This document shows, in pieces, positions 1-54,637 of a stretch of DNA of 54,637 bases. The notes beneath the pieces were generated by a model. That model was not told where the DNA came from. It made no database searches and saw only the letters and a program-made list of their open reading frames with translations. The stretch is taken from the NCBI RefSeq assembly GCF_900112865.1, contig NZ_FONH01000023.1:1-54637 (forward strand), given 5' to 3'. Origin of the DNA: Dyella marensis. Lineage in GTDB: Bacteria; Pseudomonadota; Gammaproteobacteria; Xanthomonadales; Rhodanobacteraceae. Position 1 is the stretch's first letter; each line of letters starts with the position of its first letter. The position numbers were made by a program, and so were the translations under genes.

Positions 1-20
1 GAGCCGTGCGGCTTGACCAT
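1..20 (+). rRNA. rrl: 3' end of 23S rRNA (partial)
   Basis: The first bases read gagccgtgcggcttgaccat. This aligns with the conserved 3' terminus of gammaproteobacterial 23S rRNA, which ends in E. coli as gaaccgtgaggcttaacctt. The remainder of the gene lies before the window. The position just upstream of a 5S gene supports the call. Positions 21-138 are the 23S-5S spacer, in which I see no tRNA. Confidence 0.8.
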
Positions 21-138
21 ATAACCCCAAGACGCTTCGCACGTAATCCTTAGCGAACATCCCGATTCACCAAACGCTTGTCACTCGTTTACCCCTTTGC
101 GGGGCTTGGCGCACCAATCTGCGCTGCCCCCACCCCTT

Positions 139-253
139 CCCTGGCGACGATAGCGCTGTGGCCCCACCCGATCCCATCCCGAACTCGGCAGTGAAACGCA
201 GCTGCGCCGATGGTAGTGTAGCTTGCTATGCAAGAGTAGGTCATCGCCAGGGG
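139..253 (+). rRNA. rrf: 5S ribosomal RNA
   Basis: This about 115-nt segment opens with ccctggcgac and closes with gtcatcgccagggg, so the two ends pair as helix I of 5S rRNA. The internal block gtggccccacccgatcccat and the following cccgaactcggcagtgaaac are the classic gammaproteobacterial 5S core. It lies about 120 nt after the 23S end and is followed at once by a terminator, so it is the last gene of the rRNA operon. Exact ends are uncertain by a few bases. Confidence 0.95.
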
Positions 254-266
254 CTTTATCCTTAAA

Positions 267-294
267 AACCCTCACCCTCCGGTGAGGGTTTTTT
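267..294 (+). terminator. Rho-independent terminator of the rRNA operon
   Basis: Perfect 10-bp arms AACCCTCACC and GGTGAGGGTT enclose a CTCC loop and run straight into six Ts in all. It sits 13 nt after 5S. Confidence 0.9.
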
Positions 295-523
295 CTTGCC
301 TGAAACATAGCGCCACCATTAGCTCCGCATAAACACCGCGATTCATTCGATATTCCTCTCGGCATTAAGACGGCGCGATTAACAAGCGCCTCAATGGGCG
401 ATTATCGATAGGCCCAACTCTTATAGCCGTTTGGACTGTTCAATCCACTTGCCGCACCAGACGGCAAGCGGAAACGCCAATACGCAACACACGCTTGGCC
501 TATGATTCGAGGCCTCAGGGACC

Positions 524-1231
524 ATGCGCCAATCGGGGGATCACCGCGTGTTCGTCCAAGTCGAAACCCGCCGCCGCCAGGGCACGCCATGGGTGACCAT
601 GTTGCTCGTGCTGCTCTGCGTCCTGAGCTTCATCGGCCTGGCCGTACTGCCGCCGCGCCAGCGCCTGTCCCTGCTGCTCGAATGGGGCACGGTGCCGGCC
701 AATATCTTCGATGCGAAGGAACCCATCCTCGCCCAGTTGCATGACCCCTCGCTGCTGCGCCTGGTCACTGCGCTCTTCATCCATGTGGCCTGGCTGCATG
801 TGCTGGGCAATATGCTGTTCCTGGTGATCTTCGGACTCCCTTCCGAACGCACCCTGGGTTCCACTCGTTTTTTCCTGCTCTTCCTGCTGGGCGGCATCGT
901 CGCCAACCTGGTCGGCGCGCTTTCGCTCGCCGGCGTGCACTCGCCCATCATCGGCTGCAGCGGCGCGGTGTCTGCCGTGCTCGGCGCCTATATCGCGCTG
1001 TTTCCGCGCGAACGCCTGGGCCTGGTGCTCCCGCTCGGCCTCTACCTGGAGTTCGTCCGCGTCCCGGCCTTCCTGCTCATCGGCATCTGGGTGCTGCTGC
1101 AATTGCTCTTCAGCTATGCCGGCCCCAGCTATGGCGCCGTCGTATGGTGGACGCACATCGCCGGCTTCCTGTTCGGCGTCGTCTACGCGCTGCTGTCCCG
1201 CCAGGCCGTCGTCCGCCGCATGCGCGGATAA
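524..1231 (+). CDS. Rhomboid family intramembrane serine protease
   Basis: The product is 235 aa with about six hydrophobic segments, the size of a basic GlpG-like rhomboid. The signatures are present: HVAWLHVLGN (His87, His92, Asn96) in the second core helix, the nucleophile motif GCSG (Ser146), and the catalytic His211 in WWTHIAGFLFG. Rhomboids cleave transmembrane substrates inside the inner membrane; the substrate here is unknown. A downstream DUF1820 gene begins 3 bp after the stop, so the two are probably co-transcribed. The 228-bp gap back to the rRNA terminator holds no gene that I can see. The start is the first ATG of the frame that retains the whole domain; no strong Shine-Dalgarno is visible. 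Confidence 0.9.
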   Translation: MRQSGDHRVFVQVETRRRQGTPWVTMLLVLLCVLSFIGLAVLPPRQRLSLLLEWGTVPANIFDAKEPILAQLHDPSLLRLVTALFIHVAWLHVLGNMLFLVIFGLPSERTLGSTRFFLLFLLGGIVANLVGALSLAGVHSPIIGCSGAVSAVLGAYIALFPRERLGLVLPLGLYLEFVRVPAFLLIGIWVLLQLLFSYAGPSYGAVVWWTHIAGFLFGVVYALLSRQAVVRRMRG

Positions 1232-1234
1232 ACT

Positions 1235-1567
1235 ATGCCGATGCGCAACAAGAAACTCTACAAGGTGACCTTCCTGCACCTGGGCAAGAGCTACGAGCTC
1301 TACGCCAGGCACGTGGCTTCCAGTGCGCTCTGGGGGTTCACCGAAGTCGGCGAACTGGTGTTCGAGCCGGCCGGCGAGGGCATCGTGGTCGATCCGACTG
1401 AAGAAAAGCTGCGCGAGGAGTTCAAGGACACACGCGTGCTGCACCTGCCGATGCAGGCCATCATCCGCGTCGAAGAAGTCGACCGCAAAGGTTCGCTCGC
1501 CATCCGCGACGCCAGCGACGGCCAGAAAGTGACGCCTTTCCCGATGCCGCCACGCGGCGGCCGCTGA
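1235..1567 (+). CDS. DUF1820 family protein
   Basis: A 110-aa soluble protein beginning MPMRNKKLYKVTFLHLGKSYELYARHV, with VEEVDRKG near the C-terminus. Length and sequence fit the DUF1820 family of small conserved gammaproteobacterial proteins of unknown function. It has no signal peptide or membrane segment. It follows the rhomboid gene by 3 bp, which implies translational coupling. Its stop is 3 bp from the stop of the convergent amidotransferase gene, leaving no room for a terminator. The family assignment is from memory of its characteristic start and the function is unknown. Confidence 0.8.
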   Translation: MPMRNKKLYKVTFLHLGKSYELYARHVASSALWGFTEVGELVFEPAGEGIVVDPTEEKLREEFKDTRVLHLPMQAIIRVEEVDRKGSLAIRDASDGQKVTPFPMPPRGGR

Positions 1568-1570
1568 TCG

Positions 1571-2296
1571 TCAGCGATACGCCGCCATGCCGTGATGGCG
1601 GGAAAAATGCCGCAGCAACCTCCGCGCGATCGGCGTCGGCGCCACCTGGCGGAACGTATGGTGCGGATCGAAGCCTTCGCGATGCATATCCGCACGCTTG
1701 CGATGAATGTATGCGCGCATCACATCCGCATTGAACTCCGGATGGAACTGCACGCTCACCGCGTTCTTGCCATAGCGCAGCAGATGATGCGGATCGCGCG
1801 CCGACCCGGCGAGCACCGTGGCTCCCTTCGGCAACTCCAGCACGCTCTGCTCGTGCGTGGTATGCGCACGGAATGCCACCGGCAACGCGGCCGCCATCGG
1901 ATCGTGCCTGGCCTGCTCCGCCACCTGGATCAGCATCGTGCCGATCTCGCGACCGCCAGGCAGATAGTCCACCCGCCCGCCCAGCGCATGCGCCATCAGC
2001 TGATGCCCGTAGCAGACGCCGAACAGCGGCAGTTCCGCATCCATTGCGTCCCTGATCCATCCAGCGGTGCGTTCGCTCCACGCGGCGCGCTCCGTGACCA
2101 TCGCGGCAGAGCCGGTAATCAATGCGCCCGCTACATCGCCGGGCGCCGGTAGCGCCTCGCCCGCCGCCACGTCGATGACGCGCACCCGCTCCGGCGCCAG
2201 CTGCGCACCCAGGCGGAACCAATGTGGAAAGTCGCCATGGCGAGCGCGAATCGGATCCGGCGCGCGGCCGGTGCGGATGATCAGGACAGGCTTCAT
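1571..2296 (-). CDS. Class I glutamine amidotransferase (GATase1) domain protein
   Basis: The 241-aa product is a stand-alone glutamine amidotransferase domain. It carries the nucleophile elbow GVCYGHQL (Cys95) and the FHPEF motif (His185, Glu187) that complete the Cys-His-Glu triad. It resembles the GMP-synthase-like amidotransferases often annotated as hypothetical GuaA-type proteins, but no synthetase domain is fused or adjacent, so the acceptor of the ammonia is unknown. An alternative is a gamma-glutamyl hydrolase-like role. It lies 16 bp after the GspE-type ATPase gene on the same strand and probably shares its transcript. The Shine-Dalgarno is weak, consistent with expression coupled to the upstream gene. 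Confidence 0.85.
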   Translation of the reverse strand: MKPVLIIRTGRAPDPIRARHGDFPHWFRLGAQLAPERVRVIDVAAGEALPAPGDVAGALITGSAAMVTERAAWSERTAGWIRDAMDAELPLFGVCYGHQLMAHALGGRVDYLPGGREIGTMLIQVAEQARHDPMAAALPVAFRAHTTHEQSVLELPKGATVLAGSARDPHHLLRYGKNAVSVQFHPEFNADVMRAYIHRKRADMHREGFDPHHTFRQVAPTPIARRLLRHFSRHHGMAAYR

Positions 2297-2312
2297 CGAG
2301 ACAGAACGTGCT

Positions 2313-4133
2313 TCAGTGGGAATGGCCTTCCGGCAGTTCGATCGGCGGCAGCACGGTCAGCACTTCCTTCACCGTGGTCAGTCCGCGTGCCACCTGCGCC
2401 GCCGCCGAAATGCGCAAGGGCCGCATGCCCTCGGCCAGGGCCGCGGTGCCGAAGCGGCCCAGATCCAGCTGCGAAGACAACAGGCCACGCAAGCGCGGTG
2501 ACAGAATCATCATCTCATAGATGCCGGTGCGCCCCATGAAGCCGGTATTGCGGCACTCCAGGCAACCCACCGGCTTGAACACGGTCTCCGGTAGCGGCAC
2601 CGACCAGCCATGGGTCAGTGCCGTCCATTCGTGCGGCTCCTGCTCCGTGGCCTGTTTGCAATGCGGGCACAAAGTGCGCACCAGGCGCTGCGCCACCACC
2701 CCGGTCAGCGTCGACTGGATCAGGTAATGCGGCACGCCCAGATCGAGCAGGCGCGTCACCGCGCTGGGCGCGTCGTTGGTGTGCAGCGTCGACAGCACCA
2801 GATGGCCGGTCAGCGACGCCTGCACGGCCATCTGCGCGGTTTCGAGGTCGCGGATCTCGCCGACCATGATGATGTCCGGATCCTGGCGCAGCAGCGTGCG
2901 CACGCCCGCGGCGAAGTCCAGATCGATCGAAGTCTGCACCTGCATCTGATTGAGTTCCGGCGAGACCATCTCGATCGGATCCTCCACCGTGCACACGTTG
3001 AGCTCCGGCGTGGCCAGGTGCTTCAACGTGGAATACAGCGTGGTGGTCTTGCCCGAACCGGTGGGGCCGGTCACCAGCACGATGCCGTGCGGACGCTCCA
3101 CCATGCTGCGCCACAGAGCGCCTTCCTCCGCCGAAAAACCCAGCTGCGAGAAATCCTTCGCGACGATATCCGGATCGAAGATACGCATCACCACCTTCTC
3201 GCCGAACGCGGTCGGCATGGTGGAAATACGCAGTTCCACCTCGCGGCCGCCGGAGGAGCGCGTCTTGATGCGGCCGTCCTGCGGGCGGCGCTTCTCGGCC
3301 ACGTCCATGCGCGACAGGATCTTGATGCGCGCGGTCACCGCCGTCATCACCGGCGGCGGCAGCTCGAACACCTTGTGCATCACGCCGTCGATGCGAAAGC
3401 GCATCAGCCCGGCTTCGCGCCGCGGCTCCAGATGGATGTCGGAGGCGCGCTGCTCGAACGCGTACTGCAGCAGCCAGTCGACGATGTGCACGACGTGGCG
3501 GTCGTCCGCGCCGACTTCGCCGCTCTTGCCCAGCTCGACCAGCTGCTCGAAATTGAGGATCGCCGAGGAATCGTAGCCGCTCGTCTTGGCATCCTGCGCC
3601 AGCTGGATCGAGCGCTGCACGCCGTAGAACTCGAGCAGGTAGCGATTGATGTCCAGCGGATTGGAGACCACCCGCTTCACGTCGCGGCGGATCATGTGCG
3701 ACAGGTCGGCGGCCCAGCTCGGATCGAACGGTTCGCAGGTGGCGAAGGTCACCTCGCCGGGCGAAGCTGCCACCGGCAGGATGCGGTGGCGCGTGGCGTA
3801 GGCACTGCTGACCACCTGGGTCACCGCCGCCACGTTGATCTTCATCGGGTCGATCTTCAGATACGGCAGCCCCGCGTGGGTCGCCAGCCACTCGGTCAGG
3901 ACTTCCAGGCTGAGCGGGCGGCCCGGATCGCGCTGGTTGGCCAGCTTGGCGTTGGCGATCAGCACCAGCGGATGCAGCTCTACCGAGGAGCGGCCGCTGC
4001 GGTTGCCCATGCGCACGTTCTTGGCGTCCTCGGCCTGGACGAAACCGTCCACGACCAGGGCGGCCAGCACGTCGTCGAGCGTGAGCTTGCCGCGCCGGCC
4101 GAGCAGGGAAGCGATTTGCGGTGAGGCGGCCAT
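2313..4133 (-). CDS. GspE/PulE/PilB-family secretion or pilus assembly ATPase
   Basis: A 606-aa hexameric-ATPase family protein. In order it has an N-terminal T2SSE-type domain (about 60-165), the ASDIHLEP motif (about 230-237), Walker [11 protein letters not shown] (about 356-365), an Asp box with [35 protein letters not shown], and a C-terminal tetracysteine zinc element CPHC...CLEC followed by GRTGIYEM. Such ATPases power type II secretion or type IV pilus extension. No gspF, gspG or pilC lies nearby, so this is an orphan copy whose machine is elsewhere. The start ATG is preceded by GAGGGGAA. It diverges from glyQ, with 93 bp between the two starts. Whether it is GspE or PilB cannot be decided here. 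Confidence 0.9.
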
Positions 4134-4190
4134 GCGTTGGATTCCCCTCGGTTTTCTGCGCGCGATCAGGCCAGGAGCATAGCGCGCCGG

Positions 4191-4196
4191 TATACT
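4191..4196 (+). promoter_or_regulatory. Possible -10 element of glyQS
   Basis: TATACT lies 30 bp before the glyQ ATG. No good -35 hexamer is found 16-18 bp upstream, so the call is tentative. Confidence 0.35.
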
Positions 4197-4226
4197 AACC
4201 CGCTTTATTCCAGGTCACGGAAAGCC

Positions 4227-5147
4227 ATGTCCGCACGTACCTTCCAGGATGTGATTCAGACCCTCAACCGCTACTGGGCGGCGCAGGGTTGCGTGTTGCT
4301 GCAGCCGCTCGATACCGAGGTCGGCGCCGGCACGTTCCATCCCGCCACCTTCCTGCGCTCGCTGGGCCCGGAGCCCTGGGCCGCGGCCTACGTGCAGCCT
4401 TCGCGCCGTCCCACCGACGGCCGCTATGGCGAAAACCCCAACCGCCTGCAGCATTACTACCAGTACCAGGTGGTGATGAAGCCCAATCCGGACAATATCC
4501 TCGAGCTGTACATCGGCTCGCTCAAGGAGCTGGGCCTGGACCCGCTGGTGCACGACCTGCGCTTCGTCGAGGACAACTGGGAATCGCCCACGCTGGGCGC
4601 CTGGGGCCTGGGCTGGGAGGTCTGGCTCAACGGCATGGAAGTCACCCAGTTCACCTATTTCCAGCAGGCCGGCGGCCTGGAGTGCAAGCCGGTCACCGGC
4701 GAGATCACCTACGGCCTGGAGCGCCTGGCCATGTACCTGCAGAACGTGGACAACGTCTACGACCTGGTATGGACCGAAAGCCCGCACGGCACCGTCACCT
4801 ACGGCGACGTGTTCCACCAGAACGAAGTCGAGCAGAGCACCTACAACTTCCAGCACGCCAACGTGCCTGAGCTGCTGCGCTGGTTCGACGTGTGCGAGGG
4901 CGAGGCCAACAAGCTGATCGCCGCCGGCCTGCCGCTGCCGGCCTATGAGCAAGTGATGAAGGCCAGTCACACCTTCAATCTGCTCGACGCGCGTCGTGCG
5001 ATCAGCGTGACCGAGCGCCAGCGCTACATCCTGCGCGTGCGCACGCTGGCCCGCGCGGTGGCCGAAACCTACGTCGCGCAGCGCGAAAAGCTCGGCTTCC
5101 CGGGCCTGAAGAAAAACCACAAGCCGTCCAAGGAGCAGGCTGCATGA
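4227..5147 (+). CDS. glyQ: Glycine-tRNA ligase alpha subunit
   Basis: The 306-aa product begins [37 protein letters not shown], the highly conserved start of bacterial GlyQ (303 aa in E. coli). It contains the HYYQYQVV and NVYDLVW segments typical of the class II catalytic alpha subunit. With GlyS it forms the alpha2-beta2 enzyme that charges tRNA-Gly in the cytoplasm. The frame stays open upstream to 4137, but the ATG at 4227 gives the family-standard N-terminus. It overlaps glyS by 4 bp (ATGA), so translation of the two subunits is coupled. Confidence 0.98.
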
Positions 5148-7291
5148 GCGCCGCCAAGTCACTGCTGATCGAGCTGGGCACGGAAGAACTGCCGCCCAAG
5201 GCGCTCGACGAGCTTGCCGCCGCTTTCCAGCGCGGCATCTGCGACGGTCTGGCCAAGCGCGGCGTGGAAGCCGGCCTGGACCTGGCGCGCACGTTCGCCT
5301 CGCCGCGCCGTCTGGCCGTCCATATCCCGCAGGTCGCCGCGCAGCAGCCGGAGCAGGCCATCGAGCGCCGCGGTCCCGCGGTGAATGCCTCGCTCGATGC
5401 CGAAGGCAACCCGAGCAAGGCGCTGCAGGGTTTCGCGCAGTCCTGCGGTGTCACCGTCGAACAGCTGGAAAAGCTGGAGACCGACAAGGGCGCCTGGTTC
5501 GTGTTCCGCGCCGTGAAGCCCGGCCAGCCGCTGGCCGCGTTGTTGCCTGAGATCCTCGACGAAACGCTCAAGGGCCTGCCCATTCCCAAGCCGATGCGCT
5601 GGGGCGATCACGACTACAGCTTCGTGCGTCCGGCCCACTGGCTGGTGATGCTGCACGGCGCCGACATCATCGAAGGCGAGGCGCTGGGCCTAAAGAGCGG
5701 CCGCAAGTCGCGCGGCCACCGCTTCCTGCATCCGCATCCGATCCATGTCGCCGATGCCGACAGCTGGCTGGACTCGATGCAGGCCGCGAAGGTGCTGGCC
5801 GATCCGGCCGAGCGCCGCCAGCGCATCCGCGCCGAGGTCGCCAAGGCAGCCGCGCAGACCGGCGGCCTGCCGCAGCTGGACGACGCGCTGCTCGACGAGA
5901 TCGCCAACCTCACCGAATGGCCGTCCGCGATCGCCTGCACCTTCGAGCGGGACTTCCTGGCGGTGCCGCCGGAAGCCCTGGTCACCACCATGGAGACCAA
6001 CCAGAAGTTCGTGCCGGTGTTCGACGCCAACGGCAAGTTGACCGAGCACTTCATCGGCATCGCCAATATCGAGAGCAAGGACCCGGCCGAGATCCGCAAG
6101 GGCTACGAGCGCGTGATCCGCCCGCGCTTCGCCGACGCAAAGTTCTTCTGGGACGAGGACCTGAAGACGCCGCTGGCCGGCTACCAGGACCAGCTGAAGA
6201 ACGTCACCTACCAGCAGTCGCTGGGCAGCCTGTGGGACAAGAGCGTGCGCGTGGCGGAGCTGGCGCGCATCGTGGCCAATCGCGTCGAGGTCGACGCCGG
6301 CCAGGCGACCCGCGCTGCGGCGCTGAGCAAGTGCGATCTGCTGACCCGCATGGTCGGCGAGTTCCCCGAGCTGCAGGGCGTGATGGGTCGCTACTACGCC
6401 ACCCATCACGGCGAAACGGCCGAGGTGGCCGCCGCACTCGACAGCTACTACCAGCCCCGTTTCGCCGGCGACGCCATTGCCGCGGGCAAGGTCGGCCAGG
6501 TGCTGGCCGTGGCCGAGCGCCTGGACACCCTCGCCGGCATCTTCGCGGTAGGCCTCAAGCCCAGCGGCAACAAGGATCCGTTCGCGCTGCGCCGTGCCGC
6601 GCTGGGCCTGGCGCGCACACTGGTGGAAGGCGGGCTGGAACTGGATCTCAAGGCCAGCTTCACCGAGGCGCTGGAACTGATCCCTGACGCGGCCCTCGCC
6701 GCCGGCCTCAAGCCGGGCAAGGACGGCAAGGCGCCCACGCTGGATGCCGGCAAGCGCCGCGCGGCGCTGGTCGAGGAGCTGTACGACTTCGTGATCGAAC
6801 GCCTGCGCGGCTATTACGCCGAGCAGGGTTTCAATGGCGAGCAGTTCGAAGCGGTGCTGGCGGTGGCGCCGGCATCGCTGGCGGATTTCGATCGCCGCCT
6901 GCGTGCGGTGGCGGAGTTCGGCCGCCGGCCGGAAGCGCTGAGCCTGGCCGCCGCCAACAAGCGCGTCGCCAACATCCTGCGCAAGCAGGCGGAAGAGGCG
7001 GGTGCGCCGGCGCTGCCGGGCGCAGTCGATCCCGCGCATTTCGAAGCCGATGTCGAGCGTGCACTGGCGTCGGCGCTGGCCGCCGCCAGGTCGGACACGG
7101 CCGGCGCGCTGCAGGCCGGCGACTACACCGCGGTGCTGACGCGCCTGGCGCAGCTGCAGGCGCCGGTCGATGCGTTCTTCGATGGCGTGCTGGTGAATGC
7201 GGAGAATCCCGCGGTGCGCGCCAATCGCCTGGCCTTGCTGGGCCAGTTGCAGGCGCAGTTCACCGCCATCGCCGACATCGCGAGGCTCTGA
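5144..7291 (+). CDS. glyS: Glycine-tRNA ligase beta subunit
   Basis: The 715-aa product begins [21 protein letters not shown], as in all bacterial GlyS, and includes [28 protein letters not shown] and a C-terminal anticodon-binding (DALR-like) region. Length fits the family (about 690-720 aa). The subunit binds tRNA-Gly and is needed for aminoacylation with GlyQ. The ATG overlaps the glyQ stop. A strong hairpin terminator follows 29 bp after the stop, closing the operon. Confidence 0.98.
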
Positions 7292-7320
7292 GCCTCGATC
7301 GGGGCAGCGTCGTCGGTACT

Positions 7321-7358
7321 AAACGAAAACGGCAGCCTGGTGGCTGCCGTTTTCGTTT
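7321..7358. terminator. Bidirectional Rho-independent terminator
   Basis: Perfect 17-bp arms (7321-7337 and 7342-7358; core GAAAACGGCAGCC) enclose a TGGT loop. The arms carry A-rich and T-rich ends on both strands, so the hairpin can terminate glyQS rightward and the convergent regulator gene leftward. Confidence 0.92.
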
Positions 7359-7369
7359 CCGATGCTGCG

Positions 7370-7936
7370 TTAAGCGATTTGCCGATCGCGCTTGAGGCGG
7401 TCGCCGAGGCGGTGGTTGAAAGCCACCATCGCCGCCGCGTCCACGTCGTTGCCGCCCGGGCCGAGAATCTCGTAGAGGTCGGCCAGCAGATCCGCATTGT
7501 CCGCCAGCGATAGATTGCTGTCGGCCAGGTCCAGCTCGGACTGCAGGATGCGCAGTGCCGTATTCAGGCGGTTCGGATCCATCGCCACGCCGCTGGCGTG
7601 CAGGGTGTCGGCGGCCGTGCGCAGCTTGGTGCGCTGGCGCTGGGTCAGGGAGGTCTCGGTGCCGAGCTCCTCGCCGGAGGTGATCGCCTCGGACTGGATC
7701 ATCGAACCCTCGCCGGCCACCAGCCACACCAGGGAAATCCCCATGGTCTTGGCCAGGGTCACGCAGCGGGCGCGGGAAGGATCGGTATTGCCGTCCCGCC
7801 AGCTACGCACGACGCCCTCGGAGAAACCGCACATTCGCGCGATCTCGGTCACGCTGCCCACTCGCTGGATCAGCACCTTGATGCGGTCGGCGAAGGTTCC
7901 CGCGCTCGGCGGCGTCGTAGTTATTTGCGTAGCCAT
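7370..7936 (-). CDS. Cro/CI-type helix-turn-helix transcriptional regulator
   Basis: The 188-aa product starts MATQITTTPPSAGTFADRIKVLIQRVGSVTEIARMCGFSEGVVRSWRDGNTDPSR. That stretch contains an XRE/CI-like helix-turn-helix (about residues 17-62) followed by LVWLVAGEG, a common end of CI-repressor N-terminal domains. The C-terminal half is rich in Leu/Asp/Ala helices and has no LexA-like peptidase motif, so it is probably an oligomerisation region. I chose the ATG at 7936 because AGGAG lies 8-9 nt upstream; the frame is open further but has no RBS there. It converges on glyQS. Whether it derives from a prophage is unclear, as no phage genes flank it. Confidence 0.75.
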   Translation of the reverse strand: MATQITTTPPSAGTFADRIKVLIQRVGSVTEIARMCGFSEGVVRSWRDGNTDPSRARCVTLAKTMGISLVWLVAGEGSMIQSEAITSGEELGTETSLTQRQRTKLRTAADTLHASGVAMDPNRLNTALRILQSELDLADSNLSLADNADLLADLYEILGPGGNDVDAAAMVAFNHRLGDRLKRDRQIA

Positions 7937-8531
7937 CAGGTGTGCTCCTAGGCGATCTGGCAGTTGACTTTTACTCAAATGTCTTTCGAGACGCTTACGT
8001 TCCGGGGAAAAAAACGCGCTGGAAGGAGTCACAACGGGCCATTTTTATCCCTGCTCGTAATTTTTTTCGATAAGAATCCGTAAGAAAGCCGGACTCCGAT
8101 CGGGGAGAAACGCACGAGTGTCGATCTGGAATACGCGCCGGCTATAGGAATTTGCCGGGGGCTGGGTGACCTTGCCGGTCGTGCATCGAGCGACCCCCTG
8201 GACATGCGCCGGCGATGCTGCTGCGAACCCGCTATTTCTTTACCGAAAAGCAACTATCGATCAGGAATTCGAGCAACTGCCTGGGCCGGCCTACGGAGAG
8301 GAATCTTGTTTTTAACCAGTCCTTTATGGACGTCCAAACACCGTCATTCAGCGTTGGACTACGGTAGATGTCTCCCTTCGCAACCGTATGCTAGGCAAAG
8401 CTCCTATTGACTTTTCTGGGTGCTTATTTTTCCGGTATGCTTGAAACCTCCCCCGCGAAATATTCCGTATGGCGCCTGGCGCCAGGGGTTTCGCGCCCTG
8501 TTCCTTAGGATTCATTCGATTGAGGTTTCAC
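7937..8531. other. 595-bp intergenic region without a convincing gene
   Basis: This spacer separates the divergent HTH regulator and lipoprotein genes. It is noticeably richer in A/T than its surroundings, especially 7970-8090 and 8395-8460. A 74-codon minus-strand frame (8029-8253) has no recognisable features and no ribosome binding site. TTGACT at 8407-8412 and TATGCT at 8436-8441 look like promoter elements but are 23 bp apart, too far for a sigma-70 promoter. I see no RNA gene here. Confidence 0.5.
7964..7978. promoter_or_regulatory. Possible operator of the HTH regulator
   Basis: TTGACTTTTACTCAA is an imperfect palindrome (TTGA-N7-TCAA) 28 bp before the regulator's start codon, where an autoregulatory CI-like repressor would bind. 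This is inference from position and symmetry only. Confidence 0.3.
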
Positions 8532-9410
8532 ATGCGCAGGTTGGTTTGGTCGCTGATGTCGGTAGCAGCGCTGGCTCTCGCCGGCTGCAATTCTTCTGAT
8601 TCCTCGCAGCCCACGACGGCTGGCGGCGAATCCGCACCGGCCGCTTCCGCGCCTGGCCAGCAGCAGCCGACCAAGGCCAATGCGGTCAGCGGCACGGTTG
8701 CGCTGCGCGACGCCAGCTCGCAGGTCTCGCCGCAGGCGAAGCTGGAGCTGAAGCTGCTCGATCCGTCCCAGGAGGGCACGCCGCTGGCCAGCAAGACCAT
8801 CGATCCGGTGGCCAGCCTGCCGCAGTCGTTCGAGCTGGAATTCAATCCGGCCGACGTGAATCCGAACAGCATGTATATCGTGCAGGCCGTGCTGACCGAC
8901 GGCGATCGCCGCTACACCGCGCCGCTGCAGACGCCGGTGCTGACCAAGGGCGCCGGCAGCCAGGTGTCGATCCAGCTGGTCGGCGAGCAGACCCCCGGCG
9001 AGAAGGAACTGGCCGCGTTCACCGCGGTGCAGAAGCAGATCGGCGGCATGAAGATCACCAGCGGCACCAAGCTGGAAGACAAGGTCTCGCGCGGCTGGCA
9101 GGTGTTCCGCGAAGCGGGCGAAGTGAAGTTCATCCGCGAGCAGGTCGACTACGGCGACAAGGGCTTCACCAATACCGACTATGCCTACAAGGACGGCAAG
9201 CCGTGGGTCGTGGTGCAGCAGAAGAAGTCCAGCAAGGACGCCAAGCCCAATTCGACCGAGCGCGCCGGCTGGAACGCCGACGGCGCCCTGGTGCTGAAGC
9301 AGGAACAGGCCGGCAGCAAGACCGATGCGCTGGCCGATGAGGAAGCCGCCAGCCTGCAGAAGCAGGCCACCAGCATCCTCAGCCTGGCTACCAACGGCAA
9401 GAACAAGTAA
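8532..9410 (+). CDS. YbaY-like outer-membrane lipoprotein
   Basis: The 292-aa product has a lipoprotein signal peptide ending in the lipobox LALAGC (Cys19), then a Ser/Ala/Pro/Gln-rich linker (about 20-55). A beta-rich domain follows, beginning VSGTVALRDASSQVSPQAKLELKLLD and containing FNPADVNPNSMYIVQAVL and ...RRYTAPLQTPVLTKGA, characteristic of the YbaY/YscW (DUF306-adjacent) lipoprotein domain. The C-terminal about 130 residues are Lys/Ala-rich with no recognised family. The role in E. coli YbaY is poorly defined. The ATG at 8532 is chosen because it gives the lipoprotein signal directly; an upstream frame extension would bury it. A terminator follows. Confidence 0.8.
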   Translation: MRRLVWSLMSVAALALAGCNSSDSSQPTTAGGESAPAASAPGQQQPTKANAVSGTVALRDASSQVSPQAKLELKLLDPSQEGTPLASKTIDPVASLPQSFELEFNPADVNPNSMYIVQAVLTDGDRRYTAPLQTPVLTKGAGSQVSIQLVGEQTPGEKELAAFTAVQKQIGGMKITSGTKLEDKVSRGWQVFREAGEVKFIREQVDYGDKGFTNTDYAYKDGKPWVVVQQKKSSKDAKPNSTERAGWNADGALVLKQEQAGSKTDALADEEAASLQKQATSILSLATNGKNK

Positions 9411-9432
9411 GCCCCGGCGTCATCCGGGCATG

Positions 9433-9466
9433 AAAAAAGCCGTCCGCTCGCGCGGACGGCTTTTTC
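9433..9466. terminator. Bidirectional Rho-independent terminator
   Basis: GCCGTCCGC and GCGGACGGC arms flanked by a run of six As on the left and five Ts on the right form a hairpin between the convergent lipoprotein and autotransporter genes. It can act in both directions. Confidence 0.9.
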
Positions 9467-9503
9467 TTTGGGCCCAGGAAAAACTGGCGTGGAAAAAGCC
9501 GGC

Positions 9504-11348
9504 TCAGAAGCCGACTTTCACGCCCAGGTTCACGCTGTTGTACTTCTGGCTGTCGTCGCCGAAGCGGCCGCTGTAGCCGACCCAGCCGGTCACGCTCTCG
9601 CTGAACTGGGCGGACACGCCCACGTCGGCGGTGCCCCAGGTCTTGTCCGGCAGGAAACCGGTGAGGGCGAACTGGCCGGGCATGCTGACCACGCCGGCGG
9701 TGACGCTGCGCGGGTCGGCCTTGCTGTCGTGGTTCCAGGCCACCTCGGCGTACGGCGCCAGCATCATGCCGCCGGCCTGCCAATGACCCTGCAGGCGCCA
9801 GCCGAGGGTGGAGATCAGCGCATCGCGCTGCTGGCGTCCGAACCACATGGTGGTGCTGTCGTTGCCGCCTTCGGTGTAGCCGTTGACCTTGACGGTCTGC
9901 CACTCGACCGTGGCGAACGGACCGGTGCGCAGCGTATCGAAGTTGAACCACCAGCCGCCGGTGGCGCCGCCGCCGAGGCGGTTGCCGTCGGCCTTGCCGC
10001 TCTCGCTGCGCGACATCGCACCGAGCTGGATGCGGCGCTCGATGTCGGTGAAGTTCGACTGCGCGTAGTTCAGGTAGCCGCCGATGTAGCCGCCGCCGTT
10101 GTGATAGGTCAGGTAGCCCAGGCCGCTGATGTCCTGCAGCTTGTAGCCGCCGCCACCGGCGAAATCGGCGTTGTGCTGGCCGATGCCCAGCGCCACGCCC
10201 ATCGAGATGTGCTCGCTGGCGCGCACGTCGGCGCCGACGGTCAGGTTGACGTTGTTGCTGGTGGTCTTGGGCGAGCTGCTCTGCTCGTCGAAACGCTGGT
10301 GGGCGTAGTCGACGTTGGCGAAGAAGCGCGTATCGCTGCCCATCGCGTCGGCCATCATCTCGTTGCGGATGGCGCGGGTCTGCGCCGAGGCGGCGGCCAG
10401 CGGCGCTTCGCCGAGCATGGAGATCTGGCCCGGTGCCTGGATCAGCGACACCACGTACTGGCCCAGCATGGCGTGGGCCGCGGTGGTCGGATGCACACCG
10501 TCGGCGAACAGGTAGGTGTTGTTGGTGCCCGCGGCATAGCTGTAGGGCAGGCCGGAACCGGCCGGGCCGCACTGCACCGAGCTGCCGTTACAGGCCGGCG
10601 TGGTGACGTTGGTGAAGCCGTAGGCCGACGGATTGGCGATCACCTCGTTGAGCAGCTGGAAGGTGTTCACCGGAATCACGTTGAGGCCGTTGTTGCTCAG
10701 CTGGGTGATACCCGCATTGAGCACGCCGTTGAAGGCGAGCGACAGCTGCGTCGCGCCGGCCGAAGCGGCCGCGCCGCCGGCCAGGCCGGACGGGGTCTTG
10801 CCGATGTCGGGCAGGTTGTAGACCACCACGTACTTGGCGCCGGCGGCCTGCATCTGGCCGATCAGGCCGACTTCGGTCTGCGCGGCGGCGGCGGCGCCGG
10901 CGGCCAGCACGTTCGGATTGGTCGAGCTGGAGGTCAGGTAGAAGATGTCGTTGGCGCCGCCCCAGACCTGGTAGAGCGCCTTGCTGTCGGCCGCGCCGCC
11001 GTTGGCGGCCAGGTACATCTGGAACTGCTGCGACAGCAGCGGCACGCCGGCCGGAGTGCCCGGCGAGTTGTGCTGCAGGCCGGCGCCGCCGAAGGCGTAG
11101 TCGGTGCCGCCCGAGAGCGACGCGGTCACCGGCAGGTTCAGCGCGGCGGCGACGTTCTCTGCCGTGGTGGTGCCGGGGTTGGTGGTGAAGCGCAGCGGGG
11201 TCGGCGAACCCGACAGCTTGGCGATGTTGCCGGCGTCGCTGAGGCTGTCGCCGATGACCACGACCTTGCTGAAATCGGTGGCGGCGGCGGCAGTGCTGAA
11301 CAGCAGGCCGGCGGCGATGGCGCCGGCGAGATGGCGGATGCGGGGCAT
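9504..11348 (-). CDS. GDSL-family esterase autotransporter (EstA-like)
   Basis: The 614-aa product has a Sec signal peptide (about 1-23). Next comes an SGNH/GDSL hydrolase passenger with VVVIGDSLSDAGN (nucleophile Ser35), GGAND (about 130-134) and FADGVHPT (Asp283, His286). From about residue 345 an autotransporter beta-barrel follows, rich in aromatic beta strands and ending in Phe (VKVGF). Family members such as Pseudomonas EstA anchor a lipolytic esterase on the cell surface and affect rhamnolipid production and motility. All catalytic blocks are intact. It is a single-gene unit: a bidirectional terminator lies at its 3' end and tex lies upstream on the same strand. Confidence 0.93.
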   Translation of the reverse strand: MPRIRHLAGAIAAGLLFSTAAAATDFSKVVVIGDSLSDAGNIAKLSGSPTPLRFTTNPGTTTAENVAAALNLPVTASLSGGTDYAFGGAGLQHNSPGTPAGVPLLSQQFQMYLAANGGAADSKALYQVWGGANDIFYLTSSSTNPNVLAAGAAAAAQTEVGLIGQMQAAGAKYVVVYNLPDIGKTPSGLAGGAAASAGATQLSLAFNGVLNAGITQLSNNGLNVIPVNTFQLLNEVIANPSAYGFTNVTTPACNGSSVQCGPAGSGLPYSYAAGTNNTYLFADGVHPTTAAHAMLGQYVVSLIQAPGQISMLGEAPLAAASAQTRAIRNEMMADAMGSDTRFFANVDYAHQRFDEQSSSPKTTSNNVNLTVGADVRASEHISMGVALGIGQHNADFAGGGGYKLQDISGLGYLTYHNGGGYIGGYLNYAQSNFTDIERRIQLGAMSRSESGKADGNRLGGGATGGWWFNFDTLRTGPFATVEWQTVKVNGYTEGGNDSTTMWFGRQQRDALISTLGWRLQGHWQAGGMMLAPYAEVAWNHDSKADPRSVTAGVVSMPGQFALTGFLPDKTWGTADVGVSAQFSESVTGWVGYSGRFGDDSQKYNSVNLGVKVGF

Positions 11349-11423
11349 GTCGGTAACGCTCCTTGAGCCGGGATGGCTTTTGTTATTCGCGCGTTACGGT
11401 AATGCATGCCCATACGTCAGCGC

Positions 11424-11450
11424 ATGCTGCGCTGCATCGCAGCGCAGCAT
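11424..11450. repeat. Perfect 12-bp inverted repeat between tex and the esterase gene
   Basis: ATGCTGCGCTGC (11424-11435) and its exact complement (11439-11450) enclose a 3-nt loop, starting 20 nt after the tex stop on its strand. There is no U-tract, so it may be an extragenic palindrome, an mRNA 3'-end stabiliser or a weak terminator. Confidence 0.6.
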
Positions 11451-11469
11451 ATCCCGACAGAGTCGAACC

Positions 11470-13809
11470 TCAACGCTTCATGGCGCGCGATAACGCGTCG
11501 GCGAAAGCACTGTTGGCCGGCGCCGGTGCCGGCTTCGGCGCGCCACCGCCGCCGCCGGGACGCGGACCGCGACCGTCGCGCGGACCGCCGCGGCCACCTT
11601 CGTTGCCGCCGCCGGCCGGCCGGCCGGCGCGCGCCTGGCCGGGCTCGTCGTCCAGGCGCATGGACAGGCCGATGCGCTGGCGCGGCAGGTCCACTTCCAT
11701 CACCTTGACCTTGACGATGTCGCCGGCCTTCACCGCATCGCGCGGATCCTTGACGAAGGTGTGCGACAGCGCGGAGACGTGCACCAGGCCGTCCTGGTGC
11801 ACGCCGATGTCGACGAAGGCACCGAACGCGGCCACGTTGGTGACGCGGCCTTCGAGGATCATGCCGGGGCGCAGGTCCTTCAGGTCTTCCACGCCTTCGG
11901 CGAAGCTCGGCGCGACGAACTCCGGGCGCGGATCGCGGCCCGGCTTCTCCAGTTCTTTAAGGATGTCGCGCACGGTCGGCACGCCGAAGCGTTCGTCGGT
12001 GTACTGCTCGGCCTTGAGGCCACGCAGGAACGAACTGTCGCCGACGATGCTTTTCACCTCGCGCCCGCACTGGGCGATGATGCGCTCCACCACCGGATAG
12101 GCTTCCGGATGCACCGAGCTGGCGTCCAGCGGATTGTCGCCGTTGGGGATGCGCAGGAAGCCCGCGCACTGCTCGAAGGCCTTGTCGCCCAGGCGCGGCA
12201 CCTTCAGCAGGGCCATGCGATTGGCGAACGGGCCGTTGGCGTCGCGGTGCTTGACCACGTTCTCCGCCACGCTGGCCGACAGGCCGGCCACGCGCGAAAG
12301 CAGCGCGGCCGATGCCGTGTTGACGTCGACGCCGACCGCGTTCACGCAGTCCTCGACCTTGGCATCCAGCGCGCGCGCCAGCTTCACCTGGTTGACGTCG
12401 TGCTGGTACTGGCCCACGCCGATCGCCTTGGGCTCGATCTTCACCAGCTCGGCCAGCGGATCCTGCAGGCGGCGCGCGATGGACACGGCGCCGCGCAGGC
12501 TCACGTCCATCTCCGGGAATTCCTTGGCCGCGACTTCCGACGCCGAATACACCGAGGCGCCGGCCTCGCTCACCACGATCTTCGAAAGCTTCAGGTCCGC
12601 GTGCTTCTTGATCAGCTCGCCGGCGAGCTTGTCGGTCTCGCGCGAGGCGGTGCCGTTGCCGATCGCGATCAGGTTGACGCCGTGCTGCTTGCACAGCACC
12701 GCCAGCCGAGCGATGGACTGGTCCCACTGGTTGCGTGGCTCGTGCGGATAGACGGTGTCGGTGGCCAGCACCTTGCCGGTGGCGTCGACCACCGCGACCT
12801 TTACGCCGGTGCGGATGCCCGGGTCCAGGCCCATCACCGTCCTGGCGCCGGCCGGCGCGGCCAGCATCAGGTCCTTGAGGTTGTCGCCGAACACGCGGAT
12901 CGCCTCGTCCTCGGCGCTCTCGCGCACGCGGCCGAACAGGTCCAGGGTCAGGTGCAGGTGCAGCTTTACGCGCCAGGTCAGGCGCACCGTCTCGCGCAGC
13001 CAGGCGTCGGCGGCGCGGCCGCGGTCGTGGATGCCGGCGTGCGCGGCGACACGGCCCTCGCCTTCCAGATGGCCCTGTTCGGCGTCGAGGGTGGGCGCCA
13101 GTTCCAGTTCGATCACGCCCTCGTTGCGCGCGCGCATCAGCGCCAGCAGGCGATGCGAGGGGATCTTGCCGATCGATTCCATGTGGTCGAAGTAGTCGCG
13201 GAACTTCGCGCCTTCGTTTTCCTTGCCCGCCACCACCTTGGCGCGGATCTGGCCCTTGTCCCACAGCCAGTCGCGCAGCTCGCCCACCAGGTGGGCGTCT
13301 TCGGCGATGGTTTCCATCAGGATGGCGCGTGCGCCGTCGAGCGCGGCGCGCACGTCGGCCACACCCTTCTCCGCGTCGACGAACTGCGCGGCGAACAGCT
13401 CGGGCGCCTGCGTGGGATCCTCGCGCAGGCCCAGCGCCAGCGGCTCGAGGCCCGCTTCGCGCGCGATCTGCGCCTTGGTGCGGCGCTTGGGCTTGTACGG
13501 CAGGTACAGGTCTTCCAGGCGCGCCTTGGTGTCGGCGTCGAGGATGTCGCGCTTCAACGCATCGGTGAGCTTGCCCTGTTCTTCTACGCTGGCGAGGATC
13601 GCGCCGCGCCGCTCTTCCAGCTCGCGCAGGTAGCGCAGGCGCTCTTCCAGCAGGCGCAGTTGCGTGTCGTCGAGGCCGCCGGTGGCCTCCTTGCGGTAGC
13701 GCGCGATGAACGGCACGGTGGCGCCGCCGTCCAGCAGGTCGACTGCCGCGATGACCTGGTCCGGTTTGGCGGCGATGTCCTGGGCAATGCGATGTTCGAT
13801 GCTGAGCAT
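11470..13809 (-). CDS. tex: Tex family RNA-binding transcription accessory protein
   Basis: The 779-aa product starts [48 protein letters not shown], the hallmark Tex N-terminus. It has a YqgF/RNase H-like domain with [20 protein letters not shown], helix-hairpin-helix motifs ([25 protein letters not shown]) and a C-terminal S1 domain ([31 protein letters not shown]). Tex binds nucleic acids and RNA polymerase and affects transcript processing and toxin or competence genes in several bacteria. The tail is an unusual Gly/Arg/Pro-rich stretch of about 50 residues before [13 protein letters not shown]. The start at 13809 is the family-standard one; an open upstream extension is low-complexity and unlikely to be translated. 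Confidence 0.96.
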
Positions 13810-13907
13810 GGGGTACTGACGTTTCCTTGGAAAAAGCACAGGGGCGCGGCACGCCGCGCCGGTCGAGCGTGGAATGATAACAAGTGCCGGGGAGTTGCCA
13901 GGCGGCG

Positions 13908-13929
13908 CAGGGAACGCCCGGGTTCCCTG
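13908..13929. repeat. Hairpin after the RDD gene
   Basis: CAGGGAAC and GTTCCCTG arms with a 6-nt GC loop lie 10 nt beyond the RDD-protein stop codon. Lacking a U-tract it is at best a Rho-dependent end or stabiliser. Confidence 0.4.
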
Positions 13930-13939
13930 CGTGGATGGA

Positions 13940-14707
13940 TCAGGCGTTGAACGAACCCTTGTTCGTCTCGTTCGACGGCGGCGATTTCGCATCGTCGACT
14001 TCGCTGCCGCGGCCGTTCAGCACCAGGGTGCTGGCGATCATGTCGTGCAGGCCCTGCTTGCGCTGGGTGAACGCCACCATCACGTAGCCGATCAGCAGGA
14101 TCAGGCTGCTGAGGATCTTGGCGAAATGGCGGCCGGTGGCGCGCAGGAAGCTGATCCGGTTGCCGTCCAGGTCGACCACGCGGATGCCCAGCGCCAGCTT
14201 GCCCAAGGTGGCCTGCCAGGCCGAGCTTTCGCAGACGGCGAAGTACAGCCAGGTGATCACCAGCTGGATGAGCAGGGCCGGCATCATCGCGCTGTAGAAC
14301 GCGCCATAGGCGGCCATGGCGGCTTGCGGATCGGCACCCTGCGCGTTCTGCAGCAGCAGCGCCTGCGCCGCGCTGGCGCCCATCAGGCGGGCGATGATGG
14401 TGTTGGGAATCCACAGCACCACGCAGTCGATCAGGTAGGCCAGCACGCGCTTCCAGAAGCCGGCGTGGTCCTCCAGCGAGCGCTCGCGGTCGGGCGCGGT
14501 CTGCAGCGGTGCCTTCGGCGGCGAGTACACGCGGTCGAGCGCGGGGGGCGCTTCCGGAAACAGCGCGGACAGCGGCTTCCATTCCGCCATGCCCTGGTAC
14601 CAGCCCAGGTCTTCGGGGCTCAGCTTGCCGGTGCGCAGCCATTCGCGCACGTCGGCTTCGGTGTAGGGGCCGTGTCGTTCGCCATCCCGGCCGATCCAGA
14701 CTTCCAT
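13940..14707 (-). CDS. GYF_2 plus RDD domain membrane protein
   Basis: The 255-aa product begins [46 protein letters not shown], a GYF_2 (DUF4339) domain of about 50 residues that in other proteins is a peptide-binding or interaction module. After a Pro-rich linker comes an RDD domain with about four hydrophobic helices and [26 protein letters not shown], a typical RDD core with Arg and two Asp. RDD proteins are small integral membrane proteins; some are linked to ion or compatible-solute transport, but the function here is unknown. The start at 14707 places the GYF motif at the N-terminus. It sits between tex and mnmG on the same strand. Confidence 0.85.
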
Positions 14708-14790
14708 GATTCGTGCTCCCGTCGGTGGAGCGCGCATCATGCCACGCCCGGAAAACGGTGCCATGTCCGCCCGCAAGGCCCGGTGCGAGT

Positions 14791-16665
<1,875 letters not shown>

Positions 16666-16773
16666 GGTGAGAGACCGCCTGCGGGGCCTGAAAGCGAACG
16701 AACAAGGCGATATGGTAACCCGGTCAGTGCCTTAGCGCGGCGGCCGGATTATCTGGCACGGTTCCTGCTTTTG

Positions 16774-16897
16774 TTTCCGTGCACTTTCACCGGGCAGACG
16801 TTGCGCGGAAACGCGCACAGAGGCCGAACGGACAGGGGTTCGGTCGCGTGCCGGGGAGAGGAAGCAAGACGGCGCCCAGTGGGCGCCGTCGTTTTTT
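16774..16897 (+). ncRNA. Candidate structured small RNA ending in a strong terminator
   Basis: A series of stem-loops lies on the plus strand with no upstream coding gene on that strand. The first is TTTCCGTGC (16774-16782) with GCGCGGAAA (16803-16811, G-U pairs allowed). The second is GGCCGAAC (16822-16829) with GTTCGGTC (16838-16845), one G-U pair. The third is the perfect Rho-independent terminator at 16869-16897. The loop between 16830 and 16837 is GGACAGGG. A terminator this strong, pointing away from the divergent mnmG gene, needs a transcript to end, so a short RNA starting around 16700-16770 is the simplest reading. I do not recognise it as 6S, RNase P, SRP or tmRNA. The 5' end is unknown. 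Confidence 0.5.
16869..16897 (+). terminator. Orphan plus-strand Rho-independent terminator
   Basis: ACGGCGCCCA and TGGGCGCCGT arms around a one-base centre form a very stable GC hairpin, followed by CG and TTTTTT at 16892-16897. No plus-strand gene lies upstream as far back as glyS and the ybaY-like gene. Confidence 0.85.
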
Positions 16898-16923
16898 CTG
16901 TTGCCGGAAGGCTTTGTCCGACC

Positions 16924-17055
16924 AGATTAAGATCTGGCGCCCGGCGGTCTCAGGAACAGGGGGAATCCAGGATGACCGTGTTGCCGGGCGCCAGAAACCG
17001 TAAATGCGGTGGGCGCAAGCGGCTGATGCCGCCTCGTCGTAAGGTCGATATTTAC
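16924..17055. other. Structured intergenic segment with alternative hairpins
   Basis: CCAGAT-TAAG-ATCTGG forms a perfect 6-bp hairpin whose right arm overlaps CTGGCGCCCGGC (16934-16945). That 12-mer is the exact complement of 16983-16994, so the two stems are mutually exclusive. Further on, GTAAAT (17000-17005) pairs with ATTTAC (17050-17055) around a GCGGC-TGAT-GCCGC hairpin (17019-17032). It looks like a folded leader or RNA, but nothing here matches a riboswitch class that I know. Confidence 0.4.
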
Positions 17056-17115
17056 CCCTGATGCGTGAACACGGGGTGACTAAAACGGAAATTTGTGCCG
17101 GATCAGGGCAGCAGC

Positions 17116-17130
17116 TGACGTACTACGTCA
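17116..17130. promoter_or_regulatory. 15-bp palindrome, possible operator
   Basis: TGACGTACTACGTCA is perfectly symmetrical around its central C. It lies 122 bp before the 61-aa gene and is flanked by a larger interrupted inverted repeat (GTGCCGGATC near 17095 and GATCCGCAC near 17137). No regulator can be named. Confidence 0.4.
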
Positions 17131-17177
17131 TTTCGCGATCCGCACCCGGAAATTTCGTGATGTAGAGCCGCGCGATC

Positions 17178-17193
17178 AGTGATGCACATCACA
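17178..17193. promoter_or_regulatory. CRP/Clp- or FNR-like binding site
   Basis: AGTGATGCACATCACA matches the CRP-type consensus TGTGA-N6-TCACA at 9 of 10 defined bases. It also reads as an FNR-like half-site pair (TGAT-N4-ATCA). It lies about 60 bp before the 61-aa gene, a normal activator position. Clp is the CRP-like regulator of Xanthomonadales. Which family member binds cannot be told from sequence. Confidence 0.55.
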
Positions 17194-17252
17194 AACGATG
17201 GCACGCCGGTTGCTTTGCCTTCCCCGCCGTAGCGCTTCAAGGGGGCAGGGCC

Positions 17253-17438
17253 ATGGACATGAGCATCGACTTCAAGGCGTTCTTTCCGCACCACGATCTG
17301 CTGATCGAACTGGGGCGCGTCGAAATGGCGATGGAGCATCTGGAGCTCCGCGCCGACGACGAGCGCCGCTCGCTGCGTCCCCGCCTGGAATCGCGCATGC
17401 ACCGCCTGCGCAGCGAACTGGACCACCTGCTGGTCTGA
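17253..17438 (+). CDS. Small charged protein of unknown function
   Basis: A 61-aa frame, MDMSIDFKAFFPHHDLL..., is preceded by AAGGGGGC about 8 nt before the ATG, a good ribosome binding site. The sequence has no signal peptide or membrane segment. From residue 18 on it is a highly charged heptad-like helix (ELGRVEMAMEHLELRADDERR, then RLESRMHRLRSELDHLL), suggesting a small helical or coiled-coil dimer. The CRP/FNR-like site upstream suggests regulation by carbon status or oxygen. Its stop is 21 bp from the convergent pepN stop, and AGCGCC/GGCGCT arms (17439-17460) form a small hairpin between them. I do not recognise the family. Confidence 0.6.
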   Translation: MDMSIDFKAFFPHHDLLIELGRVEMAMEHLELRADDERRSLRPRLESRMHRLRSELDHLLV

Positions 17439-17459
17439 AGCGCCCCCGGCTCGAGGCGC

Positions 17460-20111
17460 TCACTCGTGCAGCATGCTGCGCACGATTTCCGCCAGATTGC
17501 GCGACAGACCTTCCCGCTCCGCCAGCGCGGCAATCGCCTCCCTGGCGCGTGCGCGCCGCACCGGTTCCAGCCGGCGCCAGCCGTTGAGCACGGTGGCGAG
17601 CCGCGCGGCGATCTGCGGATTGAGCGCATCCAGCTCGGCCAGGCGTTCCGCCAGCAGGCGGTAGCCGGCGCCATCGGTGCGATGGAAGCCTGACGGGTTG
17701 TTGCGCGCCCAGGCGCCGTAGAGCGAATTGACCCGATTGGGATTCTTCAGCGTAAAGGCCGCATCGCGCTCCAGCGTCTGCACGATCGCCAGCGCCGGCT
17801 CGCCCGTGCGCTGGGTCTGCACGCTGAACCACTTGTCCAGCGCGAGCGGATTGTCCGCATAGCGCTGGCGGAAATGTGCAAGCGCCCCGGCAGCCTGCGG
17901 TGCATCGCTACGCACCAGCACCGCCAGGGCGGCCAGGCGATCGGTCATGCCGGGCGCTTGCTCGTACTGCTGCGCCGCCAGCAGCTGGGCGGTCGGCGTA
18001 TCCAGCAGGGCAAGCAATTCCAGCAGGCGCCGCTTCAACCGCCGCTGCGCCTGGCTGGTGGCGTCCAGCCCCGCGCTGGTCTCCCTGGCCAGGGCCTGAT
18101 AACGAGACAGGATCGCCTCGCCGCCCAATTGTTCGGCCAGCCGCTGCTGCAGCTGCTGGCGCGTCGCATGAATGCGTTCCGGGTCGGCTTCGCGCTCGCG
18201 CTCGGCCAGCTCCACCTCGCCCGGCGGCGTCATCAGTTCGGCCAGCAGCGCGGGATCGATGCCGTCTTCCGCGAACAGCCCGGCGAGCGCGCCGCACCAG
18301 GCGTCGATCGCGCCGCCGCCGCCATGGTCGCGCAACGTCTCGTAGGCGCAGGTGGCCAGCTGCTGCCCGGCCTGCCAGCGATTGAAGCCATCCGCATCGT
18401 GGCGCAACAGCAGCGCCAGGTCGGCCGCCGCGTCCATGCCTTCGAGAATCACCGGCGCCGAGAAGCCACGCAGCAGCGACGGCACCGGCTCGGCGTCCAC
18501 CTCGCGGAACACGATCTGCTGCTCGGCCTTGTCCGCCACCACCACCAGCTCGGTATCGCCCGAGCGCGGATGGCCATCGACATGCAGCGGCAGCATGTGT
18601 CCATCGCGGGCGAACAGCGCGAGCTTGACCGGGACCGGCAAGGCCCGCTTCTCCGCCTGCCCGGGCGTGGGCGGTGTGTGTTGCGTCAATGTGAGCGCGT
18701 ACTCGCGCCGCGTTGCGTCGTAGCGACCGCTCGCGCGCAGGCGCGGCGTGCCGGCCTGCGCGTACCAGGCCAGGTATGGCGACAGATCGATGCCGTTCGC
18801 CTCGCCCAGCGCGCCGAGGAAATCCTCGATCGTCGCGGCCTGGCCGTCGTTGTGCGCAAAGTACAGGTCCATGCCGCGGCGGAAACCGTCCGGTCCCAGC
18901 TTGCCGGCCAGCATGCGCACCAGTTCGGAACCCTTCTCGTACACCGTCGCGGTGTAGAAGTTGTTGATCTCACTGTACTGCGACGGTCGTACCGGGTGCG
19001 CCAGCGGGCCGGCATCCTCCGGGAACTGCGCGCGGCGCAGCAGCGCGACATCCTCGATGCGCTTGAGCGCCGGCGAATTCATGTCCGCCGAGAACTGCTG
19101 CTCGCGGAACACGGTGAGCCCTTCCTTCAGCGACAGCTGGAACCAGTCGCGGCAAGTGACGCGGTTGCCGCTCCAGTTGTGGAAGTACTCGTGTGCCACC
19201 ACCGCCTCCACCGCGCGGTATTCGTCGTCGGTGGTCGAATCCGGATCGGCCAGCAGGTATTTCGCGTTGAAGACGTTGAGACCCTTGTTCTCCATCGCGC
19301 CCATATTGAAGTCGTGCGTGGCGACGACGTGGAACACGTCCAGGTCGTAGTTGCGCCCGTAGGCCTGCTCGTCCCAGCGCATCGAGCGCTCCAGCGCGTC
19401 CATCGCGTACTCGCAGCGGTCGATCACATGGGCTTCGGACCAGATCACCAGCTTGACCGCGCGCCCGTCCGCGGTGCGGTAGTCGCGCGCGATCCGCTCC
19501 AGCCGTCCGGCCACGATGGCAAACAGATAACTCGGCTTGGGATGCGGATCGACGAAGCGCGCCCAATGGCGGCCATCGGCCAGCTCGCCCGCGCCATCGG
19601 GATTGCCGCCGGCCAGCAGCACGGGAAAGCGCGACCGGTCCGCGCGCAGCGTCACCGTGTACTGGGCCAGCACATCCGGACGATCGTGAAAGAACGTGAT
19701 ATGGCGGAAACCTTCCGCCTCGCACTGCGTGAGCAGGAAGCCGGTGTCGCGAGAGCCGGACAGGTACAGGCCTTCCAGCGCGGTATTCTGCGCGGGCCGC
19801 AGCCGCACGCGCGTTTCCAGCACGCTGCCGTCGCGTGCGCCGTCCACTTCCAGCTCGGCCTCGGTCTGGCGATAGCGGTCGACGGGCAACGGCTGCCCGT
19901 CCAGTGCGATGGAAAGCAGTTCCAGGCCCTCGCCGTCCAGGCGCAGCGGCTCGTCCTGCGCGCGATCGCGGCGCAGCAACAGGCGGGACGCGACCTCGGT
20001 GACGTCGATGCCCAGCTCGAATTCCAGCTCGACGCGTTCGACGCGCCAGGCAGGCGCGCGATAGTCGCTGAGGCGGATGGTGGGCGTGGACAGCTGGTCG
20101 CGTGCGCTCAT
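17460..20111 (-). CDS. pepN: Aminopeptidase N
   Basis: The 883-aa product is a full-length M1 metallopeptidase (E. coli PepN is 870 aa). It has the substrate-binding motif GAMENKG (271-277), the zinc motif HEYFHNWSGNRVT (His307, Glu308, His311) and the downstream LKEGLTVFREQQF containing the third zinc ligand Glu. LPVPVKLALFARDG and the C-terminal helical domain are of the bacterial PepN type. The enzyme removes N-terminal residues from cytoplasmic peptides. It is divergent from the aldose epimerase gene, with starts 67 bp apart. No Shine-Dalgarno better than GGCAGATCC is visible before the ATG. Confidence 0.97.
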   Translation of the reverse strand: MSARDQLSTPTIRLSDYRAPAWRVERVELEFELGIDVTEVASRLLLRRDRAQDEPLRLDGEGLELLSIALDGQPLPVDRYRQTEAELEVDGARDGSVLETRVRLRPAQNTALEGLYLSGSRDTGFLLTQCEAEGFRHITFFHDRPDVLAQYTVTLRADRSRFPVLLAGGNPDGAGELADGRHWARFVDPHPKPSYLFAIVAGRLERIARDYRTADGRAVKLVIWSEAHVIDRCEYAMDALERSMRWDEQAYGRNYDLDVFHVVATHDFNMGAMENKGLNVFNAKYLLADPDSTTDDEYRAVEAVVAHEYFHNWSGNRVTCRDWFQLSLKEGLTVFREQQFSADMNSPALKRIEDVALLRRAQFPEDAGPLAHPVRPSQYSEINNFYTATVYEKGSELVRMLAGKLGPDGFRRGMDLYFAHNDGQAATIEDFLGALGEANGIDLSPYLAWYAQAGTPRLRASGRYDATRREYALTLTQHTPPTPGQAEKRALPVPVKLALFARDGHMLPLHVDGHPRSGDTELVVVADKAEQQIVFREVDAEPVPSLLRGFSAPVILEGMDAAADLALLLRHDADGFNRWQAGQQLATCAYETLRDHGGGGAIDAWCGALAGLFAEDGIDPALLAELMTPPGEVELAEREREADPERIHATRQQLQQRLAEQLGGEAILSRYQALARETSAGLDATSQAQRRLKRRLLELLALLDTPTAQLLAAQQYEQAPGMTDRLAALAVLVRSDAPQAAGALAHFRQRYADNPLALDKWFSVQTQRTGEPALAIVQTLERDAAFTLKNPNRVNSLYGAWARNNPSGFHRTDGAGYRLLAERLAELDALNPQIAARLATVLNGWRRLEPVRRARAREAIAALAEREGLSRNLAEIVRSMLHE

Positions 20112-20178
20112 GGGGGATCTGGCAGGCTGCGGAGACGGTTCAGGCTAACATGCGGCATTTTCGGATCAGGACAAGTCG

Positions 20179-21219
20179 ATGCCGGGTCAGGACAAATCGA
20201 GATCGGATCAGCCACGCGCTGCCTATGGCGCCGAACGCGACAGCGTCGGGACACACGAAATCGCGGTGCTGGAAGACTTCGCACGCGGCCGCCGCGTACG
20301 CATCGCGCGCCGCGGCGCCACCGTGATCAGTCTGGAGCAGACCCTGGGCGCGGCCACGCTGGACCTGGCCGACGGCTACCGCGACGCCGCCGAGCTGGAC
20401 AGCCGGCCCAGCTCGCGCTTCGCCATCATGGTGCCGTTCGCCAACCGCATCGACGATGCGCGCTACACCTTCGACGGCGAGAGCCACGATCTGCAGCCGG
20501 GCGTCGAAGGCCCGCAGCGCGCGGCGCGGCACGGCTTCGTGCGCGGCGTGGATTTCGAACTCGCCGCGCTCGGCGCGGACGAGCTGGGTGCGCGGGCGGA
20601 GTTCCGCACCTCGGCGATCCGCCCGGACGTGCATCCTGGCTATCCCTTCGCGATCGACCTGAGCATCAGCTACCTGCTCGATGCCGACGGCCTGACCCTG
20701 GAAGCGAGCATGCGCAACGTCGGCGAGCGCGCGGCGCCGTGCTTCTTCGGTTGGCATCCGTACTTCCGCCTCGACCACGCGCCGGTCGACAGCTGGGAGT
20801 TGCAGATCCCGGCCGGGACCATCGTGCGCACCGATGCCGCCTACATCCCGCTGCCCGGCGCTGCTGCGCACGTGCCGATGCAGGAAGAGCCCGCGCTGGA
20901 TTTCCGCCGCCCGCGCCCGATCGGCGTGCGCGAGATCAATCACGCCTATGCGCAGCTGCGGTTGGACGAGGACGGCCGCGCCCGTACGCATCTGCGCGAT
21001 CCCGACAGCGGCCTGGGCCTGGCGGTGTGGCAGGAGTCCGGCGTGATGCTGGCTTTTACCGCCGACACCGTCACCCGCGACGTGCGCCGCTCGGTGGCGC
21101 TGGAGCCGATGGAAAGCTGGGCCGATGCCTTCAACCGGGCGGATTGCTTCGACGCGATCCGCCTCGAACCCGGAACCGAACGCCGCTTCCGCTGCGGCGT
21201 GGAGATCGAACTGCCATGA
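20179..21219 (+). CDS. Aldose 1-epimerase family protein
   Basis: The 346-aa product fits the galactose mutarotase-like fold. It shows an N-terminal beta strand block (RRGATVISLEQTL...), PFANRIDDARYTFDGE, the HGFVRG motif with a candidate catalytic His, GWHPYF with the second His, and SVALEPMESWADAFNR near the C-terminus, which supplies the conserved Glu region. The family interconverts alpha and beta anomers of hexoses; exact substrate is not predictable. The first ATG is used, but the first about 25 residues (MPGQDKSRSDQPRAAYGAERDS) are polar and a later start is possible. It overlaps the next gene by ATGA, implying coupling. Confidence 0.88.
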   Translation: MPGQDKSRSDQPRAAYGAERDSVGTHEIAVLEDFARGRRVRIARRGATVISLEQTLGAATLDLADGYRDAAELDSRPSSRFAIMVPFANRIDDARYTFDGESHDLQPGVEGPQRAARHGFVRGVDFELAALGADELGARAEFRTSAIRPDVHPGYPFAIDLSISYLLDADGLTLEASMRNVGERAAPCFFGWHPYFRLDHAPVDSWELQIPAGTIVRTDAAYIPLPGAAAHVPMQEEPALDFRRPRPIGVREINHAYAQLRLDEDGRARTHLRDPDSGLGLAVWQESGVMLAFTADTVTRDVRRSVALEPMESWADAFNRADCFDAIRLEPGTERRFRCGVEIELP

Positions 21220-22163
21220 GTGGGTTGCCCGACCTCGACCAGATCCGCGACGCCGCCGCGCGCATCGCTCCCTATGCAGCGGTGACGCCGGTGCTGCGCA
21301 GTGCGCGACTGGATGCGCTGGCCGGTGCGCAGCTGCACTTCAAGTGCGAAAACCTGCAGCGCGGCGGCGCCTTCAAGTTCCGCGGCGCCTGCAATGCGGT
21401 GTGGTCGCTGGACGATGCGCAGGCCGCGCGCGGCGTGGTCACGCACTCCTCCGGCAATCACGGCAATGCGCTGGCAATGGCCGCCGCCACGCGTGGCATC
21501 GCCGCGCACGTGGTGGTGCCCGAGGGTGCCGTGCGCGCCAAGCTGGAAGCGATCGAGCAGGCTGGCGCCGTGCTGCATCGCTGCGCGCCGACCACGGCCG
21601 CACGCGAGGCGATGACTGCCGAGCTGCAGCGCCAGACCGGTGCGGAGCTGGTGCATCCCTATGCCGATGCGCGCGTGATGGCCGGGCAGGGCACGCTGGT
21701 GCTGGAGCTGATGCGCCAGGTGGAAGGACTGGATGCGCTGATTACGCCGGTCGGCGGCGGCGGCCTGGCCGCCGGCTGTGCGATCGCCGCGCATGGCTTG
21801 AAGCCGGAGCTGGCGATGTACGGCGCCGAGCCGACTGGCGCCGACGACGCGGCGCGCTCGCTGGCACAGGGAGCGCGCGTCGAACCGTTCCAGGCGGACA
21901 CGCTGTGCGATGGCCTGCGCACCTTGATCGGCGCACCGAACTTCGACGCCTTGCGCACGCATCGCACCCAGGTGATCACGGTCAGCGACGAGGAAACCAT
22001 CGCGGCGATGAAGCTGCTGTGGCGCGAATTGAAACTGGTGGTCGAAGTGTCCAGCGCCACCGTGCTCGCCGCGGTGCTCAAGCAAGCCGAGCACTTCGCC
22101 GGCCGCCGCGTCGGCCTGGTGCTGACCGGCGGCAACGTCGATCTCGACGCCCTGCCTTGGTAG
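21216..22163 (+). CDS. Threonine/serine dehydratase-like PLP enzyme
   Basis: The 315-aa product is a fold-type II PLP enzyme. The Lys54 of GGAFKFRGACNAVWSL is the Schiff-base lysine, SSGNHGNALA binds the substrate carboxylate, and TPVGGGGLAAGCA is the phosphate-binding glycine loop. Length without an ACT domain matches catabolic threonine/serine dehydratases and serine racemases rather than biosynthetic IlvA, whose C-terminus is separately present at the window end. It is coupled to the aldose epimerase by a 4-bp overlap, although no common pathway is obvious. Its stop lies 1 bp before a palindromic repeat. The frame is open far upstream through pepN antisense, which is a GC artefact. Confidence 0.9.
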   Translation: MSGLPDLDQIRDAAARIAPYAAVTPVLRSARLDALAGAQLHFKCENLQRGGAFKFRGACNAVWSLDDAQAARGVVTHSSGNHGNALAMAAATRGIAAHVVVPEGAVRAKLEAIEQAGAVLHRCAPTTAAREAMTAELQRQTGAELVHPYADARVMAGQGTLVLELMRQVEGLDALITPVGGGGLAAGCAIAAHGLKPELAMYGAEPTGADDAARSLAQGARVEPFQADTLCDGLRTLIGAPNFDALRTHRTQVITVSDEETIAAMKLLWRELKLVVEVSSATVLAAVLKQAEHFAGRRVGLVLTGGNVDLDALPW

Positions 22164-22164
22164 C

Positions 22165-22327
22165 GTAGGTTGGGGTGAGCCGCAGGCGAACCCCAACGTT
22201 GCGACCATGTGCGGGGCCTGTTGGGGTTACAGGCTGCATCGGCAGCCCGCCCTTCGGGCCATCCGCTACGCGGATGTTCGCTACGGCATCCTGCCTTCGC
22301 AGTCGCCTTCGGCTCACCCCAACCTAC
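22165..22327 (+). repeat. Family 1 palindromic repeat, long form (copy A)
   Basis: This 163-bp element begins GTAGGTTGGGGTGAGC and ends in its near-complement ...CTCACCCCAACCTAC. Box 1 (22165-22197) folds on itself through GTTGGGGT/ACCCCAAC. Internal stems include GCCCGCCC-TTCG-GGGC and CATCCGC-TAC-GCGGATG. It fills the gap between the convergent dehydratase and EamA genes, and its right end provides the EamA stop codon. Copy C (32738-32900) has the same length and layout. Confidence 0.9.
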
Positions 22328-23211
22328 GCCGGCGTTTTCTTGAAGCGCAGGCCGCTCACTGCGAGTAACCCCGCCAGCACCAGCGCGATGCCCATCCACT
22401 CCATCGCCGACGGCTGCTCGTGCAGGATCGCCCATGCCAGCAGCACGCTGACGATCGGCACGCCAAGACTGGACAGACTCGCCACCGCGGTGGGCAATCG
22501 CTGCAGCACCAGCAGCCACAAGCCCCACGCCACGCTTGAGGCGAGCACCACGCTGTAGGCGAGACCGGCGATCAAGCCCCAGGTCCATTCGATGGGACGC
22601 TGCGGCACCAGCAGCGCAACCACGCACAACCCCAGCGCGCCGAACAGCATCTGCCACGCCGTGAGATTGAGCGGCGTCGGCCGATGCAGCTTGAACATGC
22701 GCTTGCTCAACACCGTGCCCATCGCCCACGCCGCGCCCGCGCCGATCGCCAGCAGCGTGCTGCCGCCGGAACCCAGGCCGCGCCACGGTTCGATGATGCA
22801 GACCAGGCCCAGCGCGGCGAGCGCCAGGCCCGCCCAATGCCGCGGCGTGGGCTTCTCGTGCAACACCACCCAGGCCAGCAGCACCGCCCAGAACGGCATG
22901 GTGTAGGCGAGCAGCGCGACGCGTCCGGCGCCGCCTTCGACCAGCGCCCATTGCCCCAGGCCCTGGAACGCCGCGGTCTGGCACAGGCCGATCAAGGCGG
23001 TGGGAAGCAGCGGCGGCGGACGTAGCGACTGCCGCATCGCCAGCAAGGCGCCGAACAACACCAGCGCGCCCAGCGTGTAGCGCAGCGCGGAGAATTGGAA
23101 CGGACCCGCATGCTGCAGCACCTGCTTCATCACCACCCAGCTGTAGGCCCAGATCAGGATGGTGACGAGCATCGCGGCGATCGCGCCGCGTCGGGAAGCA
23201 TTCGAAGACAT
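22324..23211 (-). CDS. EamA/DMT-family transporter
   Basis: The 295-aa product has about ten hydrophobic helices in two EamA repeats. The first starts at AIAAMLVTILIWAYSWVVMKQVLQHAGPFQFSALRYTLGALVLF and the second at LLAIGAGAAWAMGTVLSKRMFK. These are inner-membrane drug/metabolite exporters. The substrate is unknown. I chose the ATG at 23211 (MSSNASRRGAIAAM) because it puts the first helix near the N-terminus; the open extension of 53 residues upstream is not EamA-like. The last codon and the TAG stop (22324-22326) lie inside repeat copy A, so the gene ends exactly where the repeat begins on its strand. Confidence 0.9.
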   Translation of the reverse strand: MSSNASRRGAIAAMLVTILIWAYSWVVMKQVLQHAGPFQFSALRYTLGALVLFGALLAMRQSLRPPPLLPTALIGLCQTAAFQGLGQWALVEGGAGRVALLAYTMPFWAVLLAWVVLHEKPTPRHWAGLALAALGLVCIIEPWRGLGSGGSTLLAIGAGAAWAMGTVLSKRMFKLHRPTPLNLTAWQMLFGALGLCVVALLVPQRPIEWTWGLIAGLAYSVVLASSVAWGLWLLVLQRLPTAVASLSSLGVPIVSVLLAWAILHEQPSAMEWMGIALVLAGLLAVSGLRFKKTPA

Positions 23212-23463
23212 GGGGCCTGCGCAAATTATTTCGCCGCGCACGACGCGCGGCATGGATGAGAAGAAGTCAGCGAAGCGCAAGCTTACAGAGGGATCGGCGC
23301 GCAAAAACGCGTTTGCGTGAATGTCGTGTGTAGAGCGCAGGCCGAACCGGTCATTGAATGCGAGGCGCAATGCAGGTTTCTAGAAAGACATCACATTTTG
23401 CCTGGATCGCATGACTCATGTTGCCGTTCACAATTGAAACCAGCATCGACCACAGGGGGAAAG

Positions 23464-24234
23464 ATGATCGAGCTGGAGATGCAGGTCCTTTCGGACCGCC
23501 GCGAAGGATTGCTGGTGGAACTCGGCCGCATCGTCGTGGCCTATGGTTTCTCCTTGATGCGGCAACGTTTGTCCCAGGACAGCCGGGGTACCTGGCTGAC
23601 CATGATCGTGCGCGGCCCGGCCGACAAGCAGCTCGCGATGGAGGAAGCGCTCGCCACGCATAGTCGCGTGCTGAGCTTCGAAGCGGGGGTCGCCGAGGGC
23701 CGGCCCGCGATGACGCCGGCGGCGTCCGCACCCGTACCGGCGCCCGTCACCGCACCCGCACCCGCACCCATGCCGTCGACGCAAGGCTCCGGGCCCGACA
23801 TACACCAGGTGGAAAGCACGCTGCCGCAGCTGGCGCGCGACTACCCGAAGATCTATCCCTGGCTGCGCAACCTGGAGCATGCGGTGCCCGCCGATGCGCG
23901 CGAGGCCTCGCTGCATCTGGCGGGGCGCCGCACCGGCGCATGGGTATACAAGCGCAACTATGCGATGGGCGCCAAGCTCAATCTGCCCGATGCGATCAAG
24001 CGCATCGGCGTGCCGGCCCTGCGCGAACTGGCCACGGTGGACTGGCGCGACGGCCAGCTGCTGATCCAGAACAGTCCGTTGTGCTCGCCGGGCAGCCAGT
24101 CCGGCTGCCGCTTCTACAGCGGCTATCTCGAAGGCGTGCTGGGCGGTTCGGTGGAACCGCAGACCGTGTTCGTACGCAACCTGTTCTGCCGCAGCCACGG
24201 CGCGGCGAGCTGCATTCTCGAAATCTCGCACTGA
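23464..24234 (+). CDS. ACT-like plus V4R domain protein, putative small-molecule sensor
   Basis: The 256-aa product has an N-terminal ACT-like fold (1-75: MIELEMQVLSDRREGLLVELGRIVVAYGFSLMRQR...). A low-complexity Ala/Pro/Thr linker (80-108) follows, then a C-terminal region resembling the V4R (4-vinyl reductase) domain: KLNLPDAIKRIGVPALRELATVDWRDGQLLIQNSPLC...GCRFYSGYLEGVLGG...FCRSHGAASCILEI. Cys207, Cys215, Cys242, His245 and Cys250 make a likely metal or ligand cluster. V4R domains bind hydrophobic ligands or sense signals upstream of regulators. No DNA-binding or enzymatic output domain is present. GGGGAAAG precedes the ATG. It is followed, 118 bp later, by an MHYT membrane protein. The domain names are recalled from pattern, not searched. 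Confidence 0.65.
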   Translation: MIELEMQVLSDRREGLLVELGRIVVAYGFSLMRQRLSQDSRGTWLTMIVRGPADKQLAMEEALATHSRVLSFEAGVAEGRPAMTPAASAPVPAPVTAPAPAPMPSTQGSGPDIHQVESTLPQLARDYPKIYPWLRNLEHAVPADAREASLHLAGRRTGAWVYKRNYAMGAKLNLPDAIKRIGVPALRELATVDWRDGQLLIQNSPLCSPGSQSGCRFYSGYLEGVLGGSVEPQTVFVRNLFCRSHGAASCILEISH

Positions 24235-24352
24235 CGAATTCGCAGTAGGCAGGGGGGACCGGTCCCGGCCCGGACCCATGGCAGTGACCACCGGCGCGCA
24301 CGCGCCGGCGAAAGGACGTTTCCCATTTCCACGTGACATCAGGAGAAGTGCC

Positions 24353-25096
24353 ATGGCTGCGCATCAAAGCTACAACTGGATGCTGATCGTTCTTTCGTAT
24401 CTGATCTCGGTGCTGGGTTCGTACACGGCGCTGCAACTGGCGGTGGGCATTCCGGCGGCGCACAGCAGCCGCCAGCGCACCGCCGCGATCCTCGCCGCTG
24501 GCGCGGCGATGGGCGTGGGCGCGATCTGGGCGATGCATTTCATCGCCATGCTCGCCTGCGACATGGGCATGCCGGTGACCTACGACCTGGCGCGCACCTC
24601 GCTCTCCGCCGTACTCGCTTTCGCGGCCTGTTCGCTCGGCCTGGGCATCGCCGGCAGCGGCAGCTTCAACTGGCCCAAGCTGGTCGCCGCCGGCGTGTGC
24701 ATGGGCCTGGGCGTCGCCGGCATGCACTACCTGGGCATGACCGCGGTGCTGATGGGCGCCTTCATCACTTATGACGTGAGCATCGTGGCGCTGTCGGTGC
24801 TGATCGCCATCGTCGCCTCGATCGCCGCGCTGTGGCTGGCCTTCAACCTGCGCGGCATGGCGCAGATGGTCGGCAGCGCGCTGGTGATGGGCATCGCCGT
24901 GTGCGGCATGCACTACACCGGCATGGCCGCGGTCAACCTCGAAGACAACGGCAGCCAGCTGCCCGCCGGCTACGCCGCCGGCCTGCGCGGCGACAACCTC
25001 GGCGTGAGCATCTTCGCCGTGGCGCTGGTGCTGCTGGTGGTGGTGCTGGTGCTCAACCACATGCGCCAGAGGCGGCGCGAGGCGATCACCATCTGA
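24353..25096 (+). CDS. MHYT domain integral membrane sensor protein
   Basis: The 247-aa product has seven predicted membrane helices and the three repeats that define the MHYT domain: MHFIAM (61-66), MHYLGM (124-129) and MHYTGM (186-191). The His and Met residues are thought to bind copper and to sense O2, CO or NO. Most MHYT proteins carry a GGDEF/EAL, kinase or HTH output; this one stops after the seventh helix with QRRREAITI, so it must act through a partner or as a simple binder. AGGAG lies 8 nt before the ATG. The preceding gene encodes another output-less candidate sensor on the same strand. Confidence 0.9.
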   Translation: MAAHQSYNWMLIVLSYLISVLGSYTALQLAVGIPAAHSSRQRTAAILAAGAAMGVGAIWAMHFIAMLACDMGMPVTYDLARTSLSAVLAFAACSLGLGIAGSGSFNWPKLVAAGVCMGLGVAGMHYLGMTAVLMGAFITYDVSIVALSVLIAIVASIAALWLAFNLRGMAQMVGSALVMGIAVCGMHYTGMAAVNLEDNGSQLPAGYAAGLRGDNLGVSIFAVALVLLVVVLVLNHMRQRRREAITI

Positions 25097-25166
25097 GCGC
25101 ATCGCAACGGGGAGCACGATGCTCCCCGTTCCCGTTATGCTGCGCCTCCCTTCGGGAGCACCACGC

Positions 25167-25730
25167 ATGGCCAAGCCTCTCACCCGCTGCGCCTGGGCCG
25201 ACGGCAGCGAGATCGAGCGCGACTACCACGACAGCGAGTGGGGCGTGCCGTTGCACGACGATCGCCTGCTGTTCGAATGCCTGATCCTGGAAGGCGCGCA
25301 GGCGGGCCTGTCGTGGCGCACCGTGCTGGCCAAGCGCGAGCGCTACCGCGAGGTGTTCCACGATTTCGACATCGCACGCGTGGCGGCGATGAAAGACCGC
25401 GAGCTGGACAAGCTGATGCTCGATCCGGGCATCGTGCGCAATCGCCTGAAGATCTCCGCCACGCGCGGCAATGCGCAGGCGGCGCTGAAGTTGATCGAGG
25501 AGATTGGCAGCCTGGACGCGCATCTGTGGTCGTTCGTCGACGGCAGGCCGGTGAAGAACCGCTGGCGCGACCGCAGCCAGGTGCCGGCGAGCACGCTGGT
25601 CTCCGATCGCATGAGCAAGGACCTGAAGAAGCGCGGCTTCCGCTTCGTCGGTACCACCATCTGCTATGCCTTCATGCAGGCGACCGGGATGGTGGACGAT
25701 CACATCGTCAGTTGTTTCCGCCACCGGTAG
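25167..25730 (+). CDS. tag: DNA-3-methyladenine glycosylase I
   Basis: The 187-aa product matches E. coli Tag (187 aa). Zinc ligands Cys8, His21, His179 and Cys183 are conserved with the same spacing as E. coli Cys4, His17, His175 and Cys179. AQAGLSWRTVLAKRERYREVFHDFD, the substrate pocket region, and the helix-hairpin-helix-like KLMLDPGIVRNRLKI are intact. The enzyme excises 3-methyladenine from alkylated DNA. The start at 25167 is chosen on the family N-terminus (MAKPLTRCAWAD) with GGGAG 9-10 nt upstream. The TAG stop abuts repeat copy B. Confidence 0.95.
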   Translation: MAKPLTRCAWADGSEIERDYHDSEWGVPLHDDRLLFECLILEGAQAGLSWRTVLAKRERYREVFHDFDIARVAAMKDRELDKLMLDPGIVRNRLKISATRGNAQAALKLIEEIGSLDAHLWSFVDGRPVKNRWRDRSQVPASTLVSDRMSKDLKKRGFRFVGTTICYAFMQATGMVDDHIVSCFRHR

Positions 25731-25837
25731 TAGGTTGGGGTGAGCCGCAGGCGACTGCGAAGGCAGGATGCCGTAGCGAACATCCGCGTAGCGGATGGCC
25801 CGAAGGGCGGGCTGCCGATGCAGCCTGTAACCCCAAC
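25730..25837 (-). repeat. Family 1 repeat, truncated inverted copy (copy B)
   Basis: This 108-bp copy begins with the shared GTAGGTTGGGGTGAGC end, then runs through the internal part of copies A and C as its reverse complement (GACTGCGAAGGCAGG ... TGTAACCCCAAC). It stops there: the variable loop and the second terminal box are missing. Its first base is the last base of the tag stop codon. Confidence 0.85.
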
Positions 25838-25863
25838 ATCGCCCCGCCACGATGCGTCGCACT

Positions 25864-25985
25864 CGTCATTCCGGCGCAGGCCGGAATCCAGTAGCGGGAA
25901 TGCCGGATTTTCGGACCATCCGTGCAGGCTTTTCGCGAACATCGAGCGATACCGTCACTGGATTCCGGCCTGCGCCGGAATGACG
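25864..25985. repeat. Family 2 palindromic repeat, copy 1
   Basis: A 122-bp element with inverted ends: CGTCATTCCGGCGCAGGC... and its complement ...GCCTGCGCCGGAATGACG. The terminal stems are about 28 bp and also carry an internal GCC-rich hairpin. Similar CATTCCGG-type palindromic elements occur widely in proteobacteria and are generally regarded as MITE- or REP-like. A second copy in the same orientation is at 26882. Confidence 0.88.
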
Positions 25986-26046
25986 GTGTTTTCGCGGGTT
26001 TGGGGTTTGCCACCGGACTACGCTGAAATAACGGCTGATATAGGCG

Positions 26047-26187
26047 AGCAACTACAGACAACCGGTAGTTGCTTTGCTAGCTTGATTCGCGTTGTCCGCG
26101 GAGTGCTTCGAGTCCCATCGCGGACAACCACGGCAGCAATGCCGTGAGAGTCGCGGGCCAAGGGTGCAACGAACACCCCTGACCCGC
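26047..26187 (+). ncRNA. Four-hairpin structured RNA / leader candidate
   Basis: Four consecutive stems with no mismatches are visible. They are AGCAACTAC/GTAGTTGCT (26047-26055, 26065-26073), GTTGTCCGCG/CGCGGACAAC (26091-26100, 26119-26128), CACGGC/GCCGTG (26129-26134, 26141-26146), and a two-part stem GCGGG...GGGTG/CACCC...CCCGC (26153-26187). The second and third stems are directly stacked. The array ends 30 nt before a 33-codon ORF with an RBS-like GACGGAG, so it may be that ORF's 5' leader or an independent RNA. It resembles none of the riboswitch classes that I know. The exact transcript ends are unknown. Confidence 0.5.
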
Positions 26188-26217
26188 TAACCATCACCAA
26201 CTGAGACGGAGTCGATC

Positions 26218-26319
26218 ATGGCTAAGCCAGATCATACGGCACCCGCCCGCCCGCCGATCCCCTCGGCGACACCCCCACCGCCCCGCCGGGCCGTCCGCCT
26301 ACCACGCGGACACGGCTGA
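26218..26319 (+). CDS. 33-aa proline-rich small ORF
   Basis: ATG at 26218 follows GACGGAG by about 5 nt and encodes MAKPDHTAPARPPIPSATPP..., 33 residues rich in Pro, Arg and Ala and with no hydrophobic segment. A short hairpin with a T-run follows 5 nt after the stop, so leader, ORF and terminator form a self-contained unit of about 300 nt. It may be a regulatory leader peptide, since Pro- and Arg-rich runs can stall ribosomes, or a decayed N-terminal part of the DUF6124-like gene downstream, which lies in the same frame. Translation is unproven. Confidence 0.4.
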   Translation: MAKPDHTAPARPPIPSATPPPPRRAVRLPRGHG

Positions 26320-26323
26320 CGAA

Positions 26324-26341
26324 GCGCGCCAGCGCGTTTTT
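26324..26341 (+). terminator. Weak hairpin-plus-T-run terminator
   Basis: GCGC-GCCA-GCGC followed by G and TTTTT lies directly after the 33-codon ORF. The stem is only 4 bp, so efficiency is doubtful. Confidence 0.4.
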
Positions 26342-26565
26342 CGCGGAAAGCCTCATTAGATTTTTCCGAGCCGTCCTACCCGGCACGTAGCCGCGTGCGA
26401 CGCCGAAAACCGCGCGAGCGTTCCCCCTGTTTCGCCATCGAGCCGCCCGACCGCCCATGCATGGGCGTCGGTGGAACCCGCGTCCGTGTGATCGCGGCGC
26501 GCCGTGCTGTCCCGGCGGCGCGCCGTTTACGGAGCGAGGTCGCGGCATCACGCAAGGAGCAAGCC

Positions 26566-26868
26566 ATGCACACGCTTGGAGAACCCTGGATCACCCGCCA
26601 CACCCGGTACTTTTCAGATCCCGACGCCGATCCGGAGGCCCTGTTGAACGACGCCACCGAGTGGCTGCACTACGCGCACAGCGCCGTCCTGCTGCTGGCC
26701 GAACTGGTCCACGACCGCAGCATCGTCGATGCGCGCCGCCTGCCCACCATGCTGGAGGGTATTGCGGCATTCATCGATATGGGCATGAGCTGCGCGACGC
26801 AGGCGCATGGGCGGATGCAGTGGCAGCGGGTGCAGACGGAGACGGCTGAGGATCTTCACAGCGCATAA
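26566..26868 (+). CDS. DUF6124/DUF3077-like small protein
   Basis: A 100-aa protein with AAGGAGC 6 nt before its ATG. The core FSDPDADPEALLNDATEWLHYAHSAVLLLAELVHDRS...RRLPTMLEGIAAFIDMGMSCATQAHGRMQ resembles the pattern of DUF6124/DUF3077 proteins (PDxDxEALLxxAxExL... then a helix leading into a GIxxxIxMG motif). This family is common in Pseudomonas as small helical proteins of unknown function, often in multiple divergent copies. No signal peptide or membrane segment is present. The gene is flanked on both sides by copies of the family 2 repeat. The frame is open upstream to 26395, but the RBS fixes the start. The family match is from memory. Confidence 0.65.
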   Translation: MHTLGEPWITRHTRYFSDPDADPEALLNDATEWLHYAHSAVLLLAELVHDRSIVDARRLPTMLEGIAAFIDMGMSCATQAHGRMQWQRVQTETAEDLHSA

Positions 26869-26881
26869 GCCACGCAACAGC

Positions 26882-27005
26882 CGTCATTCCGGCGCAGGCC
26901 GGAATCCAGTAGCGGAAGTGCCGGATTTTCGCGACCACCTTCAGGCGCTTTCTCGCGAAAACCGAGCGATATCGTTACTGGATTCCGGCCTGCGCCGGAA
27001 TGACG
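26882..27005. repeat. Family 2 palindromic repeat, copy 2
   Basis: A 124-bp element with the same terminal arms as 25864-25985 and about 80 percent internal identity by eye (AGCGG-AGTGCCGGATTTTCG... GAGCGATATCG). It is in the same orientation, and starts 13 bp after the DUF6124-like stop. Confidence 0.88.
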
Positions 27006-27079
27006 AGCAAGAGCGAGCGATGACAAGTGGCGTCGCCTGGCGGCAATATGGCGGCTGCTTCAGCCATCGGCGTGCCGAT

Positions 27080-27955
27080 ATGCCGCAATCCTCTTTCCAG
27101 CCCCACGTCCGCGCCTTCTTCCACGCCGACACCAACACCTTCACCTACGTCGTCCACGAAGGCCGCTCCGCCGTGGTGATCGACCCGGTGCTGGACTACG
27201 ACGCGGCTGCGGCGCGCGTGTCGACCGCATCGGCCGAGGCGGTGATGGCGTATGTACGCGAGCAGCGGCTCACCGTGGAATGGATCCTGGAAACCCACGC
27301 CCACGCCGATCACCTCAGCGCGGGCGACCATCTGCGCAATGCGTTCGGCGCGAAGCTGGCCATCGGCGAAGGCATCGTGCGCGTGCAGTCGCGCTTCAAG
27401 GCGCTGTTCGGGCTGGGCGAGGAGTTCGTGCCGGACGGCAGCCAGTTCGATAGCCTGCTGCGCGACGGCGACGTGCTGCATGCCGGCGTGATGCAGATCC
27501 GCGTGCTGGCCACGCCGGGGCATACCGACGATGGGCTCACCTATCTGATCGGCGACGCGGCCTTCGTCGGCGACACGCTGTTCGCGCCGGAAACCGGCAC
27601 CGCGCGCTGCGATTTTCCCGGCGGCGACGCCGCGCGGCTGTATGCGTCGATCCAGCAGATCCTCGCGCTGCCGGCGGACACGAGGCTGTTCCTGTGCCAC
27701 GACTATCCGCCCGCCTCGCGTGGCGCCGAGCCGCAGAGCAGCATCGAGGCGCAGCGCCAGGGCAATGTGCACGTCAAGGATGGCGCGACCGAGGCATCGT
27801 TCGTCGCGCTGCGCACCGCGCGCGACGCCACCCTGCCGGTGCCGCGCCTGCTGCTGCCGGCGCTGCAGGTGAATATCCGCGGCGGCCGCCTGCCGCCACC
27901 GGATGAAGAAGGCGTGCGCTATCTGCGCCTGCCGCTCAACCGTTTCGGGGCCTAA
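27080..27955 (+). CDS. MBL-fold persulfide dioxygenase-like metallohydrolase (ETHE1/Blh type)
   Basis: The 291-aa product has the metallo-beta-lactamase motif ETHAHADHLS (His73, His75, Asp77, His78), ATPGHTDDGLTYLIGDAAFVGDTLF (third metal site) and GTARCDFPGGDAARLYASIQQIL with LFLCHDYPP. The CDFPGGDA pattern is typical of the ETHE1/Blh sulfur dioxygenases, which use one iron to oxidise glutathione persulfide to sulfite; Blh genes are often linked to BigR in Xanthomonas and Xylella. No bigR or rhodanese is adjacent, though TrhO (rhodanese fold) lies 2 kb away. The ATG at 27080 gives the short family N-terminus. Its TAA overlaps the stop of the convergent bioC. Confidence 0.85.
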   Translation: MPQSSFQPHVRAFFHADTNTFTYVVHEGRSAVVIDPVLDYDAAAARVSTASAEAVMAYVREQRLTVEWILETHAHADHLSAGDHLRNAFGAKLAIGEGIVRVQSRFKALFGLGEEFVPDGSQFDSLLRDGDVLHAGVMQIRVLATPGHTDDGLTYLIGDAAFVGDTLFAPETGTARCDFPGGDAARLYASIQQILALPADTRLFLCHDYPPASRGAEPQSSIEAQRQGNVHVKDGATEASFVALRTARDATLPVPRLLLPALQVNIRGGRLPPPDEEGVRYLRLPLNRFGA

Positions 27956-28833
27956 CGCCGGCGCGAACCGCGCAGCGCATCCACCGAGAAGCTGGCGATC
28001 TCGCCGCCGCCCTTCGCGCGGCGCGACTGGCCGGTGGCCGGGCCCCAGGCATGCGCGGTCACTACTTCCCAGGTGGCGGGAACGCGGCCGTCGACGCGCA
28101 TGGTCTCGTAGGCATCCAGCATCTGGCGGTAGTGCTTCTTGCCGGTGAGGCCGCGCTCGCGTGCGGTGTCGGCATTGGTCGCGCCCAGGCCCTGCAGTTC
28201 CTTCAGCAGCAGGCGCGGCTCGCTGTAGGTGAGGGTGTAGCGGTCCACGTCCAGCACCGGGTCGCGCAGGCCGGCGGCGATCATCGCGTCGCCCAGGTCG
28301 TGCATGTCCAGGAAGCGGCTGACGTGCGGCTGCTGGTCGGCCTGGGCCCAGGCCGCGCGCAATTCTTTCAGCGTGTCCGGCCCGAAGGTGGAGAACAGCA
28401 GCAGGCCGCCGGGTTTCAGCACGCGCACGCATTCGCCGAACAGTGCCTGCAGATCGTCGATCCACTGGAAGCACAGGTTGGAATGCAGCACGTCCACGCT
28501 GTGGTCCGGCAGCGGCAGCGCGGTGGCTTCGGCGCATACGCGCTGGAACGGCTTGAGCCAGCTGGCGTGCTGCTTCGCCGCGCGCAGCATCGGCAGGGCC
28601 AGGTCCGTCGCCAGCACCTGCGCCTTGGCGTAGCGCTTCTTCAGCAGCGCCGCGCCGCGGCCGGTGCCGGCGCCGACGTCGATCACCAGGCCGGGCGTTT
28701 CCAGATAGAAGTCCAGCCGCTCCAGCAGCAGGTTCTGCACCTCGCGCTGCAAGGCATCGTGCTGTTCGTAAGTGCGCGCGGCGCGGCCGAAGTTGCGGCG
28801 GACCTGGCGCTTGTCGATATGGAAGTCGCTCAT
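27952..28833 (-). CDS. bioC: Malonyl-[acyl-carrier protein] O-methyltransferase
   Basis: The 293-aa product starts [32 protein letters not shown], the BioC signature, followed by the SAM-binding motif VIDVGAGTGRGAALL, ALPLPDHSVDVLHSNLCFQWIDD and VLKPGGLLLFSTFGPDTLKELRAA. BioC methylates malonyl-ACP so that fatty acid synthase can build the pimeloyl chain of biotin; BioH removes the methyl group. Both genes are adjacent here and overlap by 4 bp. It is the last gene of the bioB-F-trhO-H-C operon. Its TAG overlaps the stop of the convergent metallohydrolase gene by 2 bp. Confidence 0.96.
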   Translation of the reverse strand: MSDFHIDKRQVRRNFGRAARTYEQHDALQREVQNLLLERLDFYLETPGLVIDVGAGTGRGAALLKKRYAKAQVLATDLALPMLRAAKQHASWLKPFQRVCAEATALPLPDHSVDVLHSNLCFQWIDDLQALFGECVRVLKPGGLLLFSTFGPDTLKELRAAWAQADQQPHVSRFLDMHDLGDAMIAAGLRDPVLDVDRYTLTYSEPRLLLKELQGLGATNADTARERGLTGKKHYRQMLDAYETMRVDGRVPATWEVVTAHAWGPATGQSRRAKGGGEIASFSVDALRGSRRR

Positions 28834-29600
28834 CGCCAGGTGTCCAGCAGAGGATTGAGGGCCTGCGCGACCGCGTCCGCATGGCCGAAGAACGGTGCGT
28901 GGCCGGCGCGTTCGATCTCGTCGTAGCCGCCGCCGGATTGCGTGGACGACCACTGCATCGCCTGCGGATGCACCAGGCGGTCGCGGCGGCCGGAGATCCA
29001 GGTATTGGGCACGGCCAGGTCCGGCAGCGCGGCGCGGCGGTCGCTGTCCTCCAGGATGCGGATGCCTTCCTGCAGCACGCGCAGGTCCGGCTCGCCGCGC
29101 TCGAAGGCCAGCGCGCGCAGATGGCGCAGTTCGGCGCGCGGGTCGGCGCTGCCCATGGCTTCGAGGGCGAGGAAGCGTTCCAGCGTGGCGTGGTAGTCGG
29201 TTTCCAGGTCGGTGGCGAGCTGGTGCACCAGGGCGGGATCGCTGCCGTGCGGCCAGCCTGCGTCGCGCACGAACTTCGGCGTGGCGCAGACCATGGCCAG
29301 GCCGCGCACGTGGCGCGGGCGTTCCAGCGCGGCGGTGAGCGCGATCAATCCGCCCAGGGACCAACCCAGCCACAAGGCCGGAGGCGTTGCCGCGGCGATC
29401 GCGGCCGCACAAGCCGAAGGCGCCAGCGGAATGCCGCAATCGCGCGAATGGCCGTGGCCCGGCAGGTCGACCACGTAGACGGTGCAGCGCGCTTCCAGTG
29501 CTTCCGCGAGCGGCGCCATCACGCCGCCATGCATCGCCCAGCCGTGCAGCATCACCACCGGCACGGGACCCGTGCCGCGCACTTCCACGTGCAGGCTCAT
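28830..29600 (-). CDS. bioH: Pimeloyl-[acyl-carrier protein] methyl ester esterase
   Basis: The 256-aa product is an alpha/beta-hydrolase: [15 protein letters not shown] (oxyanion loop), [11 protein letters not shown] (nucleophile Ser81), GRRDRLV (Asp) and [10 protein letters not shown] (His). Size and sequence match E. coli BioH (256 aa). It cleaves the methyl ester of pimeloyl-ACP, ending chain elongation and giving the substrate of BioF. It overlaps both trhO upstream and bioC downstream by ATGA, so the three are translationally coupled. Confidence 0.96.
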
Positions 29601-30349
29601 GCGTCGGCTCCGTCGCTATCGAGCGCAGACGGTGCGAGCGCCTTGTCCACCGCGCCGCGCCCGTCGAATACGAAGCAGTCGCCGCGCCAGTAGGCGCCGT
29701 CGGTTTCCTCGAAATACTTCAGGATGCCGCCTTCGAGCTGGAACACATGCTCGATGCCCAGATCCTGCATATGCAGCGCGGCCTTCTCGCAGCGGATGCC
29801 GCCGGTGCAGTACGACACCACGGTGCGGCCCTCGAAGCGCGCGCGATCCGCGGCGACGGCCTGCGGGAACGCAGTGAAGTTGGCGATGCGATAGTCCACC
29901 GCCTGCTCGAACAGGCCCACGTCGGTCTCGTAGTCGTTGCGTGTATCGAGCAGCACCAGTTCGCGGCCTTCATCGTCGCGGCCCTGTGCAAGCCAGCGGC
30001 GCAGCGTGGCCGGCGCTACCGCCGGCGCGCGTCCGTTTTCGGGCCGGACCGGCAGGCGCATGGTGATGATTTCCTTCTTCAGGCGCACGCGCATGCGGCC
30101 GAATGGCACGGCATCGGACGGCGATTCCTTGGGCGCGAGATCGGCGAAGCGCGCGTCCTCCCGCAGCCAGGCCATGAAGGCATCCGTCGCGTCGCGCGGG
30201 CCGGCCAGGAACAGGTTGATGCCTTCCGGGGCCAGCAGGATGGTCCCTTTCAGGGACAGTGCCAGGCAGCGTTCGAGCACGCGCTCGCGCAGCGCCGGGA
30301 GGTCATCCAGGCTGACGAATTTGTAGGCGGAGAGATTGACGATCGGCAT
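29597..30349 (-). CDS. trhO: tRNA uridine(34) hydroxylase, rhodanese-fold (TrhO/YceA)
   Basis: The 250-aa product has an N-terminal acylphosphatase-like region ([18 protein letters not shown]) and a rhodanese domain with [13 protein letters not shown] and the active-site loop [14 protein letters not shown] (Cys181). These are features of UPF0176/TrhO, which oxidises U34 in some tRNAs to 5-hydroxyuridine. It lies inside the biotin operon between bioF and bioH, overlapping bioH by 4 bp. A functional link to biotin is not known to me; BioB uses a sulfur source and a rhodanese-fold partner is conceivable, but that is inference. The C-terminal tail is Asp/Ala-rich. Confidence 0.9.
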
Positions 30350-30374
30350 GGGGGATACGGCAGCTAGCGCGGCA

Positions 30375-31568
30375 TTATAGCGGCGGGCTGCCCGCCTCGT
30401 CCGGGGCCAGGCCGGACAGGGCCTCCAGCAACTGGTCCACGTGCTCTTCCTCGTGCGCGGCCGACAGCGTGATGCGCAGCCGCGCCTTGCCGGCGGGCAC
30501 GGTGGGCGGGCGGATCGCGCCGACCAGGAAACCCACGGCCTCCAGCGCCCCGGCGGCGGCCATGGCGGTAGTGGCCTCGCCCAGCAGCAGCGGCTGGATG
30601 GCGGTGTCCGAGGGCATCAATGGCAGGCCCAGCTGCTGCGCACCGTCGCGGAAGCGGCGGATCAGCGCGGCCAGTTTTTCGCGACGCCAGCTTTCCGCGC
30701 GCGCGATGCGCACCGCGGCCAGCGCGGCGGCAGCGACGGCCGGTGGCATCGCGGTGGTGTAGACGTAGGTCCGGGCCGATTGCAGCAGGCCTTCGACCAG
30801 GTTGGCGGAACCGGCGACGAAGGCGCCATGGCAACCGAGCGCCTTGCCCAGCGTGGCCATCAGCACCGGCACGTCGCGCTGGCCGAGATCGAGCATGCTC
30901 AGGGTGCCCGCGCCGTTGTCGCCGAGCACGCCCAGGCCGTGCGCGTCGTCGACCATCAGCGTGGCGTCCTCCTGCTCGCACAGCCGCGCCAGTTCGCGCA
31001 GCGGAGCGAGGTCGCCGTCCATGCTGAAGATGCCGTCAGTGGCGAGCAGCGCGCCGGCTTCGGCGCGGCTGGCGAGCTGGCGCGCGGCCCCGTCGACATC
31101 GTTGTGCGGATAGCGCTTCAGTTGCGCACCCGCGAGCGCGGCGCCATCGAGCAGGCAGGCGTGATTGAGCTTGTCCTGCACGCACATGTCGCCCGCGCGC
31201 AGCAGCGCCTGCATCACACCCAGGTTGGCCAGGTAGCCGGTGGAGAACAGCGCCGCGCGTTCGCGGCCGGTCCAGTCGGCCAGCGCTTCTTCCAGCGCGG
31301 CGTGTTCGGCGCGGTGGCCGCAGATCAGGTGTGCGGCCGTGCTGCCCACGCCTTCGTCGTCCGCCGTGCGCTTGAACGCGGCGATCACCAGCGGATGCTG
31401 GGCCAGGCCCAGATAGTCGTTGCCGCAGAAGCCGAGCAGGCGGCGCCCGCCGCTTTCCAGCCACGGGCCTTCGGCATGCTCGATGGTGCGCAGCCGGCGC
31501 AGCAGGCTGGATTGCGCACGCTCGTGCGTCGACTGCGCCAGTCGTGCGAGCAGGGAGGGGCGGGGCAT
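30375..31568 (-). CDS. bioF: 8-amino-7-oxononanoate synthase
   Basis: The 397-aa product is an alpha-oxoamine synthase: [13 protein letters not shown] near residue 50, [36 protein letters not shown] and the PLP lysine in [13 protein letters not shown] (Lys242). It condenses pimeloyl-ACP with L-alanine. Length matches the family (384 aa in E. coli), with a short N-terminal extension. It follows bioB by 21 bp. Confidence 0.96.
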
Positions 31569-31589
31569 GGCGATGCCGCCTGCGGGCGG

Positions 31590-32636
31590 TCAGGCCGCCG
31601 CGCTGCAACCGCAACCGGTGCCGCAACTGCCGGCCATCGCTGTGTCTTCGAGGATGTCGGCATGCACCGTGCCGGCTTCCTCCACCACTTGCAGCGGATG
31701 CAGGTCCAGCCGCTGGAACAGGCGGCGGTCATGCTCCACGTCCGGGTTGCCGGTGGTGAGCAGCTTCTCGCCGTAGAAGATCGAATTGGCACCGGCGAAG
31801 AAGCACAGCGCCTGCACCGCGTCGTCCATGTCCTGGCGGCCGGCGGACAGGCGCACCATCGAGGTCGGCAGCAGGATGCGCGCCACCGCGATGGTGCGCA
31901 CGAACTCGAACGGATCCAGCGCCTCGGTGCCTTCCAGCGGCGTGCCGGCGACCTGCACCAGCTGGTTGATCGGCACCGACTGCGGATGCTCGGGCAGGTT
32001 GGCCAGCGTCTGCAGCAGGCCGGCGCGCTGCGCGCGCGTCTCGCCCATGCCGACGATGCCGCCGCAGCAGGTCTTCAAGCCCGCCGAGCGGACGTGTTCG
32101 AGCGTGTCCAGGCGGTCCTGGTATTCGCGGGTGTGGATGATCTCGCCGTAGAACTCCGGCGCGGTGTCCAGGTTGTGGTTGTAGTAATCCAGGCCCGCCT
32201 GCTTGAGCGTCGCCGCCTGGCCGCCATCGAGCATGCCCAGCGTGGCGCAGGTCTCCAGGCCCAGCGCCTTCACCGCCGAGACGATCTCGGCCACCTTGGC
32301 CACATCGCGGTCCTTCGGGCTGCGCCAGGCCGCGCCCATGCAGAAGCGGCTGGCGCCGGCGTCCTTGGCGGCCTGCGCACGCGCGACCACCGCGTCCACG
32401 CTCATCAGCTTCTGCGCCTTCACACCGGTGTCGTAGCGCGCCGCCTGCGGGCAGTAGGCGCAGTCTTCCGGGCAACCGCCGGTCTTGATCGACAGCAGGG
32501 TGGACACCTGCACGGCGTTCGGGTCGTGGTGCTCGCGATGCACGCCATGGGCGCGGTGCAGCAGCTCGTTGAACGGCAGCGCGAACAGCGCGGCGACCTC
32601 GTCGCGGGACCAGTCGTGGCGGAGAGCTTGAGTCAT
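31590..32636 (-). CDS. bioB: Biotin synthase
   Basis: The 348-aa product is a radical SAM protein with CPEDCAYC (Cys55, Cys59, Cys62) binding the 4Fe-4S cluster, [26 protein letters not shown] and [19 protein letters not shown], all diagnostic of BioB. It inserts sulfur into dethiobiotin. The C-terminus ends in [12 protein letters not shown], a cysteine cluster that I do not associate with the core enzyme. It is the first gene of the operon, preceded by a BirA-like site. bioA and bioD are absent from this window. Confidence 0.97.
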
Positions 32637-32686
32637 GGGGATGGCTTAAGACGGGGAAGGGCGACAGTCTGGCAGCGCGGCGGCGT

Positions 32687-32720
32687 CTGTCAACCATGAT
32701 GGCGCCAATGAAGTTGACGA
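32687..32720. promoter_or_regulatory. Candidate BirA operator upstream of bioB
   Basis: CTGTCAACC (32687-32695) and AGTTGACGA (32712-32720) form an inverted repeat separated by 16 bp, the same spacing as the E. coli operator TTGTAAACC-N16-GGTTTACAA. The halves match it at 7 of 9 and 6 of 9. The left half read on the minus strand includes TTGACA, a perfect -35 hexamer for bioB. BirA carrying biotinyl-AMP could thus block the promoter. No good -10 is seen. Confidence 0.45.
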
Positions 32721-32737
32721 TGCGGGAACGTATGGAC

Positions 32738-32900
32738 GTAGGTTGGGGTGAGCCGCAGGCGAACCCCAACAGACCTTGCACGTCATTGCATCGTTGGGGT
32801 TACGGGCTGCCTCAGCAGCCCGCCCTTCGGGCCATCCGCTACGCGGATGTTCGCTACGGCATCCTGCCTTCGCAGTCGCCTGCGGTTCACCCCAACCTAC
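32738..32900 (+). repeat. Family 1 palindromic repeat, long form (copy C)
   Basis: A 163-bp copy with the same ends and internal stems as 22165-22327. The 22-nt variable loop after box 1 differs completely. Unlike most copies it lies between two divergent gene starts (bioB and a small membrane protein gene). Confidence 0.9.
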
Positions 32901-32958
32901 GCCGGTACGTCGGCCCTACGCTACGATCCTCGGCATCAGCCCACCCAGGAGCCCACGC

Positions 32959-33165
32959 ATGACTACCGGACAAGGCAGTGCGGGCAACGTCCTCGCCGCC
33001 ATCTGCAGCTTCTTCATCCCCGGCCTCGGCCAGCTGGTGCAGGGGCGCCTGCTGATCGCCATCGTGATGTTCGTGCTGGCCGCCGTGCTGTGGATCGTGT
33101 GGCTGGGGTGGATCATCCACCTGTGGTCGATCCTGGATGCGGCGATGTTCAAGCCCAGGAGCTGA
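32959..33165 (+). CDS. Small hydrophobic membrane protein
   Basis: A 68-aa protein, MTTGQGSAGNVLAAICSFFIPGLGQLVQGR... with two hydrophobic segments (about 10-26 and 33-58). The FFIPGLGQLVQGR hairpin is a pattern found in small TM2-like and other two-helix inner-membrane proteins. CAGGAG precedes the ATG by about 9 nt. I cannot assign a function. It begins 58 bp after repeat copy C, so its promoter must lie in or near the repeat. Confidence 0.7.
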   Translation: MTTGQGSAGNVLAAICSFFIPGLGQLVQGRLLIAIVMFVLAAVLWIVWLGWIIHLWSILDAAMFKPRS

Positions 33166-33182
33166 GATCAGGTGCAGAAAGC

Positions 33183-33212
33183 GCCGCTCCGTCGCAACGC
33201 GTACGGAGCGGC
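33183..33212. terminator. Hairpin between convergent genes
   Basis: GCCGCTCCGT (33183-33192) and its exact complement (33203-33212) form a 10-bp stem between the 68-aa gene and the convergent exported-protein gene. There is no T-run. Confidence 0.5.
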
Positions 33213-33224
33213 TCGGTGTGGCGA

Positions 33225-33689
33225 TTACTCCAGGTCCATCAACGCGCCGCTGTCCAGCTGCGCGTCCTCGACGTAGCCATGGCCCGCGCTACCTCTGAGG
33301 CCATAGTCATGGCCGTCCAGTGCGGCGGTTCCGACGATGGTCTGGCCGGAACGGTCCAAGGTCAGGCTGAAGCGGCCGCGCGTGGTGGCTTGGTCAGTGT
33401 TTTCGATACTGCCGGCGATCCGGCGAAAGCCGTCTTGCATGGCCAGGTCGGAAGTGACGACCAGTCGAACGCGATCGTCCGGGACCAGCGTGGCGTAGAA
33501 GCTGTCGCCGGACTTCACTGCAATGAGCGTGGCGAAATCGTAACTGAGGGGAAAGCCCGCATGAGCAGCTTGCATGGAGGCGGCCGATGCCGATATGGCC
33601 TCGTGGGTGCCTGCATGCGTGGCGGTATTCACGGCGACGGCGAGAGCGAACACGGCGCCGGCAAAAGCTGAAAAGTGGCGGATATGCAT
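33225..33689 (-). CDS. Small exported protein of unknown function
   Basis: The 154-aa product has a signal peptide (MHIRHFSAFAGAVFALAVAVNTATHA, cleavage near 26). A mature domain follows with alternating hydrophobic strands (SFYATLVPDDRVRLVVTSDLAMQ..., RGRFSLTLDRSGQTIVGTAALDGHDYGLRG), a small beta-barrel or sandwich by appearance. No Cys in the mature part and no known motif. It begins 13 bp after the stop of the metalloprotease gene on the same strand, so it is very likely co-expressed with it: a chaperone, inhibitor or accessory factor is possible but unproven. Confidence 0.7.
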   Translation of the reverse strand: MHIRHFSAFAGAVFALAVAVNTATHAGTHEAISASAASMQAAHAGFPLSYDFATLIAVKSGDSFYATLVPDDRVRLVVTSDLAMQDGFRRIAGSIENTDQATTRGRFSLTLDRSGQTIVGTAALDGHDYGLRGSAGHGYVEDAQLDSGALMDLE

Positions 33690-33702
33690 ATTCTTCTCTG
33701 CT

Positions 33703-35490
33703 CTATCGGAAACTGGCTGCTTGCCCGGAGAATTCGTTCATCGCGCGGACGCCGTCAATCTGACCGGGAATGCCCAGCGGTATGCCTGTGCCATGGTCGT
33801 AGCGGTCAGGAGTGGAGTAGTACGGAATGGAGTTGCCGCCCATGATCGTGCCGAAATACGAATAGCCCTGGTTGTACGAACGGCTTCCGCCACCGTGATT
33901 AAGGCCCATGTTGTGACCTAGCTCGTGGCGCATGACGGCCGTGCCGCAATTCATGGATCCGGCCGCCACCATGTTGTAGGGGCTGCTTCGTACCCAGGCC
34001 AATCCGCAGCCATCTTCGGTGCCGACGTAGTAGATGCCGTCTGCACGCAGCTCATTGCGCCACGCCTGGGCGACAGAATCGCTTCTTAGTTCGTTTTCGG
34101 CATCTCCCAGGCTGGTCCAGTGCTTGGGGGAGGCGAACTTTCGAACGGCCTTGGTCCTGAAGCGGAAATTCGCGCCGGAGTTCTCGAGCGCCTCGTTTGT
34201 CAGCGCAAAACTCTCAAGCAGATGCGCGCGCATGACGCTCTCCCCGAATTTCGCCGCCGCCTTGTCGCTGTATAGCAGCAGCAGATCGATCGTGGTCGTT
34301 TCGCGCGTCCATCGGCGCGAGGCATTTACCACGAAGGCGACGGTCTCGCCCTGGCTCATGCGGTATTGAAGGCCGTCGCTGACTACATCGAAGCTGTACA
34401 AAGCATTTGTACGAACCACCACGCGCGAACCCGGCAGCTGGCCGTCGGGCAGTCGCAGGGACGGCACCCAGTTGGCATCGGCGAAGTCAACAAAGGTGCG
34501 CGGCGTAACGAGGCCGGGAAGCCAGCCGTTGCGAAGATCTCTGGCTTGGTACCTGGTATCCGGCGAACTCAAGATGATCCAGCGCTGCTTCTCCTTGACG
34601 TACATGAACTCGTACGCCTGCCCGCGCTTGAGCTGCATGGATTCGGTAGGGGCGTTGCCGGTGTTCTCGATCACTGAGTCATAGGTAGCCCTCGACGACA
34701 GATAGATCTGGTCGCGGTCGCCTGCCTGCGCAGGTAGGCGAATGCTGCCTGACCAGCTGCCGTCGTACAGCATCATGGATGTCCGTGCTGTGGCCGGCAC
34801 GGGAATATCGCGCCGCGCACTTACATGGCGCGTCGTTGCGTCCATCAGTATCCATTTCCCGAAATGGCTCAGATACTTGAAGACGTAATAGTCACCCGTG
34901 GCAAGCTGCATGCTGGAGGCATACATCAAGCGGCCGGGGTTGATGGCTGCGGTCCACGCCGCACTGGAGCGAATGACGGCCAGATCGCCGTCGCCAGCGC
35001 TGCTCGGCAAGTTCACCTGCGGCAGCCAGTTGCCGTTCCCAAGGCTGTACACAGTAATGCGCTTAGCTTTGCCTGACATATCGGCGCTCGTGTCGTTGGG
35101 CGACAGATAGGCCACGGTATCGCCCGAAACCGACCAGGCCTTGGCGCTGGACGAATAAGTCAGGAGGTAGCGATCGCCTGAACGGATGTCGAGCTTCTTG
35201 ATGGGCAAGGCCGCGCGGAAGTTGTCCAGGCTGCTCGGGTAGGCGGCTGAGCTGCTGATTTCCACCTGGTCACCGTTGCGCGGAGAGGTTGGAAGCAGGA
35301 TGGCGCCGGTCCAGTTCCTGTTAGCCAGGGCGAAGGTGATCCGGCTGTATCCGGAAGGCAGCTGGCCGCTGCCTAGCTGATTAGGGCTTAGTGATGCAGT
35401 TTGCGCGGATGTTGCGAATGCCATGCTCACGCTGGCCATGGTTATGGCGGGCAGCAGCCAGCGCTTCGCGCGCCGATGGAGGAATATCAC
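33703..35490 (-). CDS. Secreted zincin metalloprotease with four tandem N-terminal repeats
   Basis: The 595-aa product uses a GTG start at 35490, with GGGGAGA 6 nt upstream; the longer ATG frame has no RBS. A signal peptide (VIFLHRRAKRWLLPAITMA...SAQ, about 1-30) leads to four repeats of about 70-75 residues (about 50-122, 144-217, 236-308 and 331-397). Each follows the pattern ...NW(2-5)LP...GD..xx.S.A.Y/W..xi....LxxGxxyxFxY....W.. (ANRNWTGAILLP, GNGNWLPQVNLP, YDGSWSGSIRLP, ADANWVPSLRLP). A catalytic domain of about 195 residues contains HELGHNMGLNH (522-532) and FGTIMGG, a Met-turn. This is the metzincin M12 (reprolysin-like) layout. The repeats may bind the substrate or the envelope. Base composition is visibly less GC-rich than neighbours, hinting at transfer. 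Confidence 0.85.
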   Translation of the reverse strand: MIFLHRRAKRWLLPAITMASVSMAFATSAQTASLSPNQLGSGQLPSGYSRITFALANRNWTGAILLPTSPRNGDQVEISSSAAYPSSLDNFRAALPIKKLDIRSGDRYLLTYSSSAKAWSVSGDTVAYLSPNDTSADMSGKAKRITVYSLGNGNWLPQVNLPSSAGDGDLAVIRSSAAWTAAINPGRLMYASSMQLATGDYYVFKYLSHFGKWILMDATTRHVSARRDIPVPATARTSMMLYDGSWSGSIRLPAQAGDRDQIYLSSRATYDSVIENTGNAPTESMQLKRGQAYEFMYVKEKQRWIILSSPDTRYQARDLRNGWLPGLVTPRTFVDFADANWVPSLRLPDGQLPGSRVVVRTNALYSFDVVSDGLQYRMSQGETVAFVVNASRRWTRETTTIDLLLLYSDKAAAKFGESVMRAHLLESFALTNEALENSGANFRFRTKAVRKFASPKHWTSLGDAENELRSDSVAQAWRNELRADGIYYVGTEDGCGLAWVRSSPYNMVAAGSMNCGTAVMRHELGHNMGLNHGGGSRSYNQGYSYFGTIMGGNSIPYYSTPDRYDHGTGIPLGIPGQIDGVRAMNEFSGQAASFR

Positions 35491-35783
35491 CTGGGTCTCC
35501 CCTCGATTCGTATGATGTGTGCCGATCCGCGGCGATATCGAGTAGGCCCCCGAACCGGACATGCTTCGGACATCCGAAGCGCGGCGAGCCTACCCAGGCG
35601 AACGAGAGTGGAAGAACTGGATATTTCTCATTAAGCGAGCTCGTGCGCTGACGCGCTGGGAGAAGTCCGAAAGAAGGCGCTACCGACGCCCTCGGCACCG
35701 CACGACGGCGAAAACTTCTGGTTCGCCTAGCCCCATACATGGGATGGCATATGTCTCCGATGTTCTTGTTGAAGCCACTGTGC

Positions 35784-36536
35784 ATGAACAGCGCACCGGA
35801 CCGTCCGGGAAAGTTGCCGAATGCGTTGATCCGGCTGCTTCGCATTGACCTGAAACCCTTGCGCCGCCTGCTGCTGCCATGGCGCTGTCTGCTCTGTAGC
35901 GCGCCGGGAATGGAAGGGATGGACTTATGCGCACCATGCGCCAAGGACATGCCACGCAATCGCTCCTGCTGCGCACGTTGCGCCCTGCCACTGCCGATGG
36001 CGGCGGCGATGTGCGGGCAATGCCTGCGCCGCGCGCCGCCATGGGACGCCGCCTGGGCACCGTTTCGCTACGGCTGGCCGCTGGATCGGCTGGAGACGCG
36101 CTTCAAGTTCGGCGATGACCTGGCGGCCGGGCGCGTGCTGGCGGCGTTGTGGCGGGGCGAGCCGGCGCCGGTCGAGGTTCCCGCGCTGATCGTGCCGGTG
36201 CCCTTGCACCGCGGGCGCTTGCGCGAGCGTGGCTACAATCAGGCCTTGGAGCTGGCCAGGCCGCTCGCCGCCGCGATGCATATTCCCTTGGGTCGCGACG
36301 TCCTGGTCCGCACACGCGACACATCGGCGCAGACCGAACTGGACCGCATCGCGCGCCGCCGCAATGTGCGTGGTGCATTCCGGCTGCGCACAGGCAGCGC
36401 CCTGCCGGATCACGTCGTCGTGCTGGATGACGTCATGACCACCGGCGCCACGTTGGCGGAGTGCACCCGCCTGCTCAAGCGCGCGGGCGTGCGGCGGGTA
36501 GATGTGTGGGCGCTGGCGCGGGCGCCGTCGCACTGA
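35784..36536 (+). CDS. ComF family phosphoribosyltransferase-like protein
   Basis: The 250-aa product has an N-terminal zinc-ribbon-like cluster (WRCLLC, LCAPC, CCARC, CGQC) and a phosphoribosyltransferase domain ending in VVVLDDVMTTGATLAEC, the PRPP-binding loop, with RGYNQALELARPLA before it. ComF proteins are linked to DNA uptake (competence), though in many bacteria their role is unproven. The ATG at 35784 (MNSAPDRPGKLPN) is preferred over an earlier ATG because it lies near the conserved region; neither has a strong RBS. The gene is divergent from the metalloprotease gene, with 293 bp between the starts. Confidence 0.88.
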   Translation: MNSAPDRPGKLPNALIRLLRIDLKPLRRLLLPWRCLLCSAPGMEGMDLCAPCAKDMPRNRSCCARCALPLPMAAAMCGQCLRRAPPWDAAWAPFRYGWPLDRLETRFKFGDDLAAGRVLAALWRGEPAPVEVPALIVPVPLHRGRLRERGYNQALELARPLAAAMHIPLGRDVLVRTRDTSAQTELDRIARRRNVRGAFRLRTGSALPDHVVVLDDVMTTGATLAECTRLLKRAGVRRVDVWALARAPSH

Positions 36537-36586
36537 TACCGCTTGCGCGGCGATTCCCGCCGCTGGAAAAGCATCAGGAGATAGAC

Positions 36587-37390
36587 ATGCTGCACTCGCA
36601 GGTGCTCGCCACGGTTCGTTCCCACGATGGCGGCTGGACCGCCGAGGTGCCCGAGAGCTGGGCCCAGGGCCGCACCATTTTCGGCGGCCTGCAGGCCGCG
36701 CTTGCCGTGCGCGCCATGCGCGACCTGGTGCCGCAGACGGTGCCTTTGCGCGTGTTGCAGGCCAGCTTTATCGCGCCGATCGCACCCGGGCCGGTGCGCA
36801 TCGAGGCCAGCGTGTTGCGGCGGGGCAAATCGGTGACCCAGGTCGAAGCGCGCATCCTCGACCAGCAACAGACCGCCTGCCTGGTCTTCGCCGTATTCGG
36901 CGAGGCGCGCCCATCGGTGCTCGACATCAGGCCGCCAAGGCACGGCCTGCCGCCGGCGGAAGCCGCGACGCCGTTCGTCTATGTCGAAGGCGTCGCACCG
37001 GCGTTTACGCAAAACGTCGCCATGCGCTGGCTGGGCGGCGTGAATATCTTCCGAGGCGCGAAGGAGCCGCGCACCGGCATCTACGTCGGCTTCCGCGACG
37101 ACCCCTATGCCGGCCCCGGCGCGCTGGGCGAAGCGCAGATCATCGGCTACGCCGACATCGTCCCGACACCCGGGCTTTCCATGCTGAAGCAGCCGACCAT
37201 GGCCAGCTCGCTGACCTGGACCCTGGAACTGCTGACGGATGACTTCGGTCCGGCGCGCGAAGGGCTGTGGTTGATGGATACCGAAGTCACTGCGGGGCGC
37301 CACGGTTATCTCAACCAGAGCGCCACCTTGTGGAGCCCGGAAGGGGAGGCGGTGGCGTTGAGTCGGCAGAGCGTGGTGGTGTTTGCGTAA
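36587..37390 (+). CDS. Acyl-CoA thioesterase family protein (double hot-dog)
   Basis: The 267-aa product looks like a tandem hot-dog thioesterase: WAQGRTIFGGLQAALAVRAM in the first half, VLQASFIAPIAPGPVRIEASVLRRGKSVTQVEARI, and a second half with GEAQIIGYADIVPTPGLSMLKQPTMASSLTWTLELL. CAGGAG lies 6 nt before the ATG at 36587. Members hydrolyse acyl-CoAs; no substrate can be read from sequence. It follows comF by 50 bp on the same strand and converges on the PHP hydrolase gene with only 6 bp between the stops. Confidence 0.82.
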   Translation: MLHSQVLATVRSHDGGWTAEVPESWAQGRTIFGGLQAALAVRAMRDLVPQTVPLRVLQASFIAPIAPGPVRIEASVLRRGKSVTQVEARILDQQQTACLVFAVFGEARPSVLDIRPPRHGLPPAEAATPFVYVEGVAPAFTQNVAMRWLGGVNIFRGAKEPRTGIYVGFRDDPYAGPGALGEAQIIGYADIVPTPGLSMLKQPTMASSLTWTLELLTDDFGPAREGLWLMDTEVTAGRHGYLNQSATLWSPEGEAVALSRQSVVVFA

Positions 37391-37396
37391 GCCTGC

Positions 37397-38920
37397 TCAG
37401 CGCGTGGGGTTGAGATAGATCGGGTTACCCACCAGCAGCGCCCTGCCGGCCGCGTCGTCCACTTCGACGCGCAACCAGTGCGGCTTGCCGTCGCTGGTCC
37501 AGCTGAAGCTGCGGTGCAGATCGTCGGTATCGATCCGTGCATCGACCGCCGGCGCCAGAGGCTTGCCGTCGAGCAGCACGACCAGGTTGGCGCCCTGCGC
37601 ATGTCCGACGTGTACGTCGAACGAAGCGGAAGCCTTCGCAGGCACGCGCAACGCGTCGCCCATGACCGCCTTCGTTCCGTTCGCCTCGCCGCTCAGCTCC
37701 AACAGCCGGTCGCGGCTGCCTTCCGTATCGATGAACACATGCCCCGCGCGGATGCCGTCCAGGATCGCCGGCATCGACAGTTCCTGCGCGTAGACCACCG
37801 TGGCGGGCACGCCGGTCGGATTGGTGCCGATGCGCGCTTCGTTCTGGAACGCTTCGTGGTTGTCGCTGCCGCCGATGGCGGTAAGGCGATAGCCCTTGGC
37901 CAGCTGCGATTCCCAGAATGGCAGGCCGGAGATGGGCGTGCCGGCGTCGCTGCCGTTCACGGCTTCCACCGCCTGGACCAGGCTCATGTCCGCCGGTGGC
38001 CTCGCGGTCCAGCCGCAACCCATGCACACCTCGCCGCTGGGGCGGATCGCGTGGTTGATGGAGATCAGGCCATGCAGCGGGGCGATCGCCTTCAACAGCG
38101 CATTCCAATCCGGCACTTCCTTGCTGCCCACCCGGAAATCCACCAGCGCCGTGGTGCCGAACAGGTTGGCGTGGCCGGTAAAGGTGGTGATTTCGCGGCC
38201 GGGAATCAGCAGCAGCCTGTCGAAGTAGGGTTGCAGTTCGCGCATCGCATTGGCGTGCGACACGGTGTTGTGATCGGTGATGGCGATGAAGTCGAGGCCG
38301 CGCTGCGCCGCCGCCTGCACGGTGAAGAATAACGGGCAGGGCACGCGTTCGCCGGTCTGACTCTTGCAGCCGCCGTCGCTGTGCGCGGTGTGCATGTGCA
38401 GGTCGCCGCGGTACCAGCCGGCCTCCTTGCGCAGCGGCGGGTTGAGCACCGCCGGCTTCCAGGCGGGATCGTCGGCATGGCCGAACCAGATGTTGGCGGT
38501 GTAACTGCTGTGGCTCTCCTGGCGGATATTCGGAATGCCAAGCAGCAGTTGCCAACGGCCGGGGCGGATCGCGCCGGGCAGATAGGAAGGCGTGGCATCG
38601 GTGGCCGATACGGTGAACCGCTTCTTGGTGCCGCCGCTCCAGCCGCGGAAACCGTCCTGGCCGCGGAAGCCGTCGGGACCGAGCAGGCCCAGGTCGACCG
38701 TGGTCTTTTCCTCGCGGCCGCTGTATTCGAACTGCACGGTGATGCGGGTGACGCCGGCCGGCACGTCGAACGGCAGCGTGCGGTAGGTCTGGTTGTCCTT
38801 GCCGGTCAGTTCGCCGTGCAGCACGACGTCGGGCTTTTCGGCATCCGCCGCGTGCACGGCAACGGAAGGCAACGCGCTGGCGAGCAGCAGGGCAAGGGAA
38901 CGGAGCAGGTGGATCGTCAT
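37397..38920 (-). CDS. CehA/McbA-type PHP-domain metallohydrolase, exported
   Basis: The 507-aa product has a signal peptide (MTIHLLRSLALLLASALPSVAVHA). A beta-rich N-terminal region contains GPDGFRGQDGFRGWSGGTKKRF, and the PHP catalytic domain follows: GDLHMHTAHSDGGC, DFIAITDHNTVSH, LLIPGREITTFTGHANLFG, ISINHAIRP and IGGSDNHEA, which together supply the metal-binding His and Asp residues. Family members such as CehA hydrolyse carbamates or phosphoesters; specificity is unknown. The gene begins 67 bp after the stop of a TonB receptor on the same strand, suggesting that the receptor imports what this periplasmic enzyme cleaves. The start at 38920 exposes the signal peptide. Confidence 0.85.
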   Translation of the reverse strand: MTIHLLRSLALLLASALPSVAVHAADAEKPDVVLHGELTGKDNQTYRTLPFDVPAGVTRITVQFEYSGREEKTTVDLGLLGPDGFRGQDGFRGWSGGTKKRFTVSATDATPSYLPGAIRPGRWQLLLGIPNIRQESHSSYTANIWFGHADDPAWKPAVLNPPLRKEAGWYRGDLHMHTAHSDGGCKSQTGERVPCPLFFTVQAAAQRGLDFIAITDHNTVSHANAMRELQPYFDRLLLIPGREITTFTGHANLFGTTALVDFRVGSKEVPDWNALLKAIAPLHGLISINHAIRPSGEVCMGCGWTARPPADMSLVQAVEAVNGSDAGTPISGLPFWESQLAKGYRLTAIGGSDNHEAFQNEARIGTNPTGVPATVVYAQELSMPAILDGIRAGHVFIDTEGSRDRLLELSGEANGTKAVMGDALRVPAKASASFDVHVGHAQGANLVVLLDGKPLAPAVDARIDTDDLHRSFSWTSDGKPHWLRVEVDDAAGRALLVGNPIYLNPTR

Positions 38921-38987
38921 GGTGCGGCGGGGCCTTGCGCAGGATGGCAACGGCGGAAGGGCCGGGCAAACGCCCGGCCCCATGCTC

Positions 38988-41501
38988 TCAGAAGCGGTAC
39001 ATGATCGCCGCACGATACGCGCGGCCAAGGATCGGACGGGCGATGAACGTATTGGCTCCCGCATCCGCACTCGCCAACTCGCCCGCGCGCGGATTGCCCT
39101 CGGTCAGGCCCAGCGAGTTGGTGATGTTGTCCGCGTAGAAGAACAGCGAGCACATCTGGGAGATGTCATAACGCGCGCTGGCGCTCCACACGTCGTACGA
39201 AGGCAGCTTCACCGAGTTGGCGGTATCCACGTAACGCTGGCCCTCGTACTCGTAGGCCAGTTGCAGGCGCAGCTTGCCGCCGAGCAGGTTCACGCCCGGC
39301 ACCACGCGGTAGCTCTGCTTGGGCACGCGGATCAGCTGGTTGCCCTCGTAGTCGCGCAGCACCGGCGCGCCGGACACCAGCTCGGTATAGCGCAGGCCCT
39401 GGTACTGCGGGTCCTGCAGGGTGGCGGTCACCTGCACGTCGAACCAGTCCACCGGGTACCAGGTGCCTTCCAGCTCCAGGCCCTTGGTCTTGGTGTCGGC
39501 ATAACCCTGCTGGGTGGTGGAGGTATTGCCGTTGGGATTGAACACGTAGTTGCTGAAGCCGACGTTGTTGTACTTGGTGTAGAACGCGGTGGCGTACAGG
39601 TCGAGCTGGCGGTCGGTGTACTTGTAGCCGACCTCGCCCAGCTTCATGGTCTGCGTCACCGGCACCGCGGTCGGGTTGGTGATGTAGGTGCTCAAGTTGG
39701 GCAGGCGGAAAGTCGGCGTCCAGCGCGCGAACACGCCCGAGCGCGGCGAGAACTGCCAGTTGGCGCCCAGCGTCCAGCCGAGTTTGTTGAAAGTGTGGTC
39801 CCACGGCACGTACTGGCCGGTGCCGGTGATGATCTGCGAAGTGGCCGGCGTACCCAGGTTCACCGTCTGCTTGGTCTCGGTCTTGCCGCGCGTGTTGACC
39901 TGCTCCCAGCGCACGCCGCCGTCGATGCGCAGCTCGTCGTTGACCTGCCATTCGTCGGAAAGATAGAACGCATTGGTGGTCGAGGTGCCGCTGGCGTTCT
40001 CCCACTCGTAGCCGTAGCGCGAGATGCCGTGGTCGGTCAGCGTGGCGATCGGCTGGCCGGCGGCGTTCACCGCCACCAGGTCGAGCAGGCGCGCGTTATT
40101 GGTGGCGTCAAGCAGGGCCACCGAGGAGTAGCGGCTGAAATCCTGATCGAAGCGGGCGTAGTAGTAGCCGAAGGTGACGTCATGCGTCTGGCCGCCCAGG
40201 TCGAACTTGCGCAGCAGGCGCGTATCGTTGATGAACTCCTTCACCGGCATGGTCACGCCGCGCAGGCCGCCCAGCACCACCAGGCCGTTGCCGTTCTGGT
40301 TGGCGTTGTTGAACACCTGGTCCGGGTTATCCACATAGCGCAGCTGCAGGCCGGCGGCGCCGGCAGGCTTCTGGCCCGCCACCGAGGCGAGATACTTGCT
40401 GGCGCTCATCAGCGAGTTGGGGAACACGCCGTTGCGCTGGGTATGCGTGTCGTCGTAGCGCATCGACTCGGCCAGCTTCCAGCCGCCGCCAAGTTCATAA
40501 TCGAACTTCAGCGTGAGCTGGTCGCGCTTGACGTGCGTGCCTTCGCTGTTGTCGAAGTCGTACAGCCCGCCGTTGCCCATCTTCATCAGCACATGCTCGG
40601 TCTGCGGGCCGGCCAGCGTGCCGTAGTTGCCGTCGAAGCCGGGCACGGCGCGGATGTCGCCGCTGGCCGTGGTGCGCATCGGGATGCCCAGGTACAGCGC
40701 CACCTTGTCGTCCAGGTGCTTGACGTCGGCGCTGAAGCTGCCGCCTTCGAAATCGCGCGCCAGGTTCAGGCGGATCTGGCCGCCGTCGTTGGCATTGAAC
40801 TTCGGATCGCGGATGCCGCTGTCGGTGCGGTAGAAGCCGCCGGCGCTCAGCTTCCAGCCGTTGCCGACCGGCGTGCCGACCCAGAAGTCGCCGCGGGTCA
40901 GGCCGTAGTCGCCGACGGTGAACTTGAGCAGGCCCTCGGCCTTGTCGCCCACCTTGCGCGGGATGAAGTTGATCGCACCGGCCGGCGCGTTCGAATAGAA
41001 CACCGAGGACGGGCCGCCGCGCACCACTTCGATGCGTTCGATGGTCTCGTCCAGGCGGAACGCCTGGTCGGCATTGAGATAGCCCAGCGCCGGATCGTGC
41101 TGCACCGGCACGCCGTCCTCGAGCAGGTTGACCGAGCCGAAGCCGTCGACCGGAATACCGCGCGCACGGATATTGCCGCTCGCTTCGCCGCCGGAAGCCT
41201 CCACCCAGAAGCCCGGCACGGACTTCATCGCTTCCGTCACCGAGGTCGGCGCCTGCATACGCAGGCGGTCTTCGTCGATGGTGGTGATGGAGTAGCTGGT
41301 CTCGGCCTTGGTGCGCGTCTCCACGCCCGAGCGGGCGGTGACCACGATGCCATCGAGATTCTTGGCGCGGTCGGCGGCCGGCTTGCCGGTGTCGCTGGTG
41401 GAGGTGGTGCTGTCCTGGGCGAAGGCCTGCGGCGCAGCGGCGCAAAACAGGCCGCCCAGCAGGGCCAGGCCGATGGCATGGCTGATCGAAGAGATACGCA
41501 A
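38988..41501 (-). CDS. TonB-dependent outer-membrane receptor 1
   Basis: The 837-aa product has a signal peptide (ending AAAPQAFA), the TonB-box-like DGIVVTARSG, a plug domain (SYSITTIDEDRLRMQAPTSVTEAMKSVPGFWVEASGGEASGNIRARGIP... IERIEVVRGGPSSVFYSNAPAGAINF) and a 22-strand barrel ending in Tyr-Arg-Phe (AIMYRF). I prefer a TTG start at 41501, 8 nt after GGAG, over the ATG at 41558, because it places the signal peptide at the N-terminus. It shares a strand and probably a transcript with the PHP metallohydrolase 67 bp downstream. The transported ligand is unknown; the wide barrel and the plug resemble receptors of complex organic ligands rather than FecA-type transducers (no STN domain). Confidence 0.93.
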   Translation of the reverse strand: MRISSISHAIGLALLGGLFCAAAPQAFAQDSTTSTSDTGKPAADRAKNLDGIVVTARSGVETRTKAETSYSITTIDEDRLRMQAPTSVTEAMKSVPGFWVEASGGEASGNIRARGIPVDGFGSVNLLEDGVPVQHDPALGYLNADQAFRLDETIERIEVVRGGPSSVFYSNAPAGAINFIPRKVGDKAEGLLKFTVGDYGLTRGDFWVGTPVGNGWKLSAGGFYRTDSGIRDPKFNANDGGQIRLNLARDFEGGSFSADVKHLDDKVALYLGIPMRTTASGDIRAVPGFDGNYGTLAGPQTEHVLMKMGNGGLYDFDNSEGTHVKRDQLTLKFDYELGGGWKLAESMRYDDTHTQRNGVFPNSLMSASKYLASVAGQKPAGAAGLQLRYVDNPDQVFNNANQNGNGLVVLGGLRGVTMPVKEFINDTRLLRKFDLGGQTHDVTFGYYYARFDQDFSRYSSVALLDATNNARLLDLVAVNAAGQPIATLTDHGISRYGYEWENASGTSTTNAFYLSDEWQVNDELRIDGGVRWEQVNTRGKTETKQTVNLGTPATSQIITGTGQYVPWDHTFNKLGWTLGANWQFSPRSGVFARWTPTFRLPNLSTYITNPTAVPVTQTMKLGEVGYKYTDRQLDLYATAFYTKYNNVGFSNYVFNPNGNTSTTQQGYADTKTKGLELEGTWYPVDWFDVQVTATLQDPQYQGLRYTELVSGAPVLRDYEGNQLIRVPKQSYRVVPGVNLLGGKLRLQLAYEYEGQRYVDTANSVKLPSYDVWSASARYDISQMCSLFFYADNITNSLGLTEGNPRAGELASADAGANTFIARPILGRAYRAAIMYRF

Positions 41502-41749
41502 CGTCGTGACTCCGGGGAAGAGGGGATGACGGAGCGCTGTGCGCGGACAGCCGGACACGGCACCGCGCGCGGATTCTGTTGGAATCGCGATGAGTGTCGT
41601 GTGGAGGCTTCCCTGGCCCGGACACAGGCTCTGACCCTGCGCAAGGTAGGTCGATGCTGTGACAGCGAGGCTCAGGGGGAATGACGGGTAGCCGACAGCT
41701 TGGGTTTAGACGTCCAAAACTGTCATGAAAACGTTGTGTAACGAGCCAT

Positions 41750-41773
41750 GCAGGAGCGGCATGCCGCTCCTGC
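41750..41773. repeat. 24-bp near-terminator palindrome
   Basis: GCAGGAGCGG and CCGCTCCTGC arms with a CATG loop lie 15 nt beyond the stop of the MFS transporter gene. The GCAGGAGCGG/CCGCTCCTGC type of palindrome is common in gammaproteobacterial intergenic regions. No T-run follows. Confidence 0.55.
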
Positions 41774-41788
41774 GGCAATGCACCCGGG

Positions 41789-43336
41789 TCAATGGGCGGA
41801 GCAATGCTCGCGTGGTGTAGCGGCTGCGGAAGCGGCGGCCCTTCGGCGTCGCAGCAGCAGGAACGACGCGGCGGCCAACGCCAGCGTCAACGCCGCCAGC
41901 GCGGCCAGCAAGTTGCCGAACGCAGCGTTGTAGCCATGCAGCAGCGCGTCGCGGCCGATCGCCGGAGCGACGCCGGCCGCGTGCGCCATGCTGCCGGTAG
42001 CGAGACTCGCCGCCGCAGCGGTGGCCTGCTCGCGCGGTGCCTGTGCCAGTTGCGTTTCGATCAGACCGGTCAATGCCGTGCCCACCGCGGCCATCGCGAT
42101 CGCCTCGCCCGCCACGCGCGTGGTGGTGAAGAAACCGGTGGCCATGCCGGCGCGTTCTTTCGGCACCACGCTGACCGCGAGGTCGTCCATCAGGCCCCAG
42201 GGCAGGCCGGAACCGGTGCCGATCAGCAGCAGCGGCCACAGCAGCGCATCCCAATCTGCTCCAGGGACGGCCGCCGTACGCAGCCAGAGCAATCCGGCGG
42301 CAGCGAGGCCCAGGCCGAGCGCCGACAGCAGTCCCGCCGACAACCAGCGCGTCAGCAGCGCGCCGACGAACGGCACCACCAGCATCGGCACCGACAGCGG
42401 GATCATCAGCAAACCCGCCGTCAACTCGCTGCGTCCTTCCACGCCGACGAAACGCAGCGGCAGGAAGATCAGCAGCACCACGTAGCACAGCGCGGTGGCC
42501 AGCGGCAGCGCCTGCGCGCCGAGGAAGCGCGGGTTGCGGAACAGCGACAGGTCCAGCATCGGCCGCCGCACGCGACGCTCGACGTAGACGAACAAGGCCA
42601 GCATGGCGGCCGCCGCTCCGACCAGCAGCAGGGGCAGGTGCCCGTTCGCATGGCGTGGCGCCTCGATGATGCCGAAGGTGAGCAGCACCAGCGCGGCGGT
42701 GAAGCTCAGGCTGCCTGGAAGGTCCAGGCCCTGCGCGTGGGGATCGCGCGTCTCGCGCATGCGCGGCACGCCGACCAGCAGCACCAGCGTGCCGATCGCC
42801 GCGGTGGACAGAAACACCGCGCGCCAACCCAGCCAGTCGATCAGCCAGGCCGAAAGCAACGGGCCGAACGCCAGCCCCAGGCCGAAGGTGGTGCCGAGCA
42901 GGCTGTAGGCGCGCGTGCGCGCATGGCCTTCGAACTCCTGCGCCAGCGATGCGGCGCCGGCGGACATGGTGAGCGCCGCGGCGATGCCTTGCGCGGCGCG
43001 GCCGAGATCCAGCCACCACAGGTTGCGCGCCAGTGCGAGCAGCACCGACAGGACCGTGAACAGGCCGATGCCGAGCGTAAAGATGCGCTTGCGTCCGTAC
43101 TGATCGGCCAGTGCACCCGCCGCCATCACGCTGCCGCCGAAGGCGAGGATGAAGGCGTTCACCGCCCACGACAGCAGGCGCGGATCGCTGCCCAGCGCCT
43201 GGCCGATTGCCGGCAAGGCGATGGCCGGGCCGGTGAAGCTCAGCGGCATGCCCAGGCCGGCAAGGCACACCGCCGCAAGGACGAGCAAGCGATCGCGCAG
43301 CGTATGCGGCTTGGCGGAAGTGGCGCCGTCAGGCAT
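41789..43336 (-). CDS. MFS transporter, DHA2 (EmrB/QacA) type
   Basis: The 515-aa product has about 14 hydrophobic helices. LPAIGQALGSDPRLLSWAVNAFILAFGGSVMAAGALADQYGRKRIF is the first-half signature and RAYSLLGTTFGLGLAFGPLLSAWLIDWLGWR the antiporter motif C region. It is a proton-coupled drug exporter of the 14-TMS family; substrate unknown. Its start overlaps the last 8 bp of the SDR gene upstream, so the two form an operon. The operon is divergent from a TetR regulator with two operators in the intergenic space, so it is probably induced by the exporter's substrate or the SDR's substrate. The start at 43336 matches family length. Confidence 0.9.
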   Translation of the reverse strand: MPDGATSAKPHTLRDRLLVLAAVCLAGLGMPLSFTGPAIALPAIGQALGSDPRLLSWAVNAFILAFGGSVMAAGALADQYGRKRIFTLGIGLFTVLSVLLALARNLWWLDLGRAAQGIAAALTMSAGAASLAQEFEGHARTRAYSLLGTTFGLGLAFGPLLSAWLIDWLGWRAVFLSTAAIGTLVLLVGVPRMRETRDPHAQGLDLPGSLSFTAALVLLTFGIIEAPRHANGHLPLLLVGAAAAMLALFVYVERRVRRPMLDLSLFRNPRFLGAQALPLATALCYVVLLIFLPLRFVGVEGRSELTAGLLMIPLSVPMLVVPFVGALLTRWLSAGLLSALGLGLAAAGLLWLRTAAVPGADWDALLWPLLLIGTGSGLPWGLMDDLAVSVVPKERAGMATGFFTTTRVAGEAIAMAAVGTALTGLIETQLAQAPREQATAAAASLATGSMAHAAGVAPAIGRDALLHGYNAAFGNLLAALAALTLALAAASFLLLRRRRAAASAAATPREHCSAH

Positions 43337-44069
43337 TGGCGCCACCGTCGATGGTGAATGCCGCGCCGTTGGCAAAGCGACCTTCCTCGCTGGCCAGCCA
43401 GGCCACCATGCCGGCGATGTTGGATGCATCGCCGTAGCGCTTGATCGCCATGCGCCCGCGCTGCTCTTCGGCGTGCGCGCCATCGGCCGGGTTCATGTCG
43501 GTGTCGGTCGAGCCGGGCTGCACCACGTTCACGGTGATGCCGCGCGGACCGAGGTCGCGCGCCAGGCCGCGGGTGAAGGCCGACAGCGCCGACTTGCTCA
43601 TCGAGTACAGCGTCATGCCCGCCGACGGCACGCGGTCGGCGAGGCAGCTGCCGATGCTGACGATGCGACCGCCGTCGCCCATATGCCGCACCGCGGCCTG
43701 CGAGGCGACGAACACGGCGCGCACGTTGACCGCCATGGTGCGCTCGAAATCTTCCAGCGTGGTGTCCTCGAACGCGCCGCCGAGGAAGATGCCGGCATTG
43801 TTGACCAGGATGTCCAGCCGGCCGGACTCCGCGGCGACGCGGTCGACCGCCGCCTGCAGCGCCGCCGTGTCGGCGGCATCCGCCTGGTAGGCACGCGCCT
43901 TGCCGCCGGCCGCTTCGATCTCCTGCACCAGGGCCTGCGCCTTGTCCGGGGAGCTGACGTAGGTGAACGCCACGGTCGCCCCATCCCGTGCCAGCCGACG
44001 CACGATCGCCGCGCCGATCCCGCGCGAACCGCCGGTCACCAGTGCCACCTTGCCGTCGAGACTGCTCAT
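43329..44069 (-). CDS. SDR family oxidoreductase
   Basis: The 246-aa product is a classical short-chain dehydrogenase: VTGGSRGIGAAIVRRLA (NAD(P) binding), LVNNAGIF, SIGSCLADRVPSAGMTLYSMSKSALSAFTRGLARDLGPRGITVNVVQPG (catalytic Ser and YxxxK) and an AFTIDGGANA end. The Tyr-Arg-Asp pattern suggests NADP(H) preference, but that is uncertain. It resembles FabG and the SDRs that are often paired with TetR regulators; it probably reduces or oxidises a xenobiotic that the co-transcribed MFS pump exports. The start at 44069 follows the TetR-controlled promoter region. Confidence 0.93.
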   Translation of the reverse strand: MSSLDGKVALVTGGSRGIGAAIVRRLARDGATVAFTYVSSPDKAQALVQEIEAAGGKARAYQADAADTAALQAAVDRVAAESGRLDILVNNAGIFLGGAFEDTTLEDFERTMAVNVRAVFVASQAAVRHMGDGGRIVSIGSCLADRVPSAGMTLYSMSKSALSAFTRGLARDLGPRGITVNVVQPGSTDTDMNPADGAHAEEQRGRMAIKRYGDASNIAGMVAWLASEEGRFANGAAFTIDGGANA

Positions 44070-44082
44070 GGTCGTGCTGCCT

Positions 44083-44106
44083 TTTATGTAGTGGTCGATA
44101 CATAAA
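44083..44106. promoter_or_regulatory. TetR operator O1 near the SDR-MFS start
   Basis: TTTATGTA (44083-44090) and TACATAAA (44099-44106) are a perfect inverted repeat with an 8-bp spacer, ending 13 bp before the SDR start codon. Operator O2 has the same sequence plan. Confidence 0.75.
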
Positions 44107-44116
44107 TGGAAGCAGG

Positions 44117-44137
44117 CCTTGACTGCGGCTGTCAAGG
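44117..44137. promoter_or_regulatory. Palindrome containing facing TTGAC elements
   Basis: CCTTGAC and GTCAAGG are exact inverted repeats with 7 bp between them. The left arm yields TTGACT, a -35-like hexamer for the tetR gene. The right arm, read on the other strand, yields TTGACA, a -35-like hexamer for the SDR-MFS operon. Symmetric facing -35 boxes are plausible at a divergent promoter, but the -10 elements are weak, so this may be a third binding site. Confidence 0.5.
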
Positions 44138-44139
44138 AC

Positions 44140-44163
44140 TTTATGTATTGCTCATTACAGAAA
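44140..44163. promoter_or_regulatory. TetR operator O2 near the tetR start
   Basis: TTTATGTA (44140-44147) and TACAGAAA (44156-44163) form the same inverted repeat as O1 with one mismatch and the same 8-bp spacer. Centres of O1 and O2 are 57 bp apart. It ends 9 bp before the regulator's ATG, consistent with autorepression. Confidence 0.75.
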
Positions 44164-44172
44164 GGTGCGCCG

Positions 44173-44799
44173 ATGACCACCGTGGCCAAAGAGCGGGGAC
44201 GCCCGCGAAAATTCGATCGGGACCAGGTCCTGCGCCAGGCGATGGAGGTGTTTCTCGATCGCGGCTATGACGGTGCGTCCATCGGCGACCTCACGACAGC
44301 CATGGGTATCAATGCGCCGAGCCTGTATGCGGCCTTCGGCTGCAAGGAGGCGCTGTTCCGCGAAGCGCTGGACCTGTACGTGAACGCGGCCGGCCCCCGC
44401 ACCCGCGACGAACTGCACAAACGCGACGTCACCGCGCGCGGCGCCGTCGAAGCCATGCTGCGCGAAGCCGCACGCCGCTTCGGCAATGGCCGCGGCTGCC
44501 TGGTGGTGCTCGGAGCGACGCATCGCACTGCCGACAACGAGGCGGTCTTCCACGACCTGGCCGAACGCAGGAACGAAACGCAGGCATTGATCCGCCGCCG
44601 CCTGAAGCAGGGTGTCAGCGAGGGGGACGTGCCGGCGGCGACGGACATCGCCACGGTAGCCGCGTTCTACGCCACCGTACTCAATGGCCTCTCGCTGCAG
44701 GCCCGCGACGGCGCATCGCGCAAGCAGCTGATGGGCGTGGTGGATTGCGCGATGAAGGCGTGGGATGGCCTGGTCGGGCCGGTAACCCGACCGGCGTAG
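44173..44799 (+). CDS. TetR/AcrR family transcriptional regulator
   Basis: The 208-aa product has an N-terminal TetR helix-turn-helix: RGRPRKFDRDQVLRQAMEVFLDRGYDGASIGDLTTAMGINAPSLYAAFGCKEALFREALDLY. The C-terminal ligand domain is a TetR_C-like helical bundle. It diverges from the SDR-MFS operon, and the intergenic region carries two matching operators, so it almost certainly represses both units and is released by a substrate of the pathway. The ATG at 44173 gives the standard arm before the helix-turn-helix. The stop codon TAG (44797-44799) lies inside repeat copy D: the last residues PVTRPA are encoded right up to the repeat edge. Confidence 0.93.
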   Translation: MTTVAKERGRPRKFDRDQVLRQAMEVFLDRGYDGASIGDLTTAMGINAPSLYAAFGCKEALFREALDLYVNAAGPRTRDELHKRDVTARGAVEAMLREAARRFGNGRGCLVVLGATHRTADNEAVFHDLAERRNETQALIRRRLKQGVSEGDVPAATDIATVAAFYATVLNGLSLQARDGASRKQLMGVVDCAMKAWDGLVGPVTRPA

Positions 44800-44887
44800 G
44801 TTGGGGTGAGCCGCAGGCGAACCCCAACAATGCGAAGCGTTCGGATGTTGCCACGTTGGGGTTCGCCTGCGGCTCACCCCAACCTAC
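44796..44887. repeat. Family 1 palindromic repeat, short form (copy D)
   Basis: A 92-bp element with exactly complementary 33-nt end boxes (44796-44828 and 44855-44887) around a 26-nt loop. It lies between convergent tetR and ubiA and gives tetR its stop codon. Confidence 0.93.
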
Positions 44888-44902
44888 GCCGGTGCTACGG
44901 GA

Positions 44903-45913
44903 CTACTTCACCGCCAGCGCCAGCACGATCCCTATCCACAACAACATCCCCAGCCACTTGTTGTTGTGGAACGCCCAGAAACACGCCGCCCGCTCGCGCG
45001 TGCGAATCCGCCACAACTGCCAACCGAACAGACCGGCGGCGCCAACCAGGCTCACCCAATACGGCCAACCCAGCATCGCCCGCTGGCCGACAAACAGCAT
45101 CGCCAGCAGGAAAGTGGCACTCAGTATCCCCAGGATCGGCAGATCGGCATCACCGAACAGAATTGCCGTCGACCTGGCGCCGGCTTTCAGGTCGTCATCG
45201 CGATCCACCATCGCATACTGCGTGTCATACACCACCGACCACAGGATATTGGCGATGAACACCAGCCACCCCAGCGGCGGCACGGTATTGCTCACCGCCG
45301 CGAACGCCATCGGGATCGACCAGCCGAATGCTGCCCCCAGCACCACCTGCGGCATATAGGTATAGCGCTTGGTGAACGGATACAGCGCCGCCAGCGCGGC
45401 GCCGGCAAACGACAGCTTGATGGTCAGCGCATTGGTGAACAGCACCAGCACGAAGGAGAACGCCAATAGCGCGCCGAACACGATCAGCGCCTCGCGCGGC
45501 GTCACCCGGCCGGCGGCGATCGGGCGGCCAGCGGTGCGTTCCACCTGCGGGTCCAGCTTGCGGTCGGCGTAGTCGTTGATGGCGCAGCCGGCCGCGCGCA
45601 TGGCGAACACGCCCAGGGTGAAGATCACCAGCGCCTTCACCGGCGGAAAATCGCCGGCCGCCAGCCACAGCGCCCACCAGGTCGGCCACAGCAGCAGCAG
45701 GGCGCCGATCGGGCGATCCATGCGGGTCAGCACCAGGTAGTCGCGGGCCTTTTCCCGGTAGCGCGGCGGCAGGCGTTGCAGCAGCACGTCCAGCACGCGG
45801 GTCGCGCGGGTGGAGCTGTCGGCCGGGCGGGCCGGGGTGGCGGCGGCGGGGCGCGGACGCGCCGAGCCGGAGGAGGGAACGCGCCGCTGGCGCTTGCGGG
45901 AAGTCGGAGCCAT
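44903..45913 (-). CDS. ubiA: 4-hydroxybenzoate octaprenyltransferase
   Basis: The 336-aa product has the two UbiA Asp-rich motifs: NDYADRKLDPQVERT and DTQYAMVDRDDDLKAGARSTAILF, embedded in about nine membrane helices. It attaches the polyprenyl chain to 4-hydroxybenzoate in ubiquinone synthesis at the inner membrane. Compared with E. coli UbiA (290 aa) it has about 45 extra N-terminal residues rich in Arg, Pro and Ser (MAPTSRKRQRRVPSSGSARPRPAAATPARP...), which may be real or indicate a later start near residue 47. Adjacent ubiC is not present. Confidence 0.94.
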   Translation of the reverse strand: MAPTSRKRQRRVPSSGSARPRPAAATPARPADSSTRATRVLDVLLQRLPPRYREKARDYLVLTRMDRPIGALLLLWPTWWALWLAAGDFPPVKALVIFTLGVFAMRAAGCAINDYADRKLDPQVERTAGRPIAAGRVTPREALIVFGALLAFSFVLVLFTNALTIKLSFAGAALAALYPFTKRYTYMPQVVLGAAFGWSIPMAFAAVSNTVPPLGWLVFIANILWSVVYDTQYAMVDRDDDLKAGARSTAILFGDADLPILGILSATFLLAMLFVGQRAMLGWPYWVSLVGAAGLFGWQLWRIRTRERAACFWAFHNNKWLGMLLWIGIVLALAVK

Positions 45914-46031
45914 GCGGCGAAGTTTAGCGTGGCCGCTCGGTCGGGTTGGCGTGACGGATGCCGTGAAACACGGTTGTCATCGACTTGGCCCACCCGCGCG
46001 CATACTCTCAGGCGTCGCCCGAGGAGCCGCC

Positions 46032-46382
46032 ATGCCCAAGGCCATCAGCCATATCGCATTGATCGTGCACGACCCGGACCAGACCGCACGCCTGCTTTCC
46101 GCGGTCTTCCCCGACGCCCGCATCCTGGTCAGCGAGCCCGACGACAGCCACCACCAGGAAGCCCACGTCGAGTTGGCCGGCGTCCGCTTCGTGCTGGTGA
46201 AGGGCATGGGGCCGGCCACCCGCCACGGCGACCACATCGCCCTGGCGGTCGACGCCGCGGAGCTGCGCGCCTGCGCCGAGCGGCTGGGCGTGCTGAAGAT
46301 CGAGTACCAGGTGGCGCGCGGCGACAGCGCGCTGTACTTCAGCGACTACGACAACCACGTGTTCGAGCTGGATGCCACGTAG
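46032..46382 (+). CDS. VOC family protein, FosX-like
   Basis: The 116-aa product is a single vicinal-oxygen-chelate repeat: ISHIALIVHDPDQTARLLSAVFPDARILVS... GDHIALAV... RGDSALYFSDYDNHVFELDAT. The last block resembles the FosX/FosA fosfomycin-inactivating enzymes (YFxDxDNHxFEL). The metal ligands would be His7, His68 region and the Glu of HVFEL. Fosfomycin resistance or glyoxalase-like activity is possible; neither is proven. AGGAG lies 6-7 nt before the ATG. The stop TAG comes from repeat copy E, so the end of the protein coincides with the repeat edge. Confidence 0.8.
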   Translation: MPKAISHIALIVHDPDQTARLLSAVFPDARILVSEPDDSHHQEAHVELAGVRFVLVKGMGPATRHGDHIALAVDAAELRACAERLGVLKIEYQVARGDSALYFSDYDNHVFELDAT

Positions 46383-46470
46383 GTTGGGGTAAGCCGCAGG
46401 CGAACCCCAACGGTGCGGTGCGTTTGGATGTTGCGATGTTGGGGTTCGCCTGCGGCTCACCCCAACCTGC
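46379..46470. repeat. Family 1 palindromic repeat, short form (copy E)
   Basis: A 92-bp element between the convergent VOC and TonB receptor genes. The boxes differ at two positions (TAAGCC on the left, ending CCTGC on the right). Its 26-nt loop resembles that of copy D (both contain GGATGTTGC). It supplies the VOC stop codon. Confidence 0.9.
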
Positions 46471-46482
46471 GCCACGGTCGCG

Positions 46483-49014
46483 TCAGAACTTGAAGTCCAG
46501 CCGCGCGTAGTAATACCCGCCGTTCACGCCGAACGGCAGCGTCTCCCAGCCGTAGACGAAGCCCAGCTGCGGGAACGGTGCGCCGCGTACCGGATCCCAC
46601 TTGTCCGGATAGGTGTCGAACACGTTGTCCGCGCCTACCGTCAACTTCAGGTTGCGCGAGAAGCGGTAGCCCAGCGCCAGGTCGGCCAGCCACTTGCCGC
46701 CCCAGGTCTGCACGACGCCGGGAGTGAAGCCCTGGCCGCTGACCGGGCCGAAGTAATTGCCGCGCAGCGTGAAGTCCCATGGGCCGGTGTGATAGACGCC
46801 CTGCAGAATATGGTGCACGCGTGGCTGGCCCTGCTCGATCAGGGTCACCTGGGTATCGTCGAACAGCTTGTCCGGCGGCAGGATCGCGGACTGCGACTTG
46901 CGCTTGGTGACCTCGGTCTTGTTGTAGTTGAGCAGGGCGGTGAGGTCGAGCGTGGAGTTGTCGTCGAAACGGAAGCCCTTCTCCGCCACCACGTCGATGC
47001 CCTTGGTGCGCGTGTCGATCGCATTGGTGAAGAACAGCACCTGGCCCACGCCGAACGGCGCCAGGATGCCGCGGATCGGGCAGTTGGCATTGTTCGCCGC
47101 GCAGGGGTTGCCGTCGGTGCCCACGCTCTCCGGCACGATATTGCTGGAGAAGATGATGCGGTTCTTGATATCGATGCGGAATACGTCGACGGTCAGCGTG
47201 AAGTCGTTGCCGGGCTTGTACACGATGCCCGCCGTGCCGCTGTGCGAGGTCTCCTGCTTCAGCGGCTGGATGCCGAAGGCGCGCGTGACGGCGCTGTTCT
47301 GCCGCGCGGTCAGCGTGTCGGTCAGCGTGCCGCTGGGATCGAGGTTGGTCGAGCGCTGGCTGTAGAACAACTGTTGCACGCCGGGCGCGCGGAAGCCGGT
47401 GGCGAGCGTGCCGCGCACGGCGAAGCTGTCGTTGGCGTCGAAGCGCAGCGAGACCTTGCCGGTGGTGGTGCCGCCGAAGTCGGAGTAGTGCTCGTGCCGC
47501 ACGGCCGCGCCGAGCAGCAGGCGCTGCGTCACCTGCGATTCGGCGTCGACATAGAAGGCGATGTTGTGCCGCCCCAGGTTCACCGCCTCCGTCGGCGAGA
47601 AGCCGGGAAAGCCCTGCATGCCCGGCTGCGCGATATCGCCGGTCTGGCCGTAGATCGGAATGCCGCGATTGTCGGTGCGGCCATAGGTGTAGGAGACCGG
47701 GTCGCCCGGCAGGATCTGGTAGCTGTCGCGCCGCCACTCGAAGCCCAGCGCCAGGTTCAGCGCATCGTTGCCCACGCCCCAGTCGATCGGGCCGCGCACA
47801 TCGGCATTGAAGGTGGTCTCGTTGAGCCGCAGCGTGCCGGTATTGGCCGAGGTCGGCGAAGCGCCGTAGATGCCGGCGGCCGGGTTGGCCGGATCGCGCG
47901 GCTCGTACCACCAGCTCACGTTCGCCGAGTTGCGTTCGTCGAAGCCGAACTGGCTGCGGCCATGGATCAGCGAGATGTCGTAGTCCCACTTGTCGCCCAG
48001 CGGACCGCGATAGCCCACGGCGAGCGAAGCATCCTTCACGTTGGTGGCGATATTCGGCAGGAAGCCGTTCGGATACAGCGAAGGAATGGTGCGGTTGTCG
48101 CCGGCCGGCCGGAAGAAACCGTACGAGTCGCCCTTGCGTTGCGAGATGCCGCCGAACCAGTACAGTTCGCCGCGCGCGATCGGCAGGCCGCCATTGAGCC
48201 AGAAGTAGGCGTCCTTGGTGTCGGCGTCGCCGAGCTTCTGCGTGACGCGCGGGGGACTTACGCGCAGCGAATCGGGGCCGGCGCGATTGGTCGGGTCGCG
48301 GTGGCGGTATTCGGCGGTGAGATTGAGATAGCCGTCCTGGCCCAGGCGCAGGCCCGTATTGATGCCGCCCTGGCGGGTAAAGCCGTCGCCCTTGTAAGTC
48401 TGCCCTGCCGTAACCGAGCCGGTGGTCTCGCCGACCTGCTTCTTCAGCACGATATTGATCACGCCGGAAATCGCATCCGAGCCGTACTGCGCCGCGGCGC
48501 CGTCGCGCAGCACTTCGATGCGTTCGATCGCGGAGATCGGAATGGCATTGATGTCGGTGCCGGCCGAACCGCGGCCGATGGTCTGCTGCACATTGACCAG
48601 CGCCTGCTGGTGGCGGCGCTTGCCGTTGACCAGCACCAGCACCTGGTCGGGACCGAGGCCGCGCAGCGTCGCAGGACGGATGGTATCGGTGCCGTCGCTG
48701 ACGAAGGTGCGCGAGAAGTTGAAGCTCGGCTCCAGCATCTGCAGGGCCTGGCCTACCTCGACGACGCCGGCGTTCTCCAGTTGCTCGCGGCCGATCACAT
48801 CGACCGGCGCCGGCGTTTCCGCCGCGGTGCGGTCCTTGGCGCGCGAGCCTACGACTTGCACGCCTTCGAGCGTCTTGGCTTTCTGCTGATCGGCCGATGC
48901 GCTGTCCTGCGCATTGGCGGCCAGCGCCATCGACAATCCAAAAATGGCCGTGCCGCAATGGCGCGCACTGACCCAGACGCGTCCTTGCGGACGCGACACA
49001 TAACGACGTGACAT
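46483..49014 (-). CDS. TonB-dependent outer-membrane receptor 2
   Basis: The 843-aa product has a signal peptide ([35 protein letters not shown]), a TonB-box region ([32 protein letters not shown]), a plug with [26 protein letters not shown] and [30 protein letters not shown], and a beta-barrel ending in Phe (YYARLDFKF). GGGAG lies 7-8 nt before the ATG at 49014. It is the largest type of receptor common in Xanthomonadaceae, and no substrate can be read. No sigma or anti-sigma gene is adjacent. It is separated from receptor 3 by repeat copy F. Confidence 0.95.
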
Positions 49015-49168
49015 CGATTTCTCCCGTTGCAGTCGTGCGAGACGACGACTCGGCAGCACGCACGAACCTGCGACTGCCGCCTCCCGGGTCGAACGTGCGC
49101 CGTGAAAAAAATCATGTCAAGCGCAGACACGCGAAAAGCGCGAACGACATCATCAAATGTGTAGACGA

Positions 49169-49194
49169 TGAAGCGTATGCGATACATCGCTTCA
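49169..49194. promoter_or_regulatory. Inverted repeat upstream of receptor 2
   Basis: TGAAGCG and CGCTTCA arms are separated by 12 bp in the spacer before receptor 2, next to TTGACA on its strand (about 49115). Possible operator; weak evidence. The rest of 49015-49267 contains nothing else that I can support. Confidence 0.3.
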
Positions 49195-49267
49195 CACAGT
49201 CACCACGTATTGCGTTGGCGCTTACGTATTTCGTGCACGCCTTGTGATCGCGTTGCGCAAGCTTCGC

Positions 49268-49354
49268 GTAGGTTGGGGTGAGCGCAGCGAACCCCAACAG
49301 ATCTCGCACCACGAGCGCCACGTTGGGGTTCGCCTTTGGCTCACCCCAACCTAC
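49268..49354. repeat. Family 1 palindromic repeat, short divergent form (copy F)
   Basis: An 87-bp copy with the same ends as D and E, but the left box lacks two bases (GAGCGCAGCGAACCCC) and the right box has CCTTTGG in place of CCTGCGG. The boxes are therefore decaying. It lies between the promoter region of receptor 2 and the 3' end of receptor 3. Confidence 0.88.
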
Positions 49355-49369
49355 GCGGTACGCGATGCA

Positions 49370-52228
49370 TCAAGGGCGATAGGCGATGCCGATCAGGTAG
49401 TAGCGACCCACGACGTCATCGAACATCGGGTTGTACGCGATACCCGGCGAGCCGTAGTAGATCGGCTGGTGATCGAGCGCGTTGTGCACGTTGAGGGTCA
49501 GCGACCAGTGCGCAATGCCGTTGAAGGCGGCGTGCAGGTCGAGCAGTGCGAACGCCGGAGTCTCGCATTTGTTCAGGGCCTGCATGTCATCCGGACAGCC
49601 CAGCGGACTGCCGGCATACGGCTCGTAGCGATAGTGGCCGGTGACGCGCAGGTTGGCGCCGACGCTCCACGCGCGATAGGTCCAGTCCAGGCTGGCCAGC
49701 GCGCTGACGCGCGGCTGCGAGGCATAGCCGGCATAGCGCATGACCGGATCGCCGGCGATCATCTGCCGGTTCAGACGGTCCAGGTAATCGACGCCCAGAT
49801 GGAAGTCGTAGCGGCCCAGGTGAGCCGTCCGGTGCTGATAGCGCACGTCCAGGTCGATGGTGCGCGCATCGGTATGGCCCAGGTTGACCAGCTGCTGGTT
49901 GAGCGCATACAGCACGCCGCGGCGCGTGCGCTGGAACAGCTGCGGGTAGCTTTCCGGATGCAGCAGGGCATAGCTCAGCGGCAGCTGCACGATCTCGTGG
50001 TCGCGCCGGATGCGATAGAAATCCAGCGCCACGCCGAAGGCGCTGGTCGGGGCCCACACCACGCCCAGGGTGTAGCTGCGCGAGGTTTCCGGACGCAACT
50101 GCGGATTGCTCACCGAGTTGGCCTGCAGCTGGCAGAACGAGGTGTCCACGGTCGCCGGCGTGGCATTGACGCAAGGCAGCGCGGTATTGGACACCTGGGT
50201 GATGAAGCGGGTCGCCGCAAGCGTCGGCGGCCGGCTCAGCTGCAGCAGGGTCGGCGCGCGGTAGCCCTTGGCCCAGGTGCCGCGCAGGCTGAGGTCGTCG
50301 CGCACGTCCCACTTCAGGCCCAGCTTGGGCGAGACGGCGGCGCCGTAGGGCTGCGAGCGATCCAGCCGCCATGCCAGGTTGGCTTGCAGGCGCGAGGTGA
50401 GCGGCGCGTTGAACTCGGTATAGGCGGCGAGGCTGCGGCGGTTCTCGCTGCGCTCATAGGGCGCGTCGTACTGCTCGATCAGATTCTGCAGCAGCAGCGG
50501 ATCGGGGCGGTCGTCGAGGCGGTCGCGCCAGGTTTCCGCTCCGATCGCCATCGACAGCGGACCATGCGGCAACTGCGCCAGCGGCCCGGACAACTGCACG
50601 CTGAGGCTGGTCTTGGAGGCGCTGGCATGGCGCATCAGCACCGGCGAGATCGCCTGCAGCACCTCGTCGTCGTTGGGCGCATCCAGGCGGAAGCTGCCCG
50701 AGCGCAGCGCCTTGCCGAAGTTGTCCACGCGCAGCAGCCCGCGCAGTTCGTCGACGCTGCGGTTGCGCTGGTCGTTGGCGTGCGCGTCCCAATCCCATTC
50801 GCCCCAGCGGCCCTTGGCGCCGAGCGTGACGAAACGGTTGGTCGATACGGCGAGGTCGCGCACCGGGCCGAGGTCGTCGAAGCTGTGGTCGTAGATCGCC
50901 TCGTCTTCGCCGCTGCGATTATCCGGATGGCTCGCCGGCAGCATGAAGCTGTCGCGGAACGGCGCCATCTGCTGGCGCTGGTCGAGCTTGGTCCAGCGCA
51001 GGTCGGCATAGACCTGCAGCGCATCGAAGCGCCGGTCCAGGTGCGCGAACAGGGAGCGGCTGAGCAAGCCGGTCTGCAGGCTGGTGAGCTGCGCATCGTC
51101 GTCGATGCACACGCCGCTGGCATTGCGCTGTCGCGCCGAGCAGCCGCCGGCGAGGTAGCGCAGGTTGGCGCCATCCAGCACGAAGGCGTCGACGCTGGAT
51201 GCGCCGTCGCCGGTATAGGCGCCGCCGCGTTGCCGGCTCCAGTCGCGTGCGCCGCCGAGCAGCGGCTGGCGTTCCAGGTAGTCCACGCTGAGCAGCGCAT
51301 TGAGCTGGTGGCCGAGCGTGCCGCCGAAGCTGGCGGTGACGCGGCGCTGGCGCGCATCGCCGCGGTCGGAGGCGCCGTAGCTGCTGGCCAGGCCCAGTCC
51401 CGGTGCGTCCTTGCGCATGATCACGTTGATCACGCCGGCCATCGCGTCGGAGCCGTAGATGGCCGACGCGCCGTCGCGCAGGATTTCCACGCGCTCGACC
51501 AGGGCCAGCGGAATGCTGTTGAGATCGTTGACCGTGTTGAAGTTGTTCTGGCTCAGGCCATAGCCGGCCATGCGCTGGCCGTCGACCAGGAACAGCGTGG
51601 CGGACGAGCCCAGGCCGCGCAGGTCCACCGAGGCGGCGCCGGTGGCGGTGGCCAGTCCGTTGTTCTGATACAGCTCGCCTTCGGTCATGGCCACCGGCGC
51701 ATTGCTGACCCGGATGCCCGGTTGCGCGCGCAGCAGGTCGAACAGGGTCTGGTAGCCGCTGCGCTCGATCTGCTCGCGGTCGATCACGGTCAGCGGCGAG
51801 GCGGTTTCCACGTCGGTGCGGCGGATATGCGTGCCGGTGACTTCCACCGGCGCCAGCCGCAGTGCCGGCGTCGGCCGTTCGATCGGCGGCAGTTCGTCTT
51901 TCTGCACGGCGGTGGGCGGCATGCTCTTCAGCACATAGGTATGCGCATCGACTGCCACCGCGCGCAGGCCGCTGCCGATCAACAGATGCTGCAGCGCCAG
52001 GTCGGCGGAGAAGTGCCCGCTGAGCTTGGCGTTGCGCCGTCCGGCGGCGATCTCCGGCGCATACAGCAGCTGGGTTCCGCTCTGCGCGGCGAAGGCGCGC
52101 AGGCCATCGTCCAGCAGGCCGGCGGCGATGCGGTAGTCGCGTTCTTCCGCGGCCAGGCACGCGCGGACCGGCAACAGCAGCAGCAACAGGGCCGCGGCCA
52201 ACGCCGGAAACACGCTGCCTGCGCGCAT
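49370..52228 (-). CDS. TonB-dependent transducer receptor 3 with STN domain (FecA-like)
   Basis: The 952-aa product has a signal peptide (MRAGSVFPALAAALLLLLLPVRACLA) and then an STN (secretin/TonB N-terminal) domain: RDYRIAAGLLDDGLRAFAAQSGTQLLYAPEIAAGRRNAKLSGHFSADLALQHLLIGSGLRAVAVDAHTYVL. The plug follows: APVEVTGTHIRRTDVETASPLTVIDREQIERSGYQTLFDLLRAQPGI... IPLALVERVEILRDGASAIYGSDAMAGVINVIMRK. The barrel ends in Pro (LIGIAYRP), unusual for these proteins, which usually end in Phe. STN-containing receptors signal through an inner-membrane FecR to a sigma factor, and both genes lie upstream on the same strand. Confidence 0.95.
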   Translation of the reverse strand: MRAGSVFPALAAALLLLLLPVRACLAAEERDYRIAAGLLDDGLRAFAAQSGTQLLYAPEIAAGRRNAKLSGHFSADLALQHLLIGSGLRAVAVDAHTYVLKSMPPTAVQKDELPPIERPTPALRLAPVEVTGTHIRRTDVETASPLTVIDREQIERSGYQTLFDLLRAQPGIRVSNAPVAMTEGELYQNNGLATATGAASVDLRGLGSSATLFLVDGQRMAGYGLSQNNFNTVNDLNSIPLALVERVEILRDGASAIYGSDAMAGVINVIMRKDAPGLGLASSYGASDRGDARQRRVTASFGGTLGHQLNALLSVDYLERQPLLGGARDWSRQRGGAYTGDGASSVDAFVLDGANLRYLAGGCSARQRNASGVCIDDDAQLTSLQTGLLSRSLFAHLDRRFDALQVYADLRWTKLDQRQQMAPFRDSFMLPASHPDNRSGEDEAIYDHSFDDLGPVRDLAVSTNRFVTLGAKGRWGEWDWDAHANDQRNRSVDELRGLLRVDNFGKALRSGSFRLDAPNDDEVLQAISPVLMRHASASKTSLSVQLSGPLAQLPHGPLSMAIGAETWRDRLDDRPDPLLLQNLIEQYDAPYERSENRRSLAAYTEFNAPLTSRLQANLAWRLDRSQPYGAAVSPKLGLKWDVRDDLSLRGTWAKGYRAPTLLQLSRPPTLAATRFITQVSNTALPCVNATPATVDTSFCQLQANSVSNPQLRPETSRSYTLGVVWAPTSAFGVALDFYRIRRDHEIVQLPLSYALLHPESYPQLFQRTRRGVLYALNQQLVNLGHTDARTIDLDVRYQHRTAHLGRYDFHLGVDYLDRLNRQMIAGDPVMRYAGYASQPRVSALASLDWTYRAWSVGANLRVTGHYRYEPYAGSPLGCPDDMQALNKCETPAFALLDLHAAFNGIAHWSLTLNVHNALDHQPIYYGSPGIAYNPMFDDVVGRYYLIGIAYRP

Positions 52229-52277
52229 ACGGGCTAGATGCGCCGGGGCTGCTGCAGCACGGGATGCGGCGGGCGAC

Positions 52278-53312
52278 TCAGTGGCGCGCGCCCCCGGCGT
52301 TGCTGGCTTGGCCGGGATAGAGGGTCAGCTCGTGGTTCCCCGTCGCCACGGCATGCAGGCCCCAGCCGGCATCCAGCGCCTTGACCAGGGCCTGCTGGTC
52401 GCCGGCGTGGAAACTGCCGCTGACGCGCAGGTCGGCCAGGCGCTGGTCGCCGAGCAGCAGCTTGATGTCGGAATAGCGGTTCATCTCCGCCAGCAGCGAA
52501 TCCAGCCGGCGCTGGCGGAACACCAGTTCGCCCTGGCGCCAGGCCAGTGCGGCCTGGGTGTCCAGCGGAGCGATCACGCCGCTGTCGCCGTCCGCGGCGA
52601 TGCGGATCTGCTGCGCGGGCAACAGCGCCTGCGTCTGCGTGTTTCCGTCCTCGCCGTGGGTGACCACCACCGCGCCATCGAGCAGGCCCACCACCACGGC
52701 GTCGCGTTCCTTGCTGACCTGGAACACCGTGCCGGTATCGCGGATCACGCTGCCGCCGGCATGCACCTCGAACGGCGCGGCAGCGTGCGCCACCGAGAAC
52801 TCGGCGCGCCCGCGCTCGAGCATGACCAGGCGACGCGTGCCGTCGTAGCGCGTGGTCACCGTCGAGTCGGCGTCGAGGATCATCACGGTGCCGTCCTCCA
52901 GCGTCAGCCGGCGCGGCAGCTCGGTCGCGCTCGCGTAGCTGTGCAGCGAGGCGGGTGCCTGGGCCGGCGTTTCGCGCAGCAGGCGGAAGACGCCCGCTGC
53001 CAACAGCAGCGAAGCGGCCGCGGCGATCGGCAGTCCTCGCGTCAGCAGGCGGCGCCGGTCGCGCCGTGCCGCGCTGTGCCGGCGTGCGGCCAGGCCGGCC
53101 GCGCGCAGCAGCGGATCGCCGGCGAGCAGGGCGACCTTCGCATGCAGCTGTTCGACCTGGGCGTAGGCCTGCGCATGCGCCGGGTGCTGCGCGCGCCAGC
53201 GTTCGAAGGCCGCGCGTTCCCCGGGGCCGCAGTCCGGCGCCTGCAGGCGCGCCAGCCAGGCCTCGGCACTGGTGGGGAGCGGGCGGGACGAGATGGCGTC
53301 TTCGGCGTTCAT
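52278..53312 (-). CDS. fecR: FecR family anti-sigma factor
   Basis: The 344-aa product has an N-terminal cytoplasmic domain with AEAWLARLQAPDCGPGERAAFERWRAQHPAHAQAYAQVEQLHA (the DUF4880/FecR N-terminal helix pattern), a membrane helix (GLPIAAAASLLLAAGVFRLL) and a periplasmic FecR domain (LPRRLTLEDGTVMILDADSTVTTRYDGTRRLVMLERGRAEFSVAHAAAPFEVHAGGSVIRDTGTVFQV). It holds the FecI-type sigma factor until the receptor is occupied. The start at 53312 follows GAGAGGC by about 4 nt and overlaps the sigma gene stop (ATGA). Confidence 0.93.
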   Translation of the reverse strand: MNAEDAISSRPLPTSAEAWLARLQAPDCGPGERAAFERWRAQHPAHAQAYAQVEQLHAKVALLAGDPLLRAAGLAARRHSAARRDRRRLLTRGLPIAAAASLLLAAGVFRLLRETPAQAPASLHSYASATELPRRLTLEDGTVMILDADSTVTTRYDGTRRLVMLERGRAEFSVAHAAAPFEVHAGGSVIRDTGTVFQVSKERDAVVVGLLDGAVVVTHGEDGNTQTQALLPAQQIRIAADGDSGVIAPLDTQAALAWRQGELVFRQRRLDSLLAEMNRYSDIKLLLGDQRLADLRVSGSFHAGDQQALVKALDAGWGLHAVATGNHELTLYPGQASNAGGARH

Positions 53313-53869
53313 CGTGCCTCTCCCTGGTCGCACAGTTTCTTGCGCAGCAGCGCGAGAGCCCGGCTGATGTTCTTCTCCACGGCCTTGACCGAGATGCCGC
53401 AGTGTCTGGCTATTTCCGGGTAACTCATGCCTTCGATACGGTTGAGCAGATAGATCTCGCGGCAGCGCGCGGGAAGTCCGAGCAGGGCCTGCTGCAGGCG
53501 CGCGAGCTCCTGCTGGTTGGCGATGCGCTGGTCGTGGTCCTGGTCATTGGAAACCAGGCCGTGCGCGTGCTCGTCCAGGCTGATGTGGTCGTGCTGGTAA
53601 TGCGACTGCGCGCGGCGGGCGCGGTCGTTGAGTGCGTTGATGGCGATGCGGTAGAGCAGCGAACTCCAGGATTCGGGCGCGTGCTCGCGGTAGCGGATCA
53701 GGCGGACCAGGCTTTCCTGGGCGATGTCCTGCGCATCTTCCTCGGAAGACACCCGGCGTCGCAGGAAAGCCAACAGGGCATGGCGCTGGTCGCGCACGAA
53801 ACTTTCGAAACGCGGTGCATTGCCCGCATAGCTCCCCGGCTGTTCGCCGTCGGCCGAACTTCCACCCAT
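53309..53869 (-). CDS. fecI: FecI-type ECF RNA polymerase sigma factor
   Basis: The 186-aa product is an extracytoplasmic-function sigma factor. Region 2 shows AFLRRRVSSEEDAQDIAQESLVRLIRYREHAPESWSSLLYRIAINALNDRARR, and region 4 RCREIYLLNRIEGMSYPEIARHCGISVKAVEKNISRALALLRKKL. It is the first gene of the sigma-FecR-receptor cascade; it should direct transcription of the receptor gene when an outside ligand, probably a ferric siderophore or similar, is bound. The ATG at 53869 (MGGSSADGEQPGSY) fits family length; the preceding Shine-Dalgarno is weak (GGAATCAGGG). The frame is open far upstream into palindromic DNA, which is not coding. Confidence 0.92.
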   Translation of the reverse strand: MGGSSADGEQPGSYAGNAPRFESFVRDQRHALLAFLRRRVSSEEDAQDIAQESLVRLIRYREHAPESWSSLLYRIAINALNDRARRAQSHYQHDHISLDEHAHGLVSNDQDHDQRIANQQELARLQQALLGLPARCREIYLLNRIEGMSYPEIARHCGISVKAVEKNISRALALLRKKLCDQGEAR

Positions 53870-53961
53870 ACCCTGATTCCGTACGCGGAAACCCCTTAGG
53901 GCCAGAGTATCGCAATTGTTCAAGGCTACCTCGCGCTGAGACGGCGACGGCTGGAGGTAAT

Positions 53962-53991
53962 CCCTCCCTCGTGCCCAAGCACGAGGGAGGG
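53962..53991. repeat. Perfect 13-bp inverted repeat
   Basis: CCCTCCCTCGTGC (53962-53974) and its exact complement (53979-53991) enclose a CCAA loop, just upstream of the sigma-factor gene. Confidence 0.6.
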
Positions 53992-54051
53992 GGGTAGCCC
54001 CTGTTTCCAGGGTTGGACTCGTCTCAGGGGAGGGACGAGGCCACGCAATCC

Positions 54052-54112
54052 GCGGTCCGTGCGGCTTGCGCTCTCTTCCGGGAGCACCGGAAGAGAACCG
54101 GCGCCGGACCGC
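54052..54112. repeat. Nested palindrome
   Basis: GCGGTCCG (54052-54059) pairs with CGGACCGC (54105-54112). Inside, CTCTTCCGG (54073-54081) pairs with CCGGAAGAG (54087-54095) around GAGCA. The result is a two-arm cruciform or a two-stem RNA. It lies in the gene-free spacer 53870-54437, where I see no coding sequence; the rest is GC-rich with further short palindromes (CGCACAT-GG-ATGTGCG at 54301-54316). Confidence 0.55.
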
Positions 54113-54412
54113 CCGGGCAGGGGGCGGACACGGCAAAAGCTCGCCGGGGCGGGGCGGCAGGCCGCCTTTCCCGGGTATCTGAAGGGATAAACGCAGGGAG
54201 GGGTGTACCCCCCTACCTCTGGGGCTACTCAGTTCCCAGGGATGAACCCTTCTCCCTCCGGCGACCCGAAGGTAGTCCCCGTGGGAGAGCACGCGGGGAG
54301 CGCACATGGATGTGCGCGGCTCTGAGGAGCGAGGAAGGTGCCGGCAGGTGGATGAGGGTTCGGCCGGAGCGATGCACGTCACTCTTGCGCTCCGCCCGTA
54401 CCCTCACCCCAA

Positions 54413-54435
54413 CCCCTCTCCCGAGGGGAGAGGGG
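54413..54435. terminator. GC-rich hairpin at the ilvA 3' end
   Basis: CCCCTCTCCC and GGGAGAGGGG arms with a GAG loop lie 2 nt after the ilvA stop codon. It has no T-run. This CTCTCCC-type hairpin is a common repeated palindrome in proteobacterial genomes and may end ilvA transcription. Confidence 0.6.
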
Positions 54436-54437
54436 CT

Positions 54438-54637
54438 TCAGGGCGAGGCTTCGCGCAGGAGCAGGCGGTAGGCGGGGTTGCCGCTTTCGTCGCGGCAGGG
54501 GTAGCCCAGCTGGGCCAGGAACTGCTCGAACATCGCGCGCTCGCCGGCCGGCACCTGGATGCCGACCAGGATGCGGCCGTAGTCCGCGCCATGGTTGCGG
54601 TAATGGAACAGGCTGATGTTCCAGTCCGGGTGCATAT
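54438..54637 (-). CDS. ilvA: Threonine dehydratase, C-terminal regulatory end (partial)
   Basis: Only the last about 65 codons are in the window: [65 protein letters not shown]. The [21 protein letters not shown] block is specific to the second ACT-like regulatory domain of biosynthetic threonine ammonia-lyase IlvA, which makes 2-oxobutanoate for isoleucine synthesis and is inhibited by isoleucine. The gene continues beyond the right edge. It is distinct from the shorter dehydratase at 21216-22163, which lacks this domain. Confidence 0.9.
   Translation of the reverse strand, partial: [65 protein letters not shown]

Follow-up and report, generated by a model that had tools for sequence, protein, structure and literature searches.

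Within the window, a 54,637-nucleotide stretch of Dyella marensis DNA analyzed as a whole (contig NZ_FONH01000023.1), positions 26052 to 26868 probably form an antisense-RNA-controlled two-ORF unit, in which a SymR-type off-switch, detached from SymE and amplified, acts on a mok-like ORF1 located ahead of ORF2 (Table 1). The antisense gene itself, including the element, its strand, its −10 box and its relation to SymR, is well supported as a prediction from sequence comparison.

Table 1. Coordinates of the cassette and neighboring features in the window
Feature	Position	Strand	Evidence or remark
Family-2 palindromic repeat, upstream copy	25864–25985 (122 bp)	+	Neighbor, outside the cassette unit
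Putative sense promoter: CAGACA (26055–26060), 17 nt, TAGCTT (26078–26083)	26055–26083	+	Left edge of the unit conserved in 23 leaders; assignment tentative
Leader hairpin 1 (sense RNA)	26091–26128	+	Covariation; G-U excess in sense
Leader hairpin 2 (sense RNA)	26129–26146	+	Covariation; G-U excess in sense, weak per pair
SymR-like antisense RNA gene	26150–26223	−	RF01809 symR, 39 bits, model 1–77, below gathering score 61; strand asymmetry
Hairpin 3	26153–26187		Covered by the SymR-like antisense RNA gene
Hairpin 4	26191–26221		Covered by the SymR-like antisense RNA gene
ORF1, 33 codons, putative mok-like leader ORF	26218–26319	+	
Putative antisense −10, TATGAT, within ORF1 codons 5–7	26231–26236	−	101 of 140 starts; frozen synonymous sites in codons 1–8
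Structured spacer carrying the ORF2 ribosome site	26320–26565	+	27-row alignment
ORF2 (100 aa), putative effector with a predicted two-helix structure	26566–26868	+	15 genome copies; dN/dS 0.20; model pLDDT 87
Family-2 palindromic repeat, downstream copy	26882–27005 (124 bp)	+	Neighbor, outside the cassette unit

The original prediction placed a hairpin array, a 33-codon ORF and a small-protein ORF between two palindromes, and all of these were found there. The array comprised four hairpins (26091 to 26221), and the region from 26005 to 26340 folded with a z score of −4.9, better than 100 of 100 shuffles. Its reading of the cargo, namely, a structured RNA beside a member of a multicopy small-protein family and probably an undescribed regulatory module, also held. 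A small terminator that had been proposed was not borne out, as the stem at ∼26322 to 26341 appeared in the fold but had no counterpart in the 26 other aligned spacers, and a scan of 25990 to 26900 detected no terminator and no promoter on either strand; the putative sense promoter was likewise not called by a consensus promoter scan. The DUF6124/DUF3077 label was dropped because ORF2 had no Pfam or NCBIfam match at E values of ≤10 and neither family occurred among the Pfam matches (E ≤ 1) of 26 members.

Results of an Rfam scan in E-value mode revealed that the minus strand at 26150 to 26223 matched symR (RF01809) over the full length of the model (E = 3.8e-6), overlapping the Shine-Dalgarno site and the start codon (26218 to 26220) of ORF1. 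The minus-strand match recurred at all six distant loci chosen for comparison and, at E values of ≤0.05, at 16 of 20 further loci, being absent from the other four; all of these scores were below the gathering score, the E. coli control excepted. In a class-wide scan, symR matches occurred in 13 of 369 genomes, including that of the window, none of them over the cutoff, which E. coli exceeded (14 controls). Among the 14 places outside the window's genome, nine had the hairpin and start-codon layout, two (L287 and L288) looked like chance matches and were left out, and the remaining three were all in one genome (G472). The R1162 antisense family of Rfam was also considered and rejected, since its matches were on the other strand of the same hairpins and scored below symR where both matched (L152 had R1162 without symR).

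The variation of paired bases differed between the two halves of the array. In 59 aligned leaders, hairpins 1 and 2 contained 104 G-U and 20 C-A cells, whereas hairpins 3 and 4 contained 4 G-U and 58 C-A cells, the rows being related and the counts thus nonindependent; per pair, the split between G-U and C-A was 10 to 2, 3 to 2, 1 to 5 and 1 to 4 from hairpin 1 to hairpin 4. Because a C-A in the sense strand is a G-U in the antisense strand, hairpins 3 and 4 vary like an RNA folded in antisense. These 59 rows were kept from 73 after removal of reverse-strand shadows, short rows and duplicates. A larger set of 140 starts (141 found, one dropped with the chance loci) was, unlike the 59 rows, selected with a pattern that fixes GGGCC, GACC, CCA and [AG]TGGCT; the invariance of these letters, and of one C-A pair in hairpin 3, is therefore built in, the letters of the −10 box lying outside the pattern. 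In this set, hairpin 3 was more stable in antisense in 139 of 140 starts, a result partly built in by the pattern. For the leader upstream of hairpin 3, the sense strand was the more stable one in no more than 64 of 113 cases.

A candidate promoter for the antisense RNA lies inside ORF1. On the minus strand, TATGAT was present at codons 5 to 7 in 101 of the 140 starts. Of the 39 starts lacking it, 33 differed in nothing but the two middle letters, which are the least constrained positions of a −10 box. Synonymous sites of codons 1 to 8 were nearly frozen (pS 0.046, pN 0.123), and codon 6 encoded H, S, L, D, T or I across the 140 starts while the antisense −10 stayed. A functional N-terminal peptide (MA..DHT) was therefore rejected, the residues at codons 3 to 8 varying under a constant antisense −10, and the similar first residues of otherwise unrelated proteins (MA..DHT and MA..NHK) may arise because these codons appear to hold the antisense promoter. 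No conserved −35 was detected at the expected place in the 140 start regions. A run of four U's followed antisense hairpin 3 in 8 of 112 Rhodanobacteraceae starts versus 10 of 25 Burkholderiales starts.

To describe the leader as a family, 23 leaders were aligned, giving 41 consensus pairs, seven of them with double changes, and the resulting model matched 75 of 233 Rhodanobacteraceae genomes in 12 of 26 genera (at most 12 candidates scored per genome). Deeper scans of 10 genomes yielded 5 to 30 leader matches each, some being reverse-strand shadows of the same hairpins. The hairpin 3 pattern was found in at least 111 stretches of named genomes; among the 80 listed, 72 fit the leader model at ≥35 bits, and the other eight (L184 at 19.9 bits and seven with no match) were taken as chance. 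The 72 listed matches came from Dyella, Luteibacter, Rhodanobacter, Fulvimonas, Burkholderia, Paraburkholderia, Trinickia, Collimonas, Paludibacterium and P. aeruginosa PA7. Since 16 of them, 14 from Burkholderiales, matched only from model position 96 to 99 through 170, corresponding to hairpins 3 and 4 plus the start codon, this portion looks like the shared core, with hairpins 1 and 2 as an extension best seen in Rhodanobacteraceae.

When paralogues within one genome were compared, hairpins 3 and 4 differed at 0.60 to 0.67 of their loop positions and at 0 to 0.15 of their stem positions, and every copy compared had a different loop pair (12 of 12 in the window's genome, 5 of 5 in G003 and 6 of 6 in G005). 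Antisense pairing usually starts at loops, so this variation looks like an address system; alternatively, as synonymous sites of ORF2 differ at 0.58, it may be unconstrained drift.

Of the 32 distinct copies, 29 had an ORF1 of exactly 33 codons, and a contig end truncates one of the three exceptions. Behind the start region, codons 9 to 33 of ORF1 were weakly constrained (dN/dS 0.72). The spacer to ORF2 measured 231 to 246 nt in 28 copies, the window having the upper value, and looked structured in 27 aligned rows, with 74 pairs, 16 of which carried double changes (counted without a shuffle control). ORF2 of the window type is evidently under purifying selection at the codon level, with the dN/dS given in Table 1 obtained by a simple Nei-Gojobori count from 25 rows (24 distinct copies) whose synonymous sites are near saturation. 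Several candidate relatives of its protein were set aside: likeness to WXG100/ESAT-6 (best E value 0.35, none at ≤0.001) was treated as that of a generic helical hairpin, Max-protein matches (best E value 0.018) as coiled-coil noise, and common ancestry with the ∼110-aa type of ORF1 was rejected at an hhalign probability of 0.4%, though both are predicted two-helix proteins. PADLOC gave no match for five proteins, and a single-protein search of genome contigs found no relative.

In other genomes, different proteins follow the SymR-like start. After the first 12 residues were stripped, 101 distinct long ORF1 products formed six groups, two of them large (56 and 37 members) and four small. The Rhodanobacteraceae type is predicted to begin disordered and to end in two helices (14-row model, pLDDT 75), and the other large group, mainly from Burkholderiales, includes SymE proteins (L177 product, 51.8 bits) as well as a member, L157, with no Pfam match. 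SymE directly follows the SymR-like start in G246 (41.6 bits) and in L280 from another gammaproteobacterium (50.7 bits); within the window's genome, no SymE was found over the cutoff, the sole match scoring 12.8 bits. A short ORF1 is often followed by an ORF2, and G101 has an ORF2 behind an ORF1 of ∼108 aa too. The ORF2 types seen were the window type, a HigA-like helix-turn-helix protein (45.6 bits, cutoff 47.7) and XAC0095-family proteins (43.1 and 65.7 bits, cutoff 34). Two further partners were observed: in P. aeruginosa PA7 (L195, 3841 to 3918), a symR-like core of 48.6 bits precedes a 104-aa ORF with no Pfam match, ∼600 bases from a CRISPR array, and in gammaproteobacterium G561 (L279), the start region precedes an unusually large ORF of 233 aa, possibly a histidine-kinase-type ATPase.

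These observations suggest that a known RNA off-switch is reused for different small proteins. There is perhaps an even chance that SymR-type RNA is a portable off-switch more generally, with a fixed scaffold of ∼75 nt plus the first eight codons that recombination has joined to small proteins of unrelated kinds, namely, SymE, two-helix proteins and the leader ORFs before HigA-like and XAC0095-family genes; the richest genomes examined have 17 to 18 full-length leader matches, and with diversified loops each copy would have a private antitoxin.

The cassette is both repeated and dispersed. Besides the window copy of ORF2, the same genome has 14 others at 66 to 73% identity, and 18 matches to the full leader model were listed there, 14 of them at ≥157 bits and one internally shortened. 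Full copies of the unit (∼800 bp) in three congeners were 68 to 77% identical in DNA to the window copy. In G000, G003 and G005, 37 distinct pieces were recognized, among which two sets had a left flank of ≥1.3 kb in common between species, one across all three; right-flank matches were shorter (348 to 630 nt), many around the repeat-rich C25 copy, and no pair shared both flanks between species. One G003 copy had been counted twice (overlapping L307 and L317), so that the 38 pieces, 33 starts and 25 ORF2 rows compared correspond to 37, 32 and 24 distinct copies, respectively. The interval between tag and the metallohydrolase gene was ∼400, 340 and 140 bp in the congeners G005, G003 and G002, respectively, with neither cassette nor repeats; it contained a duplicated tag fragment in G001, and no metallohydrolase gene was found adjoining tag in G004. 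Flank sharing and empty sites together indicate frequent gain, loss or movement of cassettes. How copies arise or disappear may be visible at L293 (G000 C28:429500–437500), where partial cassettes with duplicated flanks are clustered in 8 kb.

The original prediction read the palindromes as two copies of a MITE-like element that can act, with the cargo between them, as a composite gained or lost by recombination. The comparison of the tag-metallohydrolase interval upheld one part of this, since the site was empty in three of five congeners and something was thus gained; nothing in it showed the palindromes as the carrier. The two palindromes do have the same internal orientation (88% identical when compared directly versus 78 to 79% inverted) and flank both sides in the window, and family-2 repeats are enriched beside cassettes, lying within 1 kb at 11 of 46 places versus 0.4 expected, counts that rest on 40 scored out of 137 candidates. 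Four of those 11, however, are one cluster. Of the 17 cassettes or pieces in the window's genome, seven have such a repeat within 1 kb, and the window copy alone has one on each side. The homologous unit, with a sharp start at ∼26052 and an end near the ORF2 stop, has both ends between the palindromes. Moreover, the leader turns up in other genera amid very different surroundings, which counts against the composite by the original prediction's own criterion of cargo with unrelated flanks. A composite is thus refuted as a general mechanism and highly improbable even here: the palindromes do not bound the cassette unit, and their enrichment deserves a separate explanation. Two other repeat arrangements were noted, namely, four family-2 copies with ∼259-bp spacing beside the C25 cassette (G000 C25:260818–261718) and another repeat family (GTAGGTTGGGGTGAGCCGCAGGCG...), which occurs at 25733 to 25838 after the tag gene and directly 3′ of ORF2 in six other copies (G000 L014 to L019), where it seemingly supplies some stop codons.

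As we envisage the antisense-controlled unit, the sense promoter would produce an mRNA with the hairpin leader, ORF1, the structured spacer and ORF2, while the promoter buried in ORF1 would produce an RNA of ∼75 nt running backwards over the ORF1 start codon, the Shine-Dalgarno site and hairpins 4 and 3. Starting from the variable loops, this RNA would pair with the mRNA, presumably that of its own copy, and block translation of ORF1. ORF2, which may be toxic or growth-slowing, would then stay off if its expression depends on ORF1 translation, as that of hok does on mok, or if, in the absence of translation, the mRNA is ended early or broken down. ORF2 would be released once the antisense RNA is lost or the sense promoter fires in a burst. 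The coupling of ORF2 to ORF1 is the weakest step, and given the gap of 246 nt, polarity or mRNA decay may perform it.

If no antisense RNA were made, the array could be a plain sense-strand cis-regulator (a riboswitch, thermosensor or attenuator) with hairpin 4 masking the ribosome site of ORF1. The consensus pairs and double changes of the sense alignment would fit this reading, as would the sense-like variation of hairpins 1 and 2; the antisense-like variation of hairpins 3 and 4 argues against it, and it leaves both TATGAT in codons 5 to 7 and the symR match unexplained, so we consider it unlikely. Less likely still is a selfish or hitchhiking dispersed repeat, spread by some mobilizing activity, whose RNA serves its own maintenance rather than the host. 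Such a repeat would agree with the site being empty in three congeners and with most pieces in G000, G003 and G005 having no long common flank, but no transposase or terminal repeats were seen for the unit, ORF2 is under purifying selection and has no match in the plasmid and phage records searched. This alternative overlaps the antisense switch, since a toxin-antitoxin unit can be selfish too.

Comparison with known systems places the antisense-controlled cassette nearest to SymE/SymR (RF01809, PF08845). Like SymR, the predicted antisense RNA of the cassette measures ∼75 nt and would lie over a start codon and Shine-Dalgarno site; its match to the symR model is full length but, at 39 bits, below the gathering score of 61. 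The E. coli SymR promoter is described as embedded inside symE (PMC1891008); the cassette likewise has its putative antisense promoter inside an ORF, with a conserved −10 but no −35 found. In contrast to SymE, which has an AbrB fold, ORF2 is unrelated, with no Pfam match and a predicted two-helix structure, and the cassette has a short ORF1, many copies and extra leader hairpins. A LexA box precedes symE, whereas none was found for the cassette, two box patterns giving only two poor single matches over 23 leaders. In hok/mok/sok, an antisense RNA likewise covers a short upstream ORF ahead of an effector, and Sok represses hok by way of mok, its leader ORF (review PMC4147584). The two ORFs of the cassette are 246 nt apart, and ORF2 is no small membrane peptide; we claim no sequence relation. 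By comparison, mok overlaps hok. PtaRNA1 (RF01811) is also an antisense antitoxin RNA, with weak matches at the place of symR in L154 and L107; symR scored higher in both, and the window had no PtaRNA1 match even at E values of ≤10. The overlap at these two loci would suggest, from the model matches, that the two antitoxin RNA families may be related. DUF3077/DUF6124 proteins resemble ORF2 in being small, multicopy and helical by prediction, yet have no sequence match to it or its family members, and the literature searched listed no paper on DUF6124 and a single one on DUF3077. Among the matches listed for SymE/SymR, ptaRNA1 and XAC0095 literature, a scope mostly outside subscription journals, titles and abstract openings contained no description of SymR-like RNAs on non-symE genes.

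A type I antitoxin RNA is usually reported together with a single cognate toxin. In the present family, conservation lies in the RNA and variation in the protein, with many copies per genome and address-like loops, which offers a naturally occurring set of variants on which the avoidance of cross talk among antisense RNAs could be tested. New toxin-like small proteins could be found with the RNA, rather than the protein, as the search query. If the portable off-switch is real, what is inherited would be the RNA antitoxin, and the toxin would be the part that is exchanged.
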